This document shows, piece after piece, positions 1 to 64,000 of a DNA stretch of 64,000 nucleotides. The stretch spans positions 372,001-436,000 of the forward strand of contig NZ_FQUV01000001.1 in the NCBI RefSeq assembly GCF_900129235.1, in the 5' to 3' direction. Each line of letters begins with the position of its first letter. Position 1 is the first letter of the stretch. A model generated the notes under the pieces. It was not told where the DNA came from, did no database searches, and saw only the letters and a list, made by a program, of their open reading frames with translations. Both the position numbers and the translations under genes were made by a program. This DNA comes from Litoreibacter ascidiaceicola. GTDB lineage: Bacteria; Pseudomonadota; Alphaproteobacteria; Rhodobacterales; Rhodobacteraceae.

Positions 1-383
1 TCGTCCATCACATATTCCAGCCAAGAGCGCTTGAGCAGCAGTCCCAACCCCAGCATCGAGGCGAAGAAGCCGTAAACGATGGTGGTTTTGATCTTGAAGA
101 ATTTCTCGTCGTTGAAATAGACCGTCAGCCCGCCAAAGAAGATCACCATAAACGCCGTCAGAACCTGCATCCGGCTAAGTTTGCCCGTCAGTTTCCACAA
201 AATCGACATGGAGAGCAAAAGCAGCGGTACGAACAGGGCGGTCACCACGATGAAGCCGGAATATTCAGTGCCACCAATCAGGTACACCTCTTCCTTCATC
301 TTCAGATAGGCCACGAAGAACAGCAGCACCGGCCCCAGTTCCAGCGCCGATTTCAGCCCTTGCGAGATTTTCTTCTCTGCCAT
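1..383 (-). CDS. yciB: Inner-membrane septation protein A family (YciB/IspZ), 3' end cut off by window
   Basis: Reading from an ATG at 383 on the minus strand gives 127 residues before the window edge. The protein is strongly hydrophobic, with membrane segments around residues 12-25, 34-50 and 60-78, a basic stretch (KLTGKLSR) and a conserved F-N-D-E-K-F-F-K-I-K-T block typical of YciB/IspZ. Family members are inner-membrane proteins of about 180-200 residues linked to envelope integrity and division, so roughly a third is missing. It begins 3 nt after the stop of the EamA transporter gene and lies downstream of ftsY, an order that suggests one transcript. Identity is fairly sure; biochemical role in the family is poorly defined. 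Confidence 0.85.
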   Translation of the reverse strand, partial: MAEKKISQGLKSALELGPVLLFFVAYLKMKEEVYLIGGTEYSGFIVVTALFVPLLLLSMSILWKLTGKLSRMQVLTAFMVIFFGGLTVYFNDEKFFKIKTTIVYGFFASMLGLGLLLKRSWLEYVMD

Positions 384-386
384 GCT

Positions 387-1292
387 CTAGCCTCCTGCTT
401 CCACGATCACCGCGCCAAGCGCGATCAGCGCCATCAAAGTCAACCGGCGCGGCCCGACTTTTTCCCCCAAGACGAGCCAGCCGATCAGGGCGGCAAACAC
501 GGTCGAGGTCTCGCGCAATACCGCAGCCTCCCCCACATTGTCGAGCCGTGTCGCCATCATGATGGCTCCGAACGAGAAAAACGCCACGAACGCGCCCAGC
601 ACACCGCGTTGCATCAGCGGGCCCAATGTCGGTCGGTCGGCCATGCGCCACCAACGGCGCGCGGCGATGGGCGGGATGAAGAACAGCCCGTCGAGGAAGA
701 AGAACCACGCAAGGAAGGTGAACGGGTCCGCCGTGGCGCGGATGCCATAGGCGTCATAGGTAGTGTAGAGCGCCACGAACATCCCCGTGGCCACCGCCAG
801 CCACAAGGCTGGTACCAGCGTGTCGCGGTTCAACGTGATCGTGCGCAGGTTATACACCGCCAGCCCGTAAATACCCGCCAAGAGCGTGGCGACGCCGAGC
901 CACTGGATCAAGTTGAAGGTCTCGCCAAAGATGAAATACGCGCCGATGACCGCGAAAAGCGGCCCTGTGCCTCGGACCACGGGATAAACAACCGTGTAGG
1001 CGCCTTTGCTGTAGGTGAAGGCTTGCAGGACCTTATAGACGGAGTGGATCACGAAGGCGGTGGCGAAGATCAGCCACATATGCGGCTCCGGCCACGGAAC
1101 GACGAACAGCGCGAAGGGCGCGGCGATGAGGCCGTAGCTGAAATCGATTGCCCCGCGTGACAGCCACGGGTCGTGACGGCCTTTTTGCAGCGCGCCGAAG
1201 ATGGCGTGTAGAAGTGCTGCAGTCAGGGCGAGGATTAGCGCCAGCTGGTGTCCGGCCTCGGTGCCTTCCAGCGAGACGAGCCATGCGCTCAT
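387..1292 (-). CDS. EamA/DMT-superfamily transporter
   Basis: A 301-residue protein with about ten hydrophobic segments arranged as two EamA repeats of five helices, the usual size and layout of drug/metabolite transporters (10TMS). Glycine/proline helix features such as VYPVVRGTGPLF in the first half and LGEKVGPRRL in the second match the family. It likely exports or exchanges a small metabolite across the inner membrane; the substrate cannot be read from sequence. It sits between ftsY (upstream, 73 nt gap that holds an intergenic repeat copy) and yciB (3 nt downstream), suggesting co-transcription. Confidence 0.88.
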   Translation of the reverse strand: MSAWLVSLEGTEAGHQLALILALTAALLHAIFGALQKGRHDPWLSRGAIDFSYGLIAAPFALFVVPWPEPHMWLIFATAFVIHSVYKVLQAFTYSKGAYTVVYPVVRGTGPLFAVIGAYFIFGETFNLIQWLGVATLLAGIYGLAVYNLRTITLNRDTLVPALWLAVATGMFVALYTTYDAYGIRATADPFTFLAWFFFLDGLFFIPPIAARRWWRMADRPTLGPLMQRGVLGAFVAFFSFGAIMMATRLDNVGEAAVLRETSTVFAALIGWLVLGEKVGPRRLTLMALIALGAVIVEAGG

Positions 1293-1302
1293 GATGCAGG
1301 GA

Positions 1303-1336
1303 CCCTCCGGGGGGAATATTTATGCCAAGATGAAAC
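1303..1336 (+). repeat. Intergenic repeat, copy A
   Basis: This stretch between the ftsY stop and the EamA start ends in GGAATATTTATGCCAAGATG followed by AAACC. Closely similar text occurs in four other intergenic places of the window (7947-7990, 10889-10942, 35392-35434, 50979-51020). This copy lacks the clean GC palindrome seen in copies B and C. Function unknown. Confidence 0.7.
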
Positions 1337-1365
1337 CATGGGGGCGCGTTAACCTTAATGCGGCG

Positions 1366-2976
1366 TTACTCGGTGGCGGCACCCGTGAGGGCTTGCGCAA
1401 ATTCCTCGGGGTCGAACGGGGCAAGGTCGTCGATCTGCTCCCCCACCCCGATGGCATGGATCGGCAGTCCGAACTTATCCGCCAGCGCCACTAGCACGCC
1501 GCCTTTGGCCGTGCCGTCGAGCTTGGTCATCACGAGGCCGGAGACGTCGCTGATCTGGCGGAAGACGTCGACCTGATTGAGGGCGTTCTGCCCCGTGGTT
1601 GCATCGAGGACCAACAACGTGTTGTGCGGGGCGGTGTCGTCCTTCTTGCGGATCACCCGGACGATTTTGGCCAACTCCTCCATCAGATCGGCGCGGTTTT
1701 GCAAACGGCCCGCGGTGTCGATCATCAGCAGGTCCGCCCCGTCAGCCTCGGCTTTGGTCATTGCATCATAGACCAGCGACGCGGGGTCGGAGCCTTCGGG
1801 TGCGGTCAGCACGGGAACACCGGCGCGGTCCCCCCAGACCTGCAACTGTTCGACCGCCGCCGCGCGGAACGTATCGCCCGCGGCAATCACCACCTTTTTG
1901 CCCGCATTCGAAAACTGCAACGCCAGCTTGCCGATGGTCGTGGTCTTGCCCGAGCCATTGACGCCCACCACCAGCACCACCTGCGGGCGCTTGGGGTAGA
2001 TCGGCATGGGTTTGGCGACCGGCTCCATGATCTTGGTGATCTCGGCGGCCAGCAGTTCCTTGATTTCCTGTGTCGACAGCTTTTTGCCAAAGCGGCCTTC
2101 GGCCATATTCGCCGTCACGCGCAGGGCCGTATCGACGCCCATATCAGAGGCGATCAGCAACTCTTCGAGCGCTTCCAGCATGTCGTCATCCAGCTCGCGG
2201 CGAATGACGGTCTTTTGCTCCTTTCGGCCCAGCAGGCGCCCGAACAGGCCGGGTTTTTTGGCCGGCGCATCAGATTGGGAGGGGTCCGCCAGTGTCGCGG
2301 CAGCGTCAGGGGCGTCCAGCGCCGATGGGACATCGGCTTTGGCGGTTTCCAGATCCCGGGCCGCTTGTGCAGCGGCTTCCTCTGCGGCTTTAGCGTCTTT
2401 GGCGGCTTTCTCAGTGGCAGCCTGTGCGCGGCGGTCTGCTTCTGCGGCCTGCGCCGCGGCTAAGGCTCTTTGTTCTTCGAGCCTGTCTTCTGCCTCTTTC
2501 AGCTTTCGGGCGTTCTCGGCGGCGTCCGCCTCGGCGGCGAGGCGCGCAACCTCTCTGGTGCGTTCGTCTTCAAGCTGCGCGTCCGCTGCGGCCTGTGCTG
2601 CGCGCGCGTCTGCCGCTTTCTGTGCTGCAAGGGCAACCGCTTCGGCGCGCTCGGCCGCTTCGGCCTCGGCCTTTCGGGCAGCCTCGGCCTCCGCCAATGC
2701 CGCAGCGGCGCGTTTTTCCGCCTCCGCCTCTGCCACGCGCTTGGCGTCTGCCGCTTCGGCATCCCTTGCCGCTTGTGCAGCAGCTTCTGCGATGCGGGCC
2801 TCTTCCGCCTGTCGGGCGGCCTCGATTTCGGCACTGTTATCAACCGGCTCCGCGACAGGTTGCGTGTCTTCCAGCTCTTCCTCGACACCGCCATCGCCAA
2901 CAATCGCGTCCAGCCCCTCCTCCAGCTTGGAGGACGATTTGAACAACTTGCTCTTGAGCTTCTTGAAAAAGGACAT
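1366..2976 (-). CDS. ftsY: Signal recognition particle receptor FtsY
   Basis: FtsY is the membrane-associated GTPase that docks the SRP-ribosome complex at the translocon. At 536 residues it is longer than minimal FtsY because of a large N-terminal A domain: a basic amphipathic start (FFKKLKSKLFKSS, residues 3-15), then an Ala/Glu/Arg-rich coiled coil to about 215. A second basic amphipathic stretch (GLFGRLLGRKEQK, about 243-255) precedes the NG domain. GTPase motifs are intact: P-loop GVNGSGKTTT (338-347), DTAGR, TKLDGTAKGG and the C-terminal GVGEQIDDL. First gene of an apparent ftsY-EamA-yciB run, divergent from a lytic transglycosylase. Confidence 0.96.
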   Translation of the reverse strand: MSFFKKLKSKLFKSSSKLEEGLDAIVGDGGVEEELEDTQPVAEPVDNSAEIEAARQAEEARIAEAAAQAARDAEAADAKRVAEAEAEKRAAAALAEAEAARKAEAEAAERAEAVALAAQKAADARAAQAAADAQLEDERTREVARLAAEADAAENARKLKEAEDRLEEQRALAAAQAAEADRRAQAATEKAAKDAKAAEEAAAQAARDLETAKADVPSALDAPDAAATLADPSQSDAPAKKPGLFGRLLGRKEQKTVIRRELDDDMLEALEELLIASDMGVDTALRVTANMAEGRFGKKLSTQEIKELLAAEITKIMEPVAKPMPIYPKRPQVVLVVGVNGSGKTTTIGKLALQFSNAGKKVVIAAGDTFRAAAVEQLQVWGDRAGVPVLTAPEGSDPASLVYDAMTKAEADGADLLMIDTAGRLQNRADLMEELAKIVRVIRKKDDTAPHNTLLVLDATTGQNALNQVDVFRQISDVSGLVMTKLDGTAKGGVLVALADKFGLPIHAIGVGEQIDDLAPFDPEEFAQALTGAATE

Positions 2977-3082
2977 TGGGGTCTGCGAGGCCTTGTATAT
3001 TCCGACTTTACCCCACCTAACCTCTCGCGCGGTCAGATGGAAGATGTGGCGCTTAAATGCCTGTCAGGTTAGGTCTGGGCAT

Positions 3083-3952
3083 ATGAGATGGATGCTTGCG
3101 TTTTTGATGCTGTCGGCCCCTGCGGCAGCCGCCCCGCCCGATCCGATGTGCACATCGGGAAAATGGGGTCAGGTGCAGTGCATCCGCGCGGAGCATTTCG
3201 TGTTTGACCTGTGTCAGTTGATCGAGGCCAGCACCAAAACCCACGGGTTGAACCCGCATTTCTTCACCCGTCTGATCTGGCAGGAAAGCCGCTTCAACCC
3301 CAACGCCCTGTCGCCTGCCAACGCCATGGGGATCGCGCAGTTCATCCGCTCAACCGCCACCAAACGCGGGCTGGAAGACCCGTATAACCCTGCCGATGCG
3401 CTGGATCATTCCGCGCAGTACCTCGCGGAAATGGTCGCGCGCTACGGCAATGAGGGGATGGCGGCTATTGGCTATAATGGCGGCGAAGCGCGGGCGGAGG
3501 GGTTTTTGCAGGGTAAGGGCCTCGCCTCGGAGACCATCGACTATGTGCCGATCATCACCGGGCTGGAGGCCGAGGCGTGGCGCGATGCGGCCCCGACATC
3601 ACACGACATGCGGCTGTCCAAAACCGGACCCTTCCGCAGCGCCTGTTACGCCTTGGCCCGAAAGCGGCAGCTGACCCCGCTGCGCAAAACCCCGCGCTAC
3701 AAGCCATGGGGGGTACAAATGGCCGCCGACCGCACCAAGAAAGGCGCGCGGGCGCAGTTCAAAACCCGCACAGCAAGTTGCCGTGGCACTGTTGCGGGCG
3801 AAAAACTGGACGTGATTTACAAAAAGCACCGCGTCGCCAAGTTGAAGGGCTGGTACATGGCCCGTATCAGTCGCAACACGCGGGGTGCTGCGCAATCATT
3901 GTGCAACAAGCTCCGCAAACAAGGCTGCGCCTGCGCGGTTTACAAAAACTAG
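3083..3952 (+). CDS. Secreted lytic transglycosylase (SLT domain)
   Basis: The ATG at 3083 gives 289 residues starting with a Sec signal (MRWMLAFLMLSAPAAAA). The open frame extends much further upstream but only as antisense to ftsY. The SLT core follows: WQESRFNP with the presumed catalytic Glu68, NAMGIAQF, and a later AIGYNGGEARA block. Such enzymes cleave the MurNAc-GlcNAc bond of peptidoglycan with 1,6-anhydro product formation, in the periplasm. The Cys-rich last 65 residues vaguely resemble a SPOR-like peptidoglycan-binding module; that is inference. It is divergent from ftsY, and its stop overlaps tail-to-tail with the lysoplasmalogenase stop in a shared CTAG. Confidence 0.88.
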   Translation: MRWMLAFLMLSAPAAAAPPDPMCTSGKWGQVQCIRAEHFVFDLCQLIEASTKTHGLNPHFFTRLIWQESRFNPNALSPANAMGIAQFIRSTATKRGLEDPYNPADALDHSAQYLAEMVARYGNEGMAAIGYNGGEARAEGFLQGKGLASETIDYVPIITGLEAEAWRDAAPTSHDMRLSKTGPFRSACYALARKRQLTPLRKTPRYKPWGVQMAADRTKKGARAQFKTRTASCRGTVAGEKLDVIYKKHRVAKLKGWYMARISRNTRGAAQSLCNKLRKQGCACAVYKN

Positions 3953-4536
3953 CTGAGACCAGCCATCAGGGCGACCTGGCCTGTATAGTAAAACGTCCAA
4001 AGCGTGATCTGGCGCGGAGCGAACGGGGTCTTCGCGCGGAATAGGTGCCATGCCAAGACCACGTCAGAGGCAATGAACAGGCTCGCCCCGAGGCGCAAAA
4101 GCCAGTTGTCATGGCCCCAAGCCGCCATCCCCATACCTGTGATCAGCACAACATAGATCGCCACCGGAATGCGCAGCGCGCCGGTATAGGGCAGCAGCCA
4201 CCACAGGCTGGAGAGCGCCAAGCCCGCCAAGACGAGCATGACTAGGACGGGCGGCATTCCCGCGCCTGCCAGCAGCGCGATGTAGACCGCATGGGCCAGC
4301 GCGAAAGAGACGAGACCGCCGATAAACCAACGCTCGCCTTTGCGAGATAGGGCGAAGTCCCCCGCAGAGGACAAGGCCAGCGCCAAGGCCAGACCGAACT
4401 GCAACGACGCAATGGCTGCGAGTGCCAGAATGGCGGTGGAGGCTGTCTTGACCAGCCCGCCGATCCAATGCGGGTCACGGTAGCAATAGTAGCCGCCGTA
4501 AACGGCTGCACACAAGGCAGACACAATGAAAAGCAA
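3949..4536 (-). CDS. Lysoplasmalogenase family (YhhN/TMEM86)
   Basis: A 195-residue integral membrane protein with about eight hydrophobic helices, matching YhhN/TMEM86, which in characterised members cleaves the vinyl-ether bond of lysoplasmalogens. Family-like features are ALSSAGDFALS near residue 60 and SDVVLAWHLF near residue 157, with acidic residues inside helices. The start is a TTG at 4536 with GAGG about 9 nt upstream, inside the end of the upstream diaphorase gene (stop 4541), so translation may be coupled. GTG 4524 is an alternative. The stop shares CTAG with the convergent transglycosylase. Confidence 0.82.
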   Translation of the reverse strand: MLFIVSALCAAVYGGYYCYRDPHWIGGLVKTASTAILALAAIASLQFGLALALALSSAGDFALSRKGERWFIGGLVSFALAHAVYIALLAGAGMPPVLVMLVLAGLALSSLWWLLPYTGALRIPVAIYVVLITGMGMAAWGHDNWLLRLGASLFIASDVVLAWHLFRAKTPFAPRQITLWTFYYTGQVALMAGLS

Positions 4537-4540
4537 CGAC

Positions 4541-6226
4541 TTAGACCTCGTCGCTAAAGTGCTTTATCACCAATCGTATCGGGTTTGGCGCGGCTTGGCC
4601 CAGCCCGCAGATGGACGCGTCACCCATGGCGACGCACAGCTCTTCGAGCAGCGGTTGATCCCATGTGTCGGCCTGCATCAGCTTCACCGCCTTCTCGCAG
4701 CCCACACGGCACGGCGTGCATTGTCCGCACGACTCGTCCTCGAAGAAGCGCAGCATGTTGAGCGCCGCCGCGCGTGCCGAGTCCTGATCCGACAACACCA
4801 CCACAGCCGCCGATCCGATAAAGCTGCCCAAAGGTTGCAACGTGTCGAAATCCAGCGGCACGTCGTTGATGCTGGCGGGCAGCAGGCCGGAGGACGGCCC
4901 ACCCGGCTGGTAGGCCTTGAACACATGGCCCTCCAACATGCCGCCGGCGGCCTCGATAATATCGGTGATGGTGGAGCCCGCAGGCAGCAGATACACGCCC
5001 GGTTTCGCCACACGCCCCGAAACCGAATAGCTGCGCAGGCCTGTGCGGCCGTTCTTCTCGGTGGTGTTCAACACTTCCGGCCCCTCGCGGCAGATGCGGG
5101 TGATCCAGTGCAGGGTTTCGACGTTGTGAACCAATGTAGGTTGGCCGAACAGCCCGACCTGCGCCACATAGGGCGGGCGGTGACGTGGCAGGCCGCGTTT
5201 GCCTTCGATGGATTCGATCATCGCGCTTTCTTCGCCGCAGATATAGGCCCCTGCTCCGCGGCGCAGCTCGATATAGCCTTCGGGAACAAGTCCCGCTTGC
5301 TCCAACGCTGCTATTTCGCGGCGCAGGATTTCCAGAACGGCGGGGTATTCGTCGCGCTTGTAGATGTAGCAGCGGTCGGCTTCGACCGCCCATGCGGCGA
5401 TCAACATGCCTTCAAGGAACTGATGCGGCGTGCGCTCAAGATAGTAGCGGTCCTTGAACGTGCCGGGTTCGCCCTCGTCGCCGTTCACCGCCAGATAGCG
5501 CGGCCCTGCATTGCCGCGCACGAAGCCCCATTTGGTGCCGGACGGAAAGCCCGCGCCACCAAGACCGCGCAAACCGCTTTCCTTGATCAGCGCCTGAACA
5601 TCTTCCCAGTGGCCATCGTCTCGCAAGGTGAGGAGAGCCGCGTAACCCCCTGTATTCTTGTATTTATCATAAGTCTCATAGTCGGGGATGTGCGCGTGCG
5701 TGTGACCCGCCGCAATCGCCGCTTTCACTTTGTCGACGGTTGCATGGTCCACATGATGATGCCCCAGTTCCAGCACCGGTGCTGTGTCGCAGCGCCCCAT
5801 ACAAGGCGCGCGCAGAACCCGGACTTCGGAGGCGTCCAACCCGTCCTCCAAGGCCGCCTTCAACGCCTGCGCGCCCGCCAACTCGCAAGACAGCGAGTCG
5901 CAGACACGGATCGTCAGCGCGGGCGGCGGCGTTTCGCCCTCTTTGACCACGTCGAAATGGGCATAGAAGCTGGCAACCTCGTAGATTTCGGCCATGGACA
6001 GGCGCATCTCTTCGGCCAGCGCGCGCAGATGCGCGGCGGACAGATGGCCGTGCTTGTCTTGGATCAGGTGCAGGAATTCGATCAGCAAGTCGCGGTTGCG
6101 CGGGCGCTCGCCCAGCAAGGATTGCACCTCGGCCAGAGCGGCATCATCATATTGACGCCCCTTGGTGAACTTGCGTCCCCGTCCCTTGCCCGATTTCCAC
6201 ACGCCCTTGCGTTCATCCAGCGCCAT
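4541..6226 (-). CDS. NuoE-NuoF fusion: NAD-linked diaphorase / formate dehydrogenase beta-type subunit
   Basis: A 561-residue fusion. Residues 25-150 are NuoE/FdsG-like with a thioredoxin-like [2Fe-2S] site: C109, C114, C142, C146 (CDSLSC and CMGRC). Residues 180-555 are NuoF/FdsB-like, with the FMN/NADH segments GLRGLGGAGFPSGTKW and GAGAYICGEESAMIESIEG and a C-terminal [4Fe-4S] motif SCGQCTPCR. Such fusions are beta subunits of NAD-dependent molybdenum/tungsten formate dehydrogenases, passing electrons to NAD. No catalytic alpha subunit, fdhD or molybdenum-cofactor gene is nearby: downstream is a lysoplasmalogenase and upstream a divergent alkane hydroxylase. The partner is presumably encoded elsewhere. 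Confidence 0.9.
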   Translation of the reverse strand: MALDERKGVWKSGKGRGRKFTKGRQYDDAALAEVQSLLGERPRNRDLLIEFLHLIQDKHGHLSAAHLRALAEEMRLSMAEIYEVASFYAHFDVVKEGETPPPALTIRVCDSLSCELAGAQALKAALEDGLDASEVRVLRAPCMGRCDTAPVLELGHHHVDHATVDKVKAAIAAGHTHAHIPDYETYDKYKNTGGYAALLTLRDDGHWEDVQALIKESGLRGLGGAGFPSGTKWGFVRGNAGPRYLAVNGDEGEPGTFKDRYYLERTPHQFLEGMLIAAWAVEADRCYIYKRDEYPAVLEILRREIAALEQAGLVPEGYIELRRGAGAYICGEESAMIESIEGKRGLPRHRPPYVAQVGLFGQPTLVHNVETLHWITRICREGPEVLNTTEKNGRTGLRSYSVSGRVAKPGVYLLPAGSTITDIIEAAGGMLEGHVFKAYQPGGPSSGLLPASINDVPLDFDTLQPLGSFIGSAAVVVLSDQDSARAAALNMLRFFEDESCGQCTPCRVGCEKAVKLMQADTWDQPLLEELCVAMGDASICGLGQAAPNPIRLVIKHFSDEV

Positions 6227-6410
6227 GATGCTCTCCCGATCTTGCTTAGCGTGAACCTAGTCCGTGACACCGCCCTCGGGATACGCAAAAACGACCTCTA
6301 TGGACGTTCCTGCGCAGCCTTTGCCGCAAATTTTCAAAAGGCTTCCATGATTTGGGCGTATTCATACTATTTAGGAAGCATTGACGCGCTTACTCAGGGA
6401 CCGATTATCT

Positions 6411-7454
6411 ATGCCACGCTCATTTCTGGCCTTCACACTCGCCACGCTCTTTCCCCTGCCGTTTCTGGTGGCGGGCGCGCTTTTTGGCGGGTGGGCCGTG
6501 TGGATCGCGCTGTTCTACATCACCCTGTTTGTCGCGGGCGTCGACGAGTTCATTCCAGCCCTGACCCGCGACGGCGAACCGGCCGAGGATGACGAGGCCG
6601 ATCTGTTGTCACTGGTCTTGGTCGGTGCGCATTTTTTCTTGCTGTTCTTGATGGTCTGGGCCCTGTCCGGCCACGGTACGCGGCTGTTTTCGCTCAGTGG
6701 TTTGGCCTTGTTTGCGGCCACGGGCCTGTTCATGGGGCAGGTCAGCAATTCCAACGCGCATGAATTGATCCACCGCGGCGCGCGCGGGCTGCGGCGGGCC
6801 GGAAAATGGGTCTATATTTCGTTGCTGTTCGGGCATCATGCCTCTGCCCATCCACTGGTGCATCATACCCATGTGGGCACCCCGAACGATCCCAACACAT
6901 CCCGCATGGGCGAGAGTTTTTACAGCTTTGCCCGTCGCGCATGGCTTGGCAGCTTCAAAGCAGGCTTGAAAGCCGAGGAAGCGCGGCTTGCGCAGATCGG
7001 GGCCGGACGCTGGGACCGGCGCAATCCCTATCTGCTGTATATCGGGGGGGCGGTGCTGATGCTGCTGGTCTCGTTGATCATCGCGGGCTGGCGCGGTGTG
7101 ATGGTGCATCTGCTGCTCGCGGCGTTTGCCCAGACACAGTTGATGCTGTCCGACTATGTCCAGCATTACGGGCTGGAACGCGCAAGGCGCGAAGACGGCT
7201 CTTTCGAGCCTGTCAGCGCAGTTCATTCGTGGAACGCGCCGCATTGGTTGTCCTCGCTGTGGATGCTGAACGCACCGCGCCATTCCGACCATCACGCCTA
7301 TCCTGCAAAGCACTACACTGCCTTGGAAATCCCCGCCCGCGGGGAAGCCCCGATGTTGCCCTACGCGCTGCCGGTCATGGCCTGTATCGCGCTGTGGCCC
7401 AAGCCGTGGAGACGCGTGATGACCCCCCACGCCGAGGCCTGGCGGAGCGCTTGA
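6411..7454 (+). CDS. alkB: Alkane 1-monooxygenase, integral-membrane diiron
   Basis: 347 residues from the ATG at 6411, preceded by AGGGA at 6396-6400. An in-frame TTG at 6381 would add ten residues and is less likely. Six or so membrane helices carry the AlkB histidine boxes: NAHELIHR, HHASAHPLVHHTHVG, and a C-terminal RHSDHHA, plus DYVQHYGLER (the NYxEHYG-like motif). AlkB hydroxylates terminal carbons of medium-chain alkanes using rubredoxin or ferredoxin electrons. No rubredoxin gene is adjacent. Short family length (about 350) is typical of alphaproteobacterial members. Chain-length range is not readable. Confidence 0.9.
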   Translation: MPRSFLAFTLATLFPLPFLVAGALFGGWAVWIALFYITLFVAGVDEFIPALTRDGEPAEDDEADLLSLVLVGAHFFLLFLMVWALSGHGTRLFSLSGLALFAATGLFMGQVSNSNAHELIHRGARGLRRAGKWVYISLLFGHHASAHPLVHHTHVGTPNDPNTSRMGESFYSFARRAWLGSFKAGLKAEEARLAQIGAGRWDRRNPYLLYIGGAVLMLLVSLIIAGWRGVMVHLLLAAFAQTQLMLSDYVQHYGLERARREDGSFEPVSAVHSWNAPHWLSSLWMLNAPRHSDHHAYPAKHYTALEIPARGEAPMLPYALPVMACIALWPKPWRRVMTPHAEAWRSA

Positions 7455-7485
7455 CGCAAGCTCTGGCAACCCGCATCCTGTGCGG

Positions 7486-7887
7486 ATGAAATATCTTTGC
7501 CTACTTGTCCTGCTCGCCTGCCCTGCGCAGGCTGAAACGAAGATGACCCCATCCCAGTTCGAAACCTTCACCCGCGACACCACGGTGTTTTTCAACCGTC
7601 ACGACGCGCCCTACGGGGCGGAACAATATCTGAGCGACAAGCGGGTGGTCTGGAGCTTTCTGGACGGCACCTGCCAGCGCGGGGTCTGGTTCGGCGAAGG
7701 CGACGAGATTTGTTTTCTGTATGATGACCAACCGGACGCGTTGTGTTGGTATTTCTTTGATGACGGCGCGCGCCAGAGCGCGCGTATCGTCGGTGATGAT
7801 CCGGCGGATGATCTGGTTGTGGTCGGCAAAAGCTCCGAGCCGCTGGTCTGCCCGGGTCCCGATGTGGGTGTCAGCTACCGGCCTTGA
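7486..7887 (+). CDS. Small secreted protein of unknown function
   Basis: 133 residues with a clear Sec signal (MKYLCLLVLLACPAQA, cleavage near residue 16). The mature part is acidic and aromatic, with four or so cysteines (CQRG, CFLY, CWYF, VCPG) that could form disulfides in the periplasm. A GTG two codons upstream (7480) is an alternative start. It begins 31 nt after alkB on the same strand, so co-transcription is possible but a link to alkane oxidation is only context. I do not recognise a named family. Confidence 0.75.
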   Translation: MKYLCLLVLLACPAQAETKMTPSQFETFTRDTTVFFNRHDAPYGAEQYLSDKRVVWSFLDGTCQRGVWFGEGDEICFLYDDQPDALCWYFFDDGARQSARIVGDDPADDLVVVGKSSEPLVCPGPDVGVSYRP

Positions 7888-7946
7888 GGTGCGCCTGCCT
7901 GTGGCAGTCGCCAGAGCGGGAGCCAGCCCCCGCGCCCCCGGATTTA

Positions 7947-7990
7947 GTGGGGCGCTGCCCCACACCCCGAGGTATTTTTGAAGCAATGAT
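7947..7990 (+). repeat. Intergenic repeat, copy B
   Basis: Begins with a perfect palindrome GTGGGGCGCTGCCCCAC (7947-7963, 7-bp arms), then CCCCGAGGTATTTTTG and AGCAATGATGG. It lies between two convergent genes, and the palindrome could act as a transcript-end hairpin. See copy A for the other occurrences. Confidence 0.7.
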
Positions 7991-7998
7991 GGGGGCGG

Positions 7999-9549
7999 TT
8001 AGTCGTCGAAGAGACCGGGTTGGCCGGATTTCGGAGGTTTTGGTTTGGCGGCGGGTTTGGCAGCGGCGCCGACCGGAATGCGGGCGTCTTTGAATTGCAC
8101 CTCCAAACTCGTGGCCTTTTTGGCCTGCGTGCTGTTGGTGACGACCTTGTCACCATCCCAGACGACTGCATAGCCACGCTCCAGCGTCGCTTGATAGCCC
8201 AGCGTCTCGCGCAGGCGGTCGAGCTTTTCCATCTGGTCGCGCCATGATTTGACTTGGATACTACCCGCTTGCGAGGCCGTGCGGGTGGCGCGCCCGAGGC
8301 GGTCGCGCTGCAAACCGAGGTCGCGCTGAATACCCTTGAGCGACAGCCCGCCCGATACGCGGTCAAACTGCGCGCGCGACCGCTCGGCACGGCGGTCCAG
8401 TGCAGTGTCGAGACGCCCTGCGGTTTGGGTCAGGCGCGCGGTCATCCGCTCTGTCTGGCGCGCAAGAATGGACGGGCGTAACGGCGAGGCTGCTTTCTCG
8501 AAGGACAGCCGCTTTGTTGCGGTCCCTGCCTTAAGCGACGCATCCAGCCGCCCGCCCGCAAGATCGAAGCGCTGCCGCGCGGTCTGTGTGAGTTCGCTCG
8601 CGCGTGGCAGCGCGCGGGACAGATCGGCCAACCGCTGCTTGCGGGCGCCAACCATGCCGCTGAGCGCCTGCGCCATGCGCGCGCCAAAGCTGTCGACGGC
8701 GGCCAAAAGGTCCAGCCGCACCGGCACGGCAATCTCGGCGGCGGCGGTCGGTGTGGGTGCGCGGATGTCGGAGACGTAGTCGATCAGGGTTGTGTCCGTC
8801 TCGTGGCCCACCGCCGAGATCAGCGGGATATCCGAGGCCGCAGCCGCGCGGGCGACGCTTTCTTCGTTGAAGCCCCACAGATCCTCGATGGAGCCGCCGC
8901 CACGCGCCACGATGATCAGGTCGGGGCGCGGCAGGGACCCACCCGGTGTCATCGCGTTGAAGCCTTCTATGGCCGCTGTAACCTGCGGCGCGCAGCCCTC
9001 GCCTTGCACGGCGACGGGCCAGATCAGCACCTTGCGCGGGAAGCGATCCCGCAGCCGGTGCAGGATGTCGCGGATCACCGCCCCTTGCGGCGAGGTTACC
9101 ACTCCGATGATTTCCGGCAGGTACGGAATAGGCTTCTTGCGGGCGGGGTCGAACAGACCCTCGGCCTGCAGCGCCTTCTTGCGCTTTTCCAGCATCGCCA
9201 TCAGTGCGCCGACACCTGCCGGGCGGACGTCCTCGATGACCATCTGGTATTTGGATTGCCCGGGGAAGGTGGTCAGCTTGCCGATGGCCACGACCTCCAT
9301 CCCTTCCTCGGGCTGCACCGCCAGCTTGGCTGCCTGCCCCTTCCAGATGATCGAGGCCAGCACCGCGCGGTCATCCTTGAGGTCTAGATACACATGGCCG
9401 GAGCGCGCGATCATCACCCGACCGACCTCGCCCTTGATGCGCACGCGGCCGAACTCACCCTCGATGGTGCGCTTCACCGCGCCGGAAATCTCCGAGACCG
9501 TGTATTCAGGCTCGTTGCGCCCGGGTGTGTCGTCTTCGAGAAGGTCCAT
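7999..9549 (-). CDS. xseA: Exodeoxyribonuclease VII large subunit
   Basis: 516 residues from ATG 9549; the frame stays open 138 codons further upstream, but that part is antisense to purD and unlike the family. The N-terminal OB fold (about 20-110, EYTVSEISGAVKRTIE, VRIKGEV) is followed by the catalytic domain with GVVTSPQGAVIRDI, RGGGSIEDLWGFNEE and SAVGHETDTTL. It then has a long coiled-coil region and a lysine-rich tail (AAKPAAKPKPPKS). With XseB it degrades single-stranded DNA in repair. Divergent from purD with 64 nt between starts. xseB is not in the window. Confidence 0.95.
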   Translation of the reverse strand: MDLLEDDTPGRNEPEYTVSEISGAVKRTIEGEFGRVRIKGEVGRVMIARSGHVYLDLKDDRAVLASIIWKGQAAKLAVQPEEGMEVVAIGKLTTFPGQSKYQMVIEDVRPAGVGALMAMLEKRKKALQAEGLFDPARKKPIPYLPEIIGVVTSPQGAVIRDILHRLRDRFPRKVLIWPVAVQGEGCAPQVTAAIEGFNAMTPGGSLPRPDLIIVARGGGSIEDLWGFNEESVARAAAASDIPLISAVGHETDTTLIDYVSDIRAPTPTAAAEIAVPVRLDLLAAVDSFGARMAQALSGMVGARKQRLADLSRALPRASELTQTARQRFDLAGGRLDASLKAGTATKRLSFEKAASPLRPSILARQTERMTARLTQTAGRLDTALDRRAERSRAQFDRVSGGLSLKGIQRDLGLQRDRLGRATRTASQAGSIQVKSWRDQMEKLDRLRETLGYQATLERGYAVVWDGDKVVTNSTQAKKATSLEVQFKDARIPVGAAAKPAAKPKPPKSGQPGLFDD

Positions 9550-9613
9550 GTTGTCGCTCTTGTGATGCCTGCGCGCGCAGCTTAGAACGCCCGAAACCGG
9601 AGGGGAAGCAGCG

Positions 9614-10876
9614 ATGAACATATTGATCCTTGGAAGCGGCGGGCGCGAGCATTCTTTGGCATGGGCGGTGATGCAGAACCCCAAATGCGACCGGCTGATC
9701 GTGGCACCGGGCAATGCCGGGATCGCCAGCGTGGCTGAATGCGCAACGCTCGACATTATGAGCCCCGATGCGGTGGTGGATTTCGCACAGAACCACTCGG
9801 TAGATTTTGTCATCGTCGGCCCCGAAGATCCGTTGGCCGCAGGGGTGGCGGATGCATTGAGCGCGGCGGGGGTATTGTGCTTCGGGCCGTCGGCAGCGGC
9901 GGCGCGGCTGGAGGCGTCCAAGAGCTTCACCAAGGAGATTTGCGACGCGGCAAATGCCCCCACTGCCGGCTATGCGCATTTCACCGATCTGGATGCCGCG
10001 AAGGCCTATGTCGAGGAGCAAGGTGCGCCGATCGTGATCAAGGCCGACGGCTTGGCCGCAGGCAAGGGGGTCGTGGTGGCGATGGACGTGGCCACCGCAC
10101 TGGACGCGCTGGACGACATGCTCGGCGGGGCCTTTGGCGACGCTGGTGCGGAAGTTGTGATCGAGGAATTTATGGAGGGCGAGGAAGCCTCCTATTTCGT
10201 GCTGTCCGACGGCAAGACCGTGCTGCCCATCGGCACCGCGCAAGACCATAAACGCGCCTATGACGGTGACGAAGGGCCGAACACCGGCGGCATGGGGGCC
10301 TATTCCCCTGCCCCCGTTTTGTCCGACGAAATCGCGGCCAAAGCCATTGCCGAGATTGTGCAGCCGACCATTGACGAGATGGCGCGGCGCGGCACCCCCT
10401 ACCAAGGCGTGCTTTACGCAGGATTCATGATCAAGGACGGGCAGCCGCGTCTGGTGGAGTATAACTGCCGCTTTGGCGATCCTGAATGTCAGGTGCTGAT
10501 GATGCGGTTGGGCGCGCAGGCGCTGGACCTGATGCTGGCCTGCGCCGAAGAGCGGCTGGCGGAAGCGACGGTCAATTGGGCGGACGATCATGCGATTACC
10601 GTGGTCATGGCGTCCAAGGGCTATCCCGGAGCTTATGAAAAAGGCTCGGTCATTGGCGGGCTGGATGAATTGCCCGAGGACAGCTCCAACATGGTGTTCC
10701 ATGCGGGCACCAAGGCCAAGGGCGAGCAGATTATTGCTGTGGGGGGGCGTGTGTTGAGCGTTACTGCGCGTGGTGCATCATTGGCGGAAGCGCGAGAGCG
10801 TGCCTATGCGATGGTCGAGCGGATCGACTGGCCCGAGGGGTTCAACCGGACCGATATTGGCTGGCGCGCTTTATAG
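9614..10876 (+). CDS. purD: Phosphoribosylamine--glycine ligase (GAR synthetase)
   Basis: 420 residues, normal family length. It catalyses the second step of purine synthesis, joining glycine to phosphoribosylamine with ATP. The N-domain starts MNILILGSGGREHSLAWA. The ATP-grasp domain shows IVIKADGLAAGKGVVVA, GEEASYFVLSDG, QDHKRAYDGDEGPNTGGMGAYSP and VEYNCRFGDPECQ. A strong GGAGGGG ribosome site lies about 9 nt before the ATG. It is divergent from xseA and followed by repeat copy C. Confidence 0.97.
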   Translation: MNILILGSGGREHSLAWAVMQNPKCDRLIVAPGNAGIASVAECATLDIMSPDAVVDFAQNHSVDFVIVGPEDPLAAGVADALSAAGVLCFGPSAAAARLEASKSFTKEICDAANAPTAGYAHFTDLDAAKAYVEEQGAPIVIKADGLAAGKGVVVAMDVATALDALDDMLGGAFGDAGAEVVIEEFMEGEEASYFVLSDGKTVLPIGTAQDHKRAYDGDEGPNTGGMGAYSPAPVLSDEIAAKAIAEIVQPTIDEMARRGTPYQGVLYAGFMIKDGQPRLVEYNCRFGDPECQVLMMRLGAQALDLMLACAEERLAEATVNWADDHAITVVMASKGYPGAYEKGSVIGGLDELPEDSSNMVFHAGTKAKGEQIIAVGGRVLSVTARGASLAEARERAYAMVERIDWPEGFNRTDIGWRAL

Positions 10877-10888
10877 GCTAGGTCTGGA

Positions 10889-10942
10889 GGGGGCGCTGCC
10901 CCCGCCTGCGGCCCCCCGGAATATTTTAGCCAAGATGAAGCC
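10889..10942 (+). repeat. Intergenic repeat, copy C
   Basis: Starts with the palindrome GGGGGCGCTGCCCCC (10889-10903) and continues through CCCCCCGGAATATTTTAGCC and AAGATGAAGCC. Sits between the convergent ends of purD and the FG-GAP protein gene; the palindrome could end transcripts from either side. This is the fullest copy in the window. Confidence 0.75.
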
Positions 10943-10951
10943 TAAGGTGTG

Positions 10952-11698
10952 TTAGCTGCAACCGAGTGCTGCGGTTAGGGACTGGCGGTCTTTATGTGGC
11001 CCCAGATCACGCATTGTGAAGGAGGTGCCGTCAAAGCGCGTGGCGATGACGCGGCGCCAGTCGGCGGAGGCGGTGATCATTTCGGGGGTGCCGCCGCAAA
11101 GGCGCAGCCCGCCGCCGATATCGCGCTCTCCGATGCGGTGGTTGGTCAGGCCCGGCTGGTCGGCCACGTGCTCTAGAGCCCCGTCGCGGTAGCGCCAGAT
11201 GCGCAGGATTTTCGCCAGATGCGGGCGGTCGATATAGGCCAGCTCGATCTGCCCGTCCCCGTCCAGATCAGCGACGCCCACAGGGGCAAGCCAGCGGTTG
11301 GCGCGCCCGATATGCGGGGTGGCGGCGATCTTCTTGCCGGTTTCGTCATAGATGGCCAGTTGCGCGCCGGTGTTCACCTGCGTCTCGACGACCACCACCT
11401 CGGGTTTGCCGTCGCCATCCACATCGGCCAAGCGCGGGGCCACGTCCTCGAACACGCGGTCCTTTGGTAGCCGGATTATACGTTTGGTCTTATGCGCCGA
11501 GTCTTCGACCAGCAGCTCCAGCGCACCCCACTCGATGGCATCGCCAAGGATGCCGTGGGCGTAGCGGCTGGTGGGCTCGGCGTAACGCGCCTCGACAATT
11601 GTGTCAGCGGCGGCAGCCCCGCCTGCAATCAGGCACGCGGCCAGCCACGCGCGGCGCGCGACACGGGGCAGTAAGCGCGACGGGAGACGCCGCGCCAT
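10952..11698 (-). CDS. Secreted FG-GAP/VCBS-repeat protein
   Basis: 248 residues. A basic N-terminus and hydrophobic core (WLAACLIAGGAAAADT) form a Sec signal, possibly twin-arginine-like but without a clear RRxFLK. Two calcium-binding-like FG-GAP motifs are visible: LADVDGDGKPEVVVV (about residues 92-106) and VADLDGDGQIELAYI (about 139-153), suggesting a partial beta-propeller. Only four repeats would fit, fewer than in full propellers. It starts 2 nt after the fdxE stop, so it is probably translated from the same message. Role unknown; a periplasmic or surface scaffold is a guess. Confidence 0.82.
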   Translation of the reverse strand: MARRLPSRLLPRVARRAWLAACLIAGGAAAADTIVEARYAEPTSRYAHGILGDAIEWGALELLVEDSAHKTKRIIRLPKDRVFEDVAPRLADVDGDGKPEVVVVETQVNTGAQLAIYDETGKKIAATPHIGRANRWLAPVGVADLDGDGQIELAYIDRPHLAKILRIWRYRDGALEHVADQPGLTNHRIGERDIGGGLRLCGGTPEMITASADWRRVIATRFDGTSFTMRDLGPHKDRQSLTAALGCS

Positions 11699-11700
11699 GC

Positions 11701-12795
<1,095 letters not shown>

Positions 12796-12855
12796 CTACC
12801 GGACACTCCGAAAAGGACTGTCTGGCCGAGGCCCTACCAAATCAAGCCCGCGCGA

Positions 12856-13032
12856 TTACTTCTTGTCGCGCGCGGTTTTCTCTTCTTTGGTCAGCTTGTT
12901 GTTCCACACATTGTTGCTCAGGCCCAGCTCGGCCGGCAGGGGTTTGGTCTTGCCGACGCTGACTGTGCCGCCCTTGTTCAGGAACTCCTGGATAAGCGCA
13001 TCATCTGTGGTTTCTTTAGGGACATGTTTCAT
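12856..13032 (-). CDS. Small conserved-looking basic protein, unknown function
   Basis: 58 residues from ATG 13032 (an in-frame start 39 nt upstream exists but adds an unlikely extension). The sequence MKHVPKETTDDALIQEFLNK, then a Gly-Thr turn and a Lys-rich tail ending ARDKK, is hydrophilic without signal or membrane segment. I recall similar short proteins in alphaproteobacteria but cannot name one. The coding style (strong codon bias, well-behaved start) supports a real gene. Convergent with the lipoprotein gene. Confidence 0.7.
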   Translation of the reverse strand: MKHVPKETTDDALIQEFLNKGGTVSVGKTKPLPAELGLSNNVWNNKLTKEEKTARDKK

Positions 13033-13090
13033 AAAATCAAGCGTAGCAGGTCCACAAATCCTAGGCAACACGAGCAGGCCCTGCGGACAG

Positions 13091-13120
13091 AAAAAGGGCG
13101 CCCCGACCGGAGCGCCCTTT
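13091..13120 (-). terminator. Rho-independent terminator of degP
   Basis: Read on the minus strand, a GC-rich stem GGGCGCTCC/GGGGCGCCC with a GGTC loop is followed by five T. It lies 23 nt past the degP stop at 13143. Confidence 0.85.
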
Positions 13121-13142
13121 CATGTCTTCGGTAAGGCAGCGC

Positions 13143-14606
<1,464 letters not shown>

Positions 14607-14812
14607 GTCTTCGCTCCTTTGCGAACTCTACCTGTGCGCGAGCCCCCACCCTGAAACAGGAAGGCCGCGTCGTCCCTTTAAACTGAGCGCCTGCGCGGGT
14701 GTTATCAAGCACCTCGGCTGTCGCAATCCTTCAACTCACTGTGAGAGTTGTGTCAGTGACGCGCAAGACAACATAGCACATCAGCGCGGCTGGATGGCGA
14801 ATTCACGCCGGA

Positions 14813-15814
14813 TTACGGTCTGGTCCGCGCTGCACGGAACCGCGCATCCGCCTCTGGCGTGCCATCGTGGAAGCTGCCGAACCACTTGTCCAACGGCACC
14901 GCGCTCTCGCCGAAATTCACTGTGTGATAGCGGTGATGAAGGTAATGCATCAGCTTTTCCTTGCGGATCGCGGCGGCGTCGCCAAAGATCAGTTCGTCAA
15001 AACCGGAATGGCTGACGGCTGGCCCCAAGGCCGTGGTCACCCCGTTGAACATCATATGCAGCGGATGCGACGGCACGATGAGGTGGATCAGCATGCAGCT
15101 AAAGTAGATGACATGCTCTACCGGATGCATGGCCATGCCCGACCACGGCCCGACATTGACGTTCTTGTGGTGCAGATAATGCACCGTGCGGTAGAGCGGT
15201 GGCCAATGGATCAGCCGGTGTATCCAGTAAAAATGGAAGTTGCGCCAGAACGGCATGAGCAGCATCCACAGCACGAACCAGACAGGGTTCGCAGCCAACC
15301 CGCTAAAGGGCAAGGCGTTGTTGGCATAGCCCCACCACAGGCCCACCTCGAACAGGGACCAGACCAACACGCCAACCATGGACCAGAACACATTGTCATA
15401 GACCTGATCGCGAAACAGGAACCGCTTGTCGTTCGTCGCCATCCAGTTGGCGTTATACTTCCGCTTCCGCCCCTGCCCGCGCAGACGGTACAGCCATAGG
15501 TGCAACGCGCCGGTGAACAACCCGACCATCACCACATTGCGCAGCAGGATTTCCAACACCCATCCCGGCGATAAGACCTGCATCCGCGCCATCTCGGGCG
15601 TGAAGAACAGGTAGGCGATGACGGTGATCAGCAAATAGACCCCGTACCAAGGCACCAGAAATCCGGGCACGCCAAAGAACCATTTGGCGACGATTTTCGG
15701 TGTCGTGGGCCAGTCAAAGAGCGGCATGAAGCCGACAGGGCGTTCCGGGCGCCACTCGCCACGGCGGTCACGCTCTTGCCCGTGCTCGTCGATGTTGGTG
15801 TCGTCGTTGCTCAT
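14813..15814 (-). CDS. Fatty acid hydroxylase / sterol desaturase superfamily membrane protein
   Basis: 333 residues with several membrane helices and the diiron histidine clusters of the superfamily: FHFYWIHRLIH, VHYLHHKN, HSGF and HYLHHRYHTVNFG. Members hydroxylate or desaturate lipids, carotenoids or sterols; substrate cannot be predicted. The first 30 residues are hydrophilic and acidic. Its neighbours are degP (downstream, same strand, about 200 nt away) and the hfl set upstream, giving no pathway hint. Confidence 0.88.
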   Translation of the reverse strand: MSNDDTNIDEHGQERDRRGEWRPERPVGFMPLFDWPTTPKIVAKWFFGVPGFLVPWYGVYLLITVIAYLFFTPEMARMQVLSPGWVLEILLRNVVMVGLFTGALHLWLYRLRGQGRKRKYNANWMATNDKRFLFRDQVYDNVFWSMVGVLVWSLFEVGLWWGYANNALPFSGLAANPVWFVLWMLLMPFWRNFHFYWIHRLIHWPPLYRTVHYLHHKNVNVGPWSGMAMHPVEHVIYFSCMLIHLIVPSHPLHMMFNGVTTALGPAVSHSGFDELIFGDAAAIRKEKLMHYLHHRYHTVNFGESAVPLDKWFGSFHDGTPEADARFRAARTRP

Positions 15815-15859
15815 GCGGTCAAATTAGCGCCGCGCGGTCGTCATCAGTCAAGGGTAACT

Positions 15860-16063
15860 TCAAGGAGCGCTGAACGCTCCCTTGGCCAGCCACACGCACA
15901 GCACCCCAAGCGCCACCGCGCCCAGCCCCATCATCCGGCGGGTTTCGGGCGGGATTTCGGCCAACGCCTTCACGATGTCCTCCATGCGCGAAGGGGCCAG
16001 TGCAAGCACCAGCCCCTCGACCACGAGCACAAGACCAATGGCCAGTGCAATATGGGTTAGCAT
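15860..16063 (-). CDS. DUF2065-family small membrane protein
   Basis: 67 residues with two hydrophobic helices (about 5-25 and 45-62) separated by SRMEDIVKALAEIPPETRRM, the pattern of DUF2065 (YjeT-like). Its ATG overlaps the hflC stop as TGATG, so it is translationally coupled to the HflKC operon. A partner role with HflKC is inference from conserved linkage. Confidence 0.85.
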   Translation of the reverse strand: MLTHIALAIGLVLVVEGLVLALAPSRMEDIVKALAEIPPETRRMMGLGAVALGVLCVWLAKGAFSAP

Positions 16064-16947
16064 CAGTTTGCTGCCGCGCCTTGGTCCGACTTCAGATAGT
16101 CGAAGAACGCGTTGTCAGGGTTGATCACCAGCGTCGAGTTGCTGCCCTTGATCGCATTCTCATACGCATCCAGCGAGCGACGGAATTCAAAGAATTCCTC
16201 GTCCGCGCCATAGGCATCCGCAAAAATCGCGTTGCGGCGGGCGTCGGCTTCACCACGGGTGATGTCCGCAGATTTTTGCGCCTCGGAGACCAGCTCCACA
16301 ACGGTACGGTCGGCTTGCGCCCGAACCCTGAGGGCCGCCTCTTCACCGCGGGCAATCTCGTCCGCAGCTTCACGTTCACGCTCTGCGCGCATCCGGCTGA
16401 AGGTCGATTCAAGGTTCTGCTCCGGCAGGTTGGTTTGCTTCAGACGCACATCCACAACCTCAAGACCCAGCGGCAAGGCTTTGGCGCGGGCCTGAACGGT
16501 GATGCGCTGCATCAGCGCGGCACGGTCAGCGGACAAAATGGTGTTTGACGTCACACCATCCGAGCCCAGAACCTCCCGAATAACTGGGTTCAGGATGCCC
16601 TCAAGACGATCCTCGGCGGCGGCAAGACCACCAACACCCACCGCTTGGCGGAACTGGACCACGTCAGAGACGCGGTAGCGCGCGAAGGCGTCCACGACCA
16701 GACGACGGTCATCGGAGGGCGTCACTTCGGTTGGCACGGTGTCCAGCGACAGAATGCGGTCGTCATATTTGACCACATCCTGAATGAACGGAACTTTGAA
16801 GGCGAGGCCCGGGTCTTCCTTGACAGATTTGATCTGCCCGAATTGCAGCACCAGTGCCTTTTCGCGCTCGTCGACGATAAACACCGACGACAGGATCACG
16901 AAAACGATGCCCACGAGGGCTGCGAGTGACAGGGTTCCTTTGGTCAT
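16063..16947 (-). CDS. hflC: HflC, SPFH-domain protease modulator
   Basis: 294 residues: an N-terminal membrane anchor (LSLAALVGIVFVILSSVFIV), the band-7/SPFH domain (VDEREKALVLQFG, VDAFARYRV), and a C-terminal coiled coil with AREREAADEIARGEE and AQKSADITRGEADARR. With HflK it forms a large periplasmic-facing complex that modulates FtsH. Its ATG overlaps the hflK stop as TGATG, so expression is tightly coupled. Confidence 0.96.
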   Translation of the reverse strand: MTKGTLSLAALVGIVFVILSSVFIVDEREKALVLQFGQIKSVKEDPGLAFKVPFIQDVVKYDDRILSLDTVPTEVTPSDDRRLVVDAFARYRVSDVVQFRQAVGVGGLAAAEDRLEGILNPVIREVLGSDGVTSNTILSADRAALMQRITVQARAKALPLGLEVVDVRLKQTNLPEQNLESTFSRMRAEREREAADEIARGEEAALRVRAQADRTVVELVSEAQKSADITRGEADARRNAIFADAYGADEEFFEFRRSLDAYENAIKGSNSTLVINPDNAFFDYLKSDQGAAAN

Positions 16948-18134
16948 CAGTTGGACCCTCCAGTGTTAGATGTGCCAGAGTTGGACGTGCCAGAGCGGAT
17001 CAGCTCGTTGAGCGGCAGGTATTGAACAACGCCCTGCCCTCCGCTGCCATCCGTTTTGCTGTCGAGGATAATCTTGTTGGCACCGCCATAGACCCGCTCG
17101 ACCGTTTCCAGCCACAAACGCTTGCGTGTCACGTCAGGGGCTTTGGTGTACTCTTCGAGGATCGCCGAGAAGCGCGATGCTTCACCTTCGGCTTGGTTGA
17201 CCTGCTGGGCACGGTAGGCTTCGGCCTGCTCCAGAAGTTGGGCCGCTTCACCCCGTGCACCCGCAAGTTTGCGGTTGGCATAGGTGTCGGCTTGGCGTTG
17301 CAGCGTGTCGCGTTTCTGTTCGGCGGCTTGCACCTCACGGAAGCTGTCGATCACCTCACGCGGCGGGTCGGCCTTGTCGAGGTTGAGACGCACGATATTC
17401 ACGCCGGAATCGTATTGGTCCATCGTGTTCTGGATCAGCTCGAGCGTGGTATCGGCAATCGACTGACGATCGCGGTTCAGGATGGGTGCCAGCTCGGAGC
17501 GTGCGATAACTTCGCGCATCGCAGATTCAGACACGGCGCGAATGGTTTCGCGCGGCGCGGCTAGATTGAACAGGTACTTGGCAGGGTCGTTGATGTTCCA
17601 CACCACTTGGAAGTCCACATCGACGATGTTTTCATCCGTGGTCAGCATCAGGCCGCTTTCGCCGCGACCGCCAACACCGATATCCTCGGTCTGCTCTCGC
17701 GTCACAGGCAGCACTTCGGCAGTCACAACGGGCCAAGGCGCGAAGTTCAGGCCGGGGCCACCCGTGGCGGAGTATTCGCCGAGGAACAGCTCGACCGATT
17801 GTTCTTCAGGCTTCACGGTATAGAACGACTGGAACAGCCACAGCGCAACCGCGCCCAGCGCGATCAGGCCGAACGTGCCTTTGGAGAAGCCGCCGCCGAC
17901 GCCACCGCCGCCTGTGCCGTTGTTATTGGAGCCGCCACCGCGACCGCCCATCAGCACGCGCAGTTGCTCCTGGCCTTTCTTCATCAGCTCGTCGATTTCC
18001 GGGATCTGGGGGCTGTCGCCACCAGGTTTGCGGCCACCGCCGCCCCCGTTGCCCGAACCGTTAGATCCGCCTTGATCGTCTCCTCCGCCGCGGTTTCCAC
18101 CGCCGCCCCAAGGTCCGCCATTGTTACCGGCCAT
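16947..18134 (-). CDS. hflK: HflK, SPFH-domain protease modulator
   Basis: 395 residues. The first 85 are cytoplasmic and extremely Gly/Asn-rich (runs of G with R and N), then one membrane helix (FGLIALGAVALWLFQSFY), the SPFH domain (VKPEEQSVELFLGEY), and a coiled coil (RDTLQRQADTYANRKLAGAR). Partner of HflC in the FtsH holoenzyme. The tail carries a short repeat SGTSNSGTSNTGGSN. First gene of hflK-hflC-DUF2065; gor ends 73 nt upstream on the same strand. Confidence 0.96.
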   Translation of the reverse strand: MAGNNGGPWGGGGNRGGGDDQGGSNGSGNGGGGGRKPGGDSPQIPEIDELMKKGQEQLRVLMGGRGGGSNNNGTGGGGVGGGFSKGTFGLIALGAVALWLFQSFYTVKPEEQSVELFLGEYSATGGPGLNFAPWPVVTAEVLPVTREQTEDIGVGGRGESGLMLTTDENIVDVDFQVVWNINDPAKYLFNLAAPRETIRAVSESAMREVIARSELAPILNRDRQSIADTTLELIQNTMDQYDSGVNIVRLNLDKADPPREVIDSFREVQAAEQKRDTLQRQADTYANRKLAGARGEAAQLLEQAEAYRAQQVNQAEGEASRFSAILEEYTKAPDVTRKRLWLETVERVYGGANKIILDSKTDGSGGQGVVQYLPLNELIRSGTSNSGTSNTGGSN

Positions 18135-18206
18135 GCAGCATTATCCTCTTATGAATTCTTCTACGTTCTTTGGTTATGTCTTAGGTGGGTCTCTGACCCT
18201 TCGAAA

Positions 18207-19565
18207 TCAAGCACTTCTTACAGGTGTTTTCATGGTGACCAATTCTTCCGACATGGTCGGATGCACGGCGCAAACCTGATAGAACTGCGCCTTGGTGGCC
18301 TTCATCTTTACGGCGATGCCCGCCAGCTGGATCATCTCCCCCGCCCCTGGGGCCACGATGTGGCAGCCCAAAACGACATCGGTGTTCTTGCACACGACCA
18401 GCTTCATCAACACGCGGTCCTCGCGGCCAACGAAGGCTTGCTGCATCGGCCTGAACGAGGTCGCGTAGATATCAATCGGCCCCGCATCGCGCGCTTGTTC
18501 CTCGGACATGCCCACGGTGCCTAGCTCCGGCTGGGTGAACACCGCCGACGGGATCAGCTCGTGGTCGACCGGCGTCGGGTTGCCTTTGAACACGGTTTCC
18601 ACAAACGCCATGCCCTCGCGGATTGCCACAGGGGTCAGGTTCACGCGGTTGGTCACATCGCCAATGGCATAGATCGAGGGCTGGCCGGTCTGGCTGTATT
18701 CGTCGACGACGATCTCGCCACGACGTCCCACTTCCACATCGACATTTTCAAGCCCGAGGTTTTCGGTATTGGGCGCGCGACCCGTGGCATAGAGCACCTT
18801 CTCGAAATGGGTCTCCGTGCCGTTGGTGGCTTTCACCGTCAGCCCGCCATCGGCTTGCTGCAAGTCCAGAATATTGGTGCCCGTATGGATCGCGATGCCC
18901 CGCGCCTCCATCATGTCGGCAATCAAGCCGCGGGCCTCGTCGTCAAAGCCGCGCAGGATTTGCGCGCCGCGGTAGAACATCGTCACCTCGACGCCCAGCC
19001 CGTGCATGATGCAGGCAAACTCGCAGGCAATGAAGCCGCCGCCGACGATCAGCAGGGATTTGGGCAACTTGTCGAGATGGAAGATGTCATCGGACACCAT
19101 CGCCAGACTGGTGTCGAAATTCTCGCTTGGGCGGACAGGACGCCCGCCGGTGGCAATCAGAATATGCTTGGCGGTTTTCTTGGTGCCGTCGCCCAGCGCC
19201 ACGGTATGCGCATCGACGATGGTCGCGCGGGAGGCGAATGCCTCCACGCCGGAGTTCTTCAGCAGATTCTGGTACACCCCTTCAAGGCGGTCCAGCTCGT
19301 TGTTCAGGCGGGTGGCGAATTTGGTCCAGTCGAAGTCCCCCATGGAGACCTCCCAGCCGTAATCGCCCGCCTCGCCCATCGCGTCGCGGTAGCTGGATGC
19401 GAATACCATCAGTTTCTTGGGCACGCAGCCACGGATCACGCAAGTGCCGCCCATACGGCTTTCTTCGGCCAGACCGACCTTGGCACCGCCGCCCGCGGCC
19501 ACACGCGCCGCACGTACGCCGCCAGAGCCGCCACCAATAACGAAAAGGTCGAAGTCGAAATCCAT
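18207..19565 (-). CDS. gor: Glutathione-disulfide reductase
   Basis: 452 residues, normal size. The FAD-binding start (FDLFVIGGGSGGVRAARVAA), the redox-active disulfide GGTCVIRGCVPKK, an NADPH-binding GGGFIACEFACIMHGLG segment and the C-terminal CAVHPTMSEE with the catalytic His are all present. It keeps glutathione reduced in the cytoplasm using NADPH. It lies 15 nt downstream of rpiA on the same strand, a plausible operon since rpiA belongs to the NADPH-generating pentose phosphate route. Confidence 0.96.
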   Translation of the reverse strand: MDFDFDLFVIGGGSGGVRAARVAAGGGAKVGLAEESRMGGTCVIRGCVPKKLMVFASSYRDAMGEAGDYGWEVSMGDFDWTKFATRLNNELDRLEGVYQNLLKNSGVEAFASRATIVDAHTVALGDGTKKTAKHILIATGGRPVRPSENFDTSLAMVSDDIFHLDKLPKSLLIVGGGFIACEFACIMHGLGVEVTMFYRGAQILRGFDDEARGLIADMMEARGIAIHTGTNILDLQQADGGLTVKATNGTETHFEKVLYATGRAPNTENLGLENVDVEVGRRGEIVVDEYSQTGQPSIYAIGDVTNRVNLTPVAIREGMAFVETVFKGNPTPVDHELIPSAVFTQPELGTVGMSEEQARDAGPIDIYATSFRPMQQAFVGREDRVLMKLVVCKNTDVVLGCHIVAPGAGEMIQLAGIAVKMKATKAQFYQVCAVHPTMSEELVTMKTPVRSA

Positions 19566-19580
19566 CTGCGCTGTCCTTAC

Positions 19581-20369
19581 TTAATCTGCAATATCGACAA
19601 ACAGGTTGTCCGTTTCCTGCACGTCGATCTGCTCGTGCTCCACGGTCCCGTTGTTGATGTCGCGGACTTCCACAGAGCCGTCGCCATTGCCAATCACAAC
19701 CACGTCACAGATGTCGATGAACAACCCGTTCTCCACCACGCCCGGAATTTGGTTCATCACCAAAGACAGCTGGCGCGGGTTGCCGATGCGGCGCAGATGC
19801 AGGTCCAGAATGTAGTTACCCTCGTCGGTGATGCAGGGTGACGCGCCGTTCATCCGCAGCGACGCGGTGCGGCCCAGCACATCAAGGTTGACCAATGTCT
19901 CCTCGATCAGGGCCTTGGTGGTTTGCCAGCCGAAGGGGATAACCTCCACGGGCAACGGGAACGCGCCAAGGGTTTCGACCTGTTTGGACAGGTCCGCGAT
20001 CACGATCATCTGGTCCGACGCCGTGGCGACGATCTTTTCCATCAGCAACGCCGCACCGCCGCCTTTGATCAGGTTCAGGTTGTGGTCATACTCATCCGTG
20101 CCGTCGATGGTCAGATCCAGCCATTTGGCCTCGTCCAGCGTCACGATCGGAACGCCGACCTGTCGCGCCAGCTCGGCGGTACGGGTGGAGGTGGCGACGC
20201 CCGTGATTTTCAATCCGTCATTGCGCACCATTTCCCCAAGACACTTTACCATCCACGCCGCAGTTGAGCCCGTGCCGAGGCCGACCTTCATGCCGTCCTC
20301 CACATAATCCACCGCGCGCTTGGCGGCGACGAACTTGGCTTTGTCGATAGGGGAAAGCGTGCCTGACAT
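19581..20369 (-). CDS. rpiA: Ribose-5-phosphate isomerase A
   Basis: 262 residues. Substrate loops typical of RpiA are visible: KVGLGTGSTAAWMV near residue 33, DGTDEYDHNLNLIKGGGAALLMEKIVA near residue 90 and VVVIGNGDGSVEV near the end. It interconverts ribose-5-phosphate and ribulose-5-phosphate. The C-terminus is about 30 residues longer than the E. coli enzyme and acidic, as seen in alphaproteobacteria. Upstream partner of gor. Confidence 0.96.
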   Translation of the reverse strand: MSGTLSPIDKAKFVAAKRAVDYVEDGMKVGLGTGSTAAWMVKCLGEMVRNDGLKITGVATSTRTAELARQVGVPIVTLDEAKWLDLTIDGTDEYDHNLNLIKGGGAALLMEKIVATASDQMIVIADLSKQVETLGAFPLPVEVIPFGWQTTKALIEETLVNLDVLGRTASLRMNGASPCITDEGNYILDLHLRRIGNPRQLSLVMNQIPGVVENGLFIDICDVVVIGNGDGSVEVRDINNGTVEHEQIDVQETDNLFVDIAD

Positions 20370-20430
20370 AGTTGCATCCTCGTGTGGTGTCCGAGGCGCT
20401 TATACGCGCTATCACCGCGAGGGGCGAGGC

Positions 20431-21516
20431 TTAATGGAGCGAAAAATACCGCTCCCTTTCGGAAACCCGAGTTGCGGTTGCACCCCGCCCCGACTGAGAG
20501 CGCATGGAGGCCATCATACGTTGCGCGGCGCTGGCCCCGAGGCACGGGCGCACAGGCGTGGCGGGCGACTGGATTTCCCCGTTCGCGATCAACCTTTCCA
20601 AACAGTTGCGCTGCGCCGGTAGAAGGGTGTCCAAGCACAGCTGCCCCAGCAACAGGCTTTCCGCAAAAGCGCCATTGGCGGTGACGATCTGGTGGTGCGT
20701 GAACGCAAGGTGCACCCAGCGTGCAAAGCGGCGTCCGCGCATGAAACGCACCCCGCGCAGCTGCCCGATCAGCGCCTTGGCGGGAACCAGCATTTCCTTG
20801 GGCGCAAGCCCTGCCGCCTGCGCGTCATGGCCCAAAAGTATCCGGTGTTGCCCCGAGACGATCAAATCGCGCGCGGACCGCCCTGCGCCCAAGGCACCGG
20901 CTGGAATAAAAACCGGAAGGTCGGCGTCTCGCGCCCGTCGCAAGTCCACCCGCCGGTCGCAGCGCCACTGCACAGGTTGCGGGCCGTGATCGAGCGTCGT
21001 CACCAATTGGCCTGGCAGGACATCGCCCGCGGCCATCGGGCCATCCGGCGTCTCGATCAGCGTGCCTGCATCAAAGCACGGCACGGAATGCGCCGTATAG
21101 TAGCCATGACCCATGGTGTTATTCGAGTTGATCCAAGTGGAAAAAGTAACGTCATACACCATTCCCGGCACAAGGGGCTGGCTTGGTAGGTAGCCCACAT
21201 GAACACCGTCGACCTCAATCCGGTCAATTGTGATCTTCGTCCCGTCCGGCGCTTCGAGTTTGGCAAATGCATCAGCATAGACGTCCCCCGCCTCTATCAC
21301 ATTGCCCTGATCATCATAGGCCGTCCCGACCTGATTGCCGTCCTCACCTTCCGGGTCACCTTCATCTGATCCGTCAAACTGACTATCGTCGTCGCTATAT
21401 TCGACCAGATTGCGGTCCGTTTTAAAGTCATAGGACGACGACAGTGTAAACGTGTCCGTCGCAGGATCGTACACCAGCGCGTCAGGGGCGTAGGTATGAA
21501 AACTGTAGTTGGCCAT
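20431..21516 (-). CDS. Hint-domain (hedgehog/intein) protein
   Basis: 361 residues. The N-terminal 160 residues are acidic (a DDDSQFDGSDEGDPEGEDG stretch near 45-65) without a recognised fold. A Hint module starts at CFDAGTLIETPDG (nucleophile Cys at about 167) and continues through LVTTLDHGPQPVQWRC and VSGQHRILLG with the motif-B-like His. Roseobacters carry many such Hint_2 proteins, often thought secreted by type I systems, with possible autocleavage. No classical signal peptide and no C-terminal asparagine intein junction are seen. Not clearly linked to neighbouring rpiA or the thiamine gene. Confidence 0.83.
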   Translation of the reverse strand: MANYSFHTYAPDALVYDPATDTFTLSSSYDFKTDRNLVEYSDDDSQFDGSDEGDPEGEDGNQVGTAYDDQGNVIEAGDVYADAFAKLEAPDGTKITIDRIEVDGVHVGYLPSQPLVPGMVYDVTFSTWINSNNTMGHGYYTAHSVPCFDAGTLIETPDGPMAAGDVLPGQLVTTLDHGPQPVQWRCDRRVDLRRARDADLPVFIPAGALGAGRSARDLIVSGQHRILLGHDAQAAGLAPKEMLVPAKALIGQLRGVRFMRGRRFARWVHLAFTHHQIVTANGAFAESLLLGQLCLDTLLPAQRNCLERLIANGEIQSPATPVRPCLGASAAQRMMASMRSQSGRGATATRVSERERYFSLH

Positions 21517-21612
21517 GGCAGTCGCTCCGGAGCATCCGAAGCCCTGCCTGACAGCGAAAAGCTAATTCGGGCCTACAACGCGGAGCTAAATGCCGAAAGT
21601 TTTAGCCAAACC

Positions 21613-22275
21613 TTATGAAGACGCGACAAGCCGGTCCAAAACCGCATCCACATGCGCGACCGGTAAAAGCACCAGCATCAGCCGTGCCGACAGCGACAGC
21701 GACACCGGCCCGGTCACCTCGTTGGACGTACCGCCGCGCGTCGACGGCGACATGACAAGCCCGTCAATCGGGTAGAGCAGCCCCGTGCTGGTCCCCGAAA
21801 CCTCCCCCATCGGATACAGCGAAAAGCGCGTGCCCACAGGCAGGTCGATCTCGAACGTCAGGGGCGCAAGGAAACACAGGTCTTCCTCCCCCATCAAGAT
21901 GCAGCGCTGGTCGGGGTGGCGCACAAGCGCGGTGCAGGCGGCCAGTTGGTGATCCAGCCGTCCGCCAGAAAAGCCATGCGCCAGAATGGCAGGGGCAGAG
22001 ACCGACCGCAGGCATTTTTCGAAATCGGTGCTGTCCTGCTCGGCGATATGATGCACGCGGGACGGGTCCAGCTTGCGGCGCGCGGCATCACTCAGACTGT
22101 CCAGATCGCCGATCACCGCCTCGGGCTGCAGACCGTGCTCGACGGCAAGGTCGGCCCCGCCATCCGCGCAAACCAGAATCGGAGCCATCTTAAGCGATTG
22201 ATTCACATGGCTAAAATGTGTCGAAGCCCCACCCAAAAGTGTCATAAATAAGGGGGTGTGCACAATTCTTGCCAT
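21613..22275 (-). CDS. Thiamine pyrophosphokinase
   Basis: 220 residues from ATG 22275; an in-frame ATG at 22317 would add 14 residues and neither has a clear ribosome site, so the start follows family length. Motifs of the TPK fold are present: LVCADGGADLA, AVIGDLDSLSD, DSTDFEKCL and GFSGGRLDHQLAA. It converts thiamine to thiamine diphosphate with ATP. No TPP riboswitch was seen in the short leader. Divergent from the acidic-protein gene at 22417. Confidence 0.9.
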   Translation of the reverse strand: MARIVHTPLFMTLLGGASTHFSHVNQSLKMAPILVCADGGADLAVEHGLQPEAVIGDLDSLSDAARRKLDPSRVHHIAEQDSTDFEKCLRSVSAPAILAHGFSGGRLDHQLAACTALVRHPDQRCILMGEEDLCFLAPLTFEIDLPVGTRFSLYPMGEVSGTSTGLLYPIDGLVMSPSTRGGTSNEVTGPVSLSLSARLMLVLLPVAHVDAVLDRLVASS

Positions 22276-22416
22276 ACTGCGTGTATTAATGGACACACTG
22301 GAAACAAACGGCAACATTTCTACGTATAATTCATCGGAAAACAGACGATTTCGTTTTGGTTCGGAATTTTCGGGGTGGTAGTTTGAACAGGTGGTTGGGG
22401 AGAAAGTGAGTTTACC

Positions 22417-24762
22417 GTGGTTGGTGATAGTAAGATTCTAACAGTCTCGTATGGGACGTTTTCATGTACGCTAGAGGGGTTCGACGAGCCGTTCTCGACG
22501 ATGAAGGCAATTGCGGAGTATTTCCGCGATCTGGCGGCTGATGACCGCTACTTCGGCGCGGAGCCTCCGACGCCGGATACCGAAATGCTGCACCAGATTG
22601 CAGAGCGCACGATCCAGCGCCGTGTCGCTGCCGAACTGGCAGAGAACGGGGTGATCCTGCGCCAGACCGAGGCGAGCCAGCAGCCCGCCCCAGAGGCACG
22701 CGCCCTGGCGGTCGAGATGCCGAAAGCCGAGCGCCGGGAAGAGCAGAGCCCCGCGCCGAAGGCAGACGTCATGTCCTCCGTGTCCGACGTGCCGACCGCA
22801 CCGCAGCGGTCTCCTGTCCGTGCCGCCGTGGCCTCCACGATTGCCGCGCCGGAACATGGCGGTGGCGATACGGTTGCCGAGAAGTTGCAACGCATCCGTG
22901 CCGTAGTGGCCCGCGAAAACGCGGCCCCTGCCCCCTACAGCGAAGACCAGCACGCCGAGGAATTTGGCGCGACCGGATTTGAGGACCTCGAAGAAGACGC
23001 GCCTAGCGCACTGTTCGACACGCCCTTGGACACCGGTTTCGATGCAGGCTTCGAAGAGGAAGACGAAGATGCGCTGAACGCTGTGATGGCTGGCCTGACG
23101 GACGCCGACGCCGCAGACGGTGTTGCCGAGGAAGACACGGACGTCGCCGACGACCCTGTCGTCGAGGACGTTACAGAAGATATTTCTGACGACACAGACG
23201 TCGAGGCCCAAGAGGCCGAAGCTGAAGTGGCGGAAGCTGAAGCAACTGACGAAGTCGAAGCTGAAGCGGTGGAAGAAGTCAAAGCCGAGGTCACTGAAGA
23301 TGTGGCTGAGGACGACGTCGAGACTGTTGAGGCAGAGGCTGCACAAGACGCCGAGCCGGAAGCTGAAGACGACGTGGCCGAAGTAGAGGCGGAAGTCGAA
23401 GCTTCCGACGACGCAGCGGTTGAGGATGACGACACCGAAGCCAACGCCCTGCGTGAAGCTGTGGCCGAGGACGACACAACAGATGCGGCGCCAGAGGAAA
23501 TCGAACCCCTGCGCACCAAGCCGCGCCGCCGGATCGTTGTTCAAAAAATCTCCCGTGCTGACATGGAAGCCGCTCGCGCTGCCAAAGAGGCCGAACTTCC
23601 GCCAGAGTTGGAAGCCGAGCTGATGGCCGAGCTGGCCGAAGTTGAGGCCGAAGTGGCACCTGTTGAGGAAGCAGCTGTCGAGGACAGTGTTGCAGAAGAT
23701 GTCGCTGACGATGTTGAAGCAGCTGTCGAGGACGAGCCACAGGACGACGATGCGGATGACATCCTGTCCCGTCTGACGGACTCGCTTGATGATCCGGTTG
23801 CAGATCACGAAGAGGTCGCGCCGACGTCCATCATGGACGAGGATGACGACTCGGACGATGTGCTGAAATCCTTGATGGAAGATGCTGACAGCGCCGAAGT
23901 CGACGCTGAAGTCGAGGCAGAAGCTGAAACCGAAGTAGAAGCCGAGGCTGAAACTGAGGTCGAAGCCGCTGACGTGGAAGCAGACGTTGAGGACAACGCA
24001 GACGAAGCTGCCGAAACCCATGCCGAAGAGGACGCCCCGAAACGCAAGTCTTTCGCCGCAATGGCCGAAGACGACGCAATCGAGCGCCTGATGAGCACCA
24101 CAAGCTCGCGTCTGGAAAATGATGAAAGCTCGGTCCGCCGCGCCTCCATCGCGCATCTCAAGGCCGCTGTGGCTGCGACCAAAGCCGACAGCAGCATCGC
24201 GGAAGCCGCAGACAAGCGTGACGAAGAAGAACTGGACCAGTATCGCGACGATCTGGCCCGTGTGGTTCGCCCTTCGCGCCCTGTGGCCTCCGGTGGTCGC
24301 TCTGACCGTCCGTCACCTTTGGTGTTGGTCAGCGAGCAGCGTATCGATCATCCAGCGGTCGCACCCGATGCAGTGGCAGCTTCTGCCGCCGACATTGATG
24401 TGCGCCCACGTCGCGTGACCCGTGGCAACCTGGCCCTGCAAGAAGAGATGGAAGAGGAATTCGACGACGAAAACCTGTTCACCGAGGACGCCCAGATCAC
24501 CTTCGCAGAATATGCCGCGAAAGCCGGTGCTTTGGAACTTCCCGACCTGCTGGAAGCCGCCGCTGCGCATTACATTGAAATCGAGGGGGCCGAGCATTTC
24601 ACCCGTCCGATGCTGATGCGCAAACTGGCACAGGTCTCCGGCCCCGAAGCCCCATCGCGTGAGGATGGCCTGCGCGCCTTCGGCACGCTGCTTCGGACCG
24701 GCAAGATCGTCAAAACCGACAATGGCAAATTCACGCTCTCCAAGAGTTCGCAATTTGCCTAA
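22417..24762 (+). CDS. Large highly acidic protein of unknown function
   Basis: 781 residues from a GTG at 22417 preceded by GGGGAGAAAG. Three parts are visible: a folded-looking N-terminus (1-90; GTFSCTLEGFDEPFSTMKAI, EYFRDLAADDRYFG), a long disordered acidic middle (about 170-560) built of degenerate E-A-E-V/D-A-E units, and a C-terminal folded part (about 680-781; ITFAEYAAKAGALELPDLLE, FTRPMLMRKLAQVSG, GTLLRTGKIVK). Conserved ends with a low-complexity linker suggest a real architecture. I recall homologues in Rhodobacteraceae carrying unsupported chemotaxis labels; no CheA motifs (H-box, kinase) are present here. No signal peptide. A strong terminator follows. Confidence 0.85.
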   Translation: MVGDSKILTVSYGTFSCTLEGFDEPFSTMKAIAEYFRDLAADDRYFGAEPPTPDTEMLHQIAERTIQRRVAAELAENGVILRQTEASQQPAPEARALAVEMPKAERREEQSPAPKADVMSSVSDVPTAPQRSPVRAAVASTIAAPEHGGGDTVAEKLQRIRAVVARENAAPAPYSEDQHAEEFGATGFEDLEEDAPSALFDTPLDTGFDAGFEEEDEDALNAVMAGLTDADAADGVAEEDTDVADDPVVEDVTEDISDDTDVEAQEAEAEVAEAEATDEVEAEAVEEVKAEVTEDVAEDDVETVEAEAAQDAEPEAEDDVAEVEAEVEASDDAAVEDDDTEANALREAVAEDDTTDAAPEEIEPLRTKPRRRIVVQKISRADMEAARAAKEAELPPELEAELMAELAEVEAEVAPVEEAAVEDSVAEDVADDVEAAVEDEPQDDDADDILSRLTDSLDDPVADHEEVAPTSIMDEDDDSDDVLKSLMEDADSAEVDAEVEAEAETEVEAEAETEVEAADVEADVEDNADEAAETHAEEDAPKRKSFAAMAEDDAIERLMSTTSSRLENDESSVRRASIAHLKAAVAATKADSSIAEAADKRDEEELDQYRDDLARVVRPSRPVASGGRSDRPSPLVLVSEQRIDHPAVAPDAVAASAADIDVRPRRVTRGNLALQEEMEEEFDDENLFTEDAQITFAEYAAKAGALELPDLLEAAAAHYIEIEGAEHFTRPMLMRKLAQVSGPEAPSREDGLRAFGTLLRTGKIVKTDNGKFTLSKSSQFA

Positions 24763-24809
24763 AGAGGCCCGCTGACCGGGTCTGCTCCCGGTCGGGCACC
24801 AACCACGGG

Positions 24810-24837
24810 ACGGGGGACGCAGCAATGCGTCCCCCGT
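24810..24837 (+). terminator. Strong intrinsic hairpin after the acidic-protein gene
   Basis: An 11-bp perfect stem ACGGGGGACGC/GCGTCCCCCGT with AGCAAT loop, 48 nt after the stop at 24762, followed by TTTCGCGTTT. Likely terminator. Confidence 0.8.
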
Positions 24838-25150
24838 TTCGCGTTTGCGGGCACAGGTTTTGCCGCGTCGGGGGATTTTTCCCCGCGCGGTGTCGCGTAT
24901 CTCGGTGCTGGGGTTAGAAAAGGCGGCGCCGCCGATATGGCTCTGCCGGACAGGGTTTTACCCCCGCATGTCCTTTCGGGGCATGACAGCCCCTTGCTCA
25001 CCGGTGATTTTCGGACTGCCCCACGAGACCGGAGGTTTTCCAGTACGCAGGATCCTGAACCACGTTTGTTGACGTCGAGAAGGGGTATAGCGCAGTGCGG
25101 TTAACTTTTGCTGAGGGCACCGCGCGCAGCGACGGGGCCAGACCTCTGTC
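24838..25150 (+). other. Non-coding gap, nothing recognised
   Basis: About 310 nt between the terminator and the convergent end of the DUF2842 gene. A 75-codon open frame at 24845-25072 has no ribosome site and poor codon use, so I do not call it. No tRNA, repeat copy or convincing promoter was seen. Confidence 0.5.
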
Positions 25151-25390
25151 TCAGGAATTTGGATCTCGCTCGTCATCCGCGTCAGGATCGGCTTGGCCGA
25201 TACCCTTGAAGATGAACTTGAACGGCAGCGCCCAGACAATGCCGAGGCCCAGATAAATCGCCAACTCCACCAAAACGTTGGGCCGCTCCAGCGTGCCGAC
25301 CGCCCACCACGCCACAGCGATATAGAGCGGCAGCCCGATGACAAGGATCACCAACGCCCAACGGCGACGGGCTTTGTAGCTCAGCGCCAT
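25151..25390 (-). CDS. DUF2842-family membrane protein
   Basis: 79 residues from ATG 25390 (an upstream in-frame start lies inside purA). MALSYKARRRWALVILVIGL, then two membrane helices with AVAWWAVGTLERPN between and the conserved GLGIVWALPFKFIFKGIGQ, match DUF2842 of alphaproteobacteria. It begins 4 nt after the purA stop, so it is likely co-translated with purA. Function unknown. Confidence 0.85.
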   Translation of the reverse strand: MALSYKARRRWALVILVIGLPLYIAVAWWAVGTLERPNVLVELAIYLGLGIVWALPFKFIFKGIGQADPDADDERDPNS

Positions 25391-25394
25391 CAGA

Positions 25395-26690
25395 TCAATC
25401 CGAGAACGGGTCGGTGACGAGGATCGTGTCTTCACGCTCCGGCGAGGTCGACAGCAAGGCCACAGGGCAGTCGATCAACTCTTCAACACGGCGCACATAT
25501 TTGATTGCCTCCGCTGGCAGATCGGCCCAAGAGCGCGCGCCTTCGGTCGATTGCGACCAGCCGGGCATGGTCTCGTAGATGGGTGTGCAACGCGCTTGTT
25601 GGCTGGAGGCCGTGGGCAGGTAGTCGATGCGTTCGCCGTCCAGCTCGTAGCCGACGCAGATTTTCAGCTCCTCGAAGCCGTCGAGCACGTCCAGCTTGGT
25701 GAACGCGATGCCCGACACGCCGGAAGTGGCACAGGTCTGGCGCACCAGAACCGCGTCGAACCAGCCGCAGCGGCGCTGCCGTCCGGTGACGGTACCGAAC
25801 TCGTGGCCCCGCTCGCCCAGACGCTGACCGTCTGCGTCGTTCAACTCGCACGGGAACGGGCCTTCGCCGACGCGGGTGGTGTAGGCCTTGACGATGCCCA
25901 GCACGAAATCAATCGCCCCCGGCCCCATGCCGGAGCCGGTCGCCGCCTGCCCTGCGATCACGTTGGAGGAGGTCACGAACGGGTACGTTCCGAAGTCGAT
26001 ATCCAGCAACGCGCCTTGCGCGCCTTCAAACAGGATGCGCTTGCCCGCTTTGCGTTTCTCGGCCAGCACCTTCCAGACGGGGGCCGCGAATTGCAGCACC
26101 GAGGGCGCGATGGCTTCGAGCGACGCCAGCAAGGCGTCGCGATCCACAGGTTCCAGCCCCATGCCCCGACGCAGCGCGTCGTGATGCACCAAAAGGCGGT
26201 CCACACGGGTCTCCAGCGTTTCGCGGTCGGCCAGATCGGCGACGCGGATGGCACGACGGCCGACCTTGTCTTCATAGGCTGGCCCAATGCCGCGACCGGT
26301 GGTGCCGATCTTGGTGCCGGGATTCGCGGCCTCTTCACGGGCGCGGTCCAACTCGCCATGCACGGGCAGGATCAGCGGGGTGTTTTCCGCGATCATCAGG
26401 TTGTCGCGGTTGATCTCGACGCCTTGGCCTTGCAGCAAGGCGATCTCTTTTTCCAGATGCCACGGGTCCAGCACCACGCCGTTGCCGATGACAGACAGCT
26501 TGCCGCCGCGCACGATGCCCGAGGGCAGCAGCGACAGCTTGTAGACCTTGCCATCAATGACCAGCGTATGGCCTGCATTGTGACCGCCTTGGAAGCGCGC
26601 GATGACGTCTGCACGCTCCGACAACCAGTCCACGATCTTGCCTTTGCCTTCGTCGCCCCATTGCGCGCCGACAACTACCACATTGGCCAT
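25395..26690 (-). CDS. purA: Adenylosuccinate synthetase
   Basis: 431 residues from ATG 26690; the frame extends upstream but the extension is antisense to secG. GTP-binding start [19 protein letters not shown], then [24 protein letters not shown], and C-terminal [14 protein letters not shown]. It makes adenylosuccinate from IMP, GTP and aspartate, the first committed step to AMP. Divergent from secG with 142 nt between starts. Confidence 0.97.
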
Positions 26691-26832
26691 GCTGAATTCC
26701 TTGTCCCGGAGATTAAACCCGCGCCCGTATACAAGCGCTGCCCCACGGGGGAAAGCCTCAATTGGCGGGTTGCGCCACGACGCCGCCCCTACTACATACC
26801 ACCGGAACAATTGCGTCATAGGCCCCTGCCCC

Positions 26833-27201
26833 ATGGAAAACATCATTCTCACCGTCCACCTGATCGTCGCCTTGTGCCTGATCGTGATCGTTCTGATCCA
26901 ACGCTCAGAAGGCGGTGGCCTTGGAATGGGCGGCGGTGGTGGCGGCGGTGGCGCTATGTCGGGACGTCCCGCGATTTCTGCATTGGGCAAGCTGACATGG
27001 CTGTTTGGCGTCGCCTTCGTGATCACCTCGATCAGCCTGACGGTGATGGCCGCGCGCAATTCGAATAACAGCTCGGTACTGGACACCTCTGCGATAACCG
27101 CCCCTGCCGAGGTCGAGGCCCCTGCGGGCGACGCGCTTTTGCCGCCGACCCTGCCTGCAACCGGTGATGCGCCTCTGGCCCCGCCGCGCATCGACGACTA
27201 A
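26833..27201 (+). CDS. secG: Preprotein translocase subunit SecG
   Basis: 122 residues from ATG 26833. Two membrane helices (about 3-20 and 52-72) flank the conserved loop [17 protein letters not shown] and MSGR, the SecG signature. It supports SecYE-dependent export. The Ala/Pro-rich tail after residue 75 is longer than in E. coli but common in alphaproteobacteria. Followed by a hairpin at 27234-27257 and then the pyrG leader. Confidence 0.95.
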
Positions 27202-27233
27202 TCCGGCGCATAAAACCAAAAAACCACTAATTC

Positions 27234-27257
27234 TGGGCGGTTAAGCAAAACCGCCCA
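27234..27257 (+). terminator. Hairpin downstream of secG
   Basis: A 9-bp perfect inverted repeat TGGGCGGTT/AACCGCCCA with loop AAGCAA, 33 nt after the secG stop. No T-run follows, so it may be a terminator assisted by Rho or a processing hairpin. Confidence 0.55.
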
Positions 27258-27311
27258 CATAATGTTGCGGCGCGCGGTTGCGGGAGTGCCGCGAATCCTT
27301 TATGTCTTAAA

Positions 27312-27370
27312 TCCCGTGAGTAAGGGCATTTTCATGCCCTGAAATACCAATAAATTCAGGTTACACGGGA
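27312..27370 (+). promoter_or_regulatory. pyrG leader with competing hairpins near the ribosome site
   Basis: Three pairings are visible just before the pyrG ATG (27382). Outer stem TCCCGTG (27312-27318) with CACGGGA (27364-27370), whose GGGA is the only Shine-Dalgarno-like text. Inner hairpin AGGGCAT/ATGCCCT (27323-27329 with 27334-27340). Alternative hairpin CCTGAA/TTCAGG (27338-27343 with 27355-27360), which shares bases with the inner hairpin so the two exclude each other. A regulatory switch is inference; no known riboswitch class was recognised. Confidence 0.4.
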
Positions 27371-27381
27371 CATATCCAGCC

Positions 27382-29024
<1,643 letters not shown>

Positions 29025-29025
<1 letters not shown>

Positions 29026-29318
29026 TGCCCAAAGCCTACTGGGTCGCCCATGTGAATGTCTCGGACCCCGAGGCATACGAGCACTACAAAGCCGCGAACG
29101 CGGCCCCGTTTGCAACCTACGGCGCACGCTTCATCGTGCGTGGCGGGGCGCAAGAGGTTCGCGAAGGTGCCTCGAAATCGCGCACGGTGGTGATCGAGTT
29201 CCCGTCCCTCCAAGCCGCACAAGAGTGTTACAACAGCGCGGAATACCAAGCGGCCAAGGCGATCCGCGACCCGATCTCCGAAGGCGATCTGGTGATCGTC
29301 GAAGGCTACGACGCCTAA
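29025..29318 (+). CDS. DUF1330-family protein
   Basis: 97 residues from the ATG overlapping the pyrG stop. The sequence KAYWVAHVNVSDPEAYEHYK, ARFIVRGG, RTVVIEFPSLQAAQECYNS, EYQAAKAIR matches the ferredoxin-like alpha/beta barrel fold of DUF1330, usually cytoplasmic dimers of unknown activity. The coupling to pyrG is by position; no metabolic tie is known to me. Confidence 0.9.
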
Positions 29319-29356
29319 AGGTTGACACCGCCCCGTCCGGCCTATCCTTTATCCGC

Positions 29357-29803
29357 ATGATTGCTAACTTTTTCCAACGGCTAACCGCCGCAAAAGACGC
29401 CCCGCTGGATGCTGGCGACGCCCGTCTTTCCCTCGCTGCGCTGCTGGTCCGTGTGGCCCGCGCCAATGACGACTACGCTGACAGCGAAGTGGCCAAAATC
29501 GACGTGATTTTGGCGCGCCACTACCCCGATCTGGACGCCTCCGGCGCTGCCGCCTTGCGCGCGGAGGCCGAAGAGATCGAGGACAGCGCCCACGACACCA
29601 TAAAATTCACCCGCTCCATCAAGGACGCGGTGGATCTGGACGACCGGATGGAGGTCGTCGAGGCTCTGTGGGAGCTGGTGTTGGCCGACGGCGAGCGGGA
29701 CGCCGAAGAGGAGGGCGCATTGCGCCTGATCGCCCCGCTTCTGGGCATCAACGACCGCGACAGCGCCCTTGCGCGCCAAAGAGTCGAAGCCAGATTGGCA
29801 TGA
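29357..29803 (+). CDS. TerB-like / tellurite-resistance-family protein
   Basis: 148 residues from ATG 29357. All-helical and acidic: SLAALLVRVARANDDYADSE with acidic metal-site residues, VDLDDRMEVVEALWELVLADG and the closing EEGALRLIAPLLGI. This duplicated D/E pattern fits the TerB domain. Function in the family is uncertain (metal or membrane-stress associated). Its stop overlaps the next ATG as ATGA. Confidence 0.85.
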   Translation: MIANFFQRLTAAKDAPLDAGDARLSLAALLVRVARANDDYADSEVAKIDVILARHYPDLDASGAAALRAEAEEIEDSAHDTIKFTRSIKDAVDLDDRMEVVEALWELVLADGERDAEEEGALRLIAPLLGINDRDSALARQRVEARLA

Positions 29804-30561
29804 TTGCCAGCCCATCTAAGTATGCCAGCCTGCCTATGTATGACAGGCCGGAAACGGCCGCCGCCAATGACCGGTTCTGGCGCCTTATTCGCGACCATCT
29901 GGGCGGCGAGGCCCCTGCGCAGCTGACGCGCGACATCCCCGACCTGATGGCACATTGGCAGTCCCCAGATCTTGTCCTGTCGCAAACCTGCGGCTTCCCC
30001 TACCGCGCGCAGCTTGCGGACAAGGTAAACCTTGTCGCCACCCCGGTGCTCGACCTCGACTGTGCGGCGGGGCACTATTATTCGGTCCTCATCGCCCATC
30101 GGACTCGCGCTGGTGCGTCGCTGGCAGAGTTCGACGGCGCAACCGCTGCCTATAACGACCCGATGTCGCAAAGCGGCTGGGCCGCGCTCCATAGCCATAT
30201 GACCGGTGCCGGTCTGACCTTGGGGTCAACGCTCGCCACTGGCGCGCATCGGGCCTCGGCGCGCGCGGTGGCCGACGGGCGGGCCGCATTGGCAGCAATC
30301 GACGCGCTGACATGGCAGATGATTTGCAAATGGGACGATTTCGCGAAGAAGCTGTGTGTGATCGACCAAACCGCCCCCACGCCGGCCCTGCCCTATATCT
30401 GCGCCCGCTCCCTGCCCGCAGGAAAGACCCTGCGCGCGTTGCAACTGGCGACCGCCGCCCTCAGTGCAGCCGATCGTGCAACGCTCGGTATTTCAGGCGT
30501 CACATTGATCCCGTCCACGACCTATCTGGCGGTGCCGATCCCGCCCGTTCCGGACAGATGA
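29800..30561 (+). CDS. PhnD-like phosphate/phosphonate-binding family protein, no signal peptide
   Basis: 253 residues from ATG 29800 within ATGA overlap with the TerB-like gene. The fold signs are ASLPMYDRPETAAANDRFW at the start, DLVLSQTCGFPYR, YYSVLIAHR and the type-II periplasmic-binding pattern of PhnD (PF12974-like). It has no Sec signal, unlike transport-linked PhnD, so it is probably a cytoplasmic protein; ligand unknown. No PhnC/PhnE transporter genes are nearby; the next ABC set is of amino-acid type. Confidence 0.78.
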   Translation: MIASPSKYASLPMYDRPETAAANDRFWRLIRDHLGGEAPAQLTRDIPDLMAHWQSPDLVLSQTCGFPYRAQLADKVNLVATPVLDLDCAAGHYYSVLIAHRTRAGASLAEFDGATAAYNDPMSQSGWAALHSHMTGAGLTLGSTLATGAHRASARAVADGRAALAAIDALTWQMICKWDDFAKKLCVIDQTAPTPALPYICARSLPAGKTLRALQLATAALSAADRATLGISGVTLIPSTTYLAVPIPPVPDR

Positions 30562-30645
30562 CCTAGCGTTAAGTCGCGAAACCCCATTGCAAAACTCTAG
30601 GATTTCGGCCCTATTGCGTCACTGTAATACAATCTGCGAGTTTCC

Positions 30646-31425
30646 GTGTCTGCCAACACACCTCCTGTTCTAGAAATCCGTAACCTGCACAAAGCCTATG
30701 GCTCGCTGGAGGTGCTCAAGGGCGTTTCCCTTTCGGCGCAGGCGGGTCATGTGGTGTCGCTGATCGGCTCCTCGGGCTCCGGCAAGTCAACATTGCTGCG
30801 CTGCGCCAACTTGCTCGAAGATAGCCAGCAGGGTGAAATTCTGTTCTGCGGCGAGCCTGTGACGTGGAAAAGCTCTGGCATGAACCGCCGCCCCGCCGAC
30901 CACAAACAGGTCACCCGCATCCGCACAAATCTGTCCATGGTGTTCCAGCAGTTCAACCTCTGGGCGCATATGACGATTCTGCAAAACGTCATGGAAGCCC
31001 CGCTGACCGTGCTGGGCGAGGACCGAACGGTGGTCGAACCCCGCGCCCGCGCGCTGCTCGATAAGGTGGGCATCGGCGACAAATGCGACGTCTATCCAGC
31101 CCAGATGTCCGGCGGTCAGCAGCAACGCGCCGCGATCGCGCGCGCGTTGTGCATGGAGCCGAAAGCCCTGCTCTTTGACGAGCCGACCTCCGCCCTTGAT
31201 CCCGAGTTGGAGCAAGAGGTGGTCAAGGTGATCAAGGACCTTGCCGCCGAGGGCCGGACGATGATTATCGTGACCCATGACATGCGTCTTGCGGCCGATG
31301 TCAGCGATCACGTGATCTTCCTGCATCAAGGAAAGATCGAAGAAGAAGGCGCGCCGGACGAGCTGTTCGGCAAGCCCAAAACGGAACGGCTGCAGCAATT
31401 CCTAAGCGCAACAGTTCCGGCATAA
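30646..31425 (+). CDS. Polar amino-acid-type ABC transporter ATP-binding protein
   Basis: 259 residues from GTG 30646. Walker A GSSGSGKST, Q-loop VFQQFNLW, signature MSGGQQQRAAIARAL, Walker B ALLFDEPTSALDPE and H-loop VTHDM are intact. It resembles HisP/GlnQ with the insert GEPVTWKSSGMNRRPADHKQ. It powers uptake with the binding protein and two permeases just downstream. The cluster context (gamma-glutamylation enzymes) suggests an amine, opine-like or basic amino acid substrate, by inference. Confidence 0.93.
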   Translation: MSANTPPVLEIRNLHKAYGSLEVLKGVSLSAQAGHVVSLIGSSGSGKSTLLRCANLLEDSQQGEILFCGEPVTWKSSGMNRRPADHKQVTRIRTNLSMVFQQFNLWAHMTILQNVMEAPLTVLGEDRTVVEPRARALLDKVGIGDKCDVYPAQMSGGQQQRAAIARALCMEPKALLFDEPTSALDPELEQEVVKVIKDLAAEGRTMIIVTHDMRLAADVSDHVIFLHQGKIEEEGAPDELFGKPKTERLQQFLSATVPA

Positions 31426-31464
31426 GTAACCTTAAGAACGACTCATAAACCAGGAGAATCCAAC

Positions 31465-32196
31465 ATGAAAAATCTGATCCTCGCCACCACCGCACTGGTG
31501 ATGTCCGCCGGCATCGCCTTGGCTGACGGCCACGGCAAAACCATCCGTATGGGCACCGAAGGCGCGTACCCTCCTTATAACTTCATCAACGATGCCGGCG
31601 AAGTTGACGGCTTCGAGCGCGAACTGGGCGACGAGCTGTGCAAACGCGCCGAGCTGACCTGCGAATGGGTCACCAACGAGTGGGACAGCATCATCCCGAA
31701 CCTCGTGTCCGGCAACTACGACACCATCATCGCCGGCATGTCGATCACCGCCGAGCGCGACGAAGTCATCGACTTCACCGACCCGTACACCCAGCCGGAT
31801 CCATCCGCCTATCTGGGCCTGTCCGCCGATGTTGACCTGACCAGCGCCGTGATTGCGGCTCAGGCGTCGACCATTCAGGCCAGCCATGTGGCGTCGATGG
31901 AAGGCGCTACTCTGGTCGAGTTCGCAACCCCCGAAGAAACCGTCGCAGCGGTCAAAAACGGCGAAGCAGACGCGGTTCTGGCCGACAAAGCCTATCTCGA
32001 GCCCATCGCGGAAGCCGAAGCCGACCTGTCGCTCATCGGTGATGACGTCCTGCTGGGCGGCGGCATCGGTTTGGGCGTGCGCGAAAGCGACGGCGAGTTG
32101 AAAGAGATGTTCAACAAGGCCATCCAGTCGATGAAGGCTGACGGCTCCCTGAACGCGCTGATCACTAAGCACCTGCCCGGCTCGGCCACGTTCTAG
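31465..32196 (+). CDS. Periplasmic amino-acid/amine-binding protein
   Basis: 243 residues with signal MKNLILATTALVMSAGIALA. The SBP family 3 pattern is clear: IRMGTEGAYPPYNFINDAGE, GFERELGDELCKRAEL, WDSIIPNLVSGNYDTIIAGM, SITAERDEVIDFTDPY. A later Glu/Asp-rich second lobe has GIGLGVRESD. AGGAG lies 8 nt before the ATG. A strong hairpin follows the stop (32206-32232), which may keep its mRNA level above that of the permeases. Confidence 0.93.
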   Translation: MKNLILATTALVMSAGIALADGHGKTIRMGTEGAYPPYNFINDAGEVDGFERELGDELCKRAELTCEWVTNEWDSIIPNLVSGNYDTIIAGMSITAERDEVIDFTDPYTQPDPSAYLGLSADVDLTSAVIAAQASTIQASHVASMEGATLVEFATPEETVAAVKNGEADAVLADKAYLEPIAEAEADLSLIGDDVLLGGGIGLGVRESDGELKEMFNKAIQSMKADGSLNALITKHLPGSATF

Positions 32197-32205
32197 GAAA
32201 ACGCA

Positions 32206-32232
32206 TGAGGTGGGGCACAGCGCTCCACCTCA
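32206..32232 (+). promoter_or_regulatory. Intercistronic hairpin after the binding-protein gene
   Basis: An 11-bp stem (TGAGGTGG and CCACCTCA as outer 8 bp, plus G-T, G-C and C-G pairs inside) with a 5-nt loop, 10 nt after the stop. Such hairpins often protect binding-protein mRNA or partly terminate before permease genes. Confidence 0.6.
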
Positions 32233-32358
32233 TCACTGCTTTATAAATACCTGAATCCTGACCTTTCGACAGGCCACCCCATCTTTAGTTATTGCGCCGA
32301 TCCCACCACCCTCGAGGGCCTGTCCTGGCTTAGTTGCTACCTGACCACAGGCAAGCAT

Positions 32359-33147
32359 ATGGGGCTGTATTGGGCCTTCGGCACCGTGTTGATCCTGCTG
32401 GCGATCACCGCCCCGGCCGCGCTGATGTTCGGGTTTGGCGGCGCGATGGCCGCCCGATCCCGCATCCTGCCGATCCGCTGGTTCGGCAAAAGCTACATTG
32501 CGGTGGTGCGCGGCGTCCCCGACATCGCCTTTTTCCTGTTTTTCGTCATCGCCCTCGATCAGGGCTTCGAGTGGATGCGCCACCAGTACCTTTGCCCCGA
32601 CTGGGACCAGCCCATCCGCCAAGGCAATGATTTCGTCGTCTGCCAAGCGGCCAAACTGCCCCAAGGCGACGCCCCGCAATGGGTGCATGAGGTCTACGGC
32701 TTCTTCACCGCCGTGCTGACCTTCGCCATCGTCTTCGGTGCCTTCGCCGCCAACGTGCTCTATGGCGCGATGAATGCGGTCCCCAAAGCGCAGGTCGAGA
32801 CCGCGCAAGCTTACGGCATGACCGCGGCACAAACTTTCCGGCGCGTCACCGTCCCGCAAATGTGGGTCTATGCCCTGCCCGGCCTCAGCAACCTGTGGAT
32901 GGTGCTGATCAAGGCCACGCCGCTGTTGTTCCTGCTCGGCGTCGAGGACATCGTTTATTGGGCCCGCGAGCTGGGCGGCACCAAAACCCCGCGCTTTACC
33001 GACTATCCCCATGGCGACTGGCGTCTGTGGTATTTCCTCGCACTGCTGGTCTTCTACCTCGCCTTCACCAAACTCTCCGAGTTTGTGCTGGAGCGCGTGA
33101 TGAAACGCCTGACCCATGGCCAAGCCACGCTAGGGGGCAGCCAATGA
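32359..33147 (+). CDS. Amino-acid-type ABC transporter permease 1 (start uncertain)
   Basis: 262 residues from ATG 32359. The family EAA loop reads VPKAQVETAQAYGMTAAQTF. Several membrane helices are present. The frame is open back to 32209 and encodes YCADPTTLEGLSWLSCYLTT just before the ATG, which looks like genuine homologous N-terminus, yet no ATG, GTG or TTG occurs in that stretch (only CTG at 32236 and 32251). Start is therefore uncertain. Its stop overlaps a 30-codon ORF as ATGA. Confidence 0.88.
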   Translation: MGLYWAFGTVLILLAITAPAALMFGFGGAMAARSRILPIRWFGKSYIAVVRGVPDIAFFLFFVIALDQGFEWMRHQYLCPDWDQPIRQGNDFVVCQAAKLPQGDAPQWVHEVYGFFTAVLTFAIVFGAFAANVLYGAMNAVPKAQVETAQAYGMTAAQTFRRVTVPQMWVYALPGLSNLWMVLIKATPLLFLLGVEDIVYWARELGGTKTPRFTDYPHGDWRLWYFLALLVFYLAFTKLSEFVLERVMKRLTHGQATLGGSQ

Positions 33148-33236
33148 CGCGTCCGGACTTGCCAATGAGTGACGCACGCATGTGCTCCGCACAGGCTTTC
33201 GCGCACGCGTCGCCCCTTCGGGAGCGCCGGTCATGA
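33144..33236 (+). CDS. Possible 30-residue ORF bridging the two permease genes
   Basis: Starts with an ATG overlapping the stop of permease 1 and ends with a TGA overlapping the ATG of permease 2 (both ATGA). The peptide MTRPDLPMSDARMC...PLRERRS has no recognised family. It could serve translational coupling rather than make a functional peptide, or be an inserted palindromic element kept in frame. No independent evidence of expression. Confidence 0.3.
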   Translation: MTRPDLPMSDARMCSAQAFAHASPLRERRS

Positions 33237-34039
33237 GCTGCTGGGACACCGTTCAATCTTACGCCTTCCGCAGCCTCGGCTATGGCGAACGCCTCCTGCC
33301 GCGCGATGACTTCACCATTTGCCAGCAGGTAACCCTGATCGGCTCCGGCATGATCTGGAACATCTATTTCGGCCTTCTGGCCCTGATCGCGGGCTTCTTC
33401 CTTGCCAATCTGGTGGCGGTCGCCAAGGCCGCGCAGAACCCGTGGTTCCGCAAGCCTGCGGACTGGTTCATCCTGATCTTCCGCGGCTCGCCGTTGTTCA
33501 TCCAGTTCTTCCTCGCCTATTTTCTGTTCCTCAACCTCAAGCAATCCACCGGCGGCTTCTCTTGGCTGACTTCGGCATGGGCGGGCGCGCTGGTCGTGTT
33601 GTTCCTCAACACCGCCGCCTATTCAGCCGAGATTTTCTACGGCGCGTTGCGCTCGGTCCCCAAAGGCGAGGTCGAGGCCGCAGACGCTTACGGCATGGCC
33701 GGCTGGACCCGCTTTCGCCGTGTTGTGTGGCCAACAATGCTACGCCTTGCTTGGCCCGCTTACACCAACGAGGCGATCTTCCTGTTCCACGCCACCACGC
33801 TGGTGTTCTTTTCCGGCTTCCCCGCCTTCCAGCAAAAAGGCGACGCGCTGTATTACGCCAGCTACTTTGCGGACAAGACGTTCAACCCCTTCGTGCCCTA
33901 CCCGATCGTGGCGGGGTACTTTATTTTGCTGACGCTGGTCGTCATCACCGCGTTCGGGCTTGTAAACAGATATTTGAACCGCCACCTCCCACAAGACCAA
34001 CGGCGCAAGATCCGTTATCGTCCTCAAATCATCAGGTAA
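33233..34039 (+). CDS. Amino-acid-type ABC transporter permease 2
   Basis: 268 residues from ATG 33233 (the frame opens earlier but the upstream part belongs to the bridging ORF region). EAA loop VPKGEVEAADAYGMAGWTRF and FRGSPLFIQFFLAYFLF typical of HisM/GlnP permeases. Pairs with permease 1. It ends 3 nt before the first glutamine-synthetase-like gene, tying transport to that enzyme. Confidence 0.93.
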   Translation: MSCWDTVQSYAFRSLGYGERLLPRDDFTICQQVTLIGSGMIWNIYFGLLALIAGFFLANLVAVAKAAQNPWFRKPADWFILIFRGSPLFIQFFLAYFLFLNLKQSTGGFSWLTSAWAGALVVLFLNTAAYSAEIFYGALRSVPKGEVEAADAYGMAGWTRFRRVVWPTMLRLAWPAYTNEAIFLFHATTLVFFSGFPAFQQKGDALYYASYFADKTFNPFVPYPIVAGYFILLTLVVITAFGLVNRYLNRHLPQDQRRKIRYRPQIIR

Positions 34040-34042
34040 ATT

Positions 34043-35377
34043 ATGGACAGCTGGCTTCGCGACAACCCGACCGTGCGCAACATTCGCGCAGCGGTCGCAG
34101 ATCTGAACGGTCAGGCGCGTGGCAAGCGTATGCCCACCCGCTTTGCCCATAAGCTGACCACCGACGGCTCCCGCATGCCGATGTCGGTGCTGAACGTAGA
34201 CATCTGGGGCGAGGATATCGAAGACAGCCCGCTGGTCTTTGCCTCCGGCGACCGTGACGGCGTGCTGATGCCGACCGAACGCGGCTTCGTGCCGATGCCA
34301 TGGCTCGCCAACCCGTCGGCACTGCTGCCGATGTGGATGTTTCTCGAAGACGGCACGCCGTTTCAGGGCGACCCGCGCCACGCGCTGAAATCCGTAATCG
34401 ACCGGTTTTCCGAAAAAGGCCTGCGCCCCGTTGTGGCGACCGAGCTGGAATTCTACCTGATCGACGATTCCGGCGAGGATCTGCAACCGCCCCCCTCACC
34501 GCGCTCCGGCAAACGCCGATTGGGTGGCGAGGTCTTGTCGATGCGTGCGCTGGACATGTTCGACGACTTTTTCACCGAGCTCTATGACGCCTGCGAAGCC
34601 ATGGACATCCCCGCCGAAACCGCCATCTCGGAAGCCGGAATGGGCCAGTACGAGATCAACCTCGTGCACACCGATGACGCGATGAAGGCCGCCGATGATG
34701 CGTGGCTGTTCAAACTGTTGATCCACGGGCTTGCCCGCAAACACGGGTTTGCCGCCAGTTTCATGGCGAAACCCTATGTGGAACACACCGGCACGGGCAT
34801 GCACACGCATTTCTCGATCCTTGACGAGGCAGGCAAAAACATCTTCGACAATGGCGGCGAGGAAGGCACCCCCGCCCTGCGCCACGCCATTGCCGGCTGC
34901 ATCGCGGCCATGCCCGCCTCGATGTTGATCCTCGCCCCCCATGGCAACAGCTACGAGCGCTTCACCCCCGGCGCGCACGCCCCCACAGGCATCGCTTGGG
35001 CCTATGAGAACCGCACCGCCGCCATTCGCGTGCCCGCCGGTGCCCATCAGGCCCGCCGGATCGAGCACCGCGTCGCGGGCGGCGACATCAACCCCTACCT
35101 GATGCTGGCCGCGGTCTTGGGCGCGGCTTTGGTCGGGCTGGAAGACGAAATGGAGGCCCCTGCGCCGATCACCGGATCCGCCTACGAGGCCGACCTGCCA
35201 CAGCTGCCTACCACTTGGCCCGACGCCATCGCCGCCTTTGAAAGCTCGGAGCTGTTATACCGCATTCTGCCGCGCCAGCTGATCCGCAACTTCCTGATGA
35301 CCAAGAAGCAGGAATGCCAATATTACGAGGAGCTGACCGAGGCCGAGCGCATCGACCTGTATCTCGACACGGTCTAG
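34043..35377 (+). CDS. Glutamine synthetase-family ligase 1 (gamma-glutamylamide synthetase type)
   Basis: 444 residues. Glutamine-synthetase signatures: DLNGQARGKRMP near the start, ELEFYLID, EAGMGQYEINLVH, MAKPYVEHTGTGMHTHFSI and GIAWAYENRTAAIRVP. It is shorter and more divergent than GlnA and lacks the adenylylation-loop context, fitting PuuA/GlnT-type enzymes that glutamylate polyamines, ethanolamine or other amines. It lies 3 nt after the ABC permease, so it probably processes the imported substrate. Exact amine unknown. Repeat copy D follows. Confidence 0.88.
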   Translation: MDSWLRDNPTVRNIRAAVADLNGQARGKRMPTRFAHKLTTDGSRMPMSVLNVDIWGEDIEDSPLVFASGDRDGVLMPTERGFVPMPWLANPSALLPMWMFLEDGTPFQGDPRHALKSVIDRFSEKGLRPVVATELEFYLIDDSGEDLQPPPSPRSGKRRLGGEVLSMRALDMFDDFFTELYDACEAMDIPAETAISEAGMGQYEINLVHTDDAMKAADDAWLFKLLIHGLARKHGFAASFMAKPYVEHTGTGMHTHFSILDEAGKNIFDNGGEEGTPALRHAIAGCIAAMPASMLILAPHGNSYERFTPGAHAPTGIAWAYENRTAAIRVPAGAHQARRIEHRVAGGDINPYLMLAAVLGAALVGLEDEMEAPAPITGSAYEADLPQLPTTWPDAIAAFESSELLYRILPRQLIRNFLMTKKQECQYYEELTEAERIDLYLDTV

Positions 35378-35391
35378 TTTTGTCTCCTTGG

Positions 35392-35434
35392 GTTTCATCT
35401 TGGCAAAAATATTCTCGCCGAAGGCATAGCCCCC
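35392..35434 (-). repeat. Intergenic repeat, copy D
   Basis: Reverse-orientation copy: GTTTCATCTTGGCAAAAATA then TTCTCGCCG and a degenerate GGCATAGCCCC end. It separates the first ligase gene from the amidotransferase gene. Confidence 0.65.
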
Positions 35435-35491
35435 TATCCAGCTTCAAAACGCTCGGATAGCCTCACCAAAGATACGCTCAAAGAGGCACAG

Positions 35492-36193
35492 ATGAAAATC
35501 GGCATACTAACCTGCGGTCACGCAGCCCCCGAAGTGGCAGAAAAGTTCGGGGATTATCCCGGCATGTTTCATGCCCTGCTCGACGGCCATGACTTCACCT
35601 TCGAGGATTACGATGTGGAGCATCTTCAGTTCCCTGCCAATATCCACGATTGCGATGGTTGGCTGCTGACCGGATCGCGTCACGGGGCTTATGAAGACCA
35701 CGCCTTCATCCCGCTCTTAGAGACATTCATCCAGCAAGCCTACGCCGCGCATGTGCCGATGGTCGGCATCTGTTTTGGCCATCAGATCATCGCGCAGGCT
35801 CTTGGCGGCCATGTCGAGAAATTTAACGGCGGTTGGGCCATTGGCCTCACTGATTACAATTTCGACGATCTGGGCCCCGTGAAGCTGAACGCATGGCATC
35901 AGGATCAGGTGCTGCGACTGCCCGACGGCGCCAAAACCGTTGCCTCTAACGATTTCTGCGAGAATGCGGCGCTGGTCTACGACACCCGCGCCTATACCGT
36001 GCAGCCGCATCCGGAATTCGGCGGGCCGATCATCGGTGAATATGTCCGCCTGCGCAAAGGCAGCGCCGATTACCCCGATGACATCATGGACCGCGCCGCG
36101 AAAAACGCGGCCCAAGGCACGGATAACCACATCCTCGGTGCCAAGATCGCCGAATTTTTCAAGCAACCCCGAGAGGTCGCCAATGCCAGCTAA
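35492..36193 (+). CDS. Class I glutamine amidotransferase-like hydrolase
   Basis: 233 residues. The nucleophile elbow MVGICFGHQIIAQALGG holds the catalytic Cys, and VQPHPEFGG carries the His-x-Glu pair, so the triad is complete. A GMP-synthase-like amidotransferase fold without synthetase domain. In this setting it may hydrolyse a gamma-glutamyl amide intermediate as PuuD does, although PuuD belongs to another subfamily, so that is inference. It overlaps the start of the second ligase gene by 11 nt. A ribosome site AAAGAGGC precedes the ATG. Confidence 0.87.
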   Translation: MKIGILTCGHAAPEVAEKFGDYPGMFHALLDGHDFTFEDYDVEHLQFPANIHDCDGWLLTGSRHGAYEDHAFIPLLETFIQQAYAAHVPMVGICFGHQIIAQALGGHVEKFNGGWAIGLTDYNFDDLGPVKLNAWHQDQVLRLPDGAKTVASNDFCENAALVYDTRAYTVQPHPEFGGPIIGEYVRLRKGSADYPDDIMDRAAKNAAQGTDNHILGAKIAEFFKQPREVANAS

Positions 36194-37565
36194 ACCCAAG
36201 GTCAAAGATGTCGACTGGATGGAGCACCTGCCCGAAGCGGCTGCCGAATACCTGAAAGGGCACCGCTTGGACGAGGTCGAATGCGTGGTCTCCGACCTGC
36301 CCGGCATTGCACGGGGAAAGGCGGTACCTGCCTCCAAATTTGCCCGGCAATCGCAGTTCTTCCTCCCCAACTCGATATATTTCCAAACCATCACAGGTGG
36401 CTGGGGCGAGGCCGCAGGCGAAGGCGGCTTTACCGAGCCGGATATGGTCTTGAAGCCGGACATGAGCACCGCCTGCGCCGCGCCTTGGACGGGCGACTGG
36501 ACCTTGCAAGTGATCCATGACGCCTTTGACCAAGCCGGTGAGCCGATCGCCTTTGCCCCGCGCAACGTGTTGAAGCGCGTGGTGGACTTGTACCGCAAGG
36601 AAGGCTGGGAGCCGGTCGTGGCCCCCGAGATGGAATTCTTCCTTGTGGCCCGCAATATCAATCCGGCGGAAGAAATCGCGCCGATGATGGGCCGCTCCGG
36701 CCGCCCTGCCGCTGCCCGTCAGGCCTATTCCATGAGCGCCGTGGACGAGTTCGGCCCCGTGATCGACGACATTTACGATTTTGCCGAGGATATGGGCTTC
36801 GAGATCGACGGCATCACGCAGGAAGGCGGTGCGGGACAGTTGGAAATAAACCTGCGCCACGGCGATCCGGTGAAGCTGGCGGACGAGATATTCTATTTCA
36901 AACGCCTGATCCGCGAGGCCGCCCTGCGCCACGACTGCTTTGCCACCTTCATGGCCAAACCCATCGAGGGCGAGCCGGGCAGCGCGATGCATATCCACCA
37001 CTCGGTCGTGGACACCAAAACCGGCGCAAATATTTTTACCGGTGCGCGCGGGGCGGAGACGGATGCGTTCTACCACTTCATCGCAGGGTTGCAGAACCAC
37101 ATGCCCTCGGTCATCGCCCTGATCGCTCCTTACGTGAACAGCTACCGCCGCTACGTCAAAGACCACGCAGCACCCATCAATCTCGAATGGGGCCGCGACA
37201 ACCGCACAACGGGTATTCGAGTGCCGGTTTCCGACGCCGCGTCGCGCCGCGTGGAAAACCGTTTGGCGGGCATGGATTGCAACCCGTATCTGGGCATCGC
37301 CGCGTCTTTGGCCTGCGGCTATCTGGGGCTGAAGCAACGCAAACGCCCGACCAAGGAATTCAAAGGTGACGCCTATCAAGGCGAGGGTGAAATCCCGCGG
37401 GACCTGTTCTCGGCACTGGAATTATTGCGCAATGCCAAAGAGATACATAAGGTTCTTCATCCTGATTTTACCCGTGTCTACGACATCGTGAAAACCGCCG
37501 AGTATGACGAATTCCTGCAGGTGATCTCCCCTTGGGAGCGCGAGCATTTGCTTACCAACGTATGA
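36183..37565 (+). CDS. Glutamine synthetase-family ligase 2 (gamma-glutamylpolyamine synthetase type)
   Basis: 460 residues from ATG 36183, inside the end of the amidotransferase gene. Motifs: EVECVVSDLPGIARGKAVP, EMEFFLVA, EGGAGQLEINLRHGDP, MAKPIEGEPGSAMHIHHSV, WGRDNRTTGIRVP. The N-terminal pattern is close to PuuA, which joins glutamate to putrescine. It differs clearly from ligase 1 (different GMHTH/AMHIH motif context), so the pair may handle different amines or act in sequence. Its TGA overlaps the next ATG as ATGA. Confidence 0.9.
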   Translation: MPAKPKVKDVDWMEHLPEAAAEYLKGHRLDEVECVVSDLPGIARGKAVPASKFARQSQFFLPNSIYFQTITGGWGEAAGEGGFTEPDMVLKPDMSTACAAPWTGDWTLQVIHDAFDQAGEPIAFAPRNVLKRVVDLYRKEGWEPVVAPEMEFFLVARNINPAEEIAPMMGRSGRPAAARQAYSMSAVDEFGPVIDDIYDFAEDMGFEIDGITQEGGAGQLEINLRHGDPVKLADEIFYFKRLIREAALRHDCFATFMAKPIEGEPGSAMHIHHSVVDTKTGANIFTGARGAETDAFYHFIAGLQNHMPSVIALIAPYVNSYRRYVKDHAAPINLEWGRDNRTTGIRVPVSDAASRRVENRLAGMDCNPYLGIAASLACGYLGLKQRKRPTKEFKGDAYQGEGEIPRDLFSALELLRNAKEIHKVLHPDFTRVYDIVKTAEYDEFLQVISPWEREHLLTNV

Positions 37566-38857
37566 ACCTGCTGGACGCCAACGACCGGCGGGGCAGCTAT
37601 CCGGACGGCTGGTATGCCGAAACCGCCGACCTTTTGGAGCCGTTCGCCCCGTTGCGCGGTGACACCCGCGCTGATCTATGCGTGATTGGCGGCGGCTACA
37701 CCGGATTGTCTGCTGCGTTGCATGCGGCGCAAGCGGGGTTGGACGTGGTACTGATCGACGCCCAACGGGTGGGCTTCGGGGCGTCGGGGCGCAATGGCGG
37801 ACAGGTGCAATCGGGCTTTAACAAATCCCAGCAAGCTCTTGAAAAGATTGCAGGGCAGGAGGATGCGCGCAAGTTGTGGGAGATGTCTCAGAACGCCATG
37901 GCGCTGACCAAGCACCTTTGCGCCACCCATGCGCCGGAGGCCCGTTTCAAACCCGGCATTGCCCATGCCAACTGGCAGGCCAGCGAGACCCGCGACGACC
38001 ACGCAGAGGCGGCCTATCTGGCCGAGCATTACGGCTACGACCAGATCGAAACCCTGTCGCGGGACACGCTTTACGACATCCTTCGCGCGCCTGCCTATCA
38101 GGGCGGCACGCTGGATCACGGCGCGGGGCATCTGCATCCGTTGCGTTACGCTTTGGGGTTGGCGCGAGCCTGTGTGGCGGCGGGCGTGCGCATCTTCGAA
38201 ACCACCCGCGCGCATGAGATCAAAGGCACGACCGTGCGCTGCGATTACGGACAGGTTAACGCATCGCACGTCATTCAGGCGACGAACGGCTACGGCACCG
38301 GACTGAGCCGCCCGACGGCGGCCCGCGTCATGCCGATCAACAATTTCATCGCCGCCACCGCCCCGTTGGGTGACCGCGTGGCCGAGGTTCTACGCCGCGA
38401 CATTGCCGTGTCTGACAGCAAGTTTGTGGTGAACTACTACCGCCTGAGCGAGGACAACCGCCTGCTGTTCGGCGGCGGGGAAAGCTATGGATATCGTTTC
38501 CCTAAAGATATCGCCGCCGTCGTGCGCAAGCCGATGGAGCAGGTGTTTCCGCAGCTCAAAGGCATAGAGATCACCCATGCATGGGGCGGCACGCTGGCGA
38601 TCACCATGTCCCGCCTGCCCCATATCTCGCGCCCGCAACCCGGCGTGCTGGCGGCGGCGGGATATTCCGGTCACGGCGTCGCCTTGGCGGGGTTCACGGG
38701 CAAGGTTCTGGCGGATGCGGTGCGCGGCGACACCGACGGGTTTGAGCGGTTGGCACGGCTTCCTACCGGCCGGTTCCCTGGTGGGGCGGCGCTGCGCTCT
38801 CCGCTGCTGGCGCTTGCGATGACGTGGTATGCGACCCGCGACAAACTGGGGATCTAG
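37562..38857 (+). CDS. FAD-dependent amine oxidase, PuuB-like (DAO family)
   Basis: 431 residues from ATG 37562, overlapping the ligase 2 stop. N-terminal YPDGWYAETA, then the dinucleotide fold LCVIGGGYTGLSAALHAAQAGL, VGFGASGRNGGQVQSGF, and a C-terminal HAWGGTLAITMSRLPHIS plus GYSGHGVALAGFTGKVLAD. This is the layout of gamma-glutamylputrescine oxidoreductases. It would oxidise the glutamylated amine to an aldehyde with peroxide release. The translational coupling to ligase 2 strongly supports the pathway; substrate remains inference. Confidence 0.9.
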   Translation: MNLLDANDRRGSYPDGWYAETADLLEPFAPLRGDTRADLCVIGGGYTGLSAALHAAQAGLDVVLIDAQRVGFGASGRNGGQVQSGFNKSQQALEKIAGQEDARKLWEMSQNAMALTKHLCATHAPEARFKPGIAHANWQASETRDDHAEAAYLAEHYGYDQIETLSRDTLYDILRAPAYQGGTLDHGAGHLHPLRYALGLARACVAAGVRIFETTRAHEIKGTTVRCDYGQVNASHVIQATNGYGTGLSRPTAARVMPINNFIAATAPLGDRVAEVLRRDIAVSDSKFVVNYYRLSEDNRLLFGGGESYGYRFPKDIAAVVRKPMEQVFPQLKGIEITHAWGGTLAITMSRLPHISRPQPGVLAAAGYSGHGVALAGFTGKVLADAVRGDTDGFERLARLPTGRFPGGAALRSPLLALAMTWYATRDKLGI

Positions 38858-38930
38858 CACCCCCTTTTCGAAGATCAAAAACTAGGTTACAGATTTTCCG
38901 AAGGTAAATTTTGGAAAAGGCGAAGCTGCA

Positions 38931-40115
38931 ATGCGTGACCTCCCGATGGAAGCCCCGAACACCTATAACGCAGAGCCGATCCCCGAAGCGGCGCGCGCGG
39001 AAATCGACGCGCTGATGCGCTCGGGCGATCTGTTCCGCTACACCGCGCCGGAAAATTCCCCAGTCACCCTGCTGGAGCAAGAGTTCGCAGCGCTTCTGGG
39101 GTCCAAATACGCGCTGGCGGTGTCGTCCTGTTCCGCCGCTCTGTTCCTTGCCTTGAAAGCGCTGGACCTGCCCCGCGACGCCAAAGTGTTGATCCCTGCC
39201 TTCACCTTCGCCGCCGTGCCATCCGCGGTGGTTCATGCGGATTGCTTGCCGGTTCTGGTCGAAGTCGAAGACAACTACCGTGTTGATCTGGACGATCTGG
39301 AACGCAAAATTGTCGATGCAGACGCCGTTCTGATCAGCCACATGCGGGGCCATACATCCGATATGGATGCGATTTTGCGACTGGCGGACCAGCACGGCTT
39401 GCCCGTGGTCGAGGACGCCGCGCACTCGCTTGGCACCACATGGAACGGAAAGAATATTGGCACGCTGGGCAAGATCGGCTGCTTCTCGTTCCAGAGCTAC
39501 AAGATGATCAACGCAGGCGAAGGTGGCATCATGATCACCGACGACGCGGAACTGGTGGCCCGCGCGGTCATCATGTCCGGCGCGTATGAGCAGAACTGGT
39601 CAAAACATGCCATCGTGGGTGAAGAGGCCGCAAAGTGGCAAAACAAGCTGCCGCTGTATAATTTGCGGATGCAGAACCTCAGCGCTTGCGTGATCCGGCC
39701 TCAATTGCCGGAACTTGCGCGGCGCGTGACGGACGGGCGCAGCAACCACGACTATGTGGCGGCACGGCTTGAGGCCAGCGGCTATTTCACCGTTCCCGCC
39801 CCGTTAGGGCCGGAACTGCGCGCGCCGGATTCGATCCAGTTCAACCTAAATGAGTTTTCGGAAGGACAAGCCCGCGCCTTCATGGACGCCACCCAAGCGC
39901 GCGGGGTCAGCACGCAGGTGTTCGGCCTGTCGAAGGACAATGCTCGCGCGTTCTGGAACTGGCAGTTCATCCCAGGTGACGTACCCGACCTGCCCAAAAC
40001 CCGTGCCATGCTGGCGAAAGCCTGCGACACCCGCCTACCCGCGCGGCTGGCCCGTGAGGAACTGGACTATATCGCGGACGCCCTGATCGCTGCGGCGCAA
40101 GACGTGCGCGGCTAG
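38931..40115 (+). CDS. DegT/DnrJ/EryC1-family aminotransferase
   Basis: 394 residues. PLP features: SSCSAALFLALKALDL, VEDAAHSLGTTWNG and SFQSYKMINAGEGG with the presumed Schiff-base Lys191. These enzymes usually make amino sugars from keto sugars; roles on other substrates are known. It follows the amine oxidase by 73 nt on the same strand, so it may act on an aldehyde from that pathway, or be independent. Its stop overlaps that of the convergent LysR gene (CTAG). Confidence 0.87.
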   Translation: MRDLPMEAPNTYNAEPIPEAARAEIDALMRSGDLFRYTAPENSPVTLLEQEFAALLGSKYALAVSSCSAALFLALKALDLPRDAKVLIPAFTFAAVPSAVVHADCLPVLVEVEDNYRVDLDDLERKIVDADAVLISHMRGHTSDMDAILRLADQHGLPVVEDAAHSLGTTWNGKNIGTLGKIGCFSFQSYKMINAGEGGIMITDDAELVARAVIMSGAYEQNWSKHAIVGEEAAKWQNKLPLYNLRMQNLSACVIRPQLPELARRVTDGRSNHDYVAARLEASGYFTVPAPLGPELRAPDSIQFNLNEFSEGQARAFMDATQARGVSTQVFGLSKDNARAFWNWQFIPGDVPDLPKTRAMLAKACDTRLPARLAREELDYIADALIAAAQDVRG

Positions 40116-41080
40116 CTCAACACCCGCATTTTATCTTTGAGCCACGGCATCTTATGAGTGCAGTACTCGACGATATCGCGCTGGAACAACGGGCGCATCT
40201 CGGCCGCGACGCGGGCTGGAATGTCTTGGGTGGCCCCTTCACGCGCCATCAGCGAGATGCGGCGCGACAGCGGCTCGAACGGCGGCTCGAACACGTCGAC
40301 GCGGTCGATGAACCGCTTGGCCCGCATCACCCCGAGCGGGGTCAGGATGGTCCAGCCCTCACCGCGCGCGACCATGGCCATGATCGCGTGATAGCTGTCC
40401 AACTCGAACCGGTGTGAGGCTTGCAGCTTGACCCGCGAGAGGTGCGAGGCGATTTGGCGCCCCATCACATGGCGCGAGGTGTAGAGGATCAGCGGGTTGG
40501 CCCTGAGAGCGGTCATCAGGTCGCCGCCTTCCCGCACCATACGCCGTGGGGTCACGACAACGAACGGATCCTCCATCAACGGGTGGACCTCGTAGGACGG
40601 TGGCAGATCGCCCGGCTCTGCGGCTACAGCCATATCCAGTGCGCGAGCTTCGAGCTGGTCCAGCAAGCGGTGCGACGCGCCGGTTTCCAGCAGGAATTGC
40701 GCCTTAGGCATTTGCTCGGCCAGCCGAGTGAGCAGCGCGGGCGTTACGTCAGCGTCGAAATCCTCGATCACGCCAAGGCGCAGGCGCATGCGGGCGGAGA
40801 GGTCTTTCAGGGTCAGCTCCGACGTGGCCAACGCGGCTTCGTGCAGAATAGTCTGAGCGCGGCGCAGGAACAACTCTCCGGCTTGGGTCAGCGGCATCGG
40901 GCGTTCGGTCCGTGTCAGCAGGCGCGCGCCAAGGGCGGCTTCCAGATTGGACAGCTGCTGGCTGACGGCGGACGGGCTGGACCCTAACCTGCGCGCGGCG
41001 GCGGTAATCGACGGCTCTTCGGCGGCAGCGACGAAAATTTCTATCTGCCACAGCGTTATTTTTCCCGGTGTGTCGACCAT
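40112..41080 (-). CDS. LysR-family transcriptional regulator
   Basis: 322 residues. N-terminal winged helix-turn-helix (ITLWQIEIFVAAAEEPSITA then ARRLGSSPSAVSQQLSNLEAALG) and a substrate-binding domain of the periplasmic-binding type (LRLGVIEDFDADVTPALL). Divergent from the class III aminotransferase with under 95 nt between starts, the usual arrangement for direct control. Effector unknown; it may also control the upstream catabolic genes. Confidence 0.93.
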   Translation of the reverse strand: MVDTPGKITLWQIEIFVAAAEEPSITAAARRLGSSPSAVSQQLSNLEAALGARLLTRTERPMPLTQAGELFLRRAQTILHEAALATSELTLKDLSARMRLRLGVIEDFDADVTPALLTRLAEQMPKAQFLLETGASHRLLDQLEARALDMAVAAEPGDLPPSYEVHPLMEDPFVVVTPRRMVREGGDLMTALRANPLILYTSRHVMGRQIASHLSRVKLQASHRFELDSYHAIMAMVARGEGWTILTPLGVMRAKRFIDRVDVFEPPFEPLSRRISLMAREGATQDIPARVAAEMRPLFQRDIVEYCTHKMPWLKDKMRVLS

Positions 41081-41171
41081 ATGAAATCCCTAGCACACAG
41101 GCGTTAATCCCGATTGCCGAGGTCTCGCGCCACGCGTAAGCTACCCTCAACTCAACATGGAGACCAGAGAC

Positions 41172-42554
41172 ATGCGTGACGATAGCCCCAACAGCTGGGA
41201 GGCCCGTGCGGACGCCCATTCTTTCTATGGCTTTACCGATCTGCCCTCGATTGCGGAGCGCGGTACGGTGGTGTTGACCCATGGCGAAGGGCCATATGTG
41301 ATCGACGTTCACGGGCGCAGATATCTCGACGCCAACTCCGGGCTTTGGAATATGGTCGCGGGGTTTGATCACAAAGGCATGGCCGAGGCCGCGAAGGCGC
41401 AATATGATCGCTTCCCCGGCTACCACGCCTTCTTTGGCCGGATGTCGGACCAGACGGTCATGCTGTCCGAAAAGCTGATCGAGGTCTCGCCGTTCGAGCG
41501 GGGCAAGGTGTTCTACACTAACTCCGGCTCCGAGGCGAATGACACGCTGGTCAAGATGCTGTGGTTCTTGGGCGGAGCCGAAGGCAAGCCGGAACGCCGT
41601 AAAATCCTGACGCGCAAAAACGGCTATCACGGGGTGACGGCGGTATCTGCGTCGATGACTGGCAAGCCCTATAACTCGGTGTTCGGGCTGCCGTTGGACG
41701 GGTTCATCCACCTAACCTGCCCGCATTACTGGCGCGAAGGCCGCGACGGCGAGAGCGAAGCAGAGTTCACCGCCCGCATGGGCGCGGAGCTGGAAGAAGT
41801 CATCGCCCGCGAAGGGGCGGATACCATTGCGGCCTTCGTGGCGGAGCCTGTGATGGGCGCTGGCGGGGTCATCCCGCCATCCGAGGGATATTTCCAGATC
41901 GTCGCGCCAATTTTGAAAAAGCACGGCATTCCATTGGTGGCCGACGAGGTCATCACCGGCTTCGGGCGCACCGGATCAGATTGGGGCTGTCAGGCATATG
42001 ACTTTATGCCCGACGCGATCATCTCGTCGAAGAACCTGACAGCAGGCTACTTCCCGATGGGCGCTGTGATCCTTGGGCCGGAACTGACCGACCGCCTGCA
42101 GGCGGCGGCAGATGCAATCGAGGAATTCCCGCATGGCTTCACCGCATCAGGCCATCCGGTTGGCTGTGCCATCGCGTTAAAGGCAATCGAGGTGATTATG
42201 GAAGGCTCTGACGGGGCCGCGCCGTTGATCGACAATGTCCGCGCCATCACCCCGAAATTCGAGGCGGAAATGGCGCGTTTGGCGCAGCACCCACATATCG
42301 GGGAAGCGCGGGGCATTGGCCTGATGGGCGCGCTGGAAGCGGTGAAGGACAAGGCGACGAAAACACCTTTCGACGGCTCGCTGAGCGTGTCGGAGCGGAT
42401 TGCAAACACCTGTACCGACCATGGGCTGATCTGTCGCCCGTTGGGTCAGGCCGTGGTGCTCTGCCCTGCTTTCATCATGACCGAGCCGCAAATGGACGAG
42501 ATGTTCCAGAAGCTGGAGGCGGCGTTGAACAAGGTGTTCGAGGACGTCGTCTAA
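41172..42554 (+). CDS. Class III (omega) aminotransferase
   Basis: 460 residues from ATG 41172, which has GGAG 9 nt upstream; the in-frame ATG at 41157 has none. Fold markers: YLDANSGLWNMVAGFDH, TNSGSEANDTLVKM, NGYHGVTAVSASMTGKP, PLVADEVITGFGRTG, and ISSKNLTAGYFPMG with the PLP lysine. It resembles amine- or omega-amino-acid:pyruvate transaminases (SpuC-like), which deaminate putrescine, GABA or similar. It fits the polyamine-type cluster. It is divergent from the LysR regulator and followed by an acetyltransferase gene 11 nt on. Confidence 0.9.
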   Translation: MRDDSPNSWEARADAHSFYGFTDLPSIAERGTVVLTHGEGPYVIDVHGRRYLDANSGLWNMVAGFDHKGMAEAAKAQYDRFPGYHAFFGRMSDQTVMLSEKLIEVSPFERGKVFYTNSGSEANDTLVKMLWFLGGAEGKPERRKILTRKNGYHGVTAVSASMTGKPYNSVFGLPLDGFIHLTCPHYWREGRDGESEAEFTARMGAELEEVIAREGADTIAAFVAEPVMGAGGVIPPSEGYFQIVAPILKKHGIPLVADEVITGFGRTGSDWGCQAYDFMPDAIISSKNLTAGYFPMGAVILGPELTDRLQAAADAIEEFPHGFTASGHPVGCAIALKAIEVIMEGSDGAAPLIDNVRAITPKFEAEMARLAQHPHIGEARGIGLMGALEAVKDKATKTPFDGSLSVSERIANTCTDHGLICRPLGQAVVLCPAFIMTEPQMDEMFQKLEAALNKVFEDVV

Positions 42555-42565
42555 GGGGCAAGCTC

Positions 42566-43354
42566 GTGGCCCCGAAGCTCAATAAGAACCTTAGCTACCT
42601 GAAAAAAATAGGGCTGCGCGTTGCGCCCGGGTTCAATACGCGCGGCCGGTCTTTGAACCTCGCGTTCGAGACCCCGTCGCAACTCAACAACGGACCGGCT
42701 TTTTATTACAATGACTTGCAGATCGGGGCCTACTCCTACCTGCGCACCGGCACCGTGCGGCATGTCCGGAGGATCGGGCGCTATTGCTCGATCGCTCCCA
42801 ATGTCACGCTGGGTGAGAGTGAGCATATGACGAATTGGCTCTCAAGTTCGACGGCGTTTCACCGGGCTGACCAGTTCAGCTTCTACCCTCCCGAAAAAGA
42901 GGCCGCGGCGGCGCGGGTTTTGCCGATGGACGCAGCCCCGCACGATGCGGCGACGGGTGATGTCGACATTGGCCATGATGTCTGGATCGGCACCAATGTC
43001 ACTGTCCGTCGCGGCGTTACCATCGGCACCGGTGCCGTCATCGGTGGCGGGGCCTTTGTGGTTAAGGACGTGCCGCCATACGCCATCGTTGCGGGAGTTC
43101 CGGCCAAGATACTGCGCTACCGTTTTCCCGACAAAGTGATCGAAGCGATGCATCTGGTGCGGTGGTGGGAGTTCGACGCCAATGATCTGGCCGAACTGCC
43201 CTTCAACCAGCCCTTAATTACATTGCTGAAGATTGCCGAGCAGGAAGCTGCGGGAACTATCGCCCGCAGGCCGGAGGATTTTGGTCAGATCCACTTGACG
43301 ACCAAGGGCTTCCACGTCCTGCAAAGCCCTGCTTCGCCCCCCACGCCGACCTAG
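42566..43354 (+). CDS. CatB-like hexapeptide acetyltransferase
   Basis: 262 residues from a GTG at 42566 with AAGGGGCA upstream. The left-handed beta-helix repeats are seen in IGRYCSIAPNVTLGESEHM, DIGHDVWIGTNVTVRRGVTI and GTGAVIGGGAFVVKDVPPYA, ending IVAGVPAKILRYRFPDKV. This matches xenobiotic-type acetyltransferases (Vat/CatB), mostly acting on sugars or small alcohols. The middle has a longer loop (about 85-115). Starts 11 nt after the aminotransferase, so co-transcribed; convergent with the hemolysin III gene, overlapping 4 nt. Confidence 0.87.
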   Translation: MAPKLNKNLSYLKKIGLRVAPGFNTRGRSLNLAFETPSQLNNGPAFYYNDLQIGAYSYLRTGTVRHVRRIGRYCSIAPNVTLGESEHMTNWLSSSTAFHRADQFSFYPPEKEAAAARVLPMDAAPHDAATGDVDIGHDVWIGTNVTVRRGVTIGTGAVIGGGAFVVKDVPPYAIVAGVPAKILRYRFPDKVIEAMHLVRWWEFDANDLAELPFNQPLITLLKIAEQEAAGTIARRPEDFGQIHLTTKGFHVLQSPASPPTPT

Positions 43355-44001
43355 GCCGCGCCTGTCGACAGCGTCACAGCAGCAAAGAAGCAGCCGGAGG
43401 CCACGACGACAAAGCCGTGCCAGATCGCGTTGGAGAAACGCAGGCTTTCCCATTTGAAGAACAAAATCCCGGCGGTGTAGAGAATGCCGCCGGACGCAGC
43501 ACACCAGCCCGCAGCGGGTGAGGTCTCAAAGACCGACCACATCAAAGCGACGCTGATCCAGCCCAAGCCCACATAGAGCGCCGCGTTCCAGCGACCCGGA
43601 GCGGACCACCGGAACAGCTTGGTAATCGCCCCGAACAACGCCAAGGCCCAGACGATCGCCAGCACCACATAGCCGAACGCGGTACCGATGGTGACGACGA
43701 ATGGCGTATACGTCCCTGCGATTTTTAGAAAAATGGTCGCGTGATCGGCGCGGCGCAGATGGGTGCGCAAATGCTCCCACGGGGTCATGTGATAGGCCCC
43801 TGAAACGGTGAACATGGCAATCAAGCCGACCCAGTAGACGCACAGCGCCACAAGCTGGCCTGTCGTAATGTGGTCCCAGCGGTAGGCCAGAAACAACACG
43901 ATCCCGATTAACGACGCACCCAATCCAAGCCCGTGGACCAACCCGTCGGCGATTTTCTCGGCACGGGAATATTGCGGATAAGGAGTGTCATGATCAGCCA
44001 T
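43351..44001 (-). CDS. Hemolysin III / TrhA-family membrane protein
   Basis: 216 residues from ATG 44001 (an upstream in-frame start adds 22 residues across inverted repeats). Seven hydrophobic helices and family motifs: EKIADGLVHGLGLGASLIG, SGAYHMTPW, DHATIFLKIAGTYTPFVV and IWHGFVVVAS. PAQR-related membrane proteins with roles in membrane homeostasis. Its upstream region contains two palindromes (44045-44067). Confidence 0.9.
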   Translation of the reverse strand: MADHDTPYPQYSRAEKIADGLVHGLGLGASLIGIVLFLAYRWDHITTGQLVALCVYWVGLIAMFTVSGAYHMTPWEHLRTHLRRADHATIFLKIAGTYTPFVVTIGTAFGYVVLAIVWALALFGAITKLFRWSAPGRWNAALYVGLGWISVALMWSVFETSPAAGWCAASGGILYTAGILFFKWESLRFSNAIWHGFVVVASGCFFAAVTLSTGAA

Positions 44002-44044
44002 GCTGCAATCATAGACCCAAAACTTCACATTTCGATGCGACCGC

Positions 44045-44067
44045 CACGGAAACTTCCGTGACGTCAC
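44045..44067. repeat. Overlapping palindromes between phaR and the hemolysin III gene
   Basis: CACGGAAACTTCCGTG (44045-44060, 7-bp arms) overlaps GTGACGTCAC (44058-44067, perfect). Could be an operator for the hemolysin III gene or end the phaR transcript. Confidence 0.4.
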
Positions 44068-44072
44068 CCCGG

Positions 44073-44639
44073 CTACTTGCCCATTTTGGCGACGGCCGCC
44101 TGCATGTCTGCGAGCTGTTTTTTGATCGCATCAAGCTCTGAGGTGTCTTCTTTCTTGGGTTTGGTGCCAGACTCGGTTTCGGCGTATTCGTCGGAGCCCG
44201 GGCCGGTCCAACCGCCCATCATGGTCTTCATGAACGCCTCTTGCTGCGCCTTGATCTGTTCGAACCCCGGGACGGCGTTCATCGGGCTGGCGATACGTTC
44301 GACCATCTTGCTCTGGCCTTCGCGCAGCATCTCGAAGCTGGCGGCGAGGAAGTCGGGCACCATGCTTTGGGCATTGGTGGTGTAGCTGCGCACAAGGTCG
44401 GTCAAGACATTGATCGGCAACACGTTTTCGCCTTTGCTTTCATTATCGGCAATGATTTGCAGCAGGTATTGGCGGGTTAGGTCGTCACCTGATTTCAGAT
44501 CAATGATCTGAACGTCACGGCCTTCTTTGATGAAGCCGGAGATATCATCGAGCGTCACATAATCGCTGGTCTCGGTATTGTAGAGCCGCCGAGAGGCATA
44601 ACGTTTAATCAACAACGGTTTCAGATCAGCCTTACCCAC
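44073..44639 (-). CDS. phaR: PHA synthesis repressor PhaR
   Basis: 188 residues. The N-terminal PHB accumulation regulator domain reads LIKRYASRRLYNTETSDYVT and LDDISGFIKEGRDVQIIDLK, then LTRQYLLQIIADNE; the C-terminus is a Lys/Glu-rich coil. PhaR binds PHA granules and TGC-rich operators, repressing phasin genes until polymer forms. TGC-rich boxes are present upstream of its own gene, the phasin gene and phaC/phaZ here. It is divergent from the unknown gene at 44816. Confidence 0.95.
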   Translation of the reverse strand: MGKADLKPLLIKRYASRRLYNTETSDYVTLDDISGFIKEGRDVQIIDLKSGDDLTRQYLLQIIADNESKGENVLPINVLTDLVRSYTTNAQSMVPDFLAASFEMLREGQSKMVERIASPMNAVPGFEQIKAQQEAFMKTMMGGWTGPGSDEYAETESGTKPKKEDTSELDAIKKQLADMQAAVAKMGK

Positions 44640-44656
44640 GAAATATCTCCCAATAT

Positions 44657-44688
44657 TGCAGCGCAGAAAAACGCTAGCGCAGGTGCAG
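44657..44688. promoter_or_regulatory. Putative PhaR boxes upstream of phaR
   Basis: TTGCAGCGCAG (44656-44666) and CGCAGGTGCAG (44678-44688). The latter is the reverse complement of CTGCACCTGCG found in the phaC/phaZ gap. The boxes are shared with the divergent unknown gene. Based on the TGC-rich sites known for PhaR of Paracoccus. Confidence 0.5.
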
Positions 44689-44815
44689 AAGAAAAGAAAG
44701 GGGGCGCGGAACTTGCCGCCTAAGGCTCATCGGCCTTGCAAAGCAACCATAAACTGCGCAATCCTCGCCCCGTCGATGTATTTTAAGACCAACACATTTT
44801 AGAAGGACATGCCTC

Positions 44816-45415
44816 ATGGTGAATTATGAAGGCCAAGTTATCGCGATCCGCAGACTGTCTGCCGAGGTCGATATCGAACTGACCAAACTCCTCGGACGCA
44901 CCGAGCCGATGAAAGCGGGAACGGCGGCCCATGCTGATCTTGCCCGCAAGATTGACCAATGGCGCGGAAGTGCTGCGGCGATGCAAAAAGCTGTGCGCTC
45001 CAAAGAAGGCCTGCTGAACAAATCGCATGGCAGCAGCTTGAAGAAGCACGGAAATTACGAAGCCAAACAAAGCTATGCCAGCCAGATGGGAAATATGAGC
45101 CGTCTGCGGAAGGATTTGCTGGCCCTGCTGAACAAGATCGCCGATTTGATCAACGCGGCCACCACCCCTGTCAGCGACGAAGTGGCAATCATGAACGGGG
45201 TCAAATCCGCTCTGAAAGCTATTACCGAAGGTGGTGATGATATCGTGCTGACCCAGCAGCAGACCCAGACGCTGACGGCCCAAATCAGTAAGGCAAGCGG
45301 TCCGATGGAGTCTATCGAAGGCTACAACCCGAACCAGCCGGTGGGTTTGCTTACACTGGCATTGGTGATGTTCGTGACTGCGAAGAAACTTCTGGGGCGC
45401 AACAGCAAAGCCTAG
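44816..45415 (+). CDS. Unknown helical, tail-anchored protein in the PHA locus
   Basis: 199 residues, no signal peptide. The body is helical and basic with many Lys, Ala and Gln (RSKEGLLNKSHGSSLKKHG, TLTAQISKASGPMES), and the end is one hydrophobic segment (PVGLLTLALVMFVTAKKLLG) followed by RNSKA, as in tail-anchored or granule-bound proteins. It lies between phaR (divergent) and the phasin gene (convergent), sharing the phaR promoter region with its PhaR-like boxes. I do not recognise a family. Binding the PHA granule surface or inner membrane is inference. Confidence 0.75.
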   Translation: MVNYEGQVIAIRRLSAEVDIELTKLLGRTEPMKAGTAAHADLARKIDQWRGSAAAMQKAVRSKEGLLNKSHGSSLKKHGNYEAKQSYASQMGNMSRLRKDLLALLNKIADLINAATTPVSDEVAIMNGVKSALKAITEGGDDIVLTQQQTQTLTAQISKASGPMESIEGYNPNQPVGLLTLALVMFVTAKKLLGRNSKA

Positions 45416-45434
45416 CCTCTTCCCTATCGCGCAA

Positions 45435-45463
45435 TAAAAAAGGGTGGGCACAAGGCCCACCCT
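45435..45463 (-). terminator. Terminator of the phasin gene
   Basis: Read on the minus strand: 9-bp stem AGGGTGGGC/GCCCACCCT with CTTGT loop and then six T. It also lies past the end of the unknown gene at 45415 and may serve both. Confidence 0.85.
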
Positions 45464-45514
45464 ATAAATCTGCGCGCTTTAGGGAGGATAAGCGGCAGTA
45501 TTTTGAACTTAGGC

Positions 45515-45970
45515 TTAAGCTACTTTAGCAGCTTTTTTAGCCGAAGCAGCCAGTTCGTCAGTTGCTTTTTTAACAGCAGCCGAAGTGTCTTCCTGGATGT
45601 CTTTGCCAGCAGCCATCAGCAGCTCAACAGTTTCCATTTGAACTTTTTTCGCAACTTCAGCGAAAGCAGCCATGTGCTCAGCGGAAGTTTCAGCAGCGGA
45701 CGACGCGAAGTCGGAAGCGGCTTTTGCGTAGTCAGCAGGCTCTGCTTGGGCTTTGGTCACGCCGGACATTTTTGCCAGAGTTTCTTTAGTCCATTTGGAA
45801 GACAGGTCAGCGGAAGTCGCTGCTGCGTCCAGTGCAACTTTGGACATTTTTTCGCCCAGAGCAGCAGAGTTTTTAACTGCTTCGTTGTAAGCGGACATGT
45901 CTACCGGGAAGGCAGCTGCCATGTCGGAGAATACTTTAGTGAAGTCTTGTGTTTTGTTAGCCATTGTCAT
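45515..45970 (-). CDS. phaP: Phasin family protein
   Basis: 151 residues, Ala- and Lys-rich, amphipathic helices (AYNEAVKNSAALGEKMSKVA, FASSAAETSAEHMAAFAEVA) ending in Lys/Ala (DELAASAKKAAKVA). This fits phasins that coat PHA granules and control their size. The low-GC, A/T-ending codons compared with neighbours suggest high expression. CTGCACTGCAG boxes lie upstream (46036-46072), fitting PhaR control. Followed by a terminator. Confidence 0.88.
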   Translation of the reverse strand: MTMANKTQDFTKVFSDMAAAFPVDMSAYNEAVKNSAALGEKMSKVALDAAATSADLSSKWTKETLAKMSGVTKAQAEPADYAKAASDFASSAAETSAEHMAAFAEVAKKVQMETVELLMAAGKDIQEDTSAAVKKATDELAASAKKAAKVA

Positions 45971-46035
45971 GGTCTCCAGTTATGTGGGCCAATTGCGGCC
46001 CGATGTCTTGTTTGCGTCTGCAGCATATGTACGTG

Positions 46036-46072
46036 CTGCACTGCGGCATTGCAAGTACTTTCTGCACTGCAG
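46036..46072. promoter_or_regulatory. Putative PhaR operator upstream of phasin gene
   Basis: Two near-identical elements, CTGCACTGCGG (46036-46046) and CTGCACTGCAG (46062-46072), 26 bp apart, with a further CTGCAG at 46018-46023. They match the CTGC-N3-GCAG type site of PhaR. They lie 66-102 bp before the phasin ATG. Confidence 0.6.
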
Positions 46073-46171
46073 CATAATTTTTCTTTCCCCTACGCAAACC
46101 ACCCTTAAAACGAGCAAGGCGCGGAGCGATTTCTCGCGTCCGCGCCTTAGCAGTAAGGGTCTTCGGATAGC

Positions 46172-47983
46172 CTACCCCTTGTTGGACTTCACCTGAACAT
46201 ATGTTCCCGGAGCCGGTCCAAGTATCGGAAATTGCTCACTTCCTGGCTCCCGTGCGGGCACCATCTTGGAGGATTTCTCTGCCAACCACGCATCCCAACG
46301 CGGCCACCACGACCCTTCATTGAAGGTCGCACCAGCCCACCAGTCATCTTGCGTGCCGGACATGTCCTTGTTGGTATAGTGGCCATATTTTTTCTTCGAT
46401 GGCGGGTTGATAATGCCAGCGACATGGCCCGACTCAGACACAATGAAGGTCTTATCCTCGGATCCGAACTGCTTGATTCCCGCGTAGGACCCCCGCCAAG
46501 CCGCGATGTGATCCGTCTCACACGCGATCGCACAGATTGGCAGTTCGATATCCGCCAGCGACAAAGTCTCGCCCAACAGCTCCATCGTGCCTTTGGCCAG
46601 CTTGTTGCCCTGACACAGCTCGCGCAGATACTCGACCACGAAGCGCCCAGGCAGGTTGGTGCTGTCGCCGTTCCAATAAAGAAGATCAAAGGCCGGAGGC
46701 GCCTCCCCCAGCATGTAGCTGCGAATTGCGGGACCGTAGACCAGATCGTTTGCCCGCAGGTAAGAGAAAGTGCGCGACATGAAGAAGGAATGCAGGAAAC
46801 CCTTTTCAGCCACCTGACGCTCGATCCCGTCGACGAAATCATCCTCTAGGAAGACGCCCATCTCGCCCGGGTCTTCGAAATCGGACAGCATGGTGAAGAA
46901 CGTGGCGGACTTGACCGTCTTGTCCCCGCGTTTCTTCATTAAGGCCAAGACCAGCGACAGCGTGGTGCCAGCGATGCAATAACCGACGGCATTCAACTGC
47001 TTCTGGCCAGTGATTTTCTTCACCTGCTCGAACGCGGTCAGGTAGCCATCATCCACATAGGTGTCGATGCCCACATCGGCGTAGCTTTCGTCAGGATTGA
47101 CCCATGAGACGATGAACAAGGTATGCCCCTGATCGACGACCCACTTGATCAAGGAGTTCTGCGGCTTCAGGTCCATCACATAGAATTTGTTGATCCAAGG
47201 CGGGAAGATCACGATCGGGGTCGCATGGACATTTTCCGTGGTGGGTTTGTACTGGATCAGCTCGAACATATGGTTGCGGAACACAACCGAGCCTTCTGTG
47301 GCCGCGATGTTTTCTCCCACCTTGAAGGCGGTCTCGTCAGCCAGACTGACAAGCAGGTCACCCTCATTGGCCTCGATGTCATGCACGAGATTTTCCAACC
47401 CCTGCACCAGCGACGCCCCGTCCGTCTCGACCGCTTTGGACAAGGCTTCGGGATTGGTGGCCAGAAAGTTGGTCGGCGCGAACATGTCGACGATCTGCTG
47501 GGCAAAGAACGAAACCCTGCCCTTTTCGTGATCGCTCAGCCCCTCAAGGTTCTGCATCGCGTCGGTGATCGCCGCCGAAGAATACATGTACTGCTGCTTG
47601 ATGAAGTTGAAATAGGGATGCGTGTCCCAAAGCTCCGACTTGAAGCGGCGGTCGGTCGGCCCTTTGTCCTCGGGGGCTGCAATCTTGCCATGCACAAACG
47701 GCTGCTGGGCATCTACATAGTGTTTTAAAGATTTGCCCCAATAACTGACTTGCTGCTCAAGAATCTTGGAAGGGTTGTTCATCATCTCGGCCATATAGGC
47801 CGCGGCAGCTTGCATGTAGACCTCTTGGCCCGGGGCTTGCAAACCCGGGTCAGCGGACTTTTTCTTGCCCATCGCCGCAACCAGACGTTTGGACAGCTCG
47901 TCCATCTTGGCAAGATTCGCATTGAGGCGCTCAAGCTTCTCTGCCGCGGCAATATCGTCCGGTGTGTCAGTTTTGGTTGTCAT
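46172..47983 (-). CDS. phaC: Class I polyhydroxyalkanoate synthase
   Basis: 603 residues from ATG 47983; the frame extends upstream but this overlaps the phaZ start. The lipase-like box AVGYCIAGTTLSLVLA holds the catalytic Cys, with partner residues in CETDHIAAW and SESGHVAGIINPPS. Further class I signs are FPPWINKFYVMDLKPQNSL and WNGDSTNLPGRF. It polymerises (R)-3-hydroxyacyl-CoA at the granule. Divergent from phaZ with 113 nt between starts. Confidence 0.97.
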   Translation of the reverse strand: MTTKTDTPDDIAAAEKLERLNANLAKMDELSKRLVAAMGKKKSADPGLQAPGQEVYMQAAAAYMAEMMNNPSKILEQQVSYWGKSLKHYVDAQQPFVHGKIAAPEDKGPTDRRFKSELWDTHPYFNFIKQQYMYSSAAITDAMQNLEGLSDHEKGRVSFFAQQIVDMFAPTNFLATNPEALSKAVETDGASLVQGLENLVHDIEANEGDLLVSLADETAFKVGENIAATEGSVVFRNHMFELIQYKPTTENVHATPIVIFPPWINKFYVMDLKPQNSLIKWVVDQGHTLFIVSWVNPDESYADVGIDTYVDDGYLTAFEQVKKITGQKQLNAVGYCIAGTTLSLVLALMKKRGDKTVKSATFFTMLSDFEDPGEMGVFLEDDFVDGIERQVAEKGFLHSFFMSRTFSYLRANDLVYGPAIRSYMLGEAPPAFDLLYWNGDSTNLPGRFVVEYLRELCQGNKLAKGTMELLGETLSLADIELPICAIACETDHIAAWRGSYAGIKQFGSEDKTFIVSESGHVAGIINPPSKKKYGHYTNKDMSGTQDDWWAGATFNEGSWWPRWDAWLAEKSSKMVPAREPGSEQFPILGPAPGTYVQVKSNKG

Positions 47984-48009
47984 TTTAAGCTTTCCACAAT
48001 ACCTTGATG

Positions 48010-48020
48010 CTGCACCTGCG
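48010..48020. promoter_or_regulatory. Putative PhaR box between phaC and phaZ
   Basis: CTGCACCTGCG, identical to the reverse complement of a box upstream of phaR (44678-44688). It lies in the 113-nt divergent gap. Confidence 0.4.
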
Positions 48021-48096
48021 AAGTATCGTCTGCTAGCTTGGGAGGCAAAGCGACGAATTGACGTAGGGACAAGTTTACGCTCGAAAGGAGCCTCCT

Positions 48097-49389
48097 GTGA
48101 AGTATATGGCAACTTATGACCTGATGGAAACGATGCGCGTCACCAACCAGTGGTTGGGCGCAACTGCGCAAGCCATCGGCGCCAATCCTGCCGTCGCCCT
48201 GACCCCCAATCCCTTCTTCAAAATGTTGGGTGCATGGGGTGAAGTAACTGAACGCACATTCGCACGAATGGTGACGAAACCCGCTTGGAATATTGCCTCT
48301 GTGGTGGGCGAAGACGGCCGCGATCACCTTGTGAAAATCGAGCATGTCGTGACCAAACCGTTCGGCGATTTGATCCACTTCAACGTCACGGACCGCCCGC
48401 TGAAAGATCGCAAAATCTTGCTGGTTGCCCCCATGTCCGGCCACTACGCAACGCTCCTGCGGTCCACCGTTGTGAGCCTGCTGCCAGAGGCGGAAGTCTA
48501 CATCACCGACTGGCACAACGCCCGTGATATTCCAGTCAGCGACGGCAAGTTCGACGTCGAGGACTACACCCTCTATCTTGTTGATTTCATGAAAGAGATG
48601 GGCCCCGACACGCATGTCATTGCCGTCTGTCAACCGGCCCCGCTTGCCTTGGCCGCAACCGCCTATCTTGCCGATGAAGACCCCGATGCGCAGCCGCGTT
48701 CCCTGACCCTGATCGGTGGCCCGATCGACCCGGATGCCGCCGCCACCGACGTTACCGACTTTGGCCGCCGCATCACCATGGGCCAGCTCGAAGAGACAGC
48801 CATCCAGCGCGTCGGATTCAAGCACAACGGCGTGGGTCGCATGGTCTATCCCGGCCTGCTGCAACTCGCGTCGTTCATGTCGATGAATTCCGACCGTCAC
48901 GGCACTGCGTTCAAAGAGCACATCATGGCAGTGTCGCAAGACGACATCGCCGCGCAAGCGAAGCACAACAAGTTCTACGACGAGTATCTGGCAGTCATGG
49001 ACATGACCGCAGAGTTCTACCTGTCGACAGTGGAACGCATCTTCAAAGGCCGCGAAATTGCCGAGAATCGGTTCACCGTAAATGGTAAAACCGTGGACAT
49101 CGGAAAGATCACTTCGGTGGCTGTGAAGTCGGTTGAGGGTGCCGAAGACGACATTTCGGCCCCCGGTCAGTGCATTGCAGCATTAGACCTTTGTACCGGT
49201 TTGCCGGACAGCAAGAAGGCCTCTCACGTCGAGCCAGGTGCCGGTCACTATGGTATTTTTGCCGGGAAAAGCTGGCGTAATAACATCCGCCCGCTGGTTC
49301 TGGACTTCATCGACGAGAACTCGGACGCGCCACGATCCGCCAAGCGGACAAAAAGCAACGTCTCCGAGCTCAAGAAAAAGAAGGCCTAG
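48097..49389 (+). CDS. phaZ: Intracellular PHA depolymerase
   Basis: 430 residues from GTG 48097, six nt after AAAGGAG; ATG 48106 is an alternative. An alpha/beta hydrolase of the PhaZ1 type with nucleophile in HVIAVCQPAPLALAATA (Cys rather than Ser), LIGGPIDPDAAATDV, and the His-containing EPGAGHYGIFAGKSW. It mobilises stored polymer. Divergent from phaC; stop overlaps the convergent hydrolase gene. Confidence 0.95.
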   Translation: MKYMATYDLMETMRVTNQWLGATAQAIGANPAVALTPNPFFKMLGAWGEVTERTFARMVTKPAWNIASVVGEDGRDHLVKIEHVVTKPFGDLIHFNVTDRPLKDRKILLVAPMSGHYATLLRSTVVSLLPEAEVYITDWHNARDIPVSDGKFDVEDYTLYLVDFMKEMGPDTHVIAVCQPAPLALAATAYLADEDPDAQPRSLTLIGGPIDPDAAATDVTDFGRRITMGQLEETAIQRVGFKHNGVGRMVYPGLLQLASFMSMNSDRHGTAFKEHIMAVSQDDIAAQAKHNKFYDEYLAVMDMTAEFYLSTVERIFKGREIAENRFTVNGKTVDIGKITSVAVKSVEGAEDDISAPGQCIAALDLCTGLPDSKKASHVEPGAGHYGIFAGKSWRNNIRPLVLDFIDENSDAPRSAKRTKSNVSELKKKKA

Positions 49390-50081
49390 GCCGCAAGCCA
49401 CTGCTTCAAGGCGGCATTGACCGCCTCGGGCTGCTCCAGTGTCGGCAAATGTCCGGCATCCGGCACGACAACCAATGTTGCCCTGAAAATTAGGTCCGCC
49501 ATGAATTGATGGCGGGCCACGGGGCACAACCGATCATGCTCACCGCATAGAATCAGCGTCGGAATCTTCAGCTTGCGCAGGACATTCTGCTGGTCAGGTC
49601 GGCGTTGAAGCGCCCGCGACTGCCGCAAGAACACGCCCTCCCCCATATCCAGCGCCATATCCATCACCAAATCCAGGACCGCCTGCCGCCCGGCGCCGGG
49701 GGCAAGATAGTCAGGTTTCATTTCCTCGCGCATCACCTCGACTAGTGATCCGGCCATCACCCGCGCGATCTGCGGCTCGCGGGCGGCGGCATAGGCCGGT
49801 GTTTCGGCCAGCGCGTTGGTGTCCATCAAGGCCAGTCGGGTGACGCGGGCAGGCGCGCGCCGCACCACCTCCATCGCTACGATCCCACCCATGGACAACC
49901 CTGCCAACGCGAAGGTCGGGGGCGCGCTCGCAAGAACCTCGGTCGCCAGAGCCTCGACCGTTTCATGCGCACAGATCGGCGCTAGATGGATCGCTCGATC
50001 CCGCCCAAGCGCCTTGATCTGGGGGCCATAGAGCCGCCCGTCACACATCATTCCCGGCAAAAAGACGAGGGGTTCAGGCAT
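49386..50081 (-). CDS. Alpha/beta-fold hydrolase
   Basis: 231 residues from ATG 50081 (the longer frame adds 14). Oxyanion region LVFLPGMMCDGRLYG, nucleophile FALAGLSMGGIVAMEV, and acid/His in CGEHDRLCPVARH and VPDAGHLPTLEQPE. A BioH/esterase-like enzyme; substrate unknown. It sits at the edge of the PHA locus, so a role on hydroxyacyl esters is possible but unsupported. Confidence 0.88.
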   Translation of the reverse strand: MPEPLVFLPGMMCDGRLYGPQIKALGRDRAIHLAPICAHETVEALATEVLASAPPTFALAGLSMGGIVAMEVVRRAPARVTRLALMDTNALAETPAYAAAREPQIARVMAGSLVEVMREEMKPDYLAPGAGRQAVLDLVMDMALDMGEGVFLRQSRALQRRPDQQNVLRKLKIPTLILCGEHDRLCPVARHQFMADLIFRATLVVVPDAGHLPTLEQPEAVNAALKQWLAA

Positions 50082-50322
50082 GGTGTCCTCCCTGAATGGC
50101 CATCTCCGGCACACAATTGGCAAGGTTGCTCAAAAATGTAGGGAAAAGACAATTATTTGGCAATTCGACAAAACTAAGGCTCGGGTACTGTTCGATTTTG
50201 AAAGCCAAAAGTCCTTTGGACCACCCCGATTGGCAGCGATTTTTACGTATCATCCAGCTCTCCCTAGCTGTCTCAACTTGTCTGACATACTGCCGCGCGA
50301 TGCAATTGCCAATCACGGTCTC

Positions 50323-50985
50323 CTAGCCACCGGCGTTCCATTTCTCGGGGATCACCGGTTGCGCTACCCCGCGAAAGCGCGGGAAATCTGCGTACCGAGC
50401 CGCACGCGTAGATCGGTTTTCGTCAGGCTCGGCCCCCGCCGCCAACAGCTTGCCACGTGGGGCGATATAGCTGGAAATCGTGCGGCGGGGCGTGGCCTCC
50501 CATGTCAGATTGAAGGCCGCAAGCTTCGGGAAATACCACTGCTCCGAATAGGGCAGATGATCGTGAACCCAATAGGCCAGATCCCGCCAGTCACGGCCCC
50601 GTGCGTATTGGTCTGCAAACCACGGGATCACGATGGTCGCCCCACCAATCGGCGATGCGGCCGAACGGTCCCAGATATGGCACTCTCCCGGATAGCCATT
50701 GCGTGCGCAGTTCAGCTTGTTCTCGTTGCCAAAACGGTTCAACTCCGGTGAGCGGTAGCCGGAACGCACGCTGACACAGCCGAAAGTTTCATGCAGCGGA
50801 TCAAGCAGGTCGCGACAAAAGGCCCGCCCTACCTCAAGCGTCAACTCCACATTTTCGGGAATGTTTTGAACTTGATGAAAATTGCCGATCTCCGAATACA
50901 GAAATTCCCGCATAAAGAAATACTTGGACAGACGCTCCCGCCCCAAAGTCTCGAGCGACCACATGGAGGCGGGCTTGCGTTTCAT
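50323..50985 (-). CDS. Protein with peptidase M15-like features, function unknown
   Basis: 220 residues. FFMREFLYSEIGNFHQVQNI, DPLHETFGCVSVRSGYRSPE (the conserved SGYRS), ECHIWDRSA and LPYSEQWYFPKLAAFNLTW resemble a group of alphaproteobacterial proteins annotated as M15-like. The usual M15 zinc set (HxxxxxxD...H) is only partly recognisable, so catalysis is doubtful. The ATG at 50985 lies within intergenic repeat copy E, and ATG 50964 or 50913 may be the true start. Confidence 0.65.
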   Translation of the reverse strand: MKRKPASMWSLETLGRERLSKYFFMREFLYSEIGNFHQVQNIPENVELTLEVGRAFCRDLLDPLHETFGCVSVRSGYRSPELNRFGNENKLNCARNGYPGECHIWDRSAASPIGGATIVIPWFADQYARGRDWRDLAYWVHDHLPYSEQWYFPKLAAFNLTWEATPRRTISSYIAPRGKLLAAGAEPDENRSTRAARYADFPRFRGVAQPVIPEKWNAGG

Positions 50986-51020
50986 CTTGGCTCAAATATT
51001 CCCGCCGGAGGCAGCGCCCC
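50979..51020 (-). repeat. Intergenic repeat, copy E
   Basis: Reverse-orientation copy: GTTTCATCTTGGCTCAAATA then TTCCCGCCGGAGGCAGCGCC. Its CCAAGATGAAA end supplies the annotated start codon of the gene at 50985. Confidence 0.7.
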
Positions 51021-51072
51021 GGTCGATACCCACAACTCCGGACCTGATGACAGCCCCCCGTAGCCCCATATC

Positions 51073-52056
51073 CTACAACCCCTCGACCCAGGTTTTCATA
51101 AGCTCCACAGTGCCTTCAGTCTGGCCGGGGCTCAGGATGTCTCCGGCGATGACGTGGTTGAACGGATCGCCCCCCTCGCCCATCACCCGCGGAGCCAAGG
51201 TGACCGGCCCGCCCCATTTGGTCGAGATCGCACGAGTCGTTTCCGCCGACACAACGCCATCATCATCCGAGAACACGAATAAAACCGGCGTCGTCACCTC
51301 GGAATAATCCGCATCGCGGGCGTATTTCACCAAAGCCGCCATCGGGATCAGGGCTGTGGTCGGGTAGAGCGTCGTCCAGTATTTGCCATGGGCGTCGTTT
51401 TGCGGGGCGAAGCTGCGTTCGGCTCCGGCAACGATGGCCGTCCAGCTGCGCGCCAAAGGCCATTCCAGAATAACCGCTGCAGGGGATCGGACGCGGAAGT
51501 TTGGCGACACCATCGCAATGCCTTTCACCCGCTCCATCAAGGCCGGATCTGTGGCGGCAATAGCGGCAGCCGTGCCGCCCGTAGAGGTCGCAATGACGAT
51601 CACCTCCTCCCCAAGACGCCGCCCGATGGCGAGGGCCTCGGCCGTGTCTTCCAACCAATCCCCCGCGACAGGCTCGGCCATCGCCAACCCGCCCCGCCCG
51701 TGTCCCGCCAAACGGGTGAAAAACAGATTTGCCCCCAGCGCTGATGCCAAGTTGTCCGGTACAGGGCGGATTTCCTCGGATGTGGCCGAGAAGCCGTGAA
51801 TATAGACGATGGATAGCTGCGTCTTCGCCCCCGCATCTCCGGCCCAGACGATCCGCTTTTCAACACCGTCAGTGATGTCGTCAAATGCCCTTTCAGACGT
51901 CGCAAGATAAGCGTCAAGATCATCGCCCAACGCGCTTTCATCAAAGGATATGACCGTATCGACAGGCTCGCGCGGCACAAACATCCAGATCGCCCCGCCG
52001 ATGACGATCAAGGCAAGCAAAAACCGCCCCAACCATTTCCCGAATGTCTGCATCAC
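51073..52056 (-). CDS. Membrane-anchored or secreted alpha/beta hydrolase
   Basis: 327 residues. N-terminal hydrophobic anchor (WLGRFLLALIVIGGAIWMFV), then STVYIHGFSATSEEIRP-like text (reads IVYIHGFSATSEEIRP), nucleophile in VIVIATSTGGTAAAIA, and acid in VLFVFSDDDGVV. Monoglyceride-lipase-like. It overlaps the start of the next hydrolase (52053), so the two are probably translated together. Confidence 0.85.
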   Translation of the reverse strand: MMQTFGKWLGRFLLALIVIGGAIWMFVPREPVDTVISFDESALGDDLDAYLATSERAFDDITDGVEKRIVWAGDAGAKTQLSIVYIHGFSATSEEIRPVPDNLASALGANLFFTRLAGHGRGGLAMAEPVAGDWLEDTAEALAIGRRLGEEVIVIATSTGGTAAAIAATDPALMERVKGIAMVSPNFRVRSPAAVILEWPLARSWTAIVAGAERSFAPQNDAHGKYWTTLYPTTALIPMAALVKYARDADYSEVTTPVLFVFSDDDGVVSAETTRAISTKWGGPVTLAPRVMGEGGDPFNHVIAGDILSPGQTEGTVELMKTWVEGL

Positions 52057-52793
52057 ACGCTCCCAAGCACGTCAATTACCGCCGCTTCGATCACCCCAAG
52101 CGCCTGCGGGTCAGAGAAACGGTGATCCGCATCTTTCAACAAGGTCAGCCGCATGTCAGGCCCGTCCGCATGATCCATCAATCGCAACGCCACGGACATC
52201 TCCACATCCGCGTCGGCCGTCCCTTGCAAGAAACGCACCGGAAACGGCAGTGGCAACGCTGCGCGCAGCACCAGATTGTTGCGGCCGTCTTCGATCAGCC
52301 GTTTGGTGATGATGTAGGGCTCGCCATAGTTCGACGGCAAGGCCACCTGCCCCGCCTCAAGCTCGGTTTTTTGCGCGTCCGTAAAGCCGCCCCACATGCT
52401 GTCTTCGGTGAAGTCCGGCGCGGCTGCGATGGTGACCAGTGCCGCAATACGCTCGGGAATGCGCTTGGCCATCAACAGCGAAATCCAGCCTCCCATCGAC
52501 GAGCCTACGAGGACCTGTGCCCCCTCGGTCAGCGCTTCGATTGCGGCTTGCGCGTCCTCGGCCCAGTCCCCGATTGCCCCGTCGGTGAAAGCCCCTGACG
52601 ATTGACCATGCCCAGAGTAGTCGAACCGCAAGAACGCGCGACCTTGGGCCTTGGCCCATGCTTCCAGATGAATGGCCTTCGTGCCGTCCATGTCGGATTT
52701 GAAGCCACCCAGAAACACTATACCCGGGCCTGTTCCCGCACTTTGATGATAGGCAATGCGCCGGCCCGCGGCGGTGTCGAGATAGTCGGGCAT
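52053..52793 (-). CDS. Alpha/beta hydrolase
   Basis: 246 residues. IVFLGGFKSDMDGTKAIHLE, RFDYSGHGQSSG, nucleophile VLVGSSMGGWISLLMA, and late acid/His (ADADVEMS, DADHRFSD) complete a serine-hydrolase triad. Resembles mycophenolic acid acyl-glucuronide esterase/BAAT-like proteins. Substrate unknown; it overlaps the upstream-anchored hydrolase gene by 4 nt. Confidence 0.88.
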   Translation of the reverse strand: MPDYLDTAAGRRIAYHQSAGTGPGIVFLGGFKSDMDGTKAIHLEAWAKAQGRAFLRFDYSGHGQSSGAFTDGAIGDWAEDAQAAIEALTEGAQVLVGSSMGGWISLLMAKRIPERIAALVTIAAAPDFTEDSMWGGFTDAQKTELEAGQVALPSNYGEPYIITKRLIEDGRNNLVLRAALPLPFPVRFLQGTADADVEMSVALRLMDHADGPDMRLTLLKDADHRFSDPQALGVIEAAVIDVLGSV

Positions 52794-52856
52794 GGCCCCT
52801 CCCCAGATGTGATTGCCGCCAAGCTAGCGGCTTGCGAAACGGTTGCAACCGAAACA

Positions 52857-54137
52857 CTACGCCTCTTCCACCTCGTCAAGGCCGTGCGCAACCACGGCTG
52901 CGGCCACTGCCATGATCGCAAAGACCAGCAATGTTACCGCAGGCCCGACAAGTCCTGCCAAAGCACCGAACGCACCGGAAACCAGCAGCAACGCCCCGAT
53001 CACCGTGTTCGACACCGCGCTGTAGGCCGCGCGTTGCCCCTCGGGCGACATGTCCACCAGATAGGTCGACCGCCCCCGCCGCACGCCGTGGTAGGAAATC
53101 ATCAACATAAACAGCGCCATAGGCAACGCCCAGATGGTTTGCAAAAAGCCAAAGGCCGACAGGGCAAGCGCCAAGATCAATGCAAGCGCCCCGCCAACAG
53201 CTGACAATTGCAGCACGCGGCGCGACGAGCGGTCGGACAGCCGCCCCCAAACGTATGAGCTGAGCAACGAGGCCAGCGACGAGGCCAAAACCAAGGCACC
53301 CAGCTGCGACAACGCCCCCTCGCTGCCGGCCAGCAAGATCATATAAGGCGGGGCCAATGCGGTGGAGACCAGCAACCCGCGGGTAATGACAAAACGGCGC
53401 AACTGTGCGTCGTCACGCAGAATACGGAATTGTGACAATGGGTTGCGGGATACTCCGGACACTACCGAGCCCTCCTCATGCAGCCCCGCCATCACGGATG
53501 CCGCCACACCCCAAAGGCAGCCCGCAAGCCCTATGGCGACCAGAACCAGCCCTTCGCGGGGCAGCAGCCCACTCATCAGCAAGATCGCAAAGACAATAAC
53601 ACCCGCCGACGCAAGGGAACTGGCGGTGCCAGTGGCGCTGCCCCGATGGCTTTGGGCCACAGTGTCGCCCAGAATATCCTTGTAGGACACGCTGCACAGG
53701 CTGCGCGACAGCGCCAGAATTGCCAAGGCACCGCAGATGAGACCGCCAGCAACAGCCCCCTCAAACCGCAGCGCACAGAACAGGATCGCCAAGGCCGATA
53801 TTCCCTGTCCGACAGAGCCTGCCACCCATGCCCATTTGCGCCGCGCAAGCCCTTCAACCCAAGATGCCAGCGCCAGTTGCGGCAGCAATGCCCCTGCCTC
53901 ACGGATCGGCACCAGTAACCCTACGTAGAACGCCGGTGCACCGAGCGAGGTCAAAAGCCAGCTCAGCACCAGTTTCGGGTCAATCAACCCGTCGGCGAGC
54001 TTGGTCATCGCCAACGCGGCAGTGTGGCGCAAAAAGCTTTGCGGCTCATACGCTTTTGCAGCTTCACTTAGCCCGCCACCGGCTTTGGGATGGTCAACCA
54101 GCAACTCGAACACGTCATTGAGTCCCGGAGATTTCAT
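52857..54137 (-). CDS. Major facilitator superfamily transporter
   Basis: 426 residues from ATG 54137, which has AAAGGAG 8 nt upstream; an upstream GTG at 54146 is too close to that site. About twelve hydrophobic helices with a central cytoplasmic loop (GRLSDRSSRRVLQL). The N-terminal 25 residues are hydrophilic. Substrate unknown. It is divergent from the potB-like gene with only 42 nt between starts. Confidence 0.88.
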   Translation of the reverse strand: MKSPGLNDVFELLVDHPKAGGGLSEAAKAYEPQSFLRHTAALAMTKLADGLIDPKLVLSWLLTSLGAPAFYVGLLVPIREAGALLPQLALASWVEGLARRKWAWVAGSVGQGISALAILFCALRFEGAVAGGLICGALAILALSRSLCSVSYKDILGDTVAQSHRGSATGTASSLASAGVIVFAILLMSGLLPREGLVLVAIGLAGCLWGVAASVMAGLHEEGSVVSGVSRNPLSQFRILRDDAQLRRFVITRGLLVSTALAPPYMILLAGSEGALSQLGALVLASSLASLLSSYVWGRLSDRSSRRVLQLSAVGGALALILALALSAFGFLQTIWALPMALFMLMISYHGVRRGRSTYLVDMSPEGQRAAYSAVSNTVIGALLLVSGAFGALAGLVGPAVTLLVFAIMAVAAAVVAHGLDEVEEA

Positions 54138-54179
54138 AACCTGCACTCCTTTCGGCAGAAGCTAACGCAAACGGAGAAA

Positions 54180-55142
54180 ATGTCATCGGCCTTGAGTACC
54201 GGTCGGCTTGGGCTGCAAATCCGCTTGCCCCACGCCACCTTTGCCGTAAGCTGTGACGCGGACCAAGGGGGCGCGAAACAAATCTCTACACGTTTTGACA
54301 CTGACGCGAAACGCGGGCTGACGTTGATCAGCCCGACGGCCATATATGTGCTGCTGCTGCTCGCCGTGCCTTTGGCGACGATCTTTGCCTTCAGCTTCTG
54401 GTCACAGGACTTTCTGAGCATCGACCGCACATTGACCCTCAAAAATTACCGCGAGGCCTTCACCGACCCGATCTACCGCGTGTTCCTGCTGCGCTCATTG
54501 TGGATTTCCGGCGTGGTGACCGTGGTCACCGTCGTGCTGGCCTTCCCCATCGCCTATTTCGTGTCCTTCCACGTCCCGCCCGAGCGCAAGGCACTTTGGA
54601 TTTTCCTGATCACCATCCCGTTCTGGACCAGCTACCTGCTGCGTGCGTTCCTGTGGAAGGTGATCCTTGGTTTCAATGGTGTGCTGAACTCCGGCCTACT
54701 GGGCCTTGGCCTGATTGACGAGCCGCTGACTTTCATCCTTTACAACACCAACGCCGTGGTGATCACGCTGGCCCATGCGTTCGCACCGTTTACCATCCTG
54801 CCAATCTATGTCGCGCTGGAGAAAATCGACCGATCCTTGCTGGAAGCCTCGCAAGACCTTGGCGAAGGCACCGCGCGCACCTTCTTCCGCGTGACGCTAC
54901 CGCTGGCCATGCCGGGCGTGGTGGCGGCAACCTTGATCGTGTTCATCCCGACCATCGGCGACTATGTCACCCCGCGCCTTGTGGGCGGGCCGGACGGGTT
55001 GATGATCGCCAACATGATCCAGACGCAATTCCTGAAGCTGAACAACGCACCGATGGGGGCCGCACTATCGGTGCTGGCCATGGGGGCCGTGACGCTGATT
55101 TCGCTGATCTTCCTGTTCGCAAACAGGAGGTTCCTCAAATGA
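54180..55142 (+). CDS. potB: Polyamine-type ABC permease (PotB-like)
   Basis: 320 residues from ATG 54180 (CGGAG precedes). An unusual hydrophilic N-terminal extension of about 45 residues precedes the first helix (LISPTAIYVLLLLAVPLA). Typical PotB features: FSFWSQDFLSIDRTLTLKNY, EASQDLGEGTARTFFRVTLP (EAA loop) and TIGDYVTPRLVGGPDGLMIA. Acts with PotC and PotA below. No binding protein gene is nearby. Confidence 0.85.
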   Translation: MSSALSTGRLGLQIRLPHATFAVSCDADQGGAKQISTRFDTDAKRGLTLISPTAIYVLLLLAVPLATIFAFSFWSQDFLSIDRTLTLKNYREAFTDPIYRVFLLRSLWISGVVTVVTVVLAFPIAYFVSFHVPPERKALWIFLITIPFWTSYLLRAFLWKVILGFNGVLNSGLLGLGLIDEPLTFILYNTNAVVITLAHAFAPFTILPIYVALEKIDRSLLEASQDLGEGTARTFFRVTLPLAMPGVVAATLIVFIPTIGDYVTPRLVGGPDGLMIANMIQTQFLKLNNAPMGAALSVLAMGAVTLISLIFLFANRRFLK

Positions 55143-55939
55143 ACTGGCTACGTGTCTATGCCATCGTCTACCTGGTATTCTTGTACCTGCCGGTGCTTCT
55201 GCTGCCTGTGTTCTCGTTCAACGACGCCACGGTTATCGCCTTCCCGCTGCAAGGGTTCACCACCCAGTGGTTCAAAGAGCTGGCCGGCATCGACGCGCTG
55301 CATGGCGCGTTGAAGAACTCGCTGTTCATCGGGATCGTGTCGGCCACCCTGTCCACGATCCTTGGCATCTGCGCCGCCCGCGCCTCTACCCGCTACCGCT
55401 TCCCGTTCAAGGCCCCGATCATGGGCGCGATCATGCTGCCCTTGGTCCTGCCAGAGATCATCGTCGCCGTGTCCTTGCTGGTGGTCCTGATGCAGCTTGG
55501 CTTCTCGCTGACCTCGTGGACCGTCATCATGGGCCACACCTTGATCTGCACGCCCTTCGCCATCGCGATCCTCAGCTCCAGCTTTCAAGGGTTGGACCAG
55601 TCGCTGGAAGAAGCCGCCGTCGATCTGGGCGAAACCCGCTGGGGCGCGTTCAGCAAAATCATCCTGCCGCTGGTGACACCGGGGATCGTGGCGTCCTTCC
55701 TGATCGCCTTCACCATATCCATGGACGAGTTCATCATCGCCTTCTTCCTGACCGGCGCGGACCCGACCCTGCCCGTCTATATCTGGTCACAACTGCGCTT
55801 CCCCAAACGCCTGCCCTCGGTCATGGCCCTAGGGACGTTGCTGATCGTGGCCTCTTTGGTGCTGCTCAGCATCGCTGAATATTTCCGCCGCCGGGGCATC
55901 CGCCGCACCGGGGCTAAAGACAGTGGAGGGTTCTTGTGA
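55139..55939 (+). CDS. potC: Polyamine-type ABC permease (PotC-like)
   Basis: 266 residues, starting at an ATG that overlaps the potB-like stop (ATGA). Six helices; FSFNDATVIAFPLQGFTTQW, PEIIVAVSLLVVLMQLGF, EEAAVDLGETRWGAFSKIILP (EAA loop). Partner of the PotB-like permease. Stop overlaps the potA-like GTG as GTGA. Confidence 0.88.
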   Translation: MNWLRVYAIVYLVFLYLPVLLLPVFSFNDATVIAFPLQGFTTQWFKELAGIDALHGALKNSLFIGIVSATLSTILGICAARASTRYRFPFKAPIMGAIMLPLVLPEIIVAVSLLVVLMQLGFSLTSWTVIMGHTLICTPFAIAILSSSFQGLDQSLEEAAVDLGETRWGAFSKIILPLVTPGIVASFLIAFTISMDEFIIAFFLTGADPTLPVYIWSQLRFPKRLPSVMALGTLLIVASLVLLSIAEYFRRRGIRRTGAKDSGGFL

Positions 55940-57024
55940 GCTCCATCATCTCGCTTTCCGGCATTCAGAAATACTACGGGGATTACCACGCCTTGCGCGG
56001 CATCGACCTCGAGATAAAGCAGGGCGAGTTCTTCTCGCTGCTCGGCCCCTCAGGCTGCGGCAAGACCACGTTGCTGCGGGTGATTGCAGGGTTCGAGGAC
56101 GTGTCCGAGGGCGTGCTATTGCTTGATGGCGCCGATATGGCCCGCGTGCCTGCGAACAAGCGCCCGACCAATATGGTGTTCCAAAGCTATGCGATTTTCC
56201 CGCATTTGACCGTCGGTCAGAACGTGGCCTTTGGGTTGCGGAAGAAGGGGTTGTCCAAGGACGACATGGCAAAGGCGGCCGCCGAGGCGTTGGAGATGGT
56301 CGGCCTCGCGGGCTATGGCGACCGCGCGGCGCATGCTCTGTCAGGTGGCCAACGGCAACGGGTGGCCTTGGCCCGTGCACTGGTTTTGAAACCGAAGGTT
56401 TTGCTGCTGGACGAGCCGCTCTCCGCGCTCGACAAGAAAATGCGCGAGCAGATGCAGGGCGAGCTGCGCCGCTTGCAACGCCAAGTGGGCATCACCTTCA
56501 TTCTGGTCACCCATGACCAAGAAGAAGCGCTGATTATGTCGGACCGTATCGCCGTGATGTTCGAAGGCGAAATCGCGCAAATGGCCTCCCCGCAAGAGTT
56601 ATACCGCCGCCCCGCCACCCGCCGCGTGGGGGAATTTATCGGGGTGATGAACTTCCTAGAGGCCAAGCAAACCGGCACCTCCGAAAAAACCATCAATTTC
56701 GATGTCGAAGGGCTTGGTGCAGCTGAAATCGGGATCGACCAATTCCCCGAAGGCGCACGCGCCTCGGCCGATGTGGTGGGGCTGCGCCCCGAGGCATTGT
56801 CGATCCTGTTCGAGGGGCAAAAATCCACAGGCCGCGTGGCCGATGCCACCGTCCAAGACCTCGCCTACTATGGCGACATGACCTATTACGAAGTCACGCT
56901 GGAAGGCTCGTCGACGCCCGTCACCATTTCCATGAAGAACCTGATCTCCCGCCCCGTGCTGGAGCGTGGCACAAAAACACGGGTTCAGTGGGACGAGCGG
57001 TCGCTGGTGATCTTCGCCGCTTGA
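55936..57024 (+). CDS. potA: Polyamine-type ABC ATPase (PotA-like)
   Basis: 362 residues from GTG 55936, overlapping the PotC-like stop. Walker A GPSGCGKTTLLR, Q-loop VFQSYAIFPHLTV, signature LSGGQRQRVALARAL, Walker B VLLLDEPLSALDKK, H-loop THDQ, and a C-terminal TOBE region (GLRPEALSIL). It drives the potB/potC-like import system. Specificity for polyamines is family-based inference. Confidence 0.9.
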   Translation: MSSIISLSGIQKYYGDYHALRGIDLEIKQGEFFSLLGPSGCGKTTLLRVIAGFEDVSEGVLLLDGADMARVPANKRPTNMVFQSYAIFPHLTVGQNVAFGLRKKGLSKDDMAKAAAEALEMVGLAGYGDRAAHALSGGQRQRVALARALVLKPKVLLLDEPLSALDKKMREQMQGELRRLQRQVGITFILVTHDQEEALIMSDRIAVMFEGEIAQMASPQELYRRPATRRVGEFIGVMNFLEAKQTGTSEKTINFDVEGLGAAEIGIDQFPEGARASADVVGLRPEALSILFEGQKSTGRVADATVQDLAYYGDMTYYEVTLEGSSTPVTISMKNLISRPVLERGTKTRVQWDERSLVIFAA

Positions 57025-57112
57025 CCTTCGCGCTTCAGGCCGCCATTTACCCCCTACACATAACCCGCAACCGGGCGTTCCGTGGGCGCCAAACTGACGA
57101 GGAGCCTATACA

Positions 57113-59059
57113 ATGGCCTCAATCTCTCTGACATTTCCTGACGGCAATTCGCGCGACTATGACGCGGGCGTAACGCCTGCCGAAGTCGCCGCCTCCATCG
57201 CGTCGTCGCTGGCCAAGAAGGCCATTTCCGCCACTGTAAACGGCGCGCATCACGACTTGGCTTGGCCGATCGACGCTGACGCCTCCATCGCGATCAACAC
57301 GATGAAGGACGAGGCCCCTGCGCTGGAGCTGATCCGCCACGATCTGGCCCATATCATGGCCCGCGCGGTGCAAGAGCTGTGGCCTGACGTGCAGGTCACC
57401 ATCGGGCCTGTGATCAAAGACGGCTGGTACTACGATTTCGACCGCGCCGAGCCATTCGTGCCCGAAGACCTTGCCGCCATCGAGAAAAAGATGCGCGAGA
57501 TCATCAACAAGCGCGACGCCGTACGTACCGAAGTCTGGGACCGCGCCCGCGCGATCAAGCATTACGAAGACAAGGGCGAGCCCTATAAAGTCGAGTTGAT
57601 CGAAAGCATCCCCGGCGACGAGCCTTTGCGCATGTATTGGCATGGCGACTGGCAGGATCTGTGCCGTGGCCCGCACTTGCAAAACACCGGCCAAGTGCCC
57701 GGGGATGCATGGAAACTCATGTCCATCGCCGGCGCCTATTGGCGCGGTGACAGCGACCGTGCGCAGCTGCAACGCATCTATGGTGTCGCGTTCCAGAACA
57801 AGGAAAAGCTGAAAGAATACCTGCACTTCCTCGAGGAAGCCGAGAAGCGCGACCACCGCAAACTGGGCCGTGAAATGGACCTCTATCACATGCAGGAAGA
57901 GGCCCCCGGTCAGGTATTCTGGCACCCCAATGGCTGGACGATCTACACCGAGTTGCAGGACTACATGCGCCGGATGCAGCGCAAGGGTGGTTACGTCGAA
58001 GTTAACACACCACAGGTCGTCGACCGCAGGCTGTGGGAGGCGTCCGGCCACTGGGAGAAGTACCAAGAGCACATGTTTGTGGTCGAAGTGGACGAAGACC
58101 ACGCCCGCGAAAAGACGGTTAACGCGCTGAAGCCGATGAACTGCCCCTGCCACGTGCAAGTGTATAATCAGGGCCTGAAATCCTACCGCGACCTGCCCCT
58201 GCGCATGGCCGAGTTCGGCTCATGTGCGCGCTACGAGCCGTCCGGCGCGTTGCATGGCATCATGCGGGTGCGCGGCTTTACCCAAGACGATGGCCACATC
58301 TTCTGCCGCGAGGACCAGATCGAGGACGAAACTGCGATCTTCATCGAATTTTTGTCAAATGTTTACAAAGACCTCGGGTTCGAGAAGTTCAGCGTTAAGT
58401 TTTCCGACCGCCCCGACACCCGCGCGGGCAGCGACGAGGTCTGGGACAAGGCAGAAGCCGCGTTGCTGTCGGCCACCCGTGCCGCGGGGATCGAGCCGGA
58501 GTTGAACCCTGGTGAGGGTGCTTTCTACGGGCCAAAGCTTGAGTTTGTGTTAACCGACGCCATCGGGCGGGACTGGCAGTGTGGGACGCATCAGGTGGAC
58601 TTCGTGCTGCCTGAGCGGCTTGATGCGAACTATATCGGCGAGGACGGCAACAAGCACCGTCCGGTGATGTTGCACCGCGCGACGCTTGGCTCGTTCGAGC
58701 GGTTCATCGGCATTTTGATCGAGGAGCACGCGGGCAAGCTGCCGTTCTGGCTGGCCCCGCGTCAGGTGGTTGTGGCCTCCATCGTGTCGGATGCGGACGC
58801 CTATGTGCTTGAAACGGTTGAGAAACTGAAAGCTGCTGGCATCCGTGCCGAGGCGGATATTCGGAACGAGAAGATCAACTACAAGGTGCGCGAGCACTCG
58901 GTCGGCAAGGTTCCGGTGATCCTTGCGGTCGGCAAGAAAGAGGTCGAGGACGGCACGGTCACGCTGCGCCGTCTGGGGGAAAAGCAAACTTCCGTCGTGG
59001 CGACGGATGGGCTGATTGCGGACCTCAAGGCCGAGGCCTGCCCGCCTGATCTTACGTAA
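57113..59059 (+). CDS. thrS: Threonyl-tRNA synthetase
   Basis: 648 residues, usual size. N-terminal TGS domain ([16 protein letters not shown]), editing domain ([27 protein letters not shown]), catalytic core with zinc Cys in [10 protein letters not shown] and motif-2 text [15 protein letters not shown] then [10 protein letters not shown], and anticodon-binding domain at the end. GAGGAG lies just before the ATG. Its end overlaps the convergent ArsC-like gene by 8 nt. Confidence 0.97.
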
Positions 59060-59360
59060 GAGTTTCCTCTAAGTCCTTGTTCCAGCCTAAATAAAGCGTC
59101 CCGTTATCAATGACGGGGCGCTTCATCAATGTGGGGTGCGCGATGAGTTGGTCCAGCGGGTCGGCGGCGCGCTCTGCCTCGGACATGCCGCGCCATGTGG
59201 TGGAGCGGGTGTTGACCAGATCGGACCCGAAGGCGTCCAGAAACCGCTGCAATTCGGCGCGGTCCAGAGGCGTTGCGCGGACGTCGATGAACTGCGCATC
59301 CGGCAGGGCTTTGAGCGCCTTGCGGCAGGTGTCGCAGGTCTTGATGCCATAGAGTTTCAT
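59052..59360 (-). CDS. ArsC/Spx-family thioredoxin-fold protein
   Basis: 102 residues. [15 protein letters not shown] carries a CxxC at residues 9-12, followed by [20 protein letters not shown] and [14 protein letters not shown], the ArsC-like pattern (YffB group). The catalytic Arg-rich loop of true arsenate reductases is not obvious, so arsenate reduction is unlikely to be assured; a glutathione-dependent thiol reductase is possible. Divergent from cspA. Confidence 0.85.
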
Positions 59361-59646
59361 GCGGTTTCCCCCTCTGATTCCTTTAGTTTTATGGGGTTTG
59401 TCACAAAAATTGTCCAGAATTCGCCCACGCGAAATGCTTGAGGATCAAAGACTTACCTAACGTAACTCCGCCGAAAATCGGGCGTCTGATTTCTGTTATT
59501 GAAGTTTCAAAAAGCATGCCTAATCTATTGATTGTGAGACAGACTTTACGTTTCGGCCTACTTCTACGGATGCACGCGCCCAACTTGAAGACACTGCTGC
59601 ACCACCCCGCCGCATACCGCGGGCGGAGACTAGAAGGAGACACGGA
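59361..59646 (+). promoter_or_regulatory. Intergenic region holding the cspA leader
   Basis: 286 nt between the divergent ArsC-like gene and cspA. Less GC-rich than its surroundings. A long untranslated cold-shock leader is likely here, but no cold-box or promoter could be placed reliably. AGAAGGAGA just before the ATG is a strong ribosome site. Confidence 0.4.
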
Positions 59647-59856
59647 ATGGCCACTGGCACCGTAAAATGGTTCAACACAACCAAAGGCTTCGGCTTTATT
59701 GCACCTGACGATGGCGGCAAGGACGTCTTCGTCCATATTTCCGCGGTCGAGCGCGCTGGTCTGACCGGCCTGCGTGACGACCAGAAGATCCAGTACGAGA
59801 TGATCGAAGGCCGCGATGGCCGCGCATCGGCTGGTGATCTGGTAGCACTTGATTAA
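59647..59856 (+). CDS. cspA: CspA-type cold-shock protein
   Basis: 69 residues. The single cold-shock domain has RNA-binding motifs KGFGFIAP and DVFVHISAVE. It binds single-stranded RNA or DNA as a chaperone. Preceded by AGAAGGAGA at the ribosome site and followed by a terminator at 59881-59908. Confidence 0.95.
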   Translation: MATGTVKWFNTTKGFGFIAPDDGGKDVFVHISAVERAGLTGLRDDQKIQYEMIEGRDGRASAGDLVALD

Positions 59857-59880
59857 CCTCCAGACCGTTAAGAAGTGATG

Positions 59881-59908
59881 AAAGCCCGCCCCACCGGCGG
59901 GCTTTTTG
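59881..59908 (+). terminator. Rho-independent terminator of cspA
   Basis: 8-bp stem AGCCCGCC/GGCGGGCT with CCACC loop and then TTTTT, 27 nt after the stop. Confidence 0.88.
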
Positions 59909-60011
59909 CTTTGTGGCGTTAAGATTTGGGGGCTGTCTGCCAAGCGTCGGCAAAGTGTCGGCTTTTTGTCGGGCATCGTGTAGGTAGTGCTTCATTCACC
60001 GGAAGCGCTGC

Positions 60012-60103
60012 GCCACGCCCGAACCGAGGGGTGGGAGCGGAACGCGCCCGCCCCGTGGGGACGGTTCGGGCGCGGCACGATCTTTGATCGTGCATTGCGC
60101 AAT
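60012..60103. repeat. Stacked inverted repeats at the border of the AT-rich islet
   Basis: Three palindromes in a row: GCC-x-CGCCCGAACCG (60012-60026) pairing with CGGTTCGGGCG-x-GGC (60062-60076), 14 of 15 bp, loop 35 nt; GCACGATC-TTT-GATCGTGC (60075-60093); and ATTGCGCAAT (60094-60103). The first two overlap slightly. No ORF or tRNA cloverleaf fits. Could be a non-coding RNA, terminator, or remnant mobile-element end. Confidence 0.5.
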
Positions 60104-60194
60104 ACATTCCAGAAACCTAGCCATTACATCTATTGAAAAAATAGCTCCAGATCACCAAGTCAGATTTATACAGAATTTATTGATAGGCTAAAAC

Positions 60195-60359
60195 ATGACT
60201 ATTTTAGCACAATTGCAATGCCTCAATTGCGGGGAGCGGTTCGAAAGGGAAATATTGGAGCGGTCAGAAAAGCAAGAATACGAAAAACAGAACCGCCCGA
60301 CGTCTCCAATTCAATGTCCCAAGTGCAACCGCACTGATATCAGAACGGGCTGGAGCTAA
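60195..60359 (+). CDS. 54-residue zinc-ribbon-like microprotein
   Basis: ATG at 60195, 54 codons, TAA at 60357. Two CxxC knuckles, CLNC (residues 9-12) and CPKC (near 42-45), flank a basic/acidic helix rich in Glu, Arg and Lys, as in small zinc ribbons. Lower GC than flanking DNA. It is convergent with the TIR-like gene, with the two stops overlapping by 4 nt. Function unknown; nucleic-acid or protein binding is a generic guess. Confidence 0.65.
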   Translation: MTILAQLQCLNCGERFEREILERSEKQEYEKQNRPTSPIQCPKCNRTDIRTGWS

Positions 60360-61195
60360 ATTAGCCTGTTCAAGTCGATTTCGTAACCTGCATGTAAAAG
60401 CTCTTGAGCAAGCGACATCCGCCACGCCTCAGCGCCATCAATTTCTGTGTAAACAACACCCATAATATCTGAGGGTGCCTCAACCCCCTTAGATTTGAGA
60501 ACACATATCTTAGATCGGCCTAGCTTGGAGGCGAAAAACCCTAATTCCATTACGACGTTTTGGCGCGCCCTTGGAGAGGCTTTGTCTCGCTCCACCTCAG
60601 CGAGAGCCCCGCCCATGTCATCTGCAGTCATCAAGATTACAGCAAATCCCACATCTGAGTACTCTTCAAATTTTTCAATAACTGTTTTACCGCCGTTAGG
60701 TTGCTCCCGCAAAACCACAGGCCGCAATCCAAGCGACCCCAAAGTCTCCTTAACGCGAAACAGCACTGCATTGTCATGCCCGTGCACCACAAAAACCTTC
60801 GTTTTTACTACCACAGAATCAGGGGGTACAGATGACCCAGCACTCGCCTTCGTTGCAATTTCATTTTGTTCAACGCCCTCCCTAGAAAGAAAATCACTTC
60901 CGAAGGTCTCAAGAACTCGGATTACTCTCAATGTTCGAGCCCGAATTTCAGTGATCTTACTATTCCGATTGTACCCGTATGTTTCCTCCACCTTTTGAAG
61001 GCTGCTCAACTTCGTGGTCAGTGCGCCATTCCCATTACTTCTTGAATAATCTGTCAAATCTTCCAACAGCTCATCCAAATGATTTTCATCAAATTCTCGA
61101 GAACCATAGCTGTGAGGATCGTTCGCTTCAGCCTGAAGCAGATTCAATTCTGCTTCGATTTCTTTCAAGTCATTCAAGAAGCGGTCAAAGCTCAT
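60356..61195 (-). CDS. TIR-like predicted nucleotide-binding protein (CAP12/PCTIR type)
   Basis: 279 residues. Residues 1-120 are helical with no recognised domain. A TIR-like domain (about 132-279) starts VFVVHGHDNAVLFRVKETL (134-152), continues with FAVILMTADDMGG and ARQNVVMELGFF with the presumed catalytic Glu217, then ICVLKSKGVEAPSDIMGVVY. This resembles the predicted nucleotide-binding TIR-like family (PF10137), whose CBASS relative is an NAD-degrading effector. No nucleotide cyclase gene is adjacent. Markedly AT-richer than the surroundings, suggesting acquisition. It lies 90 nt downstream of thyX on the same strand. Confidence 0.85.
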   Translation of the reverse strand: MSFDRFLNDLKEIEAELNLLQAEANDPHSYGSREFDENHLDELLEDLTDYSRSNGNGALTTKLSSLQKVEETYGYNRNSKITEIRARTLRVIRVLETFGSDFLSREGVEQNEIATKASAGSSVPPDSVVVKTKVFVVHGHDNAVLFRVKETLGSLGLRPVVLREQPNGGKTVIEKFEEYSDVGFAVILMTADDMGGALAEVERDKASPRARQNVVMELGFFASKLGRSKICVLKSKGVEAPSDIMGVVYTEIDGAEAWRMSLAQELLHAGYEIDLNRLI

Positions 61196-61284
61196 AGAGT
61201 GTTCTCACAGTCATATTAATAAAGATTCAGTTCGAAAAAAATGGTTCAGGGCCAACCGCAAAATACCAAAATTTCGCCCCCTTA

Positions 61285-62190
61285 TCACCCAATAACCCCC
61301 ATAAACTCCCGCCACTCCCCCTTGCTCATGCCGGAGGTTTCCTGTGTGACCTCCTCGCCTTTGAGCATCCGGCGGACGCAGTCGACGGCTTTGCCGCTGA
61401 GTTGCGCGCCGCCCAGACGGTAGTCCTCGAAGGCGGAGTATGCGGCGGGGACCCAGTCGGCGACGACCTTACAAATCGCGTCGGCGTAAACCCTTATTTC
61501 ATACTGTGCATGGCTATCTGCACGCAGGCGCAAGAAGTGAAACAGATTGTGGAGGTCCACCTTCCAGTACCATTGAGTGTAAATGTTGGCAGGCAGGTTC
61601 ATGCGGGCCAGCTCGCGGGCGAGGCCGTCTTGGCCATCGTCGGAGATCATCGCCTCGTAGTTGTCATAGGCGCGGGTGCTGTCGGCCTTGAGGATTTCGA
61701 GGACGCGGGCGGCCTCCTCCCCTTCGAGGATTTTGCCGCGGCCCTGGTTGTTCACCACGGACTGCGCGTTGATATGCTCGGGCGCGGGGATGTAGAACTC
61801 GCGGTCGAGGATTGAATAGCGGGCGGAGTATTCGTTGACGTTGGCGGTCCGGTGGCGGATCCACTGGCGGGCAACGAAGACGGGCAGTTTGACGTGCAGC
61901 TTGATCTCGCACATCTCGAAGGGCGTGGAGTGCCAGTGGCGCATCAGGTAGCGGATCAGGCCCTCGTCGTTTTGCACCGACTTGGTGCCCTTGCCGTAAG
62001 AGACGCGGGCGGCTTGGCAGATGGCTGAATCGTCGCCCATGTAGTCGATGACGCGGATGAAGCCATGGTCGAGCACCTCGTGGGCGGTATAGAGATGCGC
62101 CTCCATCCCCGGCACGGTGGCGCGCATGGTGGTGTTTTGCTGGGACCGCGCGTCGGCGATTTCCTGAGCTTGATCTGGGGAAATGGGCAT
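61285..62190 (-). CDS. thyX: Flavin-dependent thymidylate synthase
   Basis: 301 residues. The ThyX motif reads [15 protein letters not shown] (RHR-x7-S type), with [20 protein letters not shown] before it and [20 protein letters not shown] after. It makes dTMP from dUMP with methylenetetrahydrofolate and FAD. No thyA is in the window. Longer N-terminus (about 25 residues) than minimal ThyX. The AT-rich islet lies just downstream. Confidence 0.95.
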
Positions 62191-62441
62191 GGGCGGTCTC
62201 CGGCGTAAGGGGATTCGTGGGTTGAGACCATATATTGCGTCAAAGGTGGCGTATGCATCAAGATGATGTTGGGGTTATCCACAGGGTAATCCCAATTCGC
62301 CGCACCTTCGGGCGATTGTTTAGCAACACTCCACAAATTCGCCCCCAAATGCTGCCGCTGGGTCGTTGACTTTTGACCGTCATCAACGGACTTTCCTACA
62401 AAACGCGCCGTGAGCGCATATTCGGGCAGTGAGATATAGCT

Positions 62442-63395
62442 ATGATCCTTAATTCCGCCGTGAAGGCCTTTGGTATTCTTTCCGTTTCCGCGCTGATCGC
62501 GTGTGGCGGCTCCGGCGACAATCCGGTGACGGGCGGCACGGTTGATACCGACGTCGATCCGACGGACCCGAATGTCGTCACCGGCCAGAAGTTTGCCTTC
62601 GACAGAACGGTCGGACTGGTGGCGAACAGCATCGAGTTTCGCGAAAATGTTGCCGGTGACCCTTCGGATGACCAGTTGGTGATCAACAATATCCCGTTTG
62701 ACACGACGACCGGCGAATATGACCGCACGGGCACCCTACCCAATGGTTGGGGTCTCTATCAAAACACCGAGCGTAATCTTGAGGGCCGCCTTCAGTATTT
62801 TGCGGTCTTCAACCAATCCGCAACGGCCGACGTTGAAGGTGGCGTCGCGGCGTCCCCGCAATATCGCGGATCTATCGGGAACGCCGGTGCCGTAATCCGA
62901 AGATCCAGCACGCCAGTTTCATTACCTGTAGCTGGCATTTTCAACTATAACGGTTCCTATTCGGGTATTCGCGAGATCGACAATGATCTGGACACCACGG
63001 GCACGGTTCCGGGTATCACTTTGGTTACCGGAGACGCACTTGTGCGCGTTGACTATGGTGACTTCGACGTAACTGGTGACATCGTCGGCTCCATTTCCAA
63101 TCGCAACGTCTACGACGTGAACGGGACCTTCTTGGGAAGCCTGTCCAATGTCAGCCTTGCAGAGGCGCTTATTGACCGCCCGACGCAAACCATCAACGAA
63201 AGCGGTGCAAGCTCGCAAGACGGCCTGCTTAGCGGCACATGGGAGGGCGTGTTCGGCGGGCCAACCGGGAATGAAATCGCTGCCTATGTGATTCTCAACG
63301 GCACCACCCCCTCCACCCCCGGCGCAACGCCCACCGACCCGGTTATCCCGGGTGTGGATGTGCGCGAGCTGGGTATTTTGTTGGTTGCCCAATAA
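62442..63395 (+). CDS. Predicted lipoprotein, transferrin-binding-protein-like barrel; probable Slam substrate
   Basis: 317 residues. The signal ends in a lipobox ALIAC with Cys21 followed by Gly-Gly-Ser-Gly. The mature part is Gly/Thr/Asp-rich with many short beta-strand-like segments (YRGSIGNAGAVIR, GIFNYNGSYSGIREI, VRVDYGDFDVTGDI), fitting TbpB-like barrel lipoproteins. It is followed after 25 nt by a Slam-type gene, the usual order of lipoprotein and its translocator. Surface exposure and a ligand (metal, haem) are inference. Confidence 0.78.
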   Translation: MILNSAVKAFGILSVSALIACGGSGDNPVTGGTVDTDVDPTDPNVVTGQKFAFDRTVGLVANSIEFRENVAGDPSDDQLVINNIPFDTTTGEYDRTGTLPNGWGLYQNTERNLEGRLQYFAVFNQSATADVEGGVAASPQYRGSIGNAGAVIRRSSTPVSLPVAGIFNYNGSYSGIREIDNDLDTTGTVPGITLVTGDALVRVDYGDFDVTGDIVGSISNRNVYDVNGTFLGSLSNVSLAEALIDRPTQTINESGASSQDGLLSGTWEGVFGGPTGNEIAAYVILNGTTPSTPGATPTDPVIPGVDVRELGILLVAQ

Positions 63396-63420
63396 AATCA
63401 GGCAGTGCCTCGCTCGGGGG

Positions 63421-64000
63421 ATGCGAGCACTGCTGGTTTCACATGTACTTGTTTTGGCTGGAACCGCGGGCCAGACCGCGCCCACGGTAATTTCCATTGC
63501 CGAAAGCCGTGACCTCGGTTTTCGGCTTCTGCTGCAAAAACAACCGCTGGCCGCCAAAGAAATTGCCCTAGCCTTGCTTCAACGTGATGTCGAGGACGTG
63601 AAAGCCTTGCTCATCTTATCCCGCGCAGAACGGCTTCTGGACAATAGCCAGCAAGCCAAAATCGCAGGAAAGCGCGCGTGGAAAGCGGCAACGACCTCCG
63701 AAGACCGCTTCACAGCAGCGATGCTTACCGCGCAGGCGATTTCCTCCTCCGGCAACAAGATCGGGGCCCAGTTGTGGCTGCGACGCGCGGCCGAGGTCGC
63801 ACCGAACGACAAGTTGAAATCCACCGCTGTGCGAGATTTGCGCCATGTACGCGGAACCAGCCCTCTTGCCCTGTCCCTCGATGTGTCAGTTGCACCATCA
63901 TCCAACATCAACAACGGCTCCAAATCGGACTCGATAGAAATTTTCGGCCTGCCATTTACGCTAAGTGGCGACGCGCAAGCCTTGTCGGGCGTAGAATACT
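63421..64000 (+). CDS. Slam-type surface lipoprotein assembly modulator, N-terminal part
   Basis: 193 codons from ATG 63421, running off the window. A signal-like start (MRALLVSHVLVLAGTAG) is followed by helical TPR-like text (AKEIALALLQRDVEDVKALL, KIGAQLWLRRAAEVAPND). Then the beginning of the barrel domain: SLDVSVAPSSNINNGSKSDS, IEIFGLPFTLSGDAQALSG, which I recognise as the start of the Slam (DUF560/SlipAM) domain. Slam proteins move lipoproteins to the outer surface. The pairing with the lipoprotein gene upstream supports this. The rest lies outside the window. Confidence 0.83.
   Translation, partial: MRALLVSHVLVLAGTAGQTAPTVISIAESRDLGFRLLLQKQPLAAKEIALALLQRDVEDVKALLILSRAERLLDNSQQAKIAGKRAWKAATTSEDRFTAAMLTAQAISSSGNKIGAQLWLRRAAEVAPNDKLKSTAVRDLRHVRGTSPLALSLDVSVAPSSNINNGSKSDSIEIFGLPFTLSGDAQALSGVEY

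Follow-up and report, generated by a model that had tools for sequence, protein, structure and literature searches.

Between cspA and thyX of Litoreibacter ascidiaceicola, a very small zinc-ribbon protein is encoded tail-to-tail with a protein carrying a TIR domain. The locus raises the question of whether the two proteins belong together and, if they do, what the small one does to the large one. TIR enzymes play a central part in the immunity of bacteria, plants and animals, and, to our knowledge, how a standalone bacterial TIR NADase is kept silent is not well understood. We propose, with a probability of about one half and on the strength of sequence comparisons, that the two genes may form an anti-phage module of the abortive-infection type, consisting of a TIR enzyme and a zinc ribbon that restrains it. 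Below, "the window" is the whole stretch of 64,000 nucleotides that was analysed, and the designations G, L and C denote genomes, loci and contigs, respectively (G000 is the genome of the window).

Results

A low-GC islet with two convergent genes

The features of the locus are as follows (positions in the window).

59647..59856, + strand: cspA, the left edge of the variable site
60010..60093, + strand: conserved non-coding element of 84 bp that borders the islet on the cspA side; its inverted repeat has arms of 15 nt
60195..60359, + strand: zinc-ribbon microprotein of 54 aa, with C9, C12, C41 and C44 and the C-terminal sequence RTDIRTGW (from the open reading frame, alignment and selection)
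60356..61195, - strand: TIR-domain protein of 279 aa, putative NAD-cleaving effector (from PF10137 and PDC-S35)
60437..60799, - strand: TIR domain, residues 133-253, with HGHD at residues 138-141 (from the Pfam range and alignment)
60545..60547, - strand: codon of Glu217, presumed catalytic (from alignment)
60800..61195, - strand: N-terminal region, residues 1-132 (no Pfam family at threshold)
61285..62190, - strand: thyX, the right edge of the variable site

Positions 60195-61194 have a GC content of 0.467; the 252 sliding 1-kb segments average 0.603 (sd 0.032), and the only three of them that fall below 0.50 all lie inside the islet. A reading made earlier from the sequence alone (the sequence-only reading) had described an AT-richer segment of 1 kb between cspA and thyX; its composition and place are borne out, whereas its true extent is slightly longer, about 1.2 kb (about 60094-61284). 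The DNA of the islet is foreign. The sole match in an Rfam scan was a cspA thermoregulator below threshold (43.1 bits against a gathering score of 78), and a promoter scan found none, with 1.3 expected by chance. The 84-bp element occurs once in the genome of the window. G1034 (99%), G1035 (88%) and G093 (87%) carry it at the equivalent position, the latter two having one further match each elsewhere in the genome, and it has no match in G1023 and G1024. Possibly, the element marks a boundary or is related to integration.

The assignment of the 279-residue protein to the TIR domain, already suggested by the sequence-only reading, is firm as judged from profile comparison: PF10137 matches residues 133-253 with an E value of 1.1e-33 (116.2 bits against a gathering score of 24.7), the PADLOC model PDC-S35 matches residues 32-278 with 3.8e-68 (profile positions 21-262 of 264), and phrog_16442 matches residues 114-273 with 5.2e-51. 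Glu217, on whose presence in an alignment the earlier reading had staked its idea, is invariant in all seven aligned rows, including that of the window, and the glutamate of the FEFG motif in the solved Cap12 structure 9lmq, which we take to be the catalytic residue of that protein, aligns with it; catalysis by Glu217 is thus presumed. In the N-terminal domain, which the earlier reading had left unassigned, no Pfam family reaches its threshold, and PDC-S35 extends into it from residue 32. Among six related loci, the N-terminal part is matched at full length in one, that of Pseudaestuariivita atlantica (57% identity). Matches of the PF10137 domain to the TIR protein of the window were found in 1120 of 72,556 plasmid records, mostly of Klebsiella and Escherichia, and none of them covers 80% of the query.

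The sequence-only reading had indicated overlapping stop codons for the 54-residue protein with two CxxC motifs and the TIR gene; the overlap is four bases. In an alignment of 13 microproteins, residues C9, N11, C12, F16, L21, E25, C41, P42, C44, R46, T47, D48, R50, G52 and W53 are invariant and the spacing is fixed. Outside this alignment, both copies in G999 have A in place of D48, and the microproteins of G1145, G1147 and G1055 are more distant, with a tail that differs more. Three of the six pairs tested gave a dN/dS of 0.03-0.14, and the other three gave no dS; by the NG86 method, dN and dS were 0.15 and 1.03 for G044-G171, 0.07 and 2.57 for G044-G258, and 0.23 and 2.99 for G000-G072, the dS values of 2.6 and 3.0 being saturated. 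In all eight pairs compared, third codon positions hold more differences than either of the other two. Conservation, selection and recurrence in other genomes rule out a chance or mis-called reading frame, and by these sequence criteria the microproteins form a genuine family that is under selection.

With the microprotein of the window, no Pfam or NCBIfam model among those shown reaches its cut-off, and a profile search of the PDB returned scattered zinc-binding look-alikes only (best E value 0.0075). The nearest neighbours of the family are the FmdB-type zinc ribbons (PF09723 and TIGR02605). PF09723 matches all 13 microproteins weakly (best 6.9e-7) and TIGR02605 matches 10 of the 13 (best 2.7e-6); however, the microprotein of the window misses the cut-off of PF09723 (16.9 bits against 34.4), and, unlike FmdB, the family has its knuckles farther apart and ends in a characteristic RTDxRxGW tail.

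Occurrence of the microprotein beside TIR genes

All 25 strong copies of the microprotein, 16 in genomes and nine on plasmids, adjoin a TIR gene or a remnant of one; the 25 are not all independent, since several of the Rhodobacterales plasmids closely duplicate one another, and a plasmid and a sampled genome may come from one species. The microprotein was found in 10 of 295 genomes of the family. The TIR gene is directly adjacent in eight of these, and the other two are broken by insertions: in G239, a C-terminally truncated TIR gene was split off by an insertion that is presumably IS66-like, and in G184 an IS-broken C-terminal fragment of the TIR gene lies by the microprotein gene. Farther away, the microprotein was found, each time beside TIR genes, in G368 among 385 genomes of the class, at two loci of G999 among 398 genomes of the phylum, and in G1145, G1147 and G1055 among 130 genomes of the order of G999; 28 genomes of the order of G368 gave no copy outside G368 itself. 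Together, the 16 strong loci lie in 15 genomes, 14 of them with an adjacent TIR open reading frame and two with a TIR fragment beyond insertion sequences. Two weak matches were dropped before these counts, one in G639 (E value 6.8e-4, residues 1-37, no TIR seen) and one in G679 (8.1e-4, inside a frame of 2155 aa); with both included, the genome tally is 16 of 18.

Four microprotein queries, one at E<=0.01 and three at E<=1, returned the same nine of 72,556 plasmid records. Seven of these carry the TIR gene first, one carries the microprotein gene first (Methylorubrum CM4), and one, in NGR234, has a C-terminal TIR remnant (ThsB model, E value 6.4e-5). The flanks were read for six of the nine (H1, H3, H5, H6, H8 and H9), and the TIR genes of the other three were taken from annotation and the positions of TIR matches. 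In the PLSDB gene table, which is incomplete, the TIR gene is the only gene listed under the microprotein match in seven of the nine copies, showing how easily such small partners are missed. No match was found in 50,697 phage records. Two ribbons from viral contigs (L046 and L047) were left out, having 40% identity over residues 7-51, and the part of L046 that was read has no TIR. The setting can also be more complex, as in a 2.5-kb cluster of G999 (L102:2388-4851) with a ThsB-like TIR gene, a gene of 161 aa, the microprotein gene and a second, shorter TIR gene whose product has a basic C-terminal tail.

The sequence-only reading had held that its idea would fail if homologues of the TIR gene never carried the microprotein nearby. 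The closest TIR homologue, that of P. atlantica, does carry it, and the suggestion that the zinc ribbon is a partner or an antidote gains support from the 25 copies. From this co-occurrence, it is very probable that the zinc ribbon serves the TIR protein as a dedicated partner.

Gene order and exchange of the TIR gene at the thyX site

Twenty-two pairs could be placed, of which 15 have the TIR gene first, four are convergent, two are divergent and one has the microprotein gene first. Among the TIR-first pairs, 13, including the NGR234 remnant, overlap by exactly 8 bp, a value that depends on the start codons chosen, and the other two are split by insertions. The convergent pairs have gaps of -4, -4, 0 and +2, the CM4 pair has a gap of 2 bp, and the divergent pairs of G1147 and G1055 have about 65-97 bp between start codons, according to the start chosen. 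In a tree of 31 ThsB-like TIR proteins, from which the PF10137 lineage and the TIR proteins of G1145, G1147 and G1055 were left out, accounting for the presence of the microprotein takes four changes; well-supported branches force at least three, and the changes may be gains or losses. With four gene orders and several TIR groups, the pairing must have been kept or re-made repeatedly.

The constant overlap suggests translational coupling and matched amounts of the two proteins, and thus favours the view that the microprotein is a structural or targeting cofactor, serving the folding, oligomerisation or localisation of the TIR protein without acting as a switch. However, order and strand vary, so coupled translation cannot be required, and TIR proteins of sister lineages are intact without the microprotein; we consider a role of this kind unlikely.

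In G000, G072 (P. atlantica) and G093, the microprotein and TIR genes both lie 3' of thyX. The microproteins of G072 and G093 are 72-76% identical to that of the window (76% in G093). The TIR protein belongs to PF10137 in G000 and G072; that of G093 belongs to PF13676 (TIR_2) and matches the ThsB model of PADLOC. In G072 and G093, the TIR frame can start at a GTG that overlaps the stop codon of thyX. The earlier suggestion that the pair of the window may be a decaying remnant is rejected: neither of its reading frames is damaged, and the pairing is conserved in P. atlantica.

These observations bear on the simplest alternative, in which both genes merely travel on small defence islets and do not act jointly. 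Both are indeed low-GC cargo, and defence genes cluster. Against this stand the presence of a TIR gene or remnant at every strong copy, the 8-bp overlap in 13 pairs, the four gene orders, and the site at thyX, where the TIR differs and the microprotein subgroup stays. Such hitchhiking is strongly disfavoured and, in our judgement, very improbable.

The cspA-thyX gap in related genomes

A thyX gene was found in 22 of the 26 genomes searched, the window's own included; six of the same-genus thyX genes are 96-99% identical to that of the window, and the other full-length matches are 84-92% identical. In nine genomes of the genus, both cspA and thyX were found within the stretch retrieved, and in all nine the content of the gap differs from the pair of the window, and the GC content of these gaps (L129-L136 and L139) is 0.44-0.55. 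L129 and L131 share a gap gene. The main open reading frame was scanned in eight of the nine gaps (two frames in G1024; L131 was left out). The gap of G1035 holds a reverse transcriptase (RT_UG13b, E value 1.8e-128), and that of G1024 holds a ThsB frame (PF08937, 3.6e-13) beside an 8xMP-domain protein (9.9e-33) with a TIR match below threshold. The gap gene of G1034 has a weak PADLOC match to SIR2 (2.8e-6 over 35 residues) and no Pfam match, and PADLOC gave no match in five of the eight scanned gaps. The gap genes of the other members encode 236-377 aa and are candidate defence genes.

Within the genus of the window, the cspA-thyX gap is a site of changing cargo, and other defence-like genes are found there too. 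This setting supports, by context, a defence role of the pair, and an anti-phage role is probable.

TIR genes without the microprotein

The pairing is not reciprocal. Of the 10 family genomes in which the TIR protein of the window has a match, in some cases a partial one, eight have no microprotein. Furthermore, intact-looking ThsB-like TIR genes without it occur in sister lineages, including Methylocella, M. extorquens AM1, M. oryzae, Microvirga, Caballeronia, Comamonas and others. Thus, the PF10137 and ThsB-like folds do not all need the microprotein. The sequence-only reading had also considered a standalone system; given the eight genomes with no microprotein, this is possible for PF10137 TIR proteins in general.

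In three cases (G239, G184 and NGR234), the microprotein is intact beside a truncated or broken TIR gene, and in two (G004 and G075), a TIR gene of the main-clade type without the microprotein is truncated or a pseudogene. This asymmetry of decay, at three against two cases, points to an antidote-like pattern. A search of the genus of G258 (one genome) and that of the window (21 genomes) added no further intact main-clade TIR gene without the microprotein; in the 21 genomes, a TIR gene was found in G171 only, plus two distant ones in G000.

Some TIR genes have other neighbours. A ThsB-like TIR gene lies directly 3' of a reverse transcriptase gene at L079, L080, L081 and L092, of which L080 (contig C10) and L081 (contig C14) are copies in the window's own genome (Pfam RVT_1 was confirmed by scan for L080). 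At L083 and L084, a ThsB-like TIR gene adjoins a methylase gene of a type I restriction-modification system (hsdM; the Pfam scan covers L083).

Discussion

A possible mechanism

The explanation that we favour for these patterns is that the microprotein binds the TIR protein and holds it inactive until infection. The TIR enzyme would cleave NAD or make an ADP-ribose signal. A phage would then cause the loss of restraint, or a phage structure would capture the TIR protein, and the freed TIR domains would assemble and deplete NAD. Restraint, rather than activation, is the role that we assign to the microprotein at roughly even odds. It is favoured because the microprotein outlives broken TIR genes and because the two main-clade TIR genes without it are broken. 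In addition, the core of the microprotein stays nearly constant while the TIR protein changes, which suits a protein that regulates the TIR fold better than one that senses phages. On the other hand, the microprotein encoded on pP24_b of P. inhibens (L049:4001-4165) has Tyr in place of Cys9 and its TIR gene looks intact, and the intact-looking TIR genes of the sister lineages likewise argue against a need for restraint.

The main rival is activation or sensing, in which the microprotein would act as an adaptor that recognises a cue of infection, a phage protein or a nucleic acid, and seeds the assembly of TIR domains. Nucleic acids are frequent ligands of zinc ribbons, which suits such a role. 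The reverse transcriptase and methylase genes beside ThsB-like TIR genes are other possible sensor modules, and with such neighbours the TIR may be an exchangeable effector that relies on its partner for recognition. However, the microprotein is short and nearly fixed in length, and its C-terminus is largely constant across distant hosts, leaving little room for a sensor in an arms race. Intact TIR proteins also exist without it. Furthermore, known TIR defenders bind phage proteins themselves: ThsB1/B2 bind the phage major capsid protein (PMC11312562), and SpbK is activated by the phage portal protein (PMC12847820). An activating or sensing microprotein seems to us rather unlikely.

If restraint is the role, it could be general. 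In this extension, which we put forward tentatively, a 54-residue ribbon would restrain both PF10137 and ThsB-like TIR proteins, so that effectors are swapped while the antidote stays. Within the searches made, this would be the first dedicated family of protein inhibitors that pairs with TIR NADases across subfamilies. A microprotein that stays with TIR proteins while the enzyme, the gene order and the host change also offers a cheap two-gene handle on how TIR enzymes are silenced.

Comparison with known systems

Names of the PDC-S type denote single-gene candidates. Taken by itself, the TIR gene belongs to such a known candidate family, PDC-S35; this model covers residues 32-278 of the TIR protein, whereas the zinc ribbon has no PADLOC match at E<=1. 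The islet had been put forward as a candidate for an undescribed system. This has to be narrowed, since the TIR gene alone is already PDC-S35; it is the zinc-ribbon partner that appears to be undescribed.

The intact PF13676 partners of the microprotein that were scanned match ThsB of Thoeris (PDLC00420) with E values from 5.7e-30 to 2.2e-85, the two weakest in the TIR half only. In contrast, the TIR protein of the window belongs to PF10137 and has no PDLC00420/ThsB match among its nine matches at E<=1. Inspection by eye of the genes listed around the microprotein loci revealed no ThsA, and the zinc ribbon is present there instead.

With Cap12 of CBASS and PycTIR of Pycsar, the TIR protein of the window has the TIR domain family and the conserved glutamate in common. 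The likeness to CBASS effectors drawn by the sequence-only reading thus holds for the domain but goes no further: the NCBIfam equivalog for Cap12 scores 36.2 bits against a cut-off of 450, and no CD-NTase or cyclase was recognised by eye among the open reading frames of 57000-64000; a CBASS operon was set aside on this inspection. SpbK is a single-TIR NADase defence protein, and the abstract describing it (PMC12847820) does not mention a zinc-ribbon partner.

The phrog_16442 family, matched by the TIR protein of the window, is a phage protein family with no assigned function, and the match shows that the TIR domain occurs in phages. A search of the 50,697 phage records with the TIR protein of G074 gave nothing at E<=1e-10, and no relative of the TIR protein of the window turned up when viral contigs were scanned by pattern. 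A phage route for the TIR gene is possible.

As in type II toxin-antitoxin systems, a small, conserved partner gene is adjacent, here at all 25 strong copies; however, toxin-antitoxin genes are seldom arranged in convergent or divergent order, which argues against restraint.

The pairing of a TIR protein with a zinc ribbon was not found described in the openly accessible literature searched, including passages of PMC7159879, PMC11312562, PMC7824862 and PMC9503650. TIR effectors, PF10137 and PDC-S35 are known; the association of a TIR enzyme with this zinc ribbon appears to be new within the libraries and literature searched.
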